64,000 nucleotides of DNA. Source: Heliocybe sulcata. Taxonomy: Eukaryota > Basidiomycota > Agaricomycetes > Gloeophyllales > Gloeophyllaceae. Each line of letters opens with the position of its first letter. Position 1 is the first letter of the stretch. The notes under the pieces were generated by a model. The model was given only the letters and a program-made list of their open reading frames with translations. It ran no database searches and was not told the origin of the DNA. The translations under genes were made by a program, and so were the position numbers. Shown here piece by piece: positions 1 through 64,000 of the stretch. The DNA lies in contig ML213504.1 of assembly GCA_004369045.1 (NCBI GenBank), positions 97,653 to 161,652 on the forward strand. The letters are read 5' to 3'.

Positions 1-150
1 CTTGTATCAAAGTCTTGTTGAGCTCATGTAGTGTGTTTAAAATTAATTTAACTTAAAGGAGGGGCCAGTTACCGACGGCAGTCGGAGCTTCCCAAGTTGG
101 ATATTTGGGAAATTCATTAACTACAGGTTCGAACAGATATCAACGATATA

Positions 151-1459
151 CTAATGACTGTACAGTTGTTCAACCCATGCCTGAATATCGTGACGCAAGG
201 CTTGCGACCTCTCGGGCTCATGCCAGGTCAGACAGAGGAAATCATGTATAGTGTCCGTATATTCAATCCAACTGATCCTCCCTGCATCGTTATCCTTGAG
301 GAGGCGTTCGTAGAGTATACGCATCCCATCGACCGTCTGCTCAGCACCGCTGGCAACAATCAGGGTGGGCGGGAAATCTACGAAGAGGCCGCCGGTCTGG
401 ATGTTCAGAGACCCGGGCGATATCCATGGATTCCTGGACGCAGCCTCTTCTGGCAGTGAACCTAGCAAGCCACGTTTCGTGAGCCCAGATTTGATAAACG
501 GCTCGACGTAGTCGGTATAGTAGTTCGTGTAGACGGACGACGATGGAAGGTGCGCATCTGTTAGAGCCCAATCTGCGGTTGGATGTAGGAGAATGAGCCC
601 TCCTGGAGGGGGTAGTTCTGCGAGCTTCTCGGTACAAAGGTATCGAGCGAGACAAAACGCCAGGTGGCCCCCTGCAGAATCACCAGCGACGACGATGTTC
701 TCGGGCGAGAACCCCATTGTCGTGATGAGGTAGTGGTACCCTGATAGTGCGTCGATAAGGGCTGCGGGAAATGGTGCATAAGATTCGAATGGCGGGCCAC
801 TCGTGAGACGGTATTCAAGTCCGAATGCGCGAGAGTTGCTCGGGAAGGAGTGGTCGAGCATGCCTTGCGGGGTTTTGCAGTAGTTCTCCCTCGGAGAGAT
901 TGTACCGGACTACTACGGTCAGAGTACGTATCGTAACGAAGGGGCATATTTTCTTACGATGTATCCTCCACCTGCACCGACAGAGGTCAATCGACGGCTT
1001 TTGTGATCAATGCGCATACTGACCATGTAGGTAATAGAGGATCTTCTCGTCAGGGTCTGCATGACGCCCGACTCCCGTGAGTTTACCACCTTTCGAGAAC
1101 CAATATCCAGAGATCTGTTCTGGAACCACTTGATTAATCTTCGCGATCCCAGCCACCTCGCCCTGCACTAGACCCTCCGGCAGCTCATCCACCAATACTT
1201 CTCCCGAATTCTCATAGAGATGTTGCCTTTCTTTCGGAAGCAGGAACTTGTCGAAGCCCACGGAGAACCACGTCTGAAAACTAGCTTGAAGAAGGTACAG
1301 TCCAATTGATCGAGTTACGGTCCACGTGGGCTTGGGCCTGAAGTACGGGACCAAGAATTTCAGCGCGTTGAGGGGAATCCAGAAAAGAGGCACGCTGATT
1401 GTTCTGTAGGCGACATAGAGACCCTTGAAAGGCTGGTGTCGGAACGTGAAGTAGGCCAT
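151..1459 (-). CDS. Alpha/beta hydrolase of the hormone-sensitive-lipase type
   Basis: Three exons give 402 residues: 1459-1024, a 14-nt microexon 971-958, and 909-151; the introns are 52 and 48 nt. The microexon supplies most of the oxyanion-hole motif HGGGY (residues 145-149). The nucleophile motif GDSAGG puts Ser at about 228; Asp344 (in TVDGM) and His372 (in TIHDF) complete the triad. This order is that of the alpha/beta-hydrolase fold-3 family, which includes fungal steryl-acetyl hydrolases and carboxylesterases. The N-terminal 60 residues contain hydrophobic aromatic stretches and may bind membrane. The three exons join in phase with no stop and every catalytic element is present, so the gene looks functional. 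The natural ester substrate cannot be read from sequence. Confidence 0.85.
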
Positions 1460-2224
1460 GCCCGGGGCACTGAACCTGAAGCTCGGTTATAAGGCCTGTG
1501 GTGGCGCATGATGAATTATTGTACGTTGGTCCTAGGAACACTGAGGGGCTCCGAGCCTTGATGCATGTCCACGGGGAATATGCTTCGGTGATGGGTACCA
1601 GTGGCAACACTTCCATAGCAGGATGCATATACCCGAGGTATACTTGCAGAAGGTTAGGGATCTATTGCTATTACGATACAGTCGGTTCCAGTGGTGCTCC
1701 TTATGCCCGCCTTGACATGACAAGGAACGATTTGTGAGTATGCCCACGCCAAAAGCTACTCACCTGACGATCCAAACGCAGATAAGCAGGTGCCAAATGG
1801 TCTTGTGATGTAGCTTCTTCGAGCTCTCACACGGAAGGCTCCTAAGTACCGCCGGTAAGGAAAGAAAATAGAGCAGACTCGCCTAGTAATTCCCGGCGAT
1901 CATGAATTTCTTAAGAGATGAGATGCGGATTTGTCGGTAGTAAAGAGCAAGATCCCCGCAGCATTCAGGCTTGACGGTCCATGGTGAGAGCAGCGCGCCT
2001 GAGGATATAGCTATATAAAGCAGGGAGTCGGTGTCTTCATGTTAGCAGACGCGACAGATGAGAGGTATGACTGTGCCAGGACTGGATGGCTCACGGGGAC
2101 ATATGGACCTGGATTGACTTCACTGGGTCAACAAAAAGAGGTCAACTGAGGCCAATTGCTTCGTGGATGATCCCAGAGGTTAGTTCGTCCAGAATATCAG
2201 TTCATCCCTTCTCGGCCTTGCTAC
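1460..2224. other. Intergenic, no gene seen
   Basis: This 765-bp gap lies upstream of the hydrolase start. The open frames are short and unlike each other, with no recognisable domain. The first few hundred bases presumably hold the hydrolase promoter. Confidence 0.5.
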
Positions 2225-2761
2225 AATGACAAGGCCTGCATGTCACCCGACGTTCGTCGTCGTAGGATACTGCATTCAAGTGCTGAGAATTGGGGGATCA
2301 AGAGTATGATAGATCGTTCCTTGCAATTCCCTCGACTCTCGTTCAGGCTTCCACCCGTCGCGCCGGGCGGTACGGCGGCATGGCCATACATCCTCGGCGA
2401 GGGTATCTTTTACTGCCATGAGAGCGGACGGTATCCGAGAACAGGGAGTGAACGTACCCATGTCGGTCCTCGCAAAGATGCAAACAATTCCATAAAGCGT
2501 GGGCCAATGAGGAGTCTTAAGAATGCGGCTTGTTTCCACGGCAGACGACTGCACTGATGAATAGTGCGCAAACAGGCGGACGTGATTGTAAGCGAAGCGC
2601 GTGCGCCAATCGTCGAGACCGTCGAATTCCAGATATCTGCCAAACACTTCGCTATCGTCGTCGCCGCATCATGCATGCAGAGCCTCAATCTGGAATTCAG
2701 CCCATTCTACGACGTTCTATTGGGCGCCTCCGCCGGCGTGACTCCCGGCGCCGCTGAATAA
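2225..2761 (+). pseudogene. Eroded coding remnant, family not recognised
   Basis: Protein-like fragments lie in different frames over about 350 nt. A segment at about 2420-2494 reads MRADGIREQGVNVPMSVLAK and then meets a stop. A second at 2564-2761 is a clean 65-codon stretch containing ARAPIVETVEFQISAKH and ending in a stop at 2759-2761. No splice pair that I can find joins them cleanly. Both have the amino-acid look of real coding sequence rather than chance frames. I read this as the 3' part of a decayed gene, but a short multi-exon gene with unusual splice sites is possible. No family is recognised. Confidence 0.35.
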
Positions 2762-2879
2762 GGTCGCGACCACACTGGCAGCGAAACGATGGCACAACTC
2801 TTGCGCAAGCGTATAAGAATGGGGTCCCTCAGCAGCGCTCATTCTCTTCAATCTCTTGACTGCTCCTTGTGTATACGAT

Positions 2880-3849
2880 ATGTCGAATTCGGAGCCTACC
2901 TTCTCAAAGCCTCTGCAGCTTCCCCTTTCTCAAGAAGAGTTGGACCGCATCAATTCCTACCTCAGCACTCTTACTCCCCAAGAAATACTCAAATGGGGCA
3001 CTGAACACCTCCCGGACCTCTACCAGACGACGGCGTTTGGCCTGACCGGTCTGGTCGCCATCGATATGCTATCCAAACTGACGTCCAATCCTCCCCCCTT
3101 AATCTTCATCGACACTCTTTACCATTTTCCCGAGACCCTGGAGTTGGTGGAGGAAGTCAAGACGCGGTACAGCAGAGACGTGCTCATATACAAGCCCTAC
3201 GACTGCAATACAGCGGAGGAGTTTGAGGCCAGGTACGGCCAGAAGCTCTGGGAGACGGACGAAGACACATATGATTTCGCCGTTAAGGTAAGCTCATTTG
3301 CCATTGGTTTATATTGCCGGTTAGTTATACGTAAGAACAGGTGGAGCCCGCAAAACGAGCATACGACGAACTGGGCGTGAAGTCTGTCATTACTGGTCGC
3401 CGGGCGTCACAGGGTGGTGACCGAGCCAGCCTCAAGCCATTGGAGGTAGACAGCACTGGTCTCCTGAAGCTCAACCCCCTCTTTGCTTGGAACTTCTCAC
3501 TAGTCGAGCATTATGTCAAGGAGAACAATGTCCCCCGCAACAAGCTCTTGGACCAGGGTTACAGGAGTATCGGAGACTGGCACAGTACCATCAAGAGTGG
3601 CGAGGGTGATGCAGGTGAAAGGGCCGGCCGGTGGGCAGGCAAGAAGGAGAAGACAGAGTGTGGCTTGCACAAGGATTACTTTGCAATGAAAGCAGCTGCC
3701 AAGAAGGTTGGCTTTGTTTGTTGATGTCCCTGATCGAGCAGGACTGACTATGGTACCCCGTGTAGCGTGATCAAGAGCTGAAAGCGCAGCAGGAGGCGCA
3801 GTCGTCGTTGGCAACAGTTTCGCCGTCTGTGGAGCCTACAGCAGCTTGA
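2880..3849 (+). CDS. MET16: Phosphoadenylyl-sulfate (PAPS) reductase
   Basis: Three exons (2880-3287, 3341-3706, 3766-3849) give about 285 residues. The enzyme reduces PAPS to sulfite with thioredoxin electrons, a step in sulfate assimilation toward cysteine and methionine in the cytosol. Supporting motifs are the substrate-binding segment VITGRRASQGGDRA and the C-terminal signature KTECGLH with the catalytic Cys. The first ATG (2880) is followed at once by a conserved-looking N terminus. The second intron has two possible phase-0 donors, at 3707 (GTTGGC) and 3716 (GTTTGT), which differ by three residues. The C-terminal 28 residues are Gln/Ala/Ser-rich and probably variable. Confidence 0.92.
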
Positions 3850-4039
3850 TCATATTATTCGGAGACCCCTCTGCATTGTGGCATCCGCTCTGGTGTTGCT
3901 TGATCCGTATTTATCCCGTTCATTCAGTTGTAGCAGATAACTCATCCGGTTGGAAGTTTAATATGTGTTTTGTATTCTACATAAAATCTAAGACACGTCT
4001 TTTGGAAGAATTGTACCAGAAGCCAGAAGGAACGCGTCC

Positions 4040-5041
4040 TACCGTCGGCGGATTGGACGCGGTTCGTTTTGAGTTGTCGCGCGCGCCAACTGGTGCTATC
4101 GCTTTTCGATATTCAATGTTGTCGCACGGATCCTTCCTACCAGTCTGGCTGTGTACCAACTAGCTGTCTATCGTACTTGCACTGCGACATTTGGTGCCCT
4201 GCATGGTGGTTAACACCGCATCTGGAGTACCCGCGTGTGGATTCGCGCCTGGCTGCCCTTGTCCGACGCTCATGCAGCTGCTCGCCGTGCCATGTAAAAG
4301 GGCAACTCCATGATCTGTATATTGTGTACCTGTTTGCTTCAACTCGCAGCAACAAGAACGAACACATGCCTCCATCATGTTTAAGATGTGTCACACTAAT
4401 TGTGGCACAAGGATCACTGTCTGAGACAACCACCATACTGACACTGCTAGCACTCCCTCCTCCACAGTCTCGACGATTAAGCAAGCTCACGGCTCAACTA
4501 TGGTCAATAAAATCGGGATAAATGGTACTGTCAGGGCCACCCGATCACGTCCTTCGTGCAAGCCTCCTGCAATTTCAATACACAAAGGAGCACCCGGCTA
4601 TAAGACTTAGTACTTGAGATCTAGGAGCCTGGACAGTACAAACTATTGGCACTAGTGTACCTGAGGCCTGACCGACCGTCCACGTTACACTTAAGATTAA
4701 TCCCATCCGAGAGCCTTTCGGTGGCCGAAGATACAACTCCGGTCGGAGGTTCAAAATTGGCGGGCATTGCCGTCACGCAGCCAACACCTCTGAAACAAAC
4801 AAAACTCATTTTTAATAAGGAAGGACCGGGCGCTCAATTTTGTAGGCAGATATGTTCTAATTCTATGTAGGTAACTATCTACATTGTTCTCAGACCTTAG
4901 AATCCCATCCGAAAGCAATTTCAGCCACGAAAGATCCAATTGCCGTCGGAACTTCAAAGTCAGCGGGCATTGCCGCCACACAGCCAACGCGCATGCGCGA
5001 ATGCAAAACGAAAACGAACCGCGTCCAATCCGCCGACGGTA
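4040..5041. repeat. 31-nt perfect inverted repeat, arms 4040-4070 and 5011-5041
   Basis: Bases 4040-4070 are the exact reverse complement of 5011-5041. The core of the right arm reads GCGTCCAATCCGCCGACGG. The arms enclose about 940 bp of noncoding DNA. Similar GC-rich words continue imperfectly on both outer sides. I found no clear target-site duplication. It could be a non-autonomous transposon relic or two copies of one dispersed repeat in opposite orientation. Confidence 0.7.
4699..4988 (+). repeat. Imperfect direct repeat, copies 4699-4785 and 4901-4988
   Basis: Two copies of about 87 bp start with AATCCCATCCGA or AATCCCATCCGAA and end with CAGCCAAC. They are 202-203 bp apart and diverged at scattered bases. 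Both contain a shared GCGGGCATTGCCG core. They lie inside the inverted-repeat pair and directly upstream of the ATR gene, so they may duplicate an upstream control element. Confidence 0.65.
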
Positions 5042-5195
5042 CCGCGTCCCGCAAACAGCCATCGCCACAAACAACGCGTTCGAACTTGCGCGGTTGTGGC
5101 AAACTTGAAAGTACCTCGGCCTCTTCGCCTCTCTTGCCGCTACTGCGCGCAACGGGCTCCACTTCTATGTTTTACTGAGCTACTCTTTGGCAAAC

Positions 5196-13697
<8,502 letters not shown>

Positions 13698-13842
13698 TAG
13701 TCTAAGCCCGTCATTTACTTAGTTTCCCCTTCATCTGTTCCATCTAGTATTTCCCAGTGTATCTATAGTGCAGTCAAGGATGTATCATATTGTAACAACA
13801 ACATAGTATACTAGTCAACATCACAGATGCGACGAAAAACAG

Positions 13843-14713
13843 CTATAGCTCGAGCTGTCTCTTTAGCTTCTCCAGCTCCTTTTCTTTCTCGATGAGTATG
13901 TTCCTCCATTTGTCGGTCTCGGCGATGACAGCCTGCTTAGCATTCTCCAGTCGCTCAGCTTCCTCCTTCTCCATTGCAGCCGTGAACTCGGGGACGCCGC
14001 CTTTGGAGGCTTCCAATGATCCTGGATTGGCCGCGTGGAAGGGGACTGGCTTCCGCTTCGTCTTCGGAAGTGGCGTCGGCGGGTGTGCAAGCAATGTTTG
14101 GAGGAAGGATTGGAAGGGGTCGTTGAAGACAATCTCGTCGTACTGCCAGGAGTGCACCGGACCCATTTTGAGTGCCTCTTCTAGAGGCGGGATTTCTGGC
14201 TCTGTCGTCACGGTCCATGGGTGAAGCTTCAGATGGTGGTAGAAGGAGATAGCTTTCTCCCCAGATTCTGGCACGAAGGTGATACGGATATGAATGTCGA
14301 ACTCGCCCCAGCCAGTTTCAGTGACCTCGAAAGGTGGCTTGTCCATATCTGCATCCATCAGCATGCTGGGTATCACTATTCGATAGGACGCAAGCCACTC
14401 ACTCCGAGTAGGGTTCGGATATGTCTCATGGAGCTTGAAGGTGACACGCTTTATGAAATAGCTCAGGTCGTCAGCGCCTCCAACGATGTCAGAATCCGGC
14501 GCAGACGCAGCGCTCCGCACGGCCACTGTCCATCTGTGCGTATGATCGGGCGAGCTCAGTGTATTCCTCTCTTCCTGAGTCAAGACCGTCGCGGTATTGC
14601 CATAGACTATTGGCCGACATATACTGATGCCCTAGAATTCATAGAGGCCCCCTTTGAGCTGCGTGCAGAGAGGAAAGACGCGTGCATACTCGTTGGCGGA
14701 CGCGTTCAGCCAT
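13843..14713 (-). CDS. YAF9: YEATS-domain chromatin protein (Yaf9/GAS41 type)
   Basis: Three exons (14713-14690, 14631-14403, 14348-13843) give 252 residues. The first exon carries only MAERVRQR and continues into GISICRPIVYGN, the normal start of YEATS proteins. The YEATS fold (about 10-150) shows HRWTVAVR, VTFKLHETYPNP, the reader-pocket segment ETGWGEFDI and the strand ISFYHHLKLHPW. The last 50 residues form a charged coiled coil rich in Glu and Lys. In yeast, Yaf9 reads acyl-lysine on histones and belongs to NuA4 and SWR1. SWC4, another shared NuA4/SWR1 subunit, lies elsewhere in this window. The second intron is 54 nt and stop-free. The gene is head to head with COX7, with 127 bp between the start codons. 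Confidence 0.92.
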
Positions 14714-14840
14714 GGCGCGCGGTCGAGATTGTTGTCGGAAGCCACCGGGAGAGAGCGGCGTTCGAACTCCGCTCATCAGCTCAACCTCGACTGTACCGCC
14801 TGTGGCGACGTCTAGAGTACTCTGAAATAATCATTCCACA

Positions 14841-15249
14841 ATGTTCGGCGCTCTTGTGAACAGTCAGTAATGTCCAGCTTTCTGGGATGAGCAGCTGGTG
14901 ACAATTTCTTGATGTCCAGAGCCCTACCACATCATTGAGCGCCAGAAGCTGGTGCAGGTGCGTGATTGGTTTCGTCGTTCAGCTTGTTACTTATGCATCA
15001 ATAGCGCTCCCATGTGCCGTTGTACTACCGTCTGCCGCGGTCCAACATTTACATGGGTACGTCTATGGTGTTGGCCTCGGGAACTCGCGTTTCATATCGG
15101 GATAGCGTCCTACTACACCCTGTTCTCGGTCGGCATGGCGGCCACTGTATACGGGGCGTACACGATGGTCATGGTACGCATAATATTCTCTTAACTGGCG
15201 AAAGGATACTCATTTGCTTCCATCGCTTTAGGGAAAGAAGGCCGAGTAA
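14841..15249 (+). CDS. COX7: Cytochrome c oxidase subunit 7 (small inner-membrane subunit)
   Basis: This 65-residue protein is spread over five tiny exons (14841-14862, 14920-14957, 15005-15056, 15106-15173, 15232-15249), none long enough to stand out as an open frame. The spliced product begins MFGALVNKPYHIIERQKLVQ, carries the matrix-side motif PLYYRLPRSNIYM, one transmembrane helix (YTLFSVGMAATVYGAYTMV) and the tail GKKAE. All four junctions are GT-AG and all phases close. The PLYYRLPRS segment followed by one helix fits the Cox7/VIIa-type subunit of complex IV. The promoter is shared with the YEATS gene, and COA3 follows 530 bp downstream. Confidence 0.85.
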
Positions 15250-15780
15250 ACTCAAAGGCCATAGGATGGATAAATGCATGTCTTCTGTCTAGATTTCAGT
15301 ACCGCTGCCGCACTCGTTCAGATCTTGCACCGGAAGGAATATGGGCATTGGAGGAGGTCAGTGAGTGCTGCTGGATCGGCTCATAATAGCCTGTCCTTAG
15401 ATTGGGACGTGAGTTGCCTCCACATGCATAGCCATGGCCTCGAAACGGACCAGACCTGTTTTTCTCTACCGTACTGACCTGAAGTCGCTCGTTGGCTTAC
15501 TTCAAGCCTGCCTCAACTGCGATTGAGAATATATGACTGCATATCCTTACGCTGCACCTAAATCTTAGAATTGAGACATTATCGAATTTTAGATATTCTG
15601 CATGAGTACGGCATTTACCGAAGCGTTCTTGCCTCTGCCTTGCATGTCATTGCCCACCATGTCGGCCTCGAGTCCATATGTCAATAGAAAAGCAGCCGAA
15701 CGATCCTATCGTCCCAAAGGCTATGTGAGAGCTTCAACACCCTAGTGCCTCTCTGAACTGTTCCGAACATCACCTAGGGC
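15250..15780. other. Intergenic, no gene seen
   Basis: This 530-bp spacer between COX7 and COA3 contains no frame or repeat that I can support. Confidence 0.5.
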
Positions 15781-16203
15781 ATGTCTCCAGGACTAAAACG
15801 CGCTCGCGCGCCGTACCGCACACGGAATGCTCTCACTGGCATAATTATCGGCGCTTTCGCCACGGGAATCTGGTGGTATTCTATGCGCGCCGTCGATCAA
15901 GACGCGTTGGACGACGTTGACGAACAGGCGAAGGCCCTGGCGGAGGAAAGGGCATTGAACGCTCCGCGGACTTCAGAGAAGGCGATGAACGCTCAAGAAA
16001 CTTCAGTGGTGGCGGCGACGGCGTCGGACCCGACCCCAGTCCTTGTTCCACCTGCACTCGCTCTTTCACCAGCTCCGAGAGGCCTCATTGGAAGATATCT
16101 GGACAGTCGCTTCCCCCGTCTACTGGACCCTCGCACAAAGACCTTCGTTTGGGGTGCCCCTCCTGTGGATCGAGTTGGACGTATCAGAGATCCTCGCTTA
16201 TGA
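15781..16203 (+). CDS. COA3: Cytochrome c oxidase assembly factor 3
   Basis: A single exon encodes 140 residues. COA3 is a small mitochondrial inner-membrane protein that, in yeast, stabilises newly made Cox1 and controls its translation. Here YRTRNALTGIIIGAFATGIW forms the family's single membrane helix after a basic N terminus, followed by WYSMRAVDQDALDDVD, matching the conserved COA3 core. The C-terminal half (about 55-140) is a low-complexity linker and a conserved-looking tail with RFPRLLDP and VWGAPPVD. It is one of very few intronless genes in the window. Confidence 0.85.
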   Translation: MSPGLKRARAPYRTRNALTGIIIGAFATGIWWYSMRAVDQDALDDVDEQAKALAEERALNAPRTSEKAMNAQETSVVAATASDPTPVLVPPALALSPAPRGLIGRYLDSRFPRLLDPRTKTFVWGAPPVDRVGRIRDPRL

Positions 16204-16414
16204 AGGGATAGCAAAGGTCGACATCGGAGCTGTGATGAGTGGAAAGGCCAAAATGTCGTATAATTATTGTATGTGTTTGAGATTGCTATCATGACCCAGC
16301 ACGGTCCGGTAATGACACGAAAGAACAGACTTGTCGCGCATACACCGTGTATCAATGTATCATAGATTCTCAAGCTATCCAGATCACCTCCCTATTCTCA
16401 AGAGCGCTGTCGCT

Positions 16415-17752
16415 CTAAACCTCCTGAACGTCTGCATCGCGCCTCTGAGAGCTCTGAGTCTCGCTACTCCAAGCTGTGAGAACCCAAGCGTTGTGCCAAG
16501 AACGGGAGAAACTCACATACCCTGATTCACGTCCGGCACATGAACACCCATCTTGTCTAGACCTATCCTCGCAGCAGCATCCTTCGCGAGCTTCTTAGTT
16601 CTCCCCGTTCCGATGCCCAACGACTCTCCGTTTAACGTGACGTGGGCCGCCCACATAGGTGCTGTCCGTGTACCGAGATAGTTGTAGACCCATTCAACGA
16701 CTTTGTCCTGCCGGTTAATGTGCTGATTGAACAGCGACAGGTGGCCTACTGTTGGTGGGGATATTACCCTTGTGCGGGGCGGGCGTGCCTCGGAAGGGTT
16801 GTCACTTGATACCAGCTCGGTCTGGCTGTTGCTGTTTTGATCCTCAGACTCGGGAGTGGAAGGCAGCTCTTCCGGAGGTATTGTCGAGTGTTCCTCTTTG
16901 ACTACATCGTAGGCCTCTTGGACGTATGGCCGCAGCAACGGATTTAACCAAGCTTTCACCGCGTCCATGCCCTGGTCGATGTAGAGGCCTCCCACATAGG
17001 CCTGTGCTTAGGCATGCAGTTAGGTCATCTGTCATAATGCAGGACTCCAGGAATGCAGACCTCGAACAAGTCAGCTGCAATATACAAGGTCAGTCAATAA
17101 CTCATCTTGGCCACCAAGCCGCACCCACATACCTTGTACTCTGGCAGATGCTCGAAGGGCGACGGATTGCGCGATGTGCTGCCGTAAACGATCGGACAGT
17201 CTGTACCTCTGGGAGCTAGTTCAGGCGGGCAATGTGAGTGGTCCGAGGAGTGTCTCTCCGCATGTCCACTCACATAGCCGCCACAGCAGCGTTGGTCACG
17301 ACTAAGGAGCGCACTTTCTATCTTTCGCAGTCAAGATGTCTGCGGCATAAGATTGGTAGGGACGGCTTACTGTGGACGGGCCCACGCGCAGATAAGGGTA
17401 CTCTTCACGCATCAGATCCGTTACGACGAGTGACAAGACCGCATCTCCTTGATGTTCCAGTCTAAAGGTGAAGGTACACGATTGTATTGAGTCTCAGACC
17501 CTCTCCTGAACACTCACTAACTTTTCATTGTCTGGAGCAGGATCTTCCGGGGAGTCTTCGAACAAATGGCTCGGGCGACCGTGAAGACTGCGGTGCGTAA
17601 ACACCTGCCTCTCGATCTCTGGCGACTTGAACGCGGGTAGCGGAGGCAGGTCTCCCCCCGCATGTGGCCTGCCACAACCCATCTCAAACAATCAGTTGGT
17701 AGTAATGTACTGTGATGGCCTACCTCAGTGGCTCGCGCGACGATGGCGACAT
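16415..17752 (-). CDS. RNase III-family protein with C-terminal dsRNA-binding domain
   Basis: Exons 17752-17724, 17668-17522, 17461-17371, 17317-17274, 17206-17133, the 14-nt microexon 17074-17061, 17001-16521 and probably 16473-16415 join in phase to about 312 residues. If the last donor is not used, the frame ends at 16513. The RNase III signature NEKLEHQGDAVL (Glu58, Asp65) and the second site ADLFEAYVGGLY (Asp130, Glu133) keep the four metal-binding acids. An acidic linker precedes a double-stranded-RNA-binding domain (about 210-285) with the basic helix GRTKKLAKDAA. Fungal relatives include Rnt1-type processing enzymes and the mitoribosomal protein mL44, which has lost the catalytic acids. 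Retention here argues for an active nuclease. Its location is not evident. Confidence 0.85.
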
Positions 17753-19121
17753 GCGAGGCATCGATAAGTTGAGCGTCTGGATGCAGGTGTAAATATGGAC
17801 CTACAACGTTACATGAGTAACGCGATTGTGTAACGGAGTAGGCTGAGAAGCAGTCCATGAGGCCTTGAGGCTTCGAACAGGTACAGTCATGTTTAAATGA
17901 TTGAATGTGGCTCTATGCTTACCTATGTCGAAGAGTTTGCTATGATGGGTGTATGGGAAATCGGCTGCGTACGGACGATATCGTGTATCAATTCGTGTTG
18001 AACACGTTGAAGGATTTCGGGTTCATTAATGAGTTCTCGGAACGTAAAGCGCGCATATTAGATGTACGTCATACATAGCTCGGTGCAGTGGCTTGGATGG
18101 GAAGATACATGGACGTCTTCCTCGGGTGAGTCCAGCTTTAGCTCGGAGCTGCTGTGTACGTGGTGAATCTATATGGATATTCTTCCGGCACCGCGTATAA
18201 CGAGTAGAAACGAGAGGAGTGCTGTGTACATACGGCGCTTCGTTGTTGCTGTAGGCCATCGAGATCGCTGGTTCTCGGATCCATGCACAGCTTTCGGCAG
18301 CATGTTTCTGTATGTCGCTTGTCGCCTTGCTTGGTATGTCATCCAGAACCAATTGGATAGTGCATTTCAGCCGCCAAGCTGGGTCTAATCAGCCATGGCA
18401 CGTTCTTCCTTGCGGCGGACTTTCGGATGGGGATAAGGAGACCTTGCAGGTATCTGTCAGCACGCAGTGCTGATAGAGGCGTCGAGGAGCGCTCTGTCAG
18501 AATGAATGGAAGACGAGCCGCGTTCCGGAGGTATCGACATGGTTGCCTGCTCATGTATCTTCGAAGTATATCGCATTGCAGAATTTACGCAAACGTACCA
18601 GACTTCTCCAGCAGTCGTCGCCTCAGATATTCGGTCTGTGGTCTTGAAAGTAAGGCGTTCCAGAGAGCGAATCAATCACAGCCGCGAGTGCGTCTAACAA
18701 TATGTCAGAACGTCACTCTCGGCATGGCCAAGCCCCATACTACGGTCTCTTCAGACCGATAACCCTCCTTTCTTCCGCACTGTCACTCACAGCGACCTCT
18801 TCAACATCGCAGAGCTCGACAACGAAGAGTCGAAGGCAGCGTCCGCGGCTAGCCGAAAGAAGCAGATATCATCACTACGGGGCGGGATTCGAATCTTGAC
18901 ATACGGCAAAATAGGCAAAAACCGCCACTCATATCTCAGACGGGCGTCGCTTCTCAGGTTGTCTCTTACCCCCCTCGAGCGTCTCCCCCTTTCTCGACCC
19001 AGACTGGGTGGACCGTTCTGCAGCCTATTTCTCTTGGTATTTCCTCTTGTTGTTATAGACATTTGTATCCCCGACTTCGCCGAACAGACTATCGCGTCCG
19101 TCGCGTATCGACTTGGGCGCC
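17753..19121. other. Unresolved stretch with coding-like blocks, no model closed
   Basis: Several protein-like segments occur but no complete gene could be built. On the minus strand, about 18060-17930, one frame reads FRELINEPEILQRVQHELIH and a second frame over the same DNA reads YRPYAADFPYTHHSKLFDIG. Further minus-strand blocks occur at about 18340-18700, including ADRYLQGLLIPIRKSAARKN. On the plus strand a frame open from about 18690 to 19195 contains FFRTVTHSDLFNIAELDNEE. A small multi-exon gene or a decayed one is likely on the minus strand. The last 200 bp should hold the promoter of the beta-helix gene. No family was recognised. Confidence 0.35.
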
Positions 19122-20881
19122 ATGCACTCTCGTTTCACCCTCACCCTAGCTACACTCTTTCTATCGGCTGCAACGACTTACGCTCATCTGTCTGAGGACT
19201 CTGGAGTCCATCGAAGACATCCAGGAGAGGAGTATATGCTTGAGAGGTATGCTTACCATTTCGAGAAAAGTCATTTGGCGCTTAGCATATAGTAGACGAG
19301 AACCCATTCTTGCACGAGATGACTCTTGCGTGGATCCTGATCCTGCAAACACTGTCACGGACCGAATGAATATAGCCCTCAACTCCTCCGGAGACGGTTA
19401 TGTCTTGTCGCTCTGCCCTGGAAGACAATACATCATCACTGCGCCTATCCTGTTCGCCGCACCCAACCAGGAGATTAGTACCCAGGGATACCCGACTGGA
19501 GACGATCGTGCTACCCTTGTTGTTGACGGACCCGTCTTTAATGGTACGGGACACACGACGGCCGTCGACGGTACATGCCCTAAATGCAGTGGTGTAAAAC
19601 TACGGAACATTCAGGTTAGTACAAATTCCTGACTTGGTGCATTTTCTTACGCATACCTTCAAGATTAACGGGACGCGTCTCGGTGCGCCTCCGACCAATG
19701 GCGGTGCCAATATTGAGATGGGTGGCGCCAACTCCGGGCAGCTCATTGAATACGTGAGGTCATACGATCCTCGCAGCTGGTCGTGCTTGCATGTCCAGGA
19801 AGGTGGTCTCAAGTGCAACAATGCCACTGTCAAGAACAACGATATTGGACCGTGTGGATCAGACGAGTTTCAGCAGTGGGCCGATGGTATCAGTATGGCC
19901 TGCGCTAACAGCTTCGTCCTCAACAACTTGATCGACAATCCTACCGACGGCGGCATCGTCCTGTTTGGTGCTCCCGGCACGAGGGTTGAAAACAATACCA
20001 TCTGGATCCACAACGTGAGTATACATTGTCACCGTCTCTCCAGGCCATTTGATAATTGTTGTCTCTAGCAAACGCTACTAGGAGGCATTAACATGGTAGA
20101 CTACGACCCATGGCAAGGAGATTATACAGGCGTGGTCGTAACTAACAACACAATCGCCGGTGGCTTCGCAACCGACACCGTGGACGAAGATAGTGACTCG
20201 AAAGGCACCAACTCTGAGGATGTGATCATCAAGTAAGGTCTTCTCACCGTAACAAATACCCTGGTCTAACAAAATTCTGCTATCAGGATCGGCATCGCCA
20301 TTGGGCCTCGCACTTGGTTTGGGGATCGCTACAAGAACAATGTCAGCACGTCCGGAATCGTGATAAACAATCAGCTCACCGGTGCATTTGGTTACGGTAT
20401 TGCTATGACGTCCGCCCGTAACTTCACGGTGGAGCAAAACACCCTTGTCGGCAACACGTCGTTCATTGGGTCCAGGGGACCTAACTGCAGTTCGTCGGAT
20501 CAGACTCCCAATCCCGCCCCTTTCGTCATTGACTTCAACACCATCTCGTCGTCGACGACGCAGTTCGACTTCTCTTCCGTGCCAGACGGCGATTCACTGA
20601 CGTGCGTCATGCCACCAAATGGTGGCGACTACTGGCCTTTCGGTGGCAATCCCAATCCCAGCTCCTCCGCCATCCCTGTCAGTGTCCCAGAGCCCTCTAC
20701 TGTGCCGTCTGGCCGCGGCTCTTCAGCCGGACGTACGGCTGGCATTGTAATCGGCGTCATCACCGGTGTAGCGGTCCTTGCGGTTGCAGTCTGGTTCATT
20801 CGCAAGTGGGCCATCAGCCGGTCCGCTCCCCGATCCAGGTTCAGAAGGTCGGAGTATATGGCAAGCAAGGAGTGGCTGTAG
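19122..20881 (+). CDS. Secreted, membrane-anchored right-handed beta-helix protein
   Basis: Five exons (19122-19246, 19293-19614, 19664-20014, 20069-20232, 20287-20881) give 518 residues. A signal peptide (MHSRFTLTLATLFLSAATTYA) is followed by a body with repeated short strands and Asn ladders, such as NNTIAGGFATDTV and VINNQLTGAFGYGIAM. This pattern is typical of the pectin-lyase-like parallel beta-helix fold. There are many N-glycosylation sequons. A Ser/Pro-rich stalk leads to one transmembrane helix (TAGIVIGVITGVAVLAVAVW) and a short basic tail, so the protein should sit at the plasma membrane or wall with the beta-helix outside. The fold class is clear. Activity on pectin, glucan or another polymer is not. 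Confidence 0.82.
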
Positions 20882-21328
20882 GGCTCTACCCTTGCATCTG
20901 TACACTCGTGCGTAAATACCCGGGTCCTCTCCATTCTCTGTGCCATTTATTGTCTTTCCTGCACCTGTACATTGTGTCCCCATTTACACGAGTGAAGGCT
21001 TAGACGTGTCTGTTGTGGACGGCTACTACGCTTATCTATATTTCCTAGACTCCGTGAACATTAGTGTCTTGTAATGTGTAGTTGTATAACATCATATACT
21101 AGCCTCATTGATGCGAGCATGTGTTCTATACGCATGTTTCACCGTACGGTTCGGGGCTTCTGAGATCTGAGCGCGCAGCCTTTTCTACACTCGAGCGTAC
21201 GCGGTACACTCGGCTGCCCGCCGGCGAATGCCGACACCGCTTGCAGCCTACCATTGAGGCTTACACAGACTGAGTGGCTTGTCTCTACTCTCTACAGCTT
21301 CTTGCCACTTCACCGTCTGGACTGAGAT
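20882..21328. other. Intergenic, no gene seen
   Basis: This 447-bp spacer holds the 3' region of the beta-helix gene and the promoter of PAP1. No repeat or RNA gene was seen. Confidence 0.5.
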
Positions 21329-24017
<2,689 letters not shown>

Positions 24018-24480
24018 CGGTCTCGGTAAAACCATTGTATCCTTTCTACGGTCTGCATTATGGGCCACGAAGTATGCTGTTACATTCAAGCTAGCTATCC
24101 CCTGATAGGAGCGCTCCGGCCTTTGTGCCATAATTATATCTCAAAGTCGGCATTTCCACTCCCGTTGGTTAACTATTATTACTTGATACTCTACAGGGAC
24201 TCTCTTTCGAGACAGGAACCTTTCCCGTTCACTCCCTAGCCTTCCTTGGGCAATCTGATCTTGTGTCGCTTTGAATCCTGCGTTCTCCGTATCCTATATT
24301 CCCGTCTGTACTGTACGCAAGACTGTACTGTACTACAATATGATGCAAAGTCTTTTGTTCCACGAGTATCAATTTGTCAGGGCGCAAGGGAAAGAAGAGA
24401 GGCATTAATGCTCGACGCACATTGTGGCGGCCTGGTCTAAGAATAGAATTCAGTGCAGGTCTGCTCATTCCTTCGACCCT
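24018..24480. other. Intergenic, no gene seen
   Basis: This 463-bp spacer lies between PAP1 and the GatB gene. A short run of similar CTGTACTGTAC / GACTGTACTGTAC words occurs at 24307-24332. Nothing else stands out. Confidence 0.5.
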
Positions 24481-26589
24481 ATGCGCGGGGGTTGGCAGCT
24501 CAGACGCGTCCTCCCTCGTACTCGATTGTTCTCTACCATAGGCGAAGGTGGTACGGATCGTAGATGGCCTGGTTGGGAGGTGGTAGTCGGTCTTGAGGTG
24601 CATGCTCAGATCAAGTCGCGCTCTAAATTATTCTCTGGTACGCACCATATTTTGTAGTTTTAACAGCCATATTGAGCTTGAAGAAATGCATTATTCAAGA
24701 TAGCTTGACATCGGATCCTAGTGAATCACACAATACCTGCGTTTCCCCCTATGATGCTGCGTTCCCCGGCACACTACCTGTATGTTGTCCCTGGCTATGC
24801 AAATGTGCCCGGAGAATGATCTTGAACATGATAGAAACTGAACTCGAAATGCGTCGACCTCACTCTACGGACAGCGATTGCTCTGAATTCTCAAATACAG
24901 CGCCGTTCAGCCTTCGACAGGAAACATTACTTCTACGCCGACATACCAGCCGGTTACCAAATAACCCAGCATTATGGTGAGCGGGACAGTGTGACTCCGC
25001 TGATAGTTCACTTACACTGCTGGAGCAGCGCCGGTCGCGATGGGGGGCCATCTCGATTTGGAGACTGGTCGCTTAGTCCGTATCAAGCAGATACAGATAG
25101 AACAGGTATCTGATGTTCAGCGCTATGGCGGCTGTGGGCCTTATTAACACGCACCAGGACACTGGGAAATCGACATTTGATGCGCGCCGAAGAGTGTCAA
25201 TGATCGATCTGAATAGAGCTGGGACGGGCCTGATGGAGATTGTCTCGGAACCTGATATGCGGTCCGTCGAGTTCTCCATTTTACCTAGACGACAGCTAAT
25301 ATGCTACAGCTCACCCGAGGAGGCAGGCGTGTATCTACGTACACTACAGTCGATCTTGCGTTCTGTGGGCTCCAGTGATGGCAACATGGAGCAGGTGAGC
25401 GGCTCTGACTCTGAGGTTGGATCCAGGAGTGCTGCAGAAACTGAAATCCTCCGTAGGGGTCTCTCCGCTGCGATGTGAATGTCTCGGTAAACCGCCCCGG
25501 TGAACCTTCAGGTACACGCTGTGAAGTCAAGAACCTAAACAGCGTGAAATTTATGCAAGTGGCAATCGGTATGTATGAGCTTCATCGCTTTCGCTTTGAA
25601 TTTTGATGAACAACCCAGCTTGCGAGGTATTCCGCCAAATTGAGCTCCTTGAGAAAGGGGAAGCTGTTCAGCAAGAGACACGCGGGTTCGATGAAGCTGG
25701 GGCAAGAACTTTCTCATTGCGGAGCAAAGAGGATGCCCCAGACTACCGCTACATGCCAGATCCGAACTTACCGCTGCTATTACTGGACCAAGTGAGTGCT
25801 ATCCAAGAGCACTCTATTGACTTGATAAACCTTGTCTATCTAGTCATACGTAGACCGAATACGTTCCACGATGCCCGAATTACCAGGTGAAACCCGAGCT
25901 CGCCTTTTGAAGCAAGGCCTCACAGTGCGGGACGTCGATGTTCTGACATCAGTCGACGCCGGTCGCGAAGTCGGTTTCGATGGTCAGCTCGGTGAGGGCG
26001 CAGTGGTGTACTTTGACGCTGTGGCGATTGGCAGAAATCCGAAGATTGTCGTGAATTGGTGAGGAGGGAAGCGGCACTGTCTCTTCTCATCTGACGACTT
26101 TGTAGGATTACGCAAGATTTACTCGGGCAGTTGGCGGCGCGGAACCTGACCTTCAAAGAGAATCCTATATCGACCCAGCAACTAGGCGACCTCGTTGATA
26201 TCGTCCAGAACGGTAGCATCACAGGTGCGCTGCGCGGTCTTTCTCACCCTGATATGTGGTATGATTAAATGCATTGTCATGCAGGGACGTCAGCGAAGAC
26301 CCTTCTGCGTCATATGCTCGACCAGCGTAGTGCGGCTCTTCCATCCGAACTCGCCCGAGAGATGTCGTTATTCGCGCTCCCTGCAGACGGTGATAGCGGA
26401 TCGTCTGAGCTGGAACAGTGGTGTCGAGATGCCATGGCGGCTGTACCTGCAGAAACGGCTGCAGCGAAGAAGGGACATTCTGGTGTGATCAACAGACTTG
26501 TTGGGAGGGTGATGAAGATGAGTCGCGGTAGGGCTAATGCACTCAAGGCCAAAGAGGTCCTGCAGAGTATGTTACGGGGCCCAGACTAA
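24481..26589 (+). CDS. PET112: Mitochondrial glutamyl-tRNA(Gln) amidotransferase subunit B
   Basis: Eleven exons (24481-24637, 24700-24779, 24835-24976, 25026-25105, 25158-25261, 25310-25394, 25457-25568, 25619-25791, 25844-26058, 26106-26224, 26285-26589) give 523 residues. With GatA and GatF or GatC, GatB converts misacylated Glu-tRNA(Gln) to Gln-tRNA(Gln) in mitochondria. The Arg-rich N terminus before [18 protein letters not shown] looks like a targeting peptide. Family hallmarks are [44 protein letters not shown] and the AQPDYRY-like segment [13 protein letters not shown]. The C-terminal YqeY-type helical domain (about 420-523) ends with a long helix over the tRNA-binding region. Start 24481 is the first ATG in frame. 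Confidence 0.94.
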
Positions 26590-27213
26590 CTTGCTTCCTT
26601 CACCATCGCTTGAAGGGCATGCCTCTATACATGATACTTGCCCTGTACAATAGTACAGTGCTATTTTGACACGCAGCCGCCCTCAGGCGTGACGTCGTGG
26701 CTCTGTGTGTACTGACTTCTGGCACCGAGCTCATGCGCGGTGTAACAGATTTCTTGATCTTTTCGCGTCCCAGCTTCTGCGTGAACTCAAGGAGGAACAC
26801 ATGATGGCCGTGGTATATCAAGCTCGCCAAGGTGTGAACGCGTGACGTCACGCTATATTGCGCGACGCGTGTTGTCACAGTACGGCTGCGAACTTGCCTG
26901 ATGGTGGTACGGCTAGGATTGGAACTCGACCTTATGTGAGCATGCCGCTCAGAGCCATGATGAACACGGCAAAGAGATAACCAAGCATACCGCTCTGCTT
27001 GGAGATGCCGTTCAGTAGCATCTATCACTCTAGGTCTACGATGTCCTGGCCGTTGCCCGACACCACCAGGCTGATTCCATGTCTTTCAACTACAATTCTG
27101 ACTCATGGCTACGCAACAGGAACTACTTGCCTGTCATCCTGTACATCATACAGAAGTACAATTCAGTGTTATCTGTACACTATTCCCACTCTTACACAGC
27201 ATCTTCCGGGCAA
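26590..27213. other. Intergenic with two short coding-like frames on the minus strand
   Basis: This 624-bp gap lies between converging genes. On the minus strand one frame reads RHGISLVVSGNGQDIVDLE and stops at about 27030. Immediately after it an ATG opens a 29-codon frame (27020-26931) encoding a single hydrophobic helix, GMLGYLFAVFIMALSGMLT. Either could be an exon of a small gene. No closed model or family was found. Confidence 0.3.
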
Positions 27214-28095
27214 TCAGACGACTACTTTGGCGGCGAGGAACTCGGTCCACTCCTTCTCACCCCAAGAGCTGGAAATCTCGTTGGCCACAAGCCCGTCCCA
27301 GAGGACTGTCGGAGAGACGTGAATGCCATTCTGCCTCGAGAACTTGACTGCCGTGCCTGTCAGCCAAAACAACACATGGCTTTAAGATGGCACTCACCAT
27401 TGTACTTCAGGTCGTCGGTGACAGCGACACCACCATTGGGAGTGTTCTTCAGGGTGAGCAGTTCCTTGAAAGCTGGTACTTTGTCTTCCCCTGCCACTTC
27501 ACTAAAAATGGCCGCTAGTTTCTCTCGGATCTGGAGGGGAGTCATGGTCGAGCAGGGTATGTCGAAGAAGTCGGTCTGCTTCTTAAAGAGCTGTAATGAA
27601 TGGTAAGTCACTCCTCAATAACTTCTGATGATCGGTGTAGCTCACAGCGAGGGAGAAAGCCCAGAATCTGTCCGGTGCGACTCGGGCAGCCTACGAAACA
27701 GTTAGAAGGGCCCAAAATGTAAAACTTGGCAGGGCTTACAGCTAGACCAGCTTCGTGTGTGAAGGTAGACGAAGCATGCCATGGCTGGACCTGGAGGCGG
27801 AATATGGCCTTTACTTTGCCTTCGTACTTGCCACCCGCATCCAGCGCAGGTTTCAGGACGCTGTTGATGGCGAGCGCAAGTTTGGCGCTGGCGAGAGTAC
27901 ATCACTTATTATATAAAGCTTCAGGATTTCATTACACCTACCTGAATGGGCAGACATAGTCCACTATAAGTAGATCAGTATCGTCCTGCCCGGTCACCGT
28001 GCATTTGTAGTTAACTTACAGAAGATATCAAGCGTCTGCGGGGCGTCGTATCTCCCAGCAATTATAAGCGGATGCAAGGAAGGCTGCAAAGCCAT
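27214..28095 (-). CDS. DsbA-like thioredoxin-fold protein
   Basis: Six exons (28095-28020, 27963-27942, 27887-27740, 27690-27646, 27590-27398, 27347-27214) give 205 residues. The fold resembles DsbA/FrnE-type thioredoxins: an N-terminal strand ending LDIFLDYVCPFSAKLALA, a helical insert, and the cis-Pro region HVSPTVLWDGLVANEISSS. The usual CxxC site is CPFS here, so only one Cys remains. This suggests a glutathione- or substrate-binding role rather than disulfide oxidation. There is no clear signal peptide. The start codon lies 61 bp from the left end of the transposon, whose insertion must have replaced or pushed away this gene's upstream region. Confidence 0.8.
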
Positions 28096-28156
28096 GGCAC
28101 CGATAGTCGATAGAGGTAGTAGGCAGTGTAGAGGTTCGTTCGGCGTGGCAGTTATA

Positions 28157-28170
28157 CTATAGGTGTGGAC
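28157..28170 (+). repeat. Left terminal inverted repeat
   Basis: CTATAGGTGTGGAC is preceded by TATA and is identical to the reverse complement of 34101-34114. It lies 61 bp upstream of the start codon of the DsbA-like gene. Confidence 0.8.
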
Positions 28171-28336
28171 ATATAGATCTATAACTGAGTTTGAAATATA
28201 GTGCGGACTTTGAGATTAGTCTCACGCCTGTGGCAACTCACGGGCATCTAAGCTCGAGCGTAAGTCCGCATTCTGCGTACTAGAGCATTGTAATTCTGCC
28301 GTACTCTGCTTTTCGATTCACGCTCGCACGCAACGC

Positions 28337-31300
28337 ATGGCCTCCGACGATGACGGGAACCCCAGCGCTCCACAACGACGGCGTCCTGGACGCCCGAAAG
28401 GATCTAAAAATGGACCGAACGCGAAAAATGTAGGTCGCCCGAGGAAGGACGGTCAGCCTCCGAAACAGCGCCAGTTCGGTGAGTGGGCCCCTTAATACAT
28501 TATCACATATGAATCCATTTACTCAACATCTAAGTAGGTCATAGGACCGCTTCTTTGGGAGAGAATTCCAGTCTTCAGCCCGAAGCCATCTCGCAAGGTA
28601 GAATTGATGCACATCACGTCTTCCTTCCGTCTACTCACGTCTTGCGATATGTTTAGACCTAACTTCCCAGCTATCAGACTCCCAGCCTACTCAGCACTCG
28701 GAGACCGAAGCTGCGCCGTCCCGTGGTGCGCCTAGTCTGGTCCCTACACCGCGAGTGTCTGAACCACCCGAATGCACGCAGCAAGCCGTTCCGCCGCCAA
28801 CACTGAGCTCGCAGCCTCATGGAGACCCGCTGCAAGAGCAAATATATAGGCCTGGCGATGGTCAATTCGAAGTGGCGGGCATGGGTGAAGGACCGAACCG
28901 GAGTGAGCTCGGGGAAGTACGGGCATTGTCCCTTCTCCCTCCAGCTTCGCTGGATCTTACAGGACTGGGTGGAAGCATGCGAGATATTGATGAACTAGAG
29001 TACGGTAAGTATTCGCGACTGCTTAAAATGCTGGATATGCTGACAGCATCATTCGGTGTCAGTAGGCCGCACCACCAGCAAAGCAGGTGAGCCAGCCACT
29101 GCGCACAGTCTGTTGTTACCTGGCGGGAGGTCGGTAGAGGCGGTCAGTGCTGCTGTAGAGGATGTGATAGGTCTGGGTAGTGGAGATGGCAGCGGTACAG
29201 ACATTTTCGGAAGTGAGGGTTGGCAGGGTGCGTGTACAGCACAGGAGAGCAAGAACGAGACACTAACTTCATCTTAGGATTTGATGACGAGGACTGGGAT
29301 GAAGATGAGGATGTAGATCATATCCTAGGCTCCGGGGGCGAAGGCGTCAATACAGAGCAGGATGAGTTTAACCCGATACCTGACGATGACGAGAGCGAGG
29401 AACCGGTGCCCCAAGCAGATGGCGACGGTGGTGCACAACCACGCACAGCGAGATCTGCAATGCCGACTTGGCTGCTGCAAGACTATGCAGATATGCGCGA
29501 GAAGCTGCAGGCCCAAATCCGACGCAACCCATCCAAGAGACCGACGTGCTACGACCACGGGACCTTCTTGGACGGCTCTCCGTATGCATTCTTCACGGCC
29601 GACCGTAAGCACCAACCCGAACCGCGAGATTTCTACAGTCCTGGTTACTTTGTATGGCTCCCGCATCTGCTTGGGCCCCGGATCCCGTGCGCAAACTGTG
29701 CGGCTGCCGGTCGTCGACAGGGAGATGGCAGTCCCATCCTTCTTCGGAGCCATGGCTTTCCCAAAGCACCACGCCGCATAGTGGACGTAGATCATTGCAT
29801 ATATGTGATCGGATACCGCTATCGCTGCGCCCACGCCCAATGCAAGAAAACATTCTCGAGCTGGAGTCCTGGAGTCCTCACTGCGCTACCCCGTGCGCTA
29901 GCATGCCAGTTTGACTTCCACCTCACATACCGTGGTGGGCTTACTGATCGCGTCGTGGCATTGATGCGATCGTGTTTCTTGCACGGGATGGGCCCGACGC
30001 CGTTCGCAAATTTGATTCGAACCCATCATATTCGTCGGTATGAGAAACTCCACGAGCAGTACCTCGAAGCTGTGCTTGCTCGATTACAGACTCCATTCAC
30101 GGCATACCTAACGAAGTTCCAGCCATTCGGCCTCTTCGATGACCGTAACGGTTATGCAGGGTTTACACCATCCCCAAACTATTTCCGCCAGTTCTATATT
30201 CAGTATATCGACTCTCATGTGCCGGAGATGGACCAGTATTCAGCGATGCTCTCTGGGAAACTACTTGTTGTTGACCACAGTCACAAGGTAAGCATGACTT
30301 TGCTACTGCTTGGTGTTTTAGGCTGAAAGTTGTGGTCTAGGTACCGAAGCACCTCGGGAAAGTCAATGGTGTGCCGGTGTTCACTGCACTGCACTCATGC
30401 ACAAATGAATATATGGAGATCCGGTCAATGGTCCTCACACCGACGAAGGCCCATAACCAGTTCATGCCCGCACTCGGTGCTATCTCACGCTTGCTGAAGA
30501 TGTACGGCCATGATCCGGTGGAGCTTGCTTTCACAGACAATGTTCGTGGCGATAAGGCTGCTCTGGAAGAAGTGATACCTTCTCTTCGAGAGGGAGTGAC
30601 TCCCGTGAAAGACTTCACGACTCTTCCGAAGCTTTCGGTCCCTTCCGATGAATGGAATGCTGTCTTGCTGTCTTCAGTATATCAGATAAACACACGCTTC
30701 AATACGATTATGGCGGACCTTGCTGCAGATGCTAAGCTTTACGTGTCTCTTGATATGGAATGGAGTGTCGACACCGCTAGCGGATTACGCGGCCGGGTCG
30801 CAGTGATCTCTGTTGCATACGACGGAGTGATATTACTTGTATGGGTGCGTCAACCTTGTCATTAAGTCTCGGAGTGAATGTTCTCATGGCGATGATAGCT
30901 TCGGTGCTGCTTGCGCAATGGGTGTCTCAACCTTCCAACCGGTCTGCTTGCATTCCTACGTGCCCCATCTGTCATCAAAGTTGGGGTCAAGATCACAGCC
31001 GACTTCAAGCACCTCTTCGCAAGCTGTGACTTTCGTGAAGGTGTTGATGACCCATTCCGAGGTGCCGTAAATCTTGGTGCCCTCGCAAAGGCACATAATC
31101 CGTCCATCAAAGCAACTATCAGCCTGGCTGATCTTGTTGCGGTGTATGTTCGGCATCATCTTCCAAAGGACGAAGCTATCCGTGTCAGCACTGATTGGGA
31201 TAATGATGAGATGAGCCATGCACAGCAGGAGTATGCTGCCCTGGATGCATATGCAGGCTGGGCTGTCTTCCAAGCTCTCGGACAGCGAGAAAGTGGTGGT

Positions 31301-33887
31301 CCTGTTACAGCAACAACACCAGGCGCTACACCTGTTACTCTCATGTCGTCGGACCGCAGCACGGCTGTTGCGCAAGGCCATATTGCTCTTGATCGCCCCA
31401 GCAAACATGATGGCATCAATGTCTCGCCGAAACGTGTCCTGATTGTAGTCACGTCAGTCCTTGTACCTGGGCATCTGGTTCCGAAGGAACTGCTCTCTTC
31501 GGGAAAAGATACACCATTCTCCGAGTTCCCAGCACCGCCATTCAAGCTTCTGTGCAAAGAACGGCACCTGCGTACCAGGGCTGCCAACGAGGCCGTGACT
31601 CGTCCGATTTCACCTCCGACTCCAGCAAGCAGTGCGGAAACTGTTTATCTTGACCCGTCCACCCTTCCAGCAGCTGAGCCAGATACTGAGAATGAACCGG
31701 ATTACCTGGAGCGAGATACTGACTGGGATCTGATGACTGAGGACCCCGGAGCTAAAGACCAGGCTGTCGAATCATCTGATCGCGACCCATCTGCTACAGT
31801 AAAAGCTGCAGCTCTTGATCCAGACGGTCTCTCTGATGCTTGGGAATCTTTATCGACCCGGGTACTTGGCGATGTGTTTCATCTCATGCATGAGTTCAAG
31901 ATATCTGTGCACCATGGACTACGCCGGCCCTTTGCCCGAGCGCTTCGAGATGCCTTGTTCATCCCAGACCCTGATGACAAGGTGATCATCGAGAGATTTC
32001 TGGAAGAGCGGCAGACGACATGGGACGCAATGCTATTGTACCATCCATGTTGGCTCTTCCGACGGGTCAAGCGGATTGTCCCACCGCCTGAGATCCTCCT
32101 ACCACGCGTACGGGATGTGCTACAGAAGTTCGGCCCGCTCAAAGATTCGACCACAGGGCAGCCATTGTTCAATGATAAAGCCTGGGATATCTGCACAAAT
32201 GTTCTGGAAAATATCCGCAGAGGATACTATTCCGATCCACCAGGTATTCAACTCTACTTTACTCGAGGTCAGGACAAGTATGGGTTAATGCAGTACAAAT
32301 GCTGCCGTGGAACCAACGCCGTCGAGGGTGGTGTCCACCAGAATGTTATCCGGTGGTTTGGCTCATTTAATGCTGCTCCTGAGTTTGCACTGCAATTACT
32401 CCGTGATTACAGGCTATATCATAATCTCAGAGTATGTCTGATTCTACTTCGCTGTTCCGCAGTCTGCAAGACTAACTTGTTTCCAGGTCGGGACACTGAA
32501 TCGCACTGGTACACCATATACCGGGTCCTATGATGTATGGACAAGAAATCGGATTTCGCTCTTGCTGGATACCACATCTAGCCGTTTCGAGTCTCTGCCA
32601 CGTAGTTTCGGACCAGGTGGCTGGGTTAATGGCAATCTCTATGCCCCATCTATGGAAGTCTTCGGAATCCTACCCATGCCTGATAGCAAGCGTCTCGAGT
32701 CTGGTATGATGCCCTATCATCACAGGTATGCAATGGAGCAAAAGATCCGGCACCGTCAGCTTGCCTTCAGGCAGAACTGCCGTGTCGCCATCCTTCCGGT
32801 TCACACCCGAAGCGAGCGCGCACTATTCCGACTTCTCATCACTGACATTCATAGCCGCTTCGGCAACGAGAAGGAGCCATCCTGGGATGCTGTTGCTGCT
32901 GAGTGGTCGAGGCATGTGGATGGCACTGCAGTATTTTACAAGGTATGTACTTCCTCTTGGTCTGTACCCCTCCAGCTGAAAGCTTTGATTCAGCTCAAAG
33001 AGCATTTGAAGAACTACTGGAAAATGTGGGGTGAGAACGTGAATGAGAAGAAGTCAATTCAAATCAACCAGGGATCCTACCAGGAAATCCAGGCCCGCCT
33101 TCGAGCAGATCGACCGAAATTGCCGAAGAGAGATGCAGCGCAGCCGACCACGCTGAGTTCGCAGGTCAGCACTGCTCCAAGTAGGACTCTGGACAGCAGC
33201 GAGGATGAACTGAACGAGTGGGAAATATCCCGCCTCCTCGGTGCTCATCATCTCAACCGGTCGGCCGTGCACTTCGAATACGGGGATCAGGGCTTACCTC
33301 CGCCACCTCCTCCTCGAGGCTCAGATATCCCGCAGAGTCCGCCTCGGGACAAGGGAAAGAAGAGAGCATGGGCGGACACTGCCATAGCTGCACCTCCGCA
33401 GGGTATCCGGGTCCAGAAACGGAAGAAGCGGGCTTGTCGCCGCTGCAGCAAGACAAACTGCAAAGGCCGCTTCAAGGGGCGGGATTGCGCACCAGTTAGT
33501 ATTATCTCATTTTACATGACATTTCGGTGCATACTCACGGCGTATCTACAGGACACAGATGACGATGAGGCAGGTAGTACCATGACTGCCGGATACTCTA
33601 CGGGAGGGGCGAGTCTCGTGGCTGGCGCGCAGGTTGCAGCCAACGCAAGCTCACCGGCGCATACGACTGTCAGGAGTATCCGCGATATGCTGATTGGTAT
33701 ACGCGCAGTTTCAAACGGTGCGCACATGATGAACGCCGAAGATGCAAGCGGAAGCGCAGGTGAGGTGATGGCAGCACGCGCAACAACTGGCGCCAGCGAC
33801 GGGAATGCAATACAGTACATAGCGACAACTGAGGGGGGCGTCGAAGAAGATACCAATGCCTCAGCAGGTCCGTCGACTGCGGCGTGA
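28337..33887 (+). CDS. Transposase with embedded 3'-5' exonuclease domain
   Basis: Ten exons (28337-28478, 28538-28597, 28657-29004, 29066-29227, 29278-30287, 30341-30844, 30899-32431, 32487-32942, 32994-33494, 33552-33887) give 1683 residues. Two AT-hook motifs (RRPGRPKGSK and VGRPRK) open the protein, then an acidic stretch. A Cys-rich region at about 365-480 (CANC, YRCAHAQCKKTF) follows. A DDE-like core has Asp570 (VVDHSHK), Asp640 (AFTDNVRGDK) and Glu1218 (RGTNAVEGGVHQ). Between the last two lies a full DEDDy exonuclease: LDMEWS (Asp712, Glu714), ITADFKHL (Asp777) and EYAALDAYA (Tyr854, Asp858). The C terminus has a basic Cys motif, KKRACRRCSKTNCKG. The catalytic reading is inference from motifs. 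Similar basidiomycete proteins are, to my memory, annotated as uncharacterised or exonuclease-domain proteins. The acceptor at 32993 could instead be at 32975, adding six residues. Confidence 0.85.
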
Positions 33888-34100
33888 GCGAGGAAGGGTC
33901 TGCATATTACGTTGCGCGAGCCATATTAGATTTAAATGTATCTCGAATAATGTACCTGGTCTTCCGTAATAGTATATGCCTACTGTGGCCCATCATGCAG
34001 CCATCCTCACCTGTAAGAAGAGACGATTCCGTGCACAGTTTCCTCCTCCTCTCTTCTCTCCTCCGGAGTTAATTATTTAATATAGTTAATATTCGGGAAA

Positions 34101-34114
34101 GTCCACACCTATAG
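34101..34114 (-). repeat. Right terminal inverted repeat
   Basis: GTCCACACCTATAG is followed by TATA. It lies 169 bp upstream of the CSN12 start codon and 214 bp after the transposase stop codon. Confidence 0.8.
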
Positions 34115-34282
34115 TATATGAGCCCGGCGTGCCTTTCTGTGATATTATACTGATCATAAAGACCTTCCATATGGGGCAGGCTTACATCAGCTTGCACCTT
34201 GCACCAGAACCGATAACGCCACATTGACCTGATCCGCCACTTGCTGCTTACCGTTCCTCTGAGTTTATTCTATGCTGTTGGC

Positions 34283-35997
34283 ATGCCCTTGACCTTCTCA
34301 GAATACCAGGTTCAGCTGACTCAAGTCTTATCCGACGAAGATGGACCGGGCCTGGCATACTTGCTGCGTCCGACGAGCCCTCATGGAAAGGACCTGGTGA
34401 AGGAGTTCAGGAACCCAACGGTGGGCGTCCCTAGCCGTGTCTGAGTTACCGAGATTGATATCGTCTGCGAAGAAAAAATCCCTGTCTTACTATGAAGGCG
34501 GTATCGAGAGTCCCTGGGACGAAATCGCGATCCAGTATGTTCTGGTGGTCCACCATGTGGCGAAGAAACGAGCGGCGGAGGCGTTCAAGGAACATTCGCA
34601 TCTGGTATCGTAAGTAGACAGACTCGACCATGTATACTAGTCGGATTCAATTCATGCTGTGGTATCCTAGATTATTCTTTAGGTTCTTTACGAGCAATAG
34701 CGGGTGGACTCTGCCCGCGCTGTTCGCCATTCTGCGTGACTTGCGCGACCTTGCATTTGATGTGAAGCGGCACTAGGTGGTGGCTTCTATGAGATACTGA
34801 CCATAGGTATCAGGCAGATTTACAAACGAATAACCAGAAGAGCGACTGTATGGAGGAAGCTGCTCGGATTATTTCCAAAGCGTTCGGAAACTGTGTGACT
34901 GACAGGTCAGTCAAATACGTGTTTCACGCTGGATTGCGTTATTGAATAAGCTGCCTAGGACCTCTCCTCCAGCAGAGTCGCGTAAATGGGGAGTCTACTA
35001 CGTGGTCGGACTGGTGTTGAAGACGTATTTCCGAGTGGGTTCCATCGAGTTCTTCGAAAGGCTGACCTTACAGACCCGCAGGTGAAACGGATATCACTAG
35101 CCAAACCCATTTTACGGGCTCTGCAAGCAAACACTGATATTCCGCCGCTGTCCTCGTATCCGCGATCGCATCAGGTATGTTGCACCTCATTCCAATGAAG
35201 CCCTGCTCACATTATCATAGGTTACCTATCGATACTATGTCGGAATGCTACATTTTCTGAACGAGGATTATGCTCAGGTGCTGCGTCTTCGATCGAACTC
35301 AATTGCACTGATGCTAAAGCCCTCCAGGTAGGCTGAGAAAGAGCTCACACTAGCGTTCTACCACTGCCACATAGATGCTCACAAGAATCAAGAGTAAGGC
35401 AGATGTCTATTTTAAGCTGCAAGCTGTGAAGAGCACGAGGCTAACCGAACGACAGACGAATTTCGACTTACCTCATCCCCTTGAGAATTTTGAAGGGTCA
35501 TCTGCCGTCCAAGGACTTGATGGGACGGTTTCCGTCCCTGGATGCCCTCTACGCTCCGTTTATTCAGGCGATCCGGACTGGAGATATCAAGTCGTACGAC
35601 GAGGCACTGGATAAATGGGAACGCAGGCTAACCGAGCTGAACCTTTATCTGAACCTGGAAAAGGCAAGAGAACTATGCATAAGAGGGCTGTTCCGAAGAG
35701 TGTAAGTACTTGCCACTGCTGTCATGCCGCTGGTCTGTGGGAGCTGACTGCTATGTCGTTGCCGGTAGCTGGGTGGCGTCGCAGAAGGGGACAAGGATAC
35801 CGATCTCGATGTTCCACTGCTCTTTGCAGATATCGGGCATAGATGTGCCACAGGAGGAGGCTGAGTGCTTGGTAGCGAACATGATATACAAAGGCTTCAT
35901 GCGCGGGTATATTTCTCATGAGAAGCAGATGGTTGTACTGGCGAGTGCGAATACCTTCCCGAGACTTGCAGATAGGCCTACAGCCTTTGCTCTGTAG
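34283..35997 (+). CDS. CSN12: PCI-domain protein of the Csn12/Thp1 (PCID2) family
   Basis: Ten exons (34283-34420, 34473-34609, 34683-34761, 34814-34905, 34959-35034, 35082-35174, 35221-35277, 35332-35393, 35456-35701, 35769-35997) give 402 residues. Helical repeats such as YYVVGLVLKTYFRVKRISLA and VTYRYYVGMLHFLNEDYAQA lead to a PCI winged-helix end (RIPISMFHCSLQ, ECLVANMIYKGFMRGYISHE). Relatives act in the TREX-2 mRNA-export complex (Thp1/PCID2) or with the COP9 signalosome and splicing factors (Csn12). The spliced length and the LIPLRILKGHLPSK motif fit this family. The first ATG follows the transposon end by about 170 bp, so its promoter was probably affected by the insertion. Confidence 0.9.
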
Positions 35998-36468
35998 TCA
36001 CAGCACATACCTTATGCACATATCATTGTTTGCCTTGTTCCTTGTGGCACCTAGGAGTTTGCGGACTCAGTTGTGGCAATCGTGCCACAGCCACACGCCT
36101 AAATCAGGCCAACACGATGCAAAATGAGAATTCCAAAAACAGCTCTCGTCGAGTTTCACAGCTATGTCTCAGCTGGAAGAATGATGTTGCACTTCCACCT
36201 GTGCTGTCTAGAAGAGGGAAGTAACATCCGTATGCATAGCTTTTGACTGCCGTGGATCATCCGTCCTGTGGCTACCTTGTGACTCTGGTGGTTCAGGCCA
36301 CCCGAGTGCGCCAGATTCGGTCTCGGCCCGACGTCCTGCCACAGTGTTTGAAGCGCTATATAAGACCCACCGGTAAGCCTAACATGAGCGCTCATTCTCT
36401 GATATCTGCCCTCCGCTGTGCCATCCAAGCCATATCTCTATACCCAGCTCACTTCTATTGGAATCGAT
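35998..36468. other. Intergenic, no gene seen
   Basis: This 471-bp spacer lies between CSN12 and the VWA-domain gene. No frame or repeat could be supported. Confidence 0.5.
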
Positions 36469-37981
36469 ATGGGACAGTCACCCTCTAACTCTAGGCACGG
36501 CTCCCCCACAACCACCGAATTCCCCAACTCTAGTAATCCCCCGAGTCTCGTATTAGTCGACAGCGATGGGACACCGCACTCCAAAGAAATCCGCAGGAGC
36601 AAGTCTGCACGGTCGAGTCTGTCGGGATTCCTGTCTCGTAATTCCTCCAAAAGCGATTTGAAGGTTGACACCAATCCTTTTCGGAACAGAAAGTCGGAAA
36701 AGGCCAAGCAAGGATCAGGCGACAGCTTCCTGACCCCCGACTCTGCGGTATCTCACTCATCGTCAGGCTCCCATCGCAGGAGCAGGTCCGCTCACGCCGC
36801 TGTGGCGTCAGGCCAGAGAGATGGCTTGCCTCCCCCTCCGCCATACTCACCAAAAGAAGAGAAGTCTGACGAATCATCTCAAACGAGTCTGTACAGTGCG
36901 TCACCCGCAATGTCGCCGACTAACCTGGAACCTCCTCCGGGTGGCGGACACAGCTCAGGTCCTCGCAGGCCGGTTCGGCGAAATACTCTCGAGATTGCGC
37001 TGCAGACTCTCAAGAAATACAACACTGTGTTCATCGTGGACGACTCTAGCTCCATGGAGGGGAAACTCTGGATGGAGGTACGCCACAGGTCCTCTTGAGA
37101 TCCGGATCATCATCGTACTCATTCAATACCATGGTATATTCGTGATGCAAGGCTCGCTCAGTGCTAGCCAACCTTGCACACGTTGCACAGAAGTATGATG
37201 TAGACGGAATAGACGTTTGCTTCCTCAACAGTAAGTCCAGAGGAGAAAAGCTGAAGGTAAATTCGGATCGTATAACTCCTTGGATAACCCTCAACGAGTG
37301 ATAATTCAGGGCTCTGCCTCCGTTCAGAGGCTGTTCGATACAATGAGACCGTACGGTGCTACTCCGATTGGAGAGCGGTTAGAGCTGCTACTCTTGGACT
37401 ACCTTGAGAAGCTCGAGAAGGCAAAAGATCAACACGAACAGACAGGCGACAGGGCCGCATTGACTGGGATCAAGCCAGTTAATTACATTGTAATCACTGA
37501 TGGAGCAGCCAGTAGGTCTCCCAGAGATCTGCGCGATCGCGTCATAACATCCAGGTTGTCCATGTAGCCGATGATGTGGAAGGCCCTATCGTGGATGCCG
37601 CGCGTCGATTGGATGCCAGGCACTTTCCACTCAACCAGGTATGACCTTCGTCTCTTCGCTGCAGCATATACGCTGATTCATTGCACTTTCTGATTGATTA
37701 GGTTGGCATACAATTCGTACAGATCGGGAACTTCCGACAAGCAACGAGATTCCTGGACGAATTGGACGACACCCTGTCAGCAGCAAATGGAGTCCGGGTA
37801 CGTGAGGTTTCAATGATATGACGTGCATTCCTGGATAAATTAACATTGTCTTACCCTACAGGACATGGTAGACACCACTCCTTACAAAGGTGAACTAACG
37901 GTCGAACGGCTGACAAAGATATTGCTCGGTGGAATCAACCGCCGTGTGGACAGGAAGGGTGGCTTGAGTGTACTAGAATGA
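36469..37981 (+). CDS. VWA-domain protein, probably N-myristoylated
   Basis: Six exons (36469-37077, 37152-37256, 37310-37511, 37568-37638, 37702-37797, 37862-37981) give 400 residues. The N terminus MGQSPSNS fits the N-myristoylation rule (Gly2, Ser6). The first 180 residues are Ser/Pro/Arg-rich and disordered. A von Willebrand factor A domain follows (about 190-370). Its metal-ion-dependent adhesion site starts FIVDDSSSME (DxSxS); the family strands YIVITDGAATDD and VGIQFVQIG come later. Such intracellular VWA proteins are common in mushrooms and resemble plant and fungal copine/VWA scaffolds. No enzymatic domain is visible. The exon 3 to 4 junction (37512-37567) is supported by continuity of TDGAATDDVEGPIVDAARR. 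Confidence 0.85.
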
Positions 37982-38087
37982 AATGAAGATAATGGAATGT
38001 ATTGAGTATTCGTAAACTATAATATGTAGCCCATACTAGCTTGTAGCCTTGCCAACTATAGCACTATAAATCTCGATAGGTACTCAA

Positions 38088-41000
38088 CTATCTATCCCAG
38101 TCTTCTAGTGAGAAAGCGAGGACGCCAAAGACCTGACCAGAGTCACCAACGCCCGCGGCCAAACTCTCAACGCCACGGCGGATGAACCTGACAAGACCGT
38201 CCAGATCCGATGACATCTTGTCCAGACGCTCGAAGAATCCCTCTTCTGCCAGAGAAACAGATGCCGTAGCAGAGAATGATGGTTCTGGTGCCATCTCGCC
38301 TTCTCCGTCAGAATCGGAATCAGAGTCATCGTCCACTGACAAAGGATGCGAGAAGCCGATGACATTCCGTCTTAGACGCCTCTGCTGACGACTGCGGTGC
38401 CGCCTGGTCATTATCAGAGACGCTCGGGAGATGTCGTGGGTGCTGTCGCCGGCGAAAGCTACGAAGCAATCGCTGAAATAGAGGCTCATATCGAGCGCCG
38501 ACAGTACCGCTCGATGTAGCGCAGCAGTCTAGATGAGCAGTCAGTGCAAGTTGCACGACAATAATGGGACCACAAACCTTGTCCCGCAAGAGACACCGGC
38601 CGCAGACCTTCTCAAGGCTGAATAGAGCATAAGTATTTCGACTACCGGGGAAATTATACGGAACATACTGGTCCTCGTGAAGCCGGATAATTTCATCCAA
38701 TGACTCAGCCTTCTGGACAGACCCATGGAGTTGCTGTACTTGTATGTGAAGAACCTAGAAGGAGTCAGTAAACTGTGTGGATGTAGAGAATACTGTTCCC
38801 GTACGTATGTTGCTACGAAGTTGAGCATTGTGCTGTGAGCAGGTGCTCAGTTCAATGCAATAGTACCGAAGATGTACACATACTTCACAAACCACGACAG
38901 TTTACTCCGTATGGCATAGAACACCTTCAGCTCGTTGGAAGCGCTTGGTGGGACAACGGCACCGGCCCCTCGGACCAATATACTATCAAGTACACTCTTT
39001 GCGCGTCGGAGTTGCAGAAGGAAAACGAACAACGAATTGTATGACCTGATAGCCTGCGGTCCGAATATGTATGTGAGCGGAAATGGCACGGCATACTCCA
39101 TCTGCAGACCCTCTAGGATTCGAATAGTGCGATTTTTAGCCCTCGTGCCACGGTATGCCAGTCGCACGAGAGCGGTATCGATCCACCGCGCCTTCCCTGC
39201 ACGGGCGTTGATGATATCACTGAAGGACGTGTTGAGGAAGTGGAAGTCCGTCCACTGTTGTCCGGTGTCCATCTGATATTCAAGACTCCTGCAGTGAGCG
39301 ACAACCTGCTGTAAGACAGAGGACAACTCGCCTTGCCGAAAAGAACATTCGAGAAGTGCGTCATGTCGTCCCCTCGCATCATCAGATAGAGATCCTCGAC
39401 TGAGTGCAAATGGCGCATCAGCTCGCACTCATCGAAAAGAACCCTTGTGAGGGACCTCTGAGCCAGTCGACATGGCGCGAAGAGCTCATCATACACAGCC
39501 TGCGATAAGATCTCCACTGATGCCACTCCTGCTCCAGCTTGCTCCGCCTCCGAGGCAAGCAACATCTCGAATCTCCTCCACCCAGATCCCCCTTCGGTAC
39601 TACTATCCACATCCAGACCCATAGCCCTCAGCAACTCAACACTCTTGCCCGCACTCAGCACGAGATCCTGCACTCTCTGCAAGAAGACTGGCACGCTCCT
39701 CCTCCCTTCATCCCTCAATGTATATCCCTCCGACCAGAAATCAGGGTCGCCTAATCTGAGCTCATTGTCATCAACGAAGAATTCCTCCTCCAGAGGCTCT
39801 CCGCTTCGACCGCCCTCGATCCATCTTCGTACCATGCCCCACATTGGCTCCGCTGTCCTGGCAAATGCTCTGAGCAGCGACTGTGGAACGAGCGTATCAC
39901 CCATTCCGGTATACGTTGAAGCGGCGTCAAAGAGGTTGTCCAGCAAAAACGCTGCGACCACCACCCGAGGCTGCTTGTGCGGCAGCTCGCTCAGGAACCA
40001 CACCTCGTCCTCGTCCTCAACCTCCGTACGTGCAGCGGTGGCAGACCTTGAAGTTGCCCTCCTCATCGCTGTCCTCGACACGTCCAAGAGCACTTCATAG
40101 GTCTTCCCGAATTCGTCCCTGAGTCTCTTCTCCAGGCTCAGAAGACTCACGACTATCTCTTCTCCGATACCGCTTTGTGCACGAACCATATCCTCCTCTC
40201 GAGCAGCACACCATGCCTCGAAGACACGGATCTCGCTCTCGAGAGCCTCTGCGAAGGCTTCGAGAGCACGGAGGGACGTCCGCCCTGGCATGAATATCGT
40301 AGAAATGAATTTGCGGAGGTGGTGCACCGTCGTGGCCGTGCGTGCAAAAGAAGACAGCAGGGACAGTTGCGCCATGAGAGACAAGTGTGCAAGGCGAGGA
40401 ATATTCGCCACCGGCTGCAAGAGACGCCAATCTGAGTGATAACGAATACGCTGATCGGTGAAGGGTAGAGACGCACCGTGAATGAGAACGTGTTCCCGCC
40501 TTGGTGCGTCCAGGAAAGGAGCAGGTTCTGCCGACCTTGGAGTGCCATCAGGATTTCCCGCACGGCATCATGTTCGTAGATGTACTTCTACAATGTCCGT
40601 GTTCGTAAATAGGCCGAATGAGACAGCAAGGCACACCTCCTCACCTCAGTACTCGGTCCCGCAATCTGGGAACTGGGCTTCTCTCCTCCCAACACCCGAT
40701 ACACAGTCAGTCCTAAGTCCGGTGTTGGTTCGAGGACATTCAGCTAAAAGGATACAGCACCGTACCCAATGTTGACGCATCCCCAATGTCAAAACCTCTA
40801 TTGAGATCTATATCGGGCCTCCACTCCGCCCGCCAATACTGCCTCGCATGCAGCTCCTCAATTTTGTCTCGATGGTCGTAACGGAGAGGAATCGCCACCT
40901 CCATCTTCCCATCCAAGTCCGCATCCTTCTTCCCTCCTCTCTGTTCCCGGTCTTCTTCGTCAGCTAGACTAGAGATTGACAGCTCATCTTCTTCGCCTGA

Positions 41001-41966
41001 TTCCTTCGCTAGTGAGGACCAAGCAGAGCTGTCACTGTCCCAGCTATCATCCTCTTCGCTGCCGCCGATAACAGCGTTCTTCGGAAGTCCATACACACCC
41101 TTCCAATGCTCGCCTTCGAACGGTTCCTCGGCGAGGATCTCCGCCCATGTCAGGCCTCGAGGCTGCGCGTCGGGGTTACGAAGCCGCTCAAGGAGGTTGG
41201 AGGCGTAACTGAGTGTCTCTGAAGTGGCTGGATTTGCTAGAAGGAGCTGTGAAAATTATGTGAGAAGAGACAAAGGGAGAGGCCGGCTGAAACGCACGAG
41301 TAATTGAAGATGGTCGGGCAGGCGATCCATGCGCATCGTATCATCTAGATCGATATTCTTCTCTACACGTTGCTTCAGACGATCATACGATTTTGCGAGG
41401 GCCTCCGCCCACTCGTCGCGTAAATTGATCTTTGCTTTTCGGATATGCCTATAGACGAAATACAGTGTGAGTGCTAAGACAGTGTCGGGCCAGCGAGGAT
41501 ACCGTACCTACCCATGGACGTGCTTCTCTGCAGTCTGCAGATTCATACTAGGCCCTGCGCGGGTTATGGCAGAGCTAGGATCAACATGTTTCACAACGTA
41601 ATCCACTCTGGCTTTATACTCCTCCTCATCCGTGATTCCAGCAATCTGCGAGACGAGAGCCTGACACGACGGCATCAACTTCGACTGCTTCGCAATCTGT
41701 GCATATCGCGAGTGCGGTCTTGTTGAAAGGCCGGACAAGGGCCGGCGAGAGGATGCAGAGGTCGGTGGGCGGTACTGCGAGGTAGCAGAGAGCGGGCGGC
41801 GGGCGGAGGCAGACGAGAGCGGCCGATGGTGAGAAGCTGATGAAATGGGGCGGATGGAGGATGCGCTCGAGGGTGGGCGGATGGAGTCAGGGGAGTTGGG
41901 ACGAGTTGAGGGGCCGGCTCGAGATGCCGACGCACTGGACGATGCCCTGGAGCGGCTGGGATGCAT
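38088..41966 (-). CDS. Gamma-tubulin complex protein (Spc97/Spc98 family, GCP5/6-like)
   Basis: Eleven exons (41966-41512, 41448-41298, 41246-40766, 40712-40645, 40587-40477, 40414-39332, 39272-38884, 38832-38805, 38754-38669, 38617-38578, 38528-38088) give 1110 residues. The protein nucleates microtubules as part of gamma-tubulin complexes at the spindle pole body. A Ser/Arg/Pro-rich N terminus precedes GRIP1 (ARREILMALQGRQN-like segment and a long helical body) and GRIP2, which contains LEGLQMEYAVPFPLTYIFGP, LFVFLLQLRRAKSVL and WFVNTMLNFVATYV. An acidic Asp/Ser insert and an Arg-rich run lie near the C terminus. Large size and N-terminal extension favour the GCP5 or GCP6 branch. The intron at 39331-39273 begins GC, not GT. 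The exon 5 to 6 border has alternative splice choices. Confidence 0.88.
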
Positions 41967-42570
41967 GCTACAGACCGTATTCTGCTACTGCGATAGCTCT
42001 GACAATAGACTTTTATAAGGAGGAGATCTTCTATCTTGAACTGAACGTACGATGCCAGTGGGAAGACGAATATTCCACAACCAGGGGCGAGGCTCGTCTG
42101 CGCGGCCTTCGATGAATAGGAATTTTTGGTCCTATAACTTCTATTTTTAAGCAACCTCTCGGTTATATGGAGCTACAACCTTGACATACCAGGTGCGTTC
42201 TGTCCAGCAAGTTCTATTGCGTGCGTCCCGCGCTACACATGCACACCCTCCAAATGAGGAGTCGTCATTGTCAAGTATTGAGACCACGCACAACCTCGAG
42301 CTTCAAGGCTCGCTTGTGAAAGTAGCCAGTTCGTTTCTGCCGACTGCCAGGAAAGTGTCCCGTGTACAGCAGTTGTGGCAAGAGGAAGACAAGGGCAAGC
42401 CACAGACGCCACAGACGCGCCGCTCGACGCGAGTTACCGGCCTTGATCGAGCTTGGGCTAAATCACCTTCCTCGTCTGAATTTGCCCTCACCTGCAAAGA
42501 ATGGAGTCTTAAGGCCTAAGGAACATTACTGTATAATACCCAAGCAAAATTACACAAATGCCATCTATCA
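41967..42570. other. Intergenic; one doubtful plus-strand frame at 42180-42519
   Basis: This 604-bp gap lies between two minus-strand genes. A plus-strand frame of about 110 codons, open to the stop at 42517-42519, contains SSFLPTARKVSRVQQLWQEE and has reasonable codon use. No ATG starts it and no upstream exon was found. It overlaps nothing else. It may be chance or an exon fragment. Confidence 0.3.
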
Positions 42571-44976
42571 CTACCTTCTAGGACTCTTCTCCTCGTCTTC
42601 CTCGTCCTCCCCCACACTAAACATAACAGGCGTCAGTGGATCCACCGCCCTCTCCTTCCCCTTCCCATTACCCCCATTCCTCTTTAGTCTAAAGTCATCC
42701 AGCTCTTCTCCATCTGTCTGTGTCAGCGGTATACTTTCTTCCATGCTCCCACTTCCGTTCGTGTTCCCATGATTATTCGACCCGAAACCGGTGTTCAACA
42801 TGGGGAGACGTAAACCCCGTCGCCGGCGCACGCGGCACCAGAAGAACAGTGCGATAGCTGCTAAAATGAGGACGAGAACGAGCGCTGCCGATCCAGCGTT
42901 ATAATATGCTGTGCAATGTCATTAGTGCCTCTTCTCCAGAGGGAGACGAACGGAAGAGTTTTACTCACCCTCCCACATCGCCTTATCCTGCTCTGGACTC
43001 TTCCCACTCTGCGGTGCCCCCGTCTCGACCTCCTTAGCCTCCCCCAACTCCGGCTTCTTCTCCTCCCCCACGCTACTTGGAATCCCCGCCGTCCCCTCCA
43101 CGAGACTCGAAAAATTCACGCCCATAAATCGGAGCATCATATCGTGCGCGACGTGCGGCGCGTCGTATCCCACCATATGGCTCGCGTTGAAGATCTTCGC
43201 GTAGGTGAGGTTGCGCGAGGAGACCCACGTGCCCGCGGGTTGGTTGTTGACAGTCCAGGATTGGGTTTGGACTTTCTGTTTTTCGGAGATTATGGTCAGG
43301 ACTGCAAGATAATCAAGTGCACAGAACCGTATGCAACACTTACCCCGAGACCCTTCTCCCCACCCCATTCCATCGCCTGAATCAGCCCCTCCACACCCAC
43401 ATAGTTGCAGATGAAGTCCTGGTCGCCCGCAAACAGTAGTACGGGAATTCGTTCCACCACCTTAGGTAGCAGAGTAATCGACGACTGAGAATTGTGGTTG
43501 GTGAGCTCCTGTCCGACGCGTCCACGACACTCGACCCAAGACTGCGAGTGCGCTGTGGCGTGCAGCGACTGGACGACGTCCTGACGCTGTGAAAGGAGAC
43601 GGGTTAGTCAGACTCAAAAAAACAGAAACAGGGGACGTACGCCAAGGTAGGGCGTCACATATTCAAGGTCCGCAGGCCAATTCAGCCCACACGACGGGAC
43701 CGTATCGGTCAGGCGGACGTCGTACACATTCACACACTTGCCGCTGGCATCGGAAATCATGAGCCTACATAGCAGAGGTAAAGAAGGTGGGAACACGCAC
43801 TCCTTCTCCTTGCCCTCCAATACTGCCATCATCACCCTTTCACAAATAGGAACATTAATCGGTTCGCGATCTGTGATCTTGTCTAGCTCGGCCATGCACT
43901 GGTCTGTGATGTCCTTGCTGCGTTTGTAGTCCTACAGACGAAAAAGGACTACGATTAGTATAGGAAGAGGGTCAGAGGGGTAACGAGTGGAGCTAGTGTA
44001 CCTCAGAGTTGGCCTCCACTAGACCATGCTTGACGGCGTAGTCAAGGAACGAGGGGTACTGTCTGCGTCCGTCAATCCACCCATTCCCGATGGCGACGCC
44101 TTTGAAGGGGATGTTTAGGTCCGAGGACAGGATTGCGTCAGCTGGAAGAGGCATCACACGTGTATAAGCAGTTGGGTGAGGCATGTAAGAAGAAGATACT
44201 TGCCAAAGTATGGAATGTATTGCCCGGCATAGCTTTCCCCGGCCAGGTAGGTCTACCGCCGAACGGATTTCAATTGGGTAGAATCATTCGGAAAGGAGAT
44301 ACTCACATCCATCTCTTTGTACTCCGGAAATACGCGGTAGAACCACCTCATGAAGTGGACCACCTGCTGTGAGGCGTCCGAGAGCTCATGCACGTATCTG
44401 TCAGTGCTCGTGTACGAGTAGCCTGTACCCGCTGGCTGGTCCACTACTCGGCGTCAGGTCTCCATCAGATCGCGGAGGGAATATAACCTACCGTAGACGA
44501 CGTTGGTGTATTCCTCCCAGCCCCCATTCGTAACGTTCAAATTCCCATCCTTGTCCATCCTCCACGGCCCGATCTCCATCATAAGCCCGTCAAACGAGGA
44601 GCAGCCTGGGCCGCCATTAAACCAGAAAATAAGACGTTCCTTGTCGGCGACACGGCGTGCTTTGGTGAGCACAAAGAAGAGGTGGGCTGTAATCGCTGTG
44701 CTGGGTACAGAGGCGGCGTTTGGGTCGGAGGGGAGCTGTCCGGCGTAGATGTGTAACGGGTGGGAGGGGTCTTGCCGTAACCCAGGCAGAGAGCTCACGT
44801 AGAATGACGCGGCAGATGGAACTGCAAGCGCATTCGAGATTCTCAAATCGGTCCGTACAAGATATAGTTCCGGTATACTCACCGTCTGTGGGGGCGGCAT
44901 GCACGACCAAGTACGTGCATGTAAAGGCGATAAAGAGTACAGCGGCTCTCCATAAGCCTCTGCACCGAGACAGCAT
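42571..44976 (-). CDS. KEX1: Pheromone-processing carboxypeptidase Kex1
   Basis: Ten exons (44976-44883, 44821-44492, 44443-44307, 44252-44204, 44141-44002, 43931-43801, 43743-43641, 43586-43344, 43275-42969, 42908-42571) give 623 residues. Kex1 is a Golgi serine carboxypeptidase that trims basic residues from pro-pheromones and killer-type precursors after Kex2 cleavage. A signal peptide precedes the serine-carboxypeptidase domain. The nucleophile sits in LAGESYAGQY (Ser194), with Asp385 in AGDQDFICN and His442 in ASHMVGYDAP. The oxyanion segment WFNGGPGCSS and VDQPAGTGYSY are intact. A stalk, one membrane helix (AALVLVLILAAIALFFW) and an acidic cytosolic tail follow, as in yeast Kex1. The intron at 44203-44142 has a GC donor (GCAAGT). 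The exon 7 start has an alternative 21 nt upstream. Confidence 0.94.
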
Positions 44977-45227
44977 ACTGAGCCAAGTCCAGGAGCTACT
45001 TAACTCTATGTGAGGAGCCCGGCTCTAGACTTGCAATCCAAGTCGCATGCAATTCAGAAGCAGTGGGAAATGCGTCTCTACCGCAGGCGAAGTGGCTGTG
45101 CTGCCAGCGCTTCTCTCCACGTGGTGTCCAGAATTACTCGCACAGCCACAGATACCCTCAGGTACACACGACAAAAGCGCGTCGGAAACATGCGCCACCC
45201 ATCCCATCCCTCTTCGCTCCCGTCATC

Positions 45228-46292
45228 ATGTTCCTCCTCCAGCTGGCGTCGCTGGCCTACCTTGCCGTCTGCGTGAGTGGCCAGTACTTCTCCGAGGGAT
45301 GGCAGCCCGGCCAGCCTGTGCCCAGCGCCAACCCCGAGCGGGCTCTCCGCCCAGGAGCTTCGCCTCCCCAGGGCGCGCCGGGGCAGGCGCAACAAGATAG
45401 CGCAGGTCTGCTGGGAGCTGTTTCAGGTTTGCTTGAGAAAGCTGGAATAAATATCACGAAGAACACGGGCCCGGGTTGGGACGAGCGCGTGCCGCTGATT
45501 ACGGATGCGAATTACGAGGAGATGGTCGTGAATGAGGAATTGATGCCAGAGGAGGAGGAGGAGCGGGCATGGTTCATTGTTGTGTGCGTCTCCATATGTA
45601 CCTTGCGCTATACGGATCTAGCATACTGATTTTTATCATTTCTTTTCAGCACGGTGACATCAGGCCAATCCGAAGGCCTCTCCAAATACGTAGACCAAGC
45701 CTTCGATACAGCCTTCAACGAGACGCAAATTGAGAACGACCTCCCAAACATCCGCTGGGGACGCATTGACTACCTTAACGTCACCGGAGTCACCACTCGC
45801 TGGAACGTCTGGCAGGCCCCGCTCTACGTCCTTGCTACGAACCACGGGCAGACCCTCCGCTTCTACAAACCCCGCCACCTTCGCCCGCATGCCCCAACAA
45901 TCCGCTCCTTCCTCCTCACCAAAACGTACCTCTCCACCCCGCCCTGGTCGTCGCCCTTCGCGCCGGGCGGGCCGCGCGCCTGGGTTCTCGACTATCTCGC
46001 AGTCGTGCTCACGAAGATCTACGACGTGATGGTCAGGATACCGCGGTGGCTGCTCGTGATCGTTACTGGGGCGAGTGGGAGTGTCGTGTTGAATTTGTTT
46101 CATCGAAAGCCAAAAGCCCCTGCAGCACAACAGCGGAGGGCCGTTAGGGTACAGGCACCAGCAGGGTCGAAGACAGAGAAGACACCCGTGTCGCAGCCTA
46201 CTTCCACGAAGAGGACGACGGCTGAGGAGGTGCCTGAGTCTCCCAAACCTTCCCCGAAGAAGAGCAAGGGCAAGAAGGGCGGGAAGAAGTAA
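45228..46292 (+). CDS. ER membrane protein with a thioredoxin-like luminal region
   Basis: Two exons (45228-45583, 45650-46292) give 332 residues. A signal peptide (MFLLQLASLAYLAVCVSGQ) opens the protein. The luminal part contains IRWGRIDYLNVTGVTTRWNV, then PLYVLATNHGQTLRFYKP, a pattern of strand, helix and strand as in thioredoxin folds of fungal TMX-like proteins. No CxxC motif is present, so a redox role is doubtful. One transmembrane helix (WLLVIVTGASGSVVLNLF, about 252-269) leads to a very basic Lys/Pro/Ser tail ending KGKKGGKK, which could serve as an ER-retrieval type signal. The gene is head to head with KEX1, with 251 bp between start codons. The family is common in mushrooms; function is unknown. 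Confidence 0.75.
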
Positions 46293-46589
46293 GAACGCGC
46301 CCTTATACCAGCGACGCTATGGGATTTGAATGCGCTGGAACGTTGCTGGATACTTTATACCTTTGACACATCTCTTAGTTGTTAGACGACATGTAGCACT
46401 ATCTCTTCGTATCTATCTGCTCGCTTGGTTGTATCTCAGTAATTTTGTATAGCCAACACGAGGACATGGATGAGAGGTGTGGCGTTACTAAAATACGACT
46501 TAATAATTCTAAGATTACAGCATTCAGATACGAAGCATTGCAGGATAAACCTGCCCAAGAGACGCGGTAGCGACGGGGGATCTGCCAGT

Positions 46590-47557
46590 CTACTCCTTCC
46601 AAGGGTAGTCAAACTTCGGCTGGTCCTTCCTCCTCCACAGCTTCTTCCTACATCACCACCACATAGTCAGTCTGAAGTCCACCGACCCACAAAATAATCA
46701 AGCCACTCACTTCTTTTTGGTAGTCACGTTCTCGGCAAATACTTCGACACAATACTTGGCCTTGAACTCCCTGATAAAGCGCGGGTCCCACAGCTCGCTC
46801 GCGATACCCAAGTCCTTGCAGCACCGCATCAGGGCGTTACTCTTGCAGGCCTCAGTCGCGGTGGGCACGCCACTCGGGTCGAAGTACTCCTGCTCTCCAC
46901 GAGCGACACCGACAAGCCGCCCGAGGCAGACCAGCGCGTACTCGCGCGACACAATTCTAGGGGAGACGTGCGTCTCCGAGCGGGGCGCCAGTCCCCAGCC
47001 CCCGGGACCGAAGGCACGGTTAAGGATGCGCCTGTACTTGATCTCGGGGAGGTAGAGAAGGCCATCTACGTCGCGAAGCAATGACAAATGGAAAATCAGA
47101 CAACGCGCTCTGTAGATAAATACGAAGAATGTGCACCAGGCTTCATCTCGATATCTTCCGGGTTAATAGGTGCCATCAGGATCTCCGCAGCCTCCTTGGA
47201 GAAGGGCTGCAGCGACAATCCATGGTACGTGCGCGACCAATCCATCGGGTTGCCGTCGCCACCGCCAATATCGAGGCCATAAGGCGCCTCGGGGCTCCCT
47301 GAGTGGACATTTCGTCAGATACTGTCCAGCAGGAAAGAAAGACTGGGTGAAGACAACCCCACAGTACCTGCGCTAGCACCATTTCCGTTCGACGCAGGCG
47401 TGCTCTCCGAGGGCGCGCCGGCACTCAGAACTTCGTCCGCAATATCGATCTCTCCGGCACGCCTGACCACACCGGCGCGAAGGACCGACGCGGCAGTAAT
47501 GCTACGCCTGAGAGACGCGGGCGGGAGACGCAGACGCAAGCTGGCTGCTGCGAACAT
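46590..47557 (-). CDS. MGM101: Mitochondrial nucleoid recombination protein Mgm101
   Basis: Four exons (47557-47368, 47298-47137, 47065-46711, 46647-46590) give 254 residues. Mgm101 is a Rad52-like single-strand annealing protein needed for mitochondrial DNA maintenance and repair. The N terminus is Arg/Ala/Ser-rich without acidic residues, as expected of a presequence. The conserved core begins near [19 protein letters not shown] and runs through [40 protein letters not shown] and [20 protein letters not shown] to the C-terminal [17 protein letters not shown]. Length and order match the fungal family closely. Confidence 0.94.
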
Positions 47558-47923
47558 CGTCGAATGAGAGGAGGAAGAGAAAAATTAGGACGCGGGGAAT
47601 CGCGGCCTGTATACGAGCCGCGTGCGAACGCGATTTGGTTTGGCTCGCAGTTTGGTCCTTTTCCGCCACAATGTATGTGGCGTGTAGATGTGCCTTCAAG
47701 TTGGCAGCCCTCCAATCGAAGGTCATGTCTGTAATTGCACATCGAACTCTGCCACGAAAGTAATGCGACAGAGATAAGAGAAAACTCTATTATGTAAGCA
47801 TACTTCGCGCTTCAACGTTCAACATCCTCATTGCACCGGGTAGTAGCAGTCAAGATGCGGACTGGACGTATTGGATGTGAAAGAGGGTTGCCCGACCATA
47901 AAACGAGGCTAAATAGTAATACA
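47558..47923. other. Intergenic, no gene seen
   Basis: This 366-bp gap contains the MGM101 promoter and the 3' end region of THOC7. No repeat or RNA gene was found. Confidence 0.5.
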
Positions 47924-49130
47924 TCAATCATCTGGCAGCTCCGACAACTCACTACTCGAATCGCTAGCCTCGCCCTCCTCCAGCTCCTCTCGCACTTTCC
48001 GCTTGCTCTTGACAGGTTCTTTCAGTTCCTTAGGCTCCTCCGCAACCTCTCCCATCTCAATATCATCCTCCAACATTGACGTGGGCGACGGAGCACCTGA
48101 ATTAGGCAGCGCGGCCATACTGAGCATCCTCTGCGCCGGCGTGACCAAAGGAGTACCCATGCGAGACGGGTTGAACGATTTTGCTGCTGGGTTGAGTGAC
48201 GTTTCGTTAGAGGATTCGACGTCTTCGCCGTCTTCCCGCTCGGGCTTTCCGGACATTGGGTCATCCTGCGAGATAGCGGTCTCGAGCTGGGATTCATTCA
48301 TAGCATCTGGTGTCGGGGAGGCAGTCCGAGACGTGTTAGGCTCCTTTCCCATCAGGCGCAGCGTGTTGATGTCGGAGATAACGTCTGCTAGCGTAGCTTT
48401 CTGAGCCTGCACTAGTCGAGTCTGCTTGTCATGCTCCGCCTGTATGTCTTGCATCTCGTTCTCGAGAGCCTGTATGGACCTAAGGGGGTTGAATGAGATT
48501 ACCGCAGGAGTCTTTCCTCGACACTCACTCCTCAAGCTGCTCGCGCGTCTGCAGTTTGTTGATTTTCTCCGCAACCTGGTCATACTCTATTTTCTGACGG
48601 CGGAGCACCTGGGCTTCTTCCAACGACGTCTTGAGTTGTTCAATCTGTCCTCGGAGATTCTGACTCTCGACATCTGTGTACGCCGCCACATCGAGACATG
48701 GCCAAGCAAGCGTCATGAAGACCACATACCTATCCGTTGCTTCTCCTTCTGATACTCCTCAATCTGCCGTATCTCAGCTTCACATGCCATCACACTCTTC
48801 TTCAGCGTCAGGTGGAAATTGGCAAGTTCCACGAGGAACGCCTCCCGCGCATCTTCGGTGGTCGTATCCGGCTGTTTGCTCTGCGAGCCGAGTGGGGCGA
48901 GGGCGATGGCAGTGTACTGATGGAATTTCTTAACCACCTTTTTGAGCCCTAATTGTTCGTTGGCAAGTACTCGAGCCTGGATGACAGCATCTGCGGTTCT
49001 TCATAGAGCTCTCGGTCTATTTATTACGATGAGAAATGTCGAAGGCACCTTCTTCCTCCAGACTAAAGGGAAATGGTGGCGGTCCTTCTGGTTGGCTAGT
49101 AGACTGACTAGCACTAGCAGCAGATGCCAT
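47924..49130 (-). CDS. THOC7: THO complex subunit 7
   Basis: Four exons (49130-49049, 48990-48730, 48673-48529, 48479-47924) give 347 residues. THO couples transcription elongation with mRNA packaging and export. The start MASAASASQSTSQPEG leads to the family N terminus SLEEEDAVIQARVLANEQLG and KKVVKKFHQYTAIALAP. A long coiled coil (about 60-200) follows, with MACEAEIRQIEEYQKEKQRI and QIEQLKTSLEEAQVLRRQK. The C-terminal 150 residues are Ser/Pro/Glu-rich and disordered, longer than in animal THOC7. Splice phases close at all three introns. Confidence 0.87.
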
Positions 49131-49369
49131 ACTTCCGAAGCAGGGAGTATAAGGATGTGGTGATGTGTCCAAGGGAGGTGAGCGTGCGCACAGCAGCGAG
49201 AGTCGAAGTCAATTCGAGCGATTCGCACGCCACATTACTCTAACCGGCCACCGTGACCACACCGTGACCGTACGCCATACAATGATCATGATACTGATGG
49301 ACGGACAGGAAATGAGCGCAGCACCGAATTTCCCCAAGGGTGGGTTGACATAGTCCCAGCACGCTTGGT

Positions 49370-49463
49370 ATGTCAAACGTTTCTTCTCTGGCGGATATCT
49401 TGCTCTCGCAAGCGGAGAAGTCGGAAGTGGTGCCCCCCGCCGTGCCCGCGACTCCTCCAGCTG
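49370..49463 (+). CDS. Orphan first exon of a gene whose remainder is missing
   Basis: An ATG at 49370 opens 31 codons (MSNVSSLADILLSQAEKSEV, then Pro/Ala-rich residues) that end at a perfect donor GGTAAGT, with intron start at 49464. It is head to head with THOC7 (240 bp between start codons), an arrangement common in this window. No matching second exon is visible downstream. Instead the sequence runs into repeats and an assembly gap. The gene may have been cut by insertion, decayed, or lost to misassembly. No family recognised. Confidence 0.4.
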
Positions 49464-51296
49464 GTAAGTTAGTCACTCTTCCCCGTAATGTGTCTCACAC
49501 ACAACTCCCCCTTACTATCAGATATAGTGACCGTGGAGCGCATAAAGGCACCATTATAAAGTTTTACAGGAATTTTTCCGTATTTTGTCTGTCCAACGGA
49601 CAGTCTACACAGTCGACGTCGTGCACAAGGTCCGGGTGGCCTAATTAGGCAACAGCGCCTGGCACCGTCGGCGACCGACGTCAATGGGTAGTGGGTTATA
49701 AATATATAGTATGTCTACACTATAGTACTCTACAGCTAAGGGAACCCCTGCCCCGGTACCACNNNNNNNNNNNNNNNGAGCCTAGCTAGGCCCCAGGGAC
49801 AGTTGCAACGGTAAGCCTAATTAGGCTCATAGTCTGGGACGTCTAGGTGGGCAATCCTCGATAGTCACGCGAATCGCTTAGTAAGCCAATTGTGGCGCTA
49901 ATGTGTCCCAAGTGGCGCATCCGACACATGAGACGACTTGGAGGTGTTCCTCAGCTCATGTGCAAATATAATGCACTTATAGACTGTTAGTGACTTCCGA
50001 GATCATACTCAAGTAGAAAAATTAGTGGATTGTGCTGTCGTCTGCTGAACCAGAACACAGTGTCACACAGCTGTTACGCAATGTAACGGCCTGGTGGCGC
50101 GGAAATTCATTAGTGGAAGTCGCGCCAGTCGTGACAACTTTTTGACGCGTACTTGCCCGACTTCCTCCCAATTTTTTCTCAAGCACTCTTAGAATCATTG
50201 GGGCTAGTGCAGACATGGGTTTTCTAAGGGAAATTAGGCTTGCCTGTTAAAATAATAACCGTATATTACCCCAAACAAGGACATCCTTGCTTTAAAATAG
50301 ATGTCTGCACTAGCCCCATACATTTCAAACAATTCTCTCACTCAGAGTCCATCGCGAAAATGGCTCTGTGAGCCAAAAAATTGTCACGACGGTGCTGGGA
50401 CACTGACTCCTGCCGTTTGGCTGCGAGCCAAATAGTTACAAACAGCTCCATCAGGAAAATGTCAGCACAAAATGACTTGCCTTATTTTATCTTATTGTCT
50501 TAGCTGATCTTAAATCCGTCTTAGAGAGGTTTTAAGGCCTATTTTAAGTGTTTAAGCGCTCGACTTGCCTTATTTTCTCTGGGAAAATCGGAATTAAGAC
50601 CGAAAAAGATGTCGCTAAGAAGAAAAGACGATTTAGCATTTTCCTGATGTCGCCGCGAGATCGAGCATTGCCCAACCCCATTCCTTGCAACTCTAAGCTC
50701 AAACGTCCACAAGCCGCGCACTACCTGTGCACTTGTGCGTTGTCAACTACTGTGCTTCCGCACCTTCAGATCCTTGGGATATAATGCGAGGACCGCGCGG
50801 TCAGGCAAGCTTCTAAGTCCGGGAGATTCGGTCTGAATAACTTCCTGGCGCCTATCGCGAGCCTAAGATTATCCTGCCGGAATCATTGGTGATCCAGTTC
50901 TAGGTCAGCTGGCGGTCCCTGCTGTTTGTCCGGATCCGGGCTTGGATTGTGACTTGACTTGACTGTGCTTGACTACTGCGATGACTTCGCATGACGGACG
51001 CGCGGCGCACCGCTTACGGGATTCAATACTTCCTGGACAGGAATGGGCTGACGCGGCTCTGTTGATGGTTCTTTTCTGGTTCTATAGCCGCCGCAGTGCA
51101 TCCCAGGAGCTGTTCACATTGCGCGGCCTCACACTACCGTTGATTAAGTCCCGAATCCATCGCCCATCACTGGTGTCCACTGCCTCAGGAATGGGATACA
51201 TAAAGCATCCACGGATCCTCCTCGCAGCATTCAGCAAATACAGCCCACCTCTCGACACATCAAATACTCAACTCACATCCAGATTGCCCTCTAATA
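49464..51296. other. Repeat-rich gene-poor stretch with an assembly gap
   Basis: Fifteen unknown bases lie at 49763-49777. A 12-bp perfect palindrome GCCTAATTAGGC occurs on each side of the gap, at 49639-49650 and 49815-49826. A 15-bp direct repeat GACTTGCCTTATTTT lies at 50474-50488 and 50562-50576. A fold-back element sits between (listed separately). Base composition becomes AT-richer near 50200-50600. No supported gene occurs until 51297. Confidence 0.6.
50069..50447. repeat. Imperfect fold-back (MITE-like) element
   Basis: Matching arms occur at the same spacing on each side of an 84-nt loop (50217-50300). The inner 17-bp arms are perfect: GGGGCTAGTGCAGACAT at 50200-50216 against 50301-50317. 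A second pair, 50128-50144 against 50374-50390, matches at 16 of 17 bases around GTCGTGACAA. A third short match, AGCTGTT at 50069 against 50441, keeps the spacing. Constant spacing shows one long decayed palindrome of about 380 bp rather than chance matches. No target duplication was recognised. Confidence 0.7.
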
Positions 51297-51700
51297 ATGA
51301 CCGCATCCTCTAACATACTCACCACTCCCGACACCTCCTCCCTGCCGATGGGCACAGGCGCCTCCAGCACCAGTTCTAAGCCCAAATCAGACTCCAAACC
51401 GAAGGGGGACAGCACATCCTCTAAAACCTCGCGGGCCCTCAGCCTCTCCAAGCTGTTCAAGTCGTCGTCGAAAAAGTCCGACGGGGAGGGTGCCTACGAC
51501 AAGCTCTCCGACACGTCGTCTATAGCTACTACCGAGGGAGGCAAAGCTCCTGCTACTACTGCTAAGAAGACCGCCGCGAAGAAGGCTGATATGCATATGA
51601 ACGCTAGGTGGGCACTAGCCATTACGACTCCAGGGCCGCTGCTAATGTGACTATTCATAGACATATGCCCCCCGGAATGGGCAGACTTGGGCCGATGTGA
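51297..51700 (+). CDS. Small lysine/serine-rich protein of unknown function
   Basis: Two exons (51297-51607, 51661-51700) give 116 residues. The intron is 53 nt with a GCTAAT branch-like site, and the second exon closes in phase to RHMPPGMGRLGPM. The body is low complexity, with Ser/Thr/Lys-rich runs such as SKPKSDSKPKGDSTSSKTSR and ALSLSKLFKSSSKKSDG, then Ala/Lys repeats. No domain, signal peptide or membrane segment is visible. Short basidiomycete proteins of this type with a conserved PPGMGRLGPM-like end exist as far as I recall, but no function can be offered. Confidence 0.65.
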
Positions 51701-53265
51701 AGTGGTCGAGTGAAAAGCTAGGCATCACGTATGGATGCCTCGATGATGACCGCGCACGTGAGTGCGCCATCGCGCCCTAGTGGTGAATATTCCGCTAGGG
51801 TGCCTCCCGCTCCGAGCTCAAGAGCTACTTCCATCTATCACATCCTCTCTGGTCCACGGTATTCAGCCACCTATGCGTTTCACAATCCATAGCCGTCATA
51901 TGACTCCTCACTAGTAGCACCTCCAGCTATCTATGTTATCGAATTCCTCGCTCATGTCCCCCGTCGTCACGCCGGCAGCGCACACCTCAATGCAGCGTAG
52001 ATACAGTGCTTGCAGTATTCGTCATCAAGGTTACGCCGGCCGTAGACGAAGACCAGCAAAGTGTAGCGGAGGGAGTTGGACAGTATTCAAGTAACAGTGT
52101 TGCTTGATAGTCTTTGATGCAGTCCCCTTTGCTAGCATGTCGTTAATGCCATTCCCTCTGCTACATTAACGAACGTCAGTATACTGCCCTATGTATCTCC
52201 GAAAGTGAACCAGATTGGCCCGGATATTCCCGCTTCTCAGAATGATCTTTGAATTCAGTACCAGGATATATCTCCGACATCTGACCCGGGCCCAGGTGAG
52301 CGGATGCGTGAACTCAGAACTCAGACAGGCCTAGGGAGCCAGGAACGGTATGCACAGCCACATACGCGTTGCCCATAATGGATCGGTGGCTGTGTTGCTC
52401 CGGCTTCTTCGGTAACGTGGCTGAGCGCTTCATGATTCGAGATGGCTGAGCGCTTCATTTTGAGAGGATAGACGCTTCACCATTCAAAAGGATAGATAAA
52501 AGTCACAAGCTATTACCAGACTGACCGTCTAGGCTTTTGTATACTTTAAGGCTCACCATGTGACAGAGGGGTATATTGTTCCCAAATAGTAGCTTCTTGT
52601 CTGAGCCCCATATTGGCGAAGCTCAAAAGCACTCCCTGCTTCATCTGTAGAAAAGGCGCATGGCAGCTGTGGCTTGACAACTAAAATGGCGAGAATCACA
52701 TGGCACTGAGGATGTGCGCACGCATGAATTTCATAGCTAGGAAAACCAGAGCAGGCTCGAGTATATTTATGAGATGAGCTGTCGGACTGATAGATCCGAT
52801 GGATCCAGCCGTGTAAATACACCCGTTTACTCTTCTTATAGCCCACGTATCATTGTACGTCTCCCCTATAGGTCGATTGTCAACCAATCTTCTGCGTGAA
52901 TGAAGAATGTATTATTCCGTTTAAATACGAGCGAGACTCGTGACGTCTGTTACAGCTTGGGCGAGCGCCAGTAAGAGTCTTCCCCGCTTCTTGATACCCT
53001 CTAGTCTATGAACTACCGAACACCTCCTGCGTGGGAGGCGGGTATCGGTGTCTGTAGCACGAACAAACTTCGAAAAAGACCGTCGAGGCCAGCTGTGACG
53101 TTACACCACAGCTTCCGCTCCGCGCGTGATACGTGACAACGAACGTTCGTGCTGCCATTCGACTTGGTCTTTATGTCAGGACTACCGTTATAACCCAGCG
53201 GCCGGAATCTAAACAAGCTAGCCTATTTTCAACGGCGCATAGGTTCTCCTCCGACCACCAGCGCC
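51701..53265. other. Intergenic, no gene seen; one short tandem repeat
   Basis: This 1.56-kb region has no supported gene. A 16-bp unit TGGCTGAGCGCTTCAT occurs at 52418-52433 and 52443-52458, and a partial third copy (GACGCTTCACCATT) at about 52471. The end of the region holds the VTC1 promoter. Confidence 0.55.
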
Positions 53266-53863
53266 ATGTCTACACAGCCGCTTCTGCAGCGTACCGCTCA
53301 AAAGCGCATAGCGCTCCCTGTCAGGGTCGAGCCCAAGGTCTCCTTCGCCAACGAGCGGACTTTCCTGTCATGGCTGCACTTTACCGTGGTGCTGGGTGGT
53401 TTAGCGGTCGGGCTGTTGAATTTCGGTGATAAGGTGCGTCTCAGGAGTTACATTCGCAGTGGCCGTCTGACATAGAGATGCAGGTAGGAAAGATCAGTGC
53501 CGCTATGTTCTCCGTAGTCGGTGAGCCACTGCCACCATGATATCATGAAGCGCCGTGTCGAGATCATCTCTATCTCTATCTGATAGCTATGGCCGTCATG
53601 ATATACGCCCTATACACCTATCACTGGCGTGCAGCCTCCATCCGCAAAGGAGGTCGCGGACCATACGATGATAGGCTTGGACCAGTGAGTTGTGTCCATT
53701 CTTGTGCAACAGGATGCCGCTAATATTGCTACGATAATCGCAAGACGATCCTCTGTATTGCCCTCCTTGGTGCGTCTTCTCGGTTATTGCGCGCCCTCCG
53801 CTCTGACCTCCTTTCACAGTCGCCGTCATCGTCAACTTCGTATTACGATTCACGTACTCGTGA
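53266..53863 (+). CDS. VTC1: Vacuolar transporter chaperone subunit 1
   Basis: Five exons (53266-53433, 53484-53520, 53587-53684, 53745-53769, 53820-53863) give 123 residues. Vtc1 is the membrane subunit of the VTC complex that makes polyphosphate and moves it into the vacuole. The conserved segment [20 protein letters not shown] is followed by three membrane helices ([40 protein letters not shown]) and the loop [10 protein letters not shown]. This is the typical DUF202-type VTC1 architecture. The 25-nt fourth exon is very short, but all phases close. Confidence 0.94.
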
Positions 53864-54382
53864 GCCACACGAGACTGTATATGACCCCACCATCTCGGCA
53901 CTACCTGCATCTTTCACAACACATGATGTCCTCTTCTGCACTTCTTGCTCCCAATCAATTGCCCCATCCTGGCCCTGTGATCCTAGCCCGCCGTATATCA
54001 CCCTGTCTTATACGTATACCGTTTGGACAATACTTGCACCGTTGTATCTATAGACCAACGCTATAATTCCTGAATCTACTTTCGAAGTCTTTAACCCTGA
54101 CCCGCTAGATTCTTCTTCGGACTTAGCTTTCGAAGCTGAGACACAGTGAATCATGGACCAAGCCAAGCTGAGCATTGAGGCGCATTAACCAGTCGCTCTC
54201 TCAGTCTGAGATATGGAGAGTCCGTCTCGCTTGCATAGGTTGTATCAAAACAGGACTATATCCTTTCCTGTCCACGGAGATCCATATGTTTGTCAAGATA
54301 CAAACACATCCAAATAGAGCTTTCCCATTTGGGTGGCGCTGAACGCAACTCGGTATACAACTCAGCTAGAGAGTCGATCACG
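53864..54382. other. Intergenic, no gene seen
   Basis: This 519-bp spacer lies between VTC1 and NDUFA1. No frame, repeat or RNA gene could be supported. Confidence 0.5.
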
Positions 54383-54860
54383 ATGCCCGTTCCCTGGGAG
54401 GCCCTCATCCCCTTCGGTGCAACCAGACCATTAAGAATGTCTACAAGAGATTGCTGATGACGTTGGAAAATCCAGGACTTCTTACTGTCATGTTCGGCGC
54501 TGCCGGCACCCTGCTCAACGCGTCCCAGAGAGCACAGAACCTTGGCAAGGTATGATTCTCGTTACTTGGTGAATGCCTCGAGCACCAGCTCATATCATGC
54601 TCTGCTCTTGTTTTCTCTTGGATGTCTATGACGACACTCGACGTGCTGTAGGGCCCCCGATACAACATTGACGCTTGGGACGAGATGATGATGGACCGGG
54701 ACAACCGGCTTACTGGGAACAAGCGAGGACAAACGGTGCGTCTGAGAGGAGTTGCACTCGTGTATTCTGCTTATCTATGTTCTGTGTGCTTCAGTCCGAC
54801 ACAGTTGCACCAGAGGGCTTCTCGACGAGTAGCACGTGGTATGCCCAGAACACGCAATAA
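54383..54860 (+). CDS. Complex I accessory subunit NDUFA1 (MWFE type)
   Basis: Four exons (54383-54416, 54476-54549, 54652-54735, 54795-54860) give 85 residues. The protein begins MPVPWEALIPFGLLTVMFGA, a single membrane helix at the N terminus as in MWFE subunits. AQNLGKGPRYNIDAWDEMMM and DRDNRLTGNKRGQT follow, which match fungal NDUFA1 homologues. The subunit lies in the mitochondrial inner membrane arm of NADH:ubiquinone oxidoreductase. Intron 2 is 102 nt, longer than usual here. Two other complex I genes lie within 5 kb. Confidence 0.88.
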
Positions 54861-54978
54861 TGTTGCTTCACAATATACTTCCTCCCTTGTAGCCTGTCAG
54901 CTTCCAGGTCTGCATCTTTCCTCAGCGAATGTGCCGTATGAATCCCAAACTCGTGCAAGTCATGCAAATGTTCGGGGA

Positions 54979-56453
54979 CTACGGCTGATAGTTATACGTC
55001 TCCATCGCACCCGCAAGTGCTTCCCAGACGTCCCGACACCTACTATCCCGATCTACCACGTCCTTCACTATCGCCTCCTCTACAAACCCGTATTTGTGTC
55101 CTTCAAGTCTACGCCCGAGCTCCTCTAGTCCAGCACCGGAATGGCCGGACGTGGCTCTCGTCTCTAGTATGATCCCGTGCTTCGAACGTATCTCGATCGT
55201 CTAGAAAGTCGTTGATGTTGAGATGCGACACGGACGCAACATAAGGCGGTCACTTACGACTTCGCCCCATTCAAACCTTGGCCGAATGCTATATGTGAAC
55301 TCTGGTGTCTGGCCGAAGGCCCAATCCCAGCTCTGTGTTGAGACTCCAGTCAGCTCTAATGGTAGTTGAATGTGAGAGAGACATACCGGTAGCTCGGCCA
55401 TGCCGTTCCGGATGTAGTCAGTTTCCTCGGCGCCTTCGCCATCGTTCACGTACCGAATCTGAGCCAACAGTTCAGTGACTGGTTGACCAGCGGTGGACCC
55501 TAACGCACCGGCTCGTCCACTCTATATTCCCTCCTGAACTCGCTCACCACAGCGTCCACGAACGTCTCGTGGTCAATCGTAGAGCTGAATTGACGTAGGT
55601 TGCATACTGGCGAGCGCACGGAATCGACGCCTTTCGTCACCATCGTCTCCTGGTCTACTTCAAAATACGATGGATATAAGAGGAGAGAGAGGACGCACCG
55701 TGTCCGTTCGAAGCAATGCTCCAAGCGTGTCGAGTTTCGTCGATATCAACATAGTCCCGTGGTGGTATGCGCGCTGGTTGACAATCTTGTAGGCTGAGCC
55801 TGAGACGTGTATATCGGACGATCAGGTAAGACCACGACCTTGGCAGCACAGATTTATGGAGACGTATCTTTTCATTGCCCACGCATATGTCGTTGCGGTC
55901 GTTGACTCGCACGTCTACCCCGAGGGTGCTGATTGCTCTTCGCACGAGCTCTGCCGTCGCATGACGGTCGAACGTTAGCCGGGAAAGATGTATCGAATAA
56001 TTCGTATTTCCCAGATCCTAGCAACTATGTGATCCAGCTCTAAGCAACGTAAACCAAGTACTGAGGCACGTACATGATACACTGTTCCACCTCCGCTCCT
56101 TCTTCGAATAAACGGTATACTCCTGGCTTTCAAGGCAGTCATATTGACCTCTTTCCATGGATTCTGGTTCCGCCCTATGACCACGCATGGATCATTCCTG
56201 TAGAGCAATAACAGCGGCTCCTGATGATTCTTGTGTCTGAACAGCCTGGAGCCACGGTCAAGGCCTGAGGGATCTGGCGGAGACTCATCACGGACCAATC
56301 TTCAAGAGATAGGTTGAAGTAAGGATTGACGGAGTTGGAGACGTAGATAGCATGTTGCGGACTGAGCTCTTGTCTACTAGGAGAAATAGAGAAATTGCGG
56401 ACGCTGGGCAGACGGAGACGTGCTCGCGGTAAAGGCGAGAAGGAGCGGAGCAT
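54979..56453 (-). CDS. Mitochondrial lipoate-protein ligase
   Basis: Eight exons (56453-56296, 56245-56074, 56017-55864, 55799-55699, 55649-55509, 55458-55387, 55332-55258, 55200-54979) give 364 residues. LplA-type ligases attach lipoate or octanoate to E2 and H proteins of mitochondrial dehydrogenases. A basic, Arg/Ser-rich presequence precedes the domain. Family motifs are YFNLSLEDWLFRH, DPCVVIGRNQNPWKEVN, the RRSGGGTVYHDLGNTNYS loop and SAYKIVNQRAYHHGTML. The C-terminal accessory part includes ELPSWDWAFGQTPEF. The exon 3 to 4 border (55864/55799) is the least certain and affects one or two residues near the KI-SAYK motif. The U6 gene starts 111 bp upstream in the opposite direction. Confidence 0.88.
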
Positions 56454-56564
56454 TGGGCCGATCGCGTCGCGTCGCGACTCTCAGAATGTGACACGGCGAC
56501 GCCCGCCGACTGAACAATATGCATTCCATGTGCATAAGACCTCATTCACCAGCCACTAGAAAGT

Positions 56565-56588
56565 GTCCCCTTCGGGGTGACATACGAA

Positions 56589-56619
<31 letters not shown>

Positions 56620-56690
56620 GGCCCCTGCACAAGGATGACACGCTTACCCAGAGTGGCAGCTCTACGGAGCTCAATATTTATGCTCTTTTT
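56565..56690 (+). ncRNA. U6 spliceosomal RNA (3' part atypical)
   Basis: A GTCCCCTTCGGGG 5' stem-loop is followed by ACATACG and ACAGAGAAGATTAGCATGG, then CCCCTGCACAAGGATGACAC. These are the invariant ACAGAGA box, the U4-pairing AGC region and the internal stem-loop. The match is unmistakable through 56643. After that the sequence departs from the usual U6 3' tail and runs 42 nt to a T5 stretch (56686-56690) that could stop RNA polymerase III. GTTCAGGTC at about 56730 is one base off a B-box. No TATA box was recognised upstream. It could be the real gene with a long tail, a gene with an intron, or a chimeric copy. Confidence 0.85.
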
Positions 56691-57048
56691 GACGACGAAA
56701 CTACTTTGACTCGTCTTTCCCTTGACAAGTTCAGGTCTACTAGCACCGTCACAACAGATGGCATGTGGAAACCGACAAACACATCTCACGGACAGGCTGA
56801 CTACTGTCTATGAAGTGCTCGACGAAGGAAGATCTCGCGGACTATGTACAGTAGAGTGATGCTCTGACTTCTGGGACTCCCACTCAATGGCAATTGAAAG
56901 AGGCGTAATCATTCCCTCCCCCTCTATTGGCATTTCATTACACCAGGCTTGCCAGCACCGACTGCACTCCATAGTGGAGGGCCGTCCTGAATGTACAGCA
57001 ACAGCACGGGCAACAACGATGGCGGTACCAGACTGTACCCTGAGCCTC
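56691..57048. other. Intergenic, no gene seen
   Basis: This 358-bp gap lies between the U6 gene and the 3' end of NDUFA8. It holds the possible downstream B-box of U6 and otherwise nothing that I can support. Confidence 0.5.
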
Positions 57049-57971
57049 CTACTTCTGCTGCCGCTTGAAGATGGGATTCTCGACCTCGTGAATGGGTGTC
57101 TTGCCTTCGGGCGTACCGGGGATGGTTTTTGTCAAGCCCTGGGTCCACCAGATGTCAACGCGGGCATCGGTATTGCAAGCAAGAGAGAACGCACAAGCTT
57201 TTCAAAGACACACTTATTAAGTGCTCGCTCGGGTTTCCGGCAGGGGTAGAATTCCTAACAGGCCCACCGTTAAGCCATGATGCCCAGCATGTGAGTGAGA
57301 GTACCGGAGACCGGCATACCTGGTTGTTGTATTCCAAGCAACTCCAGTGTTCCTCGAACTCCTTAGTGCAGTTCTCCCGAAGCTTGTTTATTCTGGAATC
57401 ATGTGCGGTGAAAACTCATGTCCTCTTTCCTCCACTTCCCAGCAGAGTCCCGCACTCACAAGTCGGCTGCACATCGTGTTACCCTCCGACCCTCCTTCAA
57501 GCAATGTTCTGGATCTTTGTTCTCCTCTTTGCATAGCATGAAGTCCTCTGTACGTTCCCACCGACAGTCGTTATATGTATGTCATGATCGCAGTAGCAGT
57601 ATGTCGCGTCGAGAAGAGTCCCACACGGAGTAGAGAGCACATCACAAGCAGAGATAGTAATCAACACCTGACATGCCTACAAGGCATAGCAAAGAGCACG
57701 TACCATTGAACTCCTTACAATGCGCCCCAATGAAGAAGGAGGCGCTCTTCAACGGCCCACTCGTCGTCCCCAGCTCAGTCACCTTGGGGACATTCTCGGG
57801 CAAGGGGGTCGGGTCCTTGTAAGGCGTCGTCTCCGGCACAGGAGGGCGGAATATGTTCATCCTCGTCGCAGCCACTAACCAGTGAGTGTTGAGGTAATTA
57901 CTCCCGGCGAAGTCGCTCTGGAACGGGATGCGGAGTTTCATTCGCGTCGCGTCTAACACTGTCTTTACCAT
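57049..57971 (-). CDS. Complex I accessory subunit NDUFA8 (twin CX9C)
   Basis: Five exons (57971-57704, 57547-57460, 57392-57320, 57254-57195, 57138-57049) give 192 residues. The N-terminal third (YLNTHWLVAATRMNIFRPPV) leads to four CX9C motifs: CKEFNEDFMLC, CLKEGRRVTRC, CTKEFEEHWSC and CRKPERALNKC. These form two coiled-coil-helix domains imported by Mia40 into the intermembrane space. The tail TPEGKTPIHEVENPIFKRQQ is conserved in fungal 20.8-kDa subunits. The first intron is 156 nt, about three times the local norm. A second in-frame ATG 30 nt downstream (MKLRIPFQSD) could also serve as start. The neighbouring gene starts only 30 bp away on the other strand. Confidence 0.92.
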
Positions 57972-58001
57972 TTGCTACGCGTTCTGTTACCGAGGACAGC
58001 C

Positions 58002-58602
58002 ATGGTGCGTACAGTTGATTATCTGCTTTACTGAGTATTCATGGAATGTCCGGTGTATGTGTCCAGCCGAAGCCGCAACCCAGAAATCTGATTTTCCCGG
58101 TCAAAACGCATTCTCTCACTATCTATGTCTCGGGCAGCCAAACGTCCACGGTTGCAGATCTCAAGGACGAGGTGCTCTCTGCGTTCCAAGCAAATGTAAT
58201 GAATCAAGTGGACGGTCTGCCCGAAGTCATAACGCGCAAAGATTTCGAATTGTGCAAGGCGCTGAGGGATAAGGGCCGGCTGACGGGGAAGTACGATCCT
58301 CTAGAGGAGAGTGCAGGGATCAAAGGACTGCTCATGAATTGGGATACTCTTGCTGTGCAGTATCGGGACCCGGAAACAGGTGCGTGCATCCACAACCGTG
58401 ACATTTTGTATATACCAACCTCAGAATTCAATTGGTCGTTCGTTGGCGTGATATCGTGTTCGAATCTTTAGGACTTCCGCTACCTATAGAGCTTAGGGTA
58501 CCAAGTCAATACGATGACGATGAAGAGCCGACAAGCCGTGGTCCACCGTCAGAAGCGCGTTCACCACCATCGAAGGGCAAGAGGAAGGCTCCGCCACAGT
58601 AA
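58002..58602 (+). CDS. Conserved fungal protein, ubiquitin-like N-terminal part
   Basis: The preferred model has an ATG-only exon (58002-58004), then exons 58067-58379 and 58472-58602, for 148 residues starting MPKPQPRNLIFPVKTHSLTI. The alternative start at 58046 reads MSGVCVQPKPQPRN and needs no first intron. The N-terminal half looks like a beta-grasp fold (VKTHSLTIYVSGSQTSTVAD, LKDEVLSAF). A central acidic-basic region follows (TRKDFELCKALRDKGRLTGK). The C terminus is Ser/Pro/Lys-rich. Fungal homologues beginning MPK are familiar to me but their function is not. The 92-nt second intron is long for the window. Confidence 0.7.
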
Positions 58603-58714
58603 AACCCGTTTTCGAGTAGGCCACTCCGCGCAGTGCAGAGTCGGATTGGAGTTCGAAATGACTGTATTATAGGGTACAAGGTTATGTATCAGTAAAGTCC
58701 GTTTCTTGTGCTTT

Positions 58715-59339
58715 TCACTTCGATTTTGACCACGCTTGCGGCTGGATCGGCAAGAGAGCCGCTGCAACTCGACGGCCTTCCTCAGCAAGAAGATTGTAAG
58801 TGGAACAGGCATTGCGCTTGGGGAGGTCAATATGATCTCGAGGCAAATGAAAAGCCGGAGAGCAGCACGAACCGTGTCCATGATGTCCGTCTGGATCCCC
58901 ATGCCGTTCAGAAACGCGCGTATGGAAGGGGGAGGCATGGATGCAGAGGCCCCGGTCCCGAGAAGCAGAATGTCTGTAGCGAGACAGTGAAGTAACGCGG
59001 CACAACCTCAAGTAGTCAAGGAGACATACCTGGCTTCGGCACGACTGTCTCGAATATCTCGAACCTGTCTTTACTCCAGCCGTCCCAGAGACTCTGAGGC
59101 ACGTCCCACAGAAAGACTTTTCCTTCAAGAAAGATGCATGCAGACGGGAGGATGAGACCGTCGGCCAGTTGGATTCCCTCTTGAGTTATCTGGCTAACTT
59201 GGACTGGCGGAGGGATTTCGCTAGCAAGGATGTTCGTGAAAGCTCCGTGATTTTCACGCAAGCCAGGAGGCTGCGTCTGATAGGATCGAATACTGCCTGC
59301 GCGGCAAGCCCTGTAAGACTGCACAAGAACACGCTGCAT
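58715..59339 (-). CDS. Complex I assembly factor NDUFAF3 (DUF498 family)
   Basis: Three exons (59339-59030, 58973-58873, 58816-58715) give 170 residues. NDUFAF3 helps join early modules of mitochondrial complex I. The N terminus (MQRVLVQSYRACRAGSIRSY) is basic and looks like a presequence. The DUF498 core shows GIQLADGLILPSACIFLEGK, VFLWDVPQSLWDGW and ILLLGTGASASMPPPSIRAF. It ends GIQTDIMDTRNACSTYNLLA and EEGRRVAAALLP, the usual end of the domain. The gene is head to head with SWC4, with 255 bp between start codons. Confidence 0.9.
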
Positions 59340-59594
59340 CTCGAGGGTTACAGCTGCAGGGGAGTGCGAGCTCAAGTGAAATCGAGCTCGAGTGAGTATT
59401 CCTGCAACTTGCTGCAAGTCTAAGAGCACGCGTTGCGCCACATCGAACAAACACCCGCATGCGCGATGCAGTGGCTTCAATTCAGGCGCTCTCCGTCCTC
59501 TCCTTCTGCCGTCCTTGCATTCTGCGCTTCTTTTACTGTCTCAACAGTTACATCGAGGCTTAGTCGCTTGCACATCGCTTTTCTACTCAGTGCA

Positions 59595-61522
59595 ATGTCT
59601 GGTGCATCAGCCGCAGATGTCCGAAGTATACTGTCGTTACCTCCTTCGGGACCTCAATCGAATCCAAGCCACCCTCCTCCTCCGCTGAAGAAGGCAGGGT
59701 CAGGTCGTAAACCGGAGGGCATATCCAGGGAACTCTACGCTTTGATTGGACCAACTGTGCCTTCCTTACTTCAGTCATCGAAGCCACGGCTGAAACAGAA
59801 ACCTAATCTTGGTGGTGGCAGTCGTAGAGTTAAATGGTGCGCATTGTCCAAATATTGTCCGTATGGTCACATTGTGCCAACTTATATGGTAGGGAACACC
59901 GCAACTTCAAGAATCCTGCTCGCAAGGACTCATTACAACTGCAGCATTGGGCGAAGGCCGATGATCCTGAAGATGGTAATATCTTTGGCATATACATACA
60001 GACCGATATTCACGCCTGTACAATAGACTACGTCTTTGCTAAATACAACGTCGAGTCGAATATCTACACTTACTCGCAAGACGAATACAACCGTCTCCTC
60101 GAGGGTACGTCTATTCAAGGCCCTGCCTGAACCGGTTGATCCTAGGTTTGCCAAAGACAGTGAATGGACAAAAGAAGAGACTGACTATCTCTTCAACATT
60201 GTAAGAGAATATGACTTGCGGTGGTTTGTCATCCACGACCGTTACGAGTTCTCCGGGGGTCCTGAGCGTTCTCTGGAGGTAAGCGAATGACGGACCTGTC
60301 CTTTCTCCCTTTACCGACGGCTCTGGGTCACAAGGACCTCAAGGATAGATACTATAGCGTCTGTCGCAAACTTGTCCGTAGTCGCCCATGGCCTGGCGAT
60401 GAAGCAAGCAAGTCCCAGCTCTTGAACAGTCTCCAATTCGACAAGGGTACGCCTCATCAGTCAGCCCCCTTCGCCTATGCATCTACTCATGCGATCTCCC
60501 GATAGAACGTGAAGTAACTCGGAAGAAATATCTGACCAGCTTGGCCTCGAGGACTCCCGCCCAAATCGCTGAGGAAGAAGCGCTCTTCATCGAAATCAAG
60601 CGCCTCGAACAAACCGAGAGGAGGTTCAAGAAAGACCGAGAAGAACTTTTGCGTACTTTAGCAGGCGTCGAAAGTGGCCTAGAAGGCGTCTTTGTCGACG
60701 ACGATGGTCCCATGGGTGTTAGTGAATCGAAGAAGAAGAAGAAGCATGGAGGAGACTGGGAGAGTGCCTCGGCTGCCTCAAATGTCATATCACTTGGTAC
60801 GCCAGTGCCTAAGAAAGGACAGCAGTCAACGAAAGCGTCCGTCCCGTCGCCGGAAGAAGGTGACTATCAGCCTATCACCTGCGCTACGAGAAACTCACCG
60901 TTCTGTGTAGACATTCTTCACTGCATCCATCGCACTTCGGCTCTAGTACCCAACAATCTGCCTGCGACGAAGAATGCCCACACGCCCGTGTACTTGAGAT
61001 CGGCCAAGATACCTGTTCCCAAGCCGGCAGGTCTTGCACCCAAAGTTACCGCAGCACTGGCCGAGCTGGGCATCAATCATCAAAGACTGGTCATGCCCAC
61101 GAAGGAGAACTGCGAGAAGCTGGAGAGTCTTCTAGACGCCGCAGCGGCCCTCGTCGACCTCAAACGTGCCGTCGACCGGGTCGAGCAAGAAATCAAGACT
61201 TCGCGGGAAAGGATGGACAAGAGCAAGAGCACGAGTGCATCCGTCGCAGGTGATGCGCCTGAGACGCCGATGGATCTTGACCAAGATGAGACTGGTACGG
61301 AGAGGGACGCTGAGGGAGAGAAGGAAGATGAAAGTGTTAGAGCTCAGAGTGTCGTGAGCACTAGGAGCACACGAGGAAGGAAGGTGGGTACCATCTACTG
61401 CTGTGCCAACTGCGGCCCGACTGAGCAATGTCTGGCAGTCATCTCGACGATCCATGTCAATTTCGTCAGTCGACACGTCTACTCCAGTTGCTACGCGTGC
61501 GACCAAGAGGATGAAGAAGTGA
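59595..61522 (+). CDS. SWC4: SWR1/NuA4 subunit Swc4 (DMAP1)
   Basis: Eight exons (59595-59836, 59893-59975, 60027-60104, 60157-60278, 60335-60446, 60506-60859, 60911-61383, 61439-61522) give 515 residues. Swc4 is shared by the SWR1 H2A.Z-exchange complex and the NuA4 acetyltransferase. The start MSGASAADVRSILSL, the segment KPEGISRELYALIGPTVPSL and the SANT-type domain (about 165-250: DSEWTKEETDYLFNIVREYD, LRWFVIHDRYEF) match the family. REVTRKKYLTSLASRTPAQI, PVFLRS-like PVYLRSAKIPVPKP and a coiled coil follow. The intron at 60860-60910 is 51 nt and stop-free, so it can be mistaken for coding sequence. The YEATS-domain partner lies 45 kb away. Confidence 0.93.
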
Positions 61523-61948
61523 ACTTTATTGAGTTGTTTATGCTATAGTGTTTAATCGTATCCCGCTATACACCATTATCTCTTACACGATGATTATCTT
61601 TGCTTTGTGATGCTACACCGCGCGAGGAATTAAAAGGAAGAGGATAAGTTACTGGCAAAGATACCATGAAACGCTTGAGGACTGTCTCGGTCTCAATTCC
61701 GACGACGAGTCCACAGCACCGATAGATAAGCATGTACAACCCCGTCGTTCCGGAGTGCTTTCCCTGCTCGCCTTGAGCCAGCGTGTTTAAGGCCCAGACT
61801 CCCCCTGGGCGATGGTTAAGAGCGCAACCCAACGGCTGGCTCCTAGCTCGCATTGGCCATGGACCCTGTAGCCCGCGGTGCTGGATGCGCCCACGCAGCA
61901 CGAGTCATTCTGTGAATGGGTGCGAATGTCCCATTCCCAGTGCGACTG
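61523..61948. other. Intergenic, no gene seen
   Basis: This 426-bp gap separates the converging SWC4 and Pro/Ser-rich genes. No repeat or RNA gene could be supported. Confidence 0.5.
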
Positions 61949-63451
61949 TTATTGCCACCCATGATAAGAGTATCCAGCGTTCAATCCGGCATACTGCTCC
62001 ATCGCCGAATAGTCAGCTTGACTCATATGACCGTACGTCCGACCGAGCTCATTGCGAGCTTGGACAGACCCGTCCCCCGGCAGCCCATGTGGATAAGATG
62101 AGTAGTAGACCCCGTTCCCCATGGTCATATTCGCATTAGGCAGCATAGAGGTTTGACTACCACTAGATATCTGCTCAGGCATCCACCCTCTCGACATTGA
62201 GAGCCCCGTGTCCTGCGATGTGATCCTGTGCATGTCCAAAGGGTGAGTCTGCGCGTCTGATGGGGACCATGCGAATGCATGTGCAGGATAGGGAGGTGCG
62301 CATGGAACAGGTGGAGCGGAGAAATATGTATACGTCGATTCCCGAGGGATAGCAGATGTCTGCGGACGGCTGTAGTCGAGACGTGGTGATTGATAAGGAG
62401 ATCGGTGGTCGGCAGGTTGGAGAGGGAGTGGTGGAAGGGATTGAGGTTGGGGCGATGGAGGAACGCTCCTTTGCGTATTCGTAGACGTGCTAGGTACAGA
62501 AGGATCGAATTCGAATACATGGGAGAAGGGATCATGATGGTCCATAACGGGAAGGTGCTGCTGCTGGAAGGAGGGCGAGCGAGCGTTGATTCCATTCGAA
62601 CGTGGGGAGTGCATTGGAGAAGGATCGCTAGAGATAGGGCGGGAGGGAGGGAAAAGAGGGAAGAAGTCGGCCAGGGGCTCTTCATACGAAGGGTTGACGT
62701 TCAGTGGGGCAGCTTCAGTGGAAGGACGGTCCCATTCGCCTTGTTCCTTCGTCTTACTTGTCTTCTTCCGACCTTTTCGGCGAGGCTTATCAGCTGTCTC
62801 CGTGCCAGCGGGGTCGTCCGTGGGATTATCCCCGGTCTGGAAACTGTACTCGGTAAAGCCGTCATGAACCGGGTGTTCACTGTCGGGTGTGAGTTTTCCG
62901 AAGATTCGTACGCCATAAGTAGGCATCTACGAGGTCACTGTCAGTAATAATGTCGGGCACAGTGATGTATTTGACGAACCATTCCTTGAGGAACTGCTCG
63001 AGGGCCTCTACGTGGATGTAACCCTTTACGGTTATTAGCCGACTTGCGACTGGAAGACTTTGGCATGCAATGTGGATACCCAGCCTGGGTGACTCTTTGC
63101 GAGGGGAGTCATCCCAGGCGGAGGCGCGTCCTTTATGAACCCGACGAGGCTGGACACGCAACGCCAGAGTCTGCAACGTGTTGTAGAGTAGAAATCTAGA
63201 AAACCAACATCATGTCTGCACAGACACACCGAGAGAGGCAAAAGGTGGTTAGCGAGAAGTAGTAATCCTGTGGTGAGCGTAGGCGCCGACAGACAGATGA
63301 CAAGGTTTACAGCCTCAAAATAATCTGATGAAGTCATCCGGTTTAAGCGAGAGGGACCAGGAATAAACATCTCGATAGGTGGGAATGCGCTCATCCCTGA
63401 GTCCTGCAACGACACGAGGCAGGCGGCTGTGCCGCGATTGGTCTTGAACAC
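61949..63451 (-). CDS. Unidentified protein with long Pro/Ser-rich C terminus (5' end unresolved)
   Basis: The 3' half is well supported: an exon ending at 63080 (DAPPPGMTPLAKSHPGW), exon 63023-62976 (GYIHVEALEQFLKEWF) and the last exon 62926-61949 (326 codons with stop). The 56- and 49-nt introns have good branch sites. The 5' part contains FKTNRGTAACLVSLQDSGMS and AFPPIEMFIPGPSRLN at about 63451-63340, but the first exon and one possible intron were not fixed. The C-terminal 300 residues carry a basic KPRRKGRKKTSKTK patch and Pro/Ser/Tyr-rich runs, like many fungal transcription or chromatin regulators. No DNA-binding domain was recognised. Confidence 0.6.
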
Positions 63452-64000
63452 AGCCTGTTTACCACTTACGATGCGCTGCAGATAACGGCATATAGGTTAT
63501 GGTTCCGGGACGACCTGCCAGTCCGCCTCGAAGTGACGGAAGACCTTGAGTAAAACGTCGCACATCTTGCTATGAAGCTTCGAATTCGTGAAGACAAAAG
63601 AGACAGGCTAGTGATTCTGGCTCCTGGAACCTAGCGGAGGTCGGCCAACTCGGACAACGAAACGAAACAGCCTGCAAGACGATGCCCTGGTGGCGTCTGT
63701 ATCTCCTAGTCCGACGGATAGAATCAAGGTCTCGCAACATCTCAAGGAGCGGGGGTGTTGAAGCGAAGCTGTGTAAGTCGGATGAGTGGGTGCGAAGCGG
63801 AGGGGTGGGCACAGCCCCATGTGCCACAATTCCAAGCATGCGCATACACCGCCGGGAAGGCGGGAGAGGCCATCCAAGCTACGCGAACAGAAAACACCGA
63901 GTCTATGCGAGTTGAAGTCCAAATATGATACACATGCGGTATACAGTACTAGTCCAGACGTAGATAGATGTCGAGGAGGAGGAAATTATGCCAATGCGAT
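63452..64000. other. Window end; possible 5' exons or promoter of the preceding gene
   Basis: No closed frame could be built. The region may hold upstream exons of the minus-strand Pro/Ser-rich gene or its promoter. The window ends before this can be settled. Confidence 0.4.

Follow-up and report, generated by a model that had tools for sequence, protein, structure and literature searches.

The window, by which we mean the whole 64-kb stretch of Heliocybe sulcata DNA that was analysed, contains a 5,958-bp element with perfect terminal inverted repeats (TIRs) around a single gene for a putative transposase (Table 1). All nine introns of this gene run from GT to AG. A mechanical splice scan found alternative sites at every intron except intron 7, and the sites of introns 3, 4 and 6 were varied with the remaining introns fixed. 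A single open frame of 1,663-1,677 aa was retained in 16 of these 20 combinations, and an internal stop appeared in the other four. Because alternative splice sites abound, the exon model given here is one possible version. Its residue numbers are 7 lower than those of an initial annotation of the same DNA, probably as a consequence of splice-site choices.

Table 1. Coordinates of the element, its gene and other features in the 64-kb window.
Feature	Position	Strand	Description
Element	28157-34114		very probable transposon, TIRs included
Left TIR and flank	28153-28170	+	TATACTATAGGTGTGGAC; reads as TATA+CTATAGGTGTGGAC or TATA+CTATAG+GTGTGGAC
Right TIR and flank	34101-34118	-	100% complementary to the left arm
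Transposase gene	28337-33887	+	10 exons, 1,676 aa, stop included
Exon 1	28337-28478	+	RRRPGRPKGSK stretch
Exon 2	28545-28597	+	
Exon 3	28671-29004	+	
Exon 4	29066-29227	+	
Exon 5	29278-30287	+	DUF6729; cysteine pairs C368/C371 and C414/C419; putative first acid D563 (LLVVDHSHK)
Exon 6	30341-30844	+	putative second acid D633 (AFTDNVRGD); start of exonuclease with D705 and E707
Exon 7	30899-32431	+	remainder of exonuclease with D770, Y847 and D851; DxxH motif D1060-H1063; putative third acid E1211 (TNAVEGG)
Exon 8	32487-32942	+	
Exon 9	32994-33494	+	C-terminal four-cysteine motif C1546, C1549, C1554, C1563
Exon 10	33552-33887	+	
PCI-domain gene	35683-35994	+	downstream of the element; position is that of the Pfam match (E 9.3e-10)
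U6 snRNA gene	56565-56681		Rfam RF00026, 89.2 bits
Second inverted-repeat element	4040-5041		1,002 bp, 31-bp perfect ends
Its longest listed open frame	4069-4521		150 aa
Its inner repeat	4699-4785 / 4901-4988		77%
ATR-type protein gene	8159-10729		UME, M-HEAT_ATR and FAT domains
GatB-like amidotransferase subunit gene	25600-26586		GatB_N and GatB_Yqey domains

The two arms are complementary at 18 of 18 bases if the flank is included, and the gene between them is readable as ten exons, which bears out the perfect TIRs around one gene that had been noted initially. When the whole window was shuffled 200 times with dinucleotides preserved, a perfect inverted repeat of at least 18 bp with arms less than 12 kb apart arose in three of the shuffles. 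The probability of a chance origin is therefore small, not nil, and the length of the repeat by itself is evidence of moderate weight. The pair hugs its single gene, however, with 180 bp upstream of the ATG and 227 bp downstream of the stop, and this close bracketing gives the TIRs support beyond their length. A domesticated host gene beside a chance or relic inverted repeat would fit the open frame, the one copy seen (tblastn with the transposase protein against the window matched the gene itself and nothing else), the equally long repeats in the shuffles, and the frequency of the 14-bp end, which at up to three mismatches is matched six times in the window, including the element's own two ends, when 4.15 matches are expected by chance. 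Such a gene, however, needs no ends like the perfect 18-bp repeat that brackets this one so closely, and we consider this explanation very improbable.

Beyond the window, homologue searches returned nothing from viral contigs (queried with exons 7, 5 and 6), prokaryote contigs (exons 7 and 5) or plasmids (the exon 7 protein, and the element as DNA). As these collections are viral, prokaryotic and plasmid-borne, the results are uninformative on copy number in fungi. One exact match to the 18-bp end in a viral contig (L002) was taken as chance, because the 12.9 kb searched contain neither a second exact match nor a tblastn match to the transposase.

The target duplication can be read as 4 or as 6 bp, since the two flanks meet in a palindrome of 14 bp, and the one copy seen does not discriminate between these lengths. 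Of the two parses with symmetric ends, the first has a TIR of 14 bp and TATA (4 bp) as the duplication, and the second has the 8-bp TIR GTGTGGAC and CTATAG (6 bp); the other parses listed yield repeats of 1-2 bp, or TATA one base outside the CTATAG parse. The TATA flanks proposed initially are thus a fitting parse, but CTATAG also fits the palindromic junction. If the latter is true, the duplication agrees with the 6-7 bp published for the Dada superfamily (PMC3706591), and the empty site would be the 14-bp palindrome TATACTATAGTATA. P and hAT elements tend to favour 14-bp motifs for integration, with the duplication lying within the motif (PMC3706591).

With regard to the insertion site, Rfam and ARAGORN found no small RNA genes nearby in the window as it stands, ARAGORN detected no tRNA once the flanks had been joined (200 bp from each side), and self-BLAST (E 1e-3) gave no match between the window's U6 gene and the flanks. 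On these searches insertion into a small RNA gene was ruled out, less firmly so for an interrupted snRNA other than U6, because Rfam covered the unjoined window only. The two minus-strand frames tested to the left of the element had no Pfam match and the PCI-domain gene follows downstream; from this arrangement the site appears to be intergenic. The U6 gene itself lies approximately 22 kb from the element and is not the insertion site. It spans 117 bases against the 105 positions of the model, and its 3′ half looks unusual.

A Pfam search of the full protein at E up to 1 returned two domains alone, DUF6729 (aa 341-503, E 1e-13) and DNA_pol_A_exo1 (PF01612, aa 697-863, E 7.1e-8), the first above cut-off and the second above its curated cut-off. 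A literature search for DUF6729 by domain name found no publication. The exonuclease had its best match in a sequence search of the PDB with WRN (2e6l, E 1e-9), alongside a further WRN entry (2fbt, 6.4e-7) and EXD2 (6k17, 1.4e-4), and all five DEDDy residues (D705, E707, D770, Y847 and D851) aligned on their WRN counterparts. In WRN the exonuclease precedes a RecQ helicase, whereas in the element it sits inside the transposase. More precisely, it is located between D633 and a DxxH motif (D1060-H1063), which in turn falls between the exonuclease and the TNAVEGG sequence with E1211. This DxxH motif is important for classification. Neither it nor DUF6729 figured in the initial annotation, which had placed the five DEDDy residues between Asp640 and Glu1218 and had seen these two and Asp570 in transposase-like contexts; both observations hold, the three acids being D563, D633 and E1211 in our model.

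Based on motif context and spacing, D563, D633 and E1211 are the predicted catalytic triad. The sole outside support for such a role would be a MULE profile over residues 579-650, which remained below threshold in Pfam (E 0.21; 12.5 bits, the cut-off being 27.6), so that by this profile the element is not assigned to MuDR/MULE. The presumed transposase core with the exonuclease removed matched nothing in Pfam, PDB or NCBIfam. Cysteines are arranged as C368-x2-C371-x42-C414-x4-C419 in the N-terminal part and as C1546-x2-C1549-x4-C1554-x8-C1563 in the C-terminal part, the latter being CCCC, not CCHC, and the RRRPGRPKGSK stretch of exon 1 is one that we take to be AT-hook-like. AlphaFold2 reached a mean pLDDT of 35.4 for exon 5 and 34.9 for exons 6-7 including read-through intron 6; with single-sequence input and mean values of about 35, these models are unusable for questions of fold. 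By analogy with other C/DxxH transposases, the exonuclease is likely to be an insert within one RNase H fold.

The initial annotation knew of no described superfamily with such a build, a claim to novelty that was overtaken in 2013, when Kojima and Jurka reported Dada elements with an exonuclease between the second D and the DxxH motif in a mushroom, Laccaria bicolor, and in a brown alga, Ectocarpus siliculosus (PMC3706591). The architecture of an exonuclease within a transposase is therefore already known. In that paper the Dada superfamily is defined by DDE and a DxxH past the second D together with zinc fingers towards both termini (CCCC at the N-terminus, CCHC at the C-terminus), and the role of the exonuclease is a proposal only (PMC3706591). 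Judged by motif and spacing, our element appears to carry D, D and E with a DxxH after the second D, and its exonuclease (697-863) lies between positions 633 and 1060. Dada-1_LB, Dada-2_LB and Dada-1_ES share with it the DDE and DxxH residues, the position of a DEDDy exonuclease, introns and a similar length (complete published Dada elements measure 4,666-10,979 bp). They also resemble it in having N- and C-terminal cysteine motifs, which are stated for all Dada but with a spacing other than that seen here (PMC3706591).

For comparison with a single published transposase, Dada-U6_DR from zebrafish likewise has a DxxH and cysteine motifs before the first D and near the C-terminus, and its first two acids are 68 residues apart (D567, D635), as compared with 70 here (PMC3706591). 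The distance from D635 to E811 amounts to 176 residues, whereas it is 578 in our element, and no exonuclease is stated for Dada-U6_DR. Its N-terminal cysteines lie 135-178 residues ahead of the first D, those of our element 144-195. The spacing of both cysteine motifs differs from the published one, with C-x4-C-x34-C-x2-C in the N-terminal zinc finger of Dada-U6_DR against C-x2-C-x42-C-x4-C here, and CCHC at the C-terminus in Dada against CCCC here.

Differences are also found in the ends and the target. Dada-U6_DR is inserted in U6 and has no TIRs, unlike our element, and in the passages of PMC3706591 drawn on here both Dada-U6 and Dada-U1 are stated to be without TIRs, compared with 14-18 bp in our element. 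According to the same passages, every Dada with clearly definable ends sits in a small RNA gene and has a short duplication, whereas Rfam and ARAGORN found no tRNA or snRNA gene at the site described here. The L. bicolor Dada may have the same kind of ends and targets as our element. Compared by published description, membership in the Dada superfamily is likely; the assignment is not a formal one, because the RNA-gene target was not found and the comparison is by description rather than by sequence. In another fungus, Marasmius oreades, a search with a Dada profile gave no multiple well-supported matches, as far as the portion of PMC8290104 used here reports.

The TIRs, which the Dada-U6 and Dada-U1 descriptions lack, and the weak MULE match would also be in line with an independent gain of an exonuclease by another C/DxxH DDE superfamily (MuDR, hAT, P or Kolobok) or by an undescribed one. 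Exonuclease gains do recur, because KolobokD, too, encodes one; in the part of PMC9587614 relied on here, it combines DDE and C/DxxH with a DnaQ-type exonuclease. However, that exonuclease is DEDDh and resembles exuperantia, TREX and ERI1, and the Kolobok duplication is TTAA, compared with DEDDy and TATA or CTATAG here, and Kolobok was excluded on these grounds. Dada, on the other hand, is published with the same placement between the second D and DxxH and with a similar spacing of the first two acids (PMC3706591). No transposase profile scored above cut-off, and this does not separate the superfamilies. An independent gain is, in our view, distinctly unlikely. DEDDy exonucleases also occur in rotifer retroelements, as described in the parts of PMC6431247 and PMC5718144 cited here. 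The corresponding parts of PMC12730594 mention neither Dada nor an exonuclease, and those of PMC8869645 do not mention an exonuclease.

We are fairly confident in reading the element as a DNA transposon of the cut-and-paste type, autonomous and with its frame intact, probably a recent insertion, which works like the exonuclease-bearing branch of Dada. That it is a real transposon with the build of the Dada elements that carry an exonuclease is very probable; any novelty is confined to its ends and its site. During transposition, the N-terminal part would bind the element ends, the D563/D633/E1211 core would cut and rejoin the DNA, and the exonuclease would trim 3′ ends laid bare by cleavage. 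Most plausibly, these would be the donor flanks, because strand transfer would suffer if the 3′ ends of the element itself were trimmed. An element whose frame is open and whose ends are clear would be tractable for probing what an exonuclease does inside a DDE transposase.

The element may further reveal how ends and target choice changed in one lineage within a superfamily that is target-specific. It is conceivable, though we lean against it, that one branch within the exonuclease-bearing Dada dropped the targeting of small RNA genes, recognises instead the 14-bp palindrome TATA-CTATAG-TATA with a 6-bp duplication within it, and gained true TIRs, with trimming by the exonuclease helping to define the ends.

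A second inverted-repeat element is present in the same window. Its perfect ends start with TACCGTCGGCGG and are unlike those of the transposon, and its flanks (ACGCGTCC and CCGCGTCC) are identical at 7 of 8 bases and may represent an 8-bp duplication.
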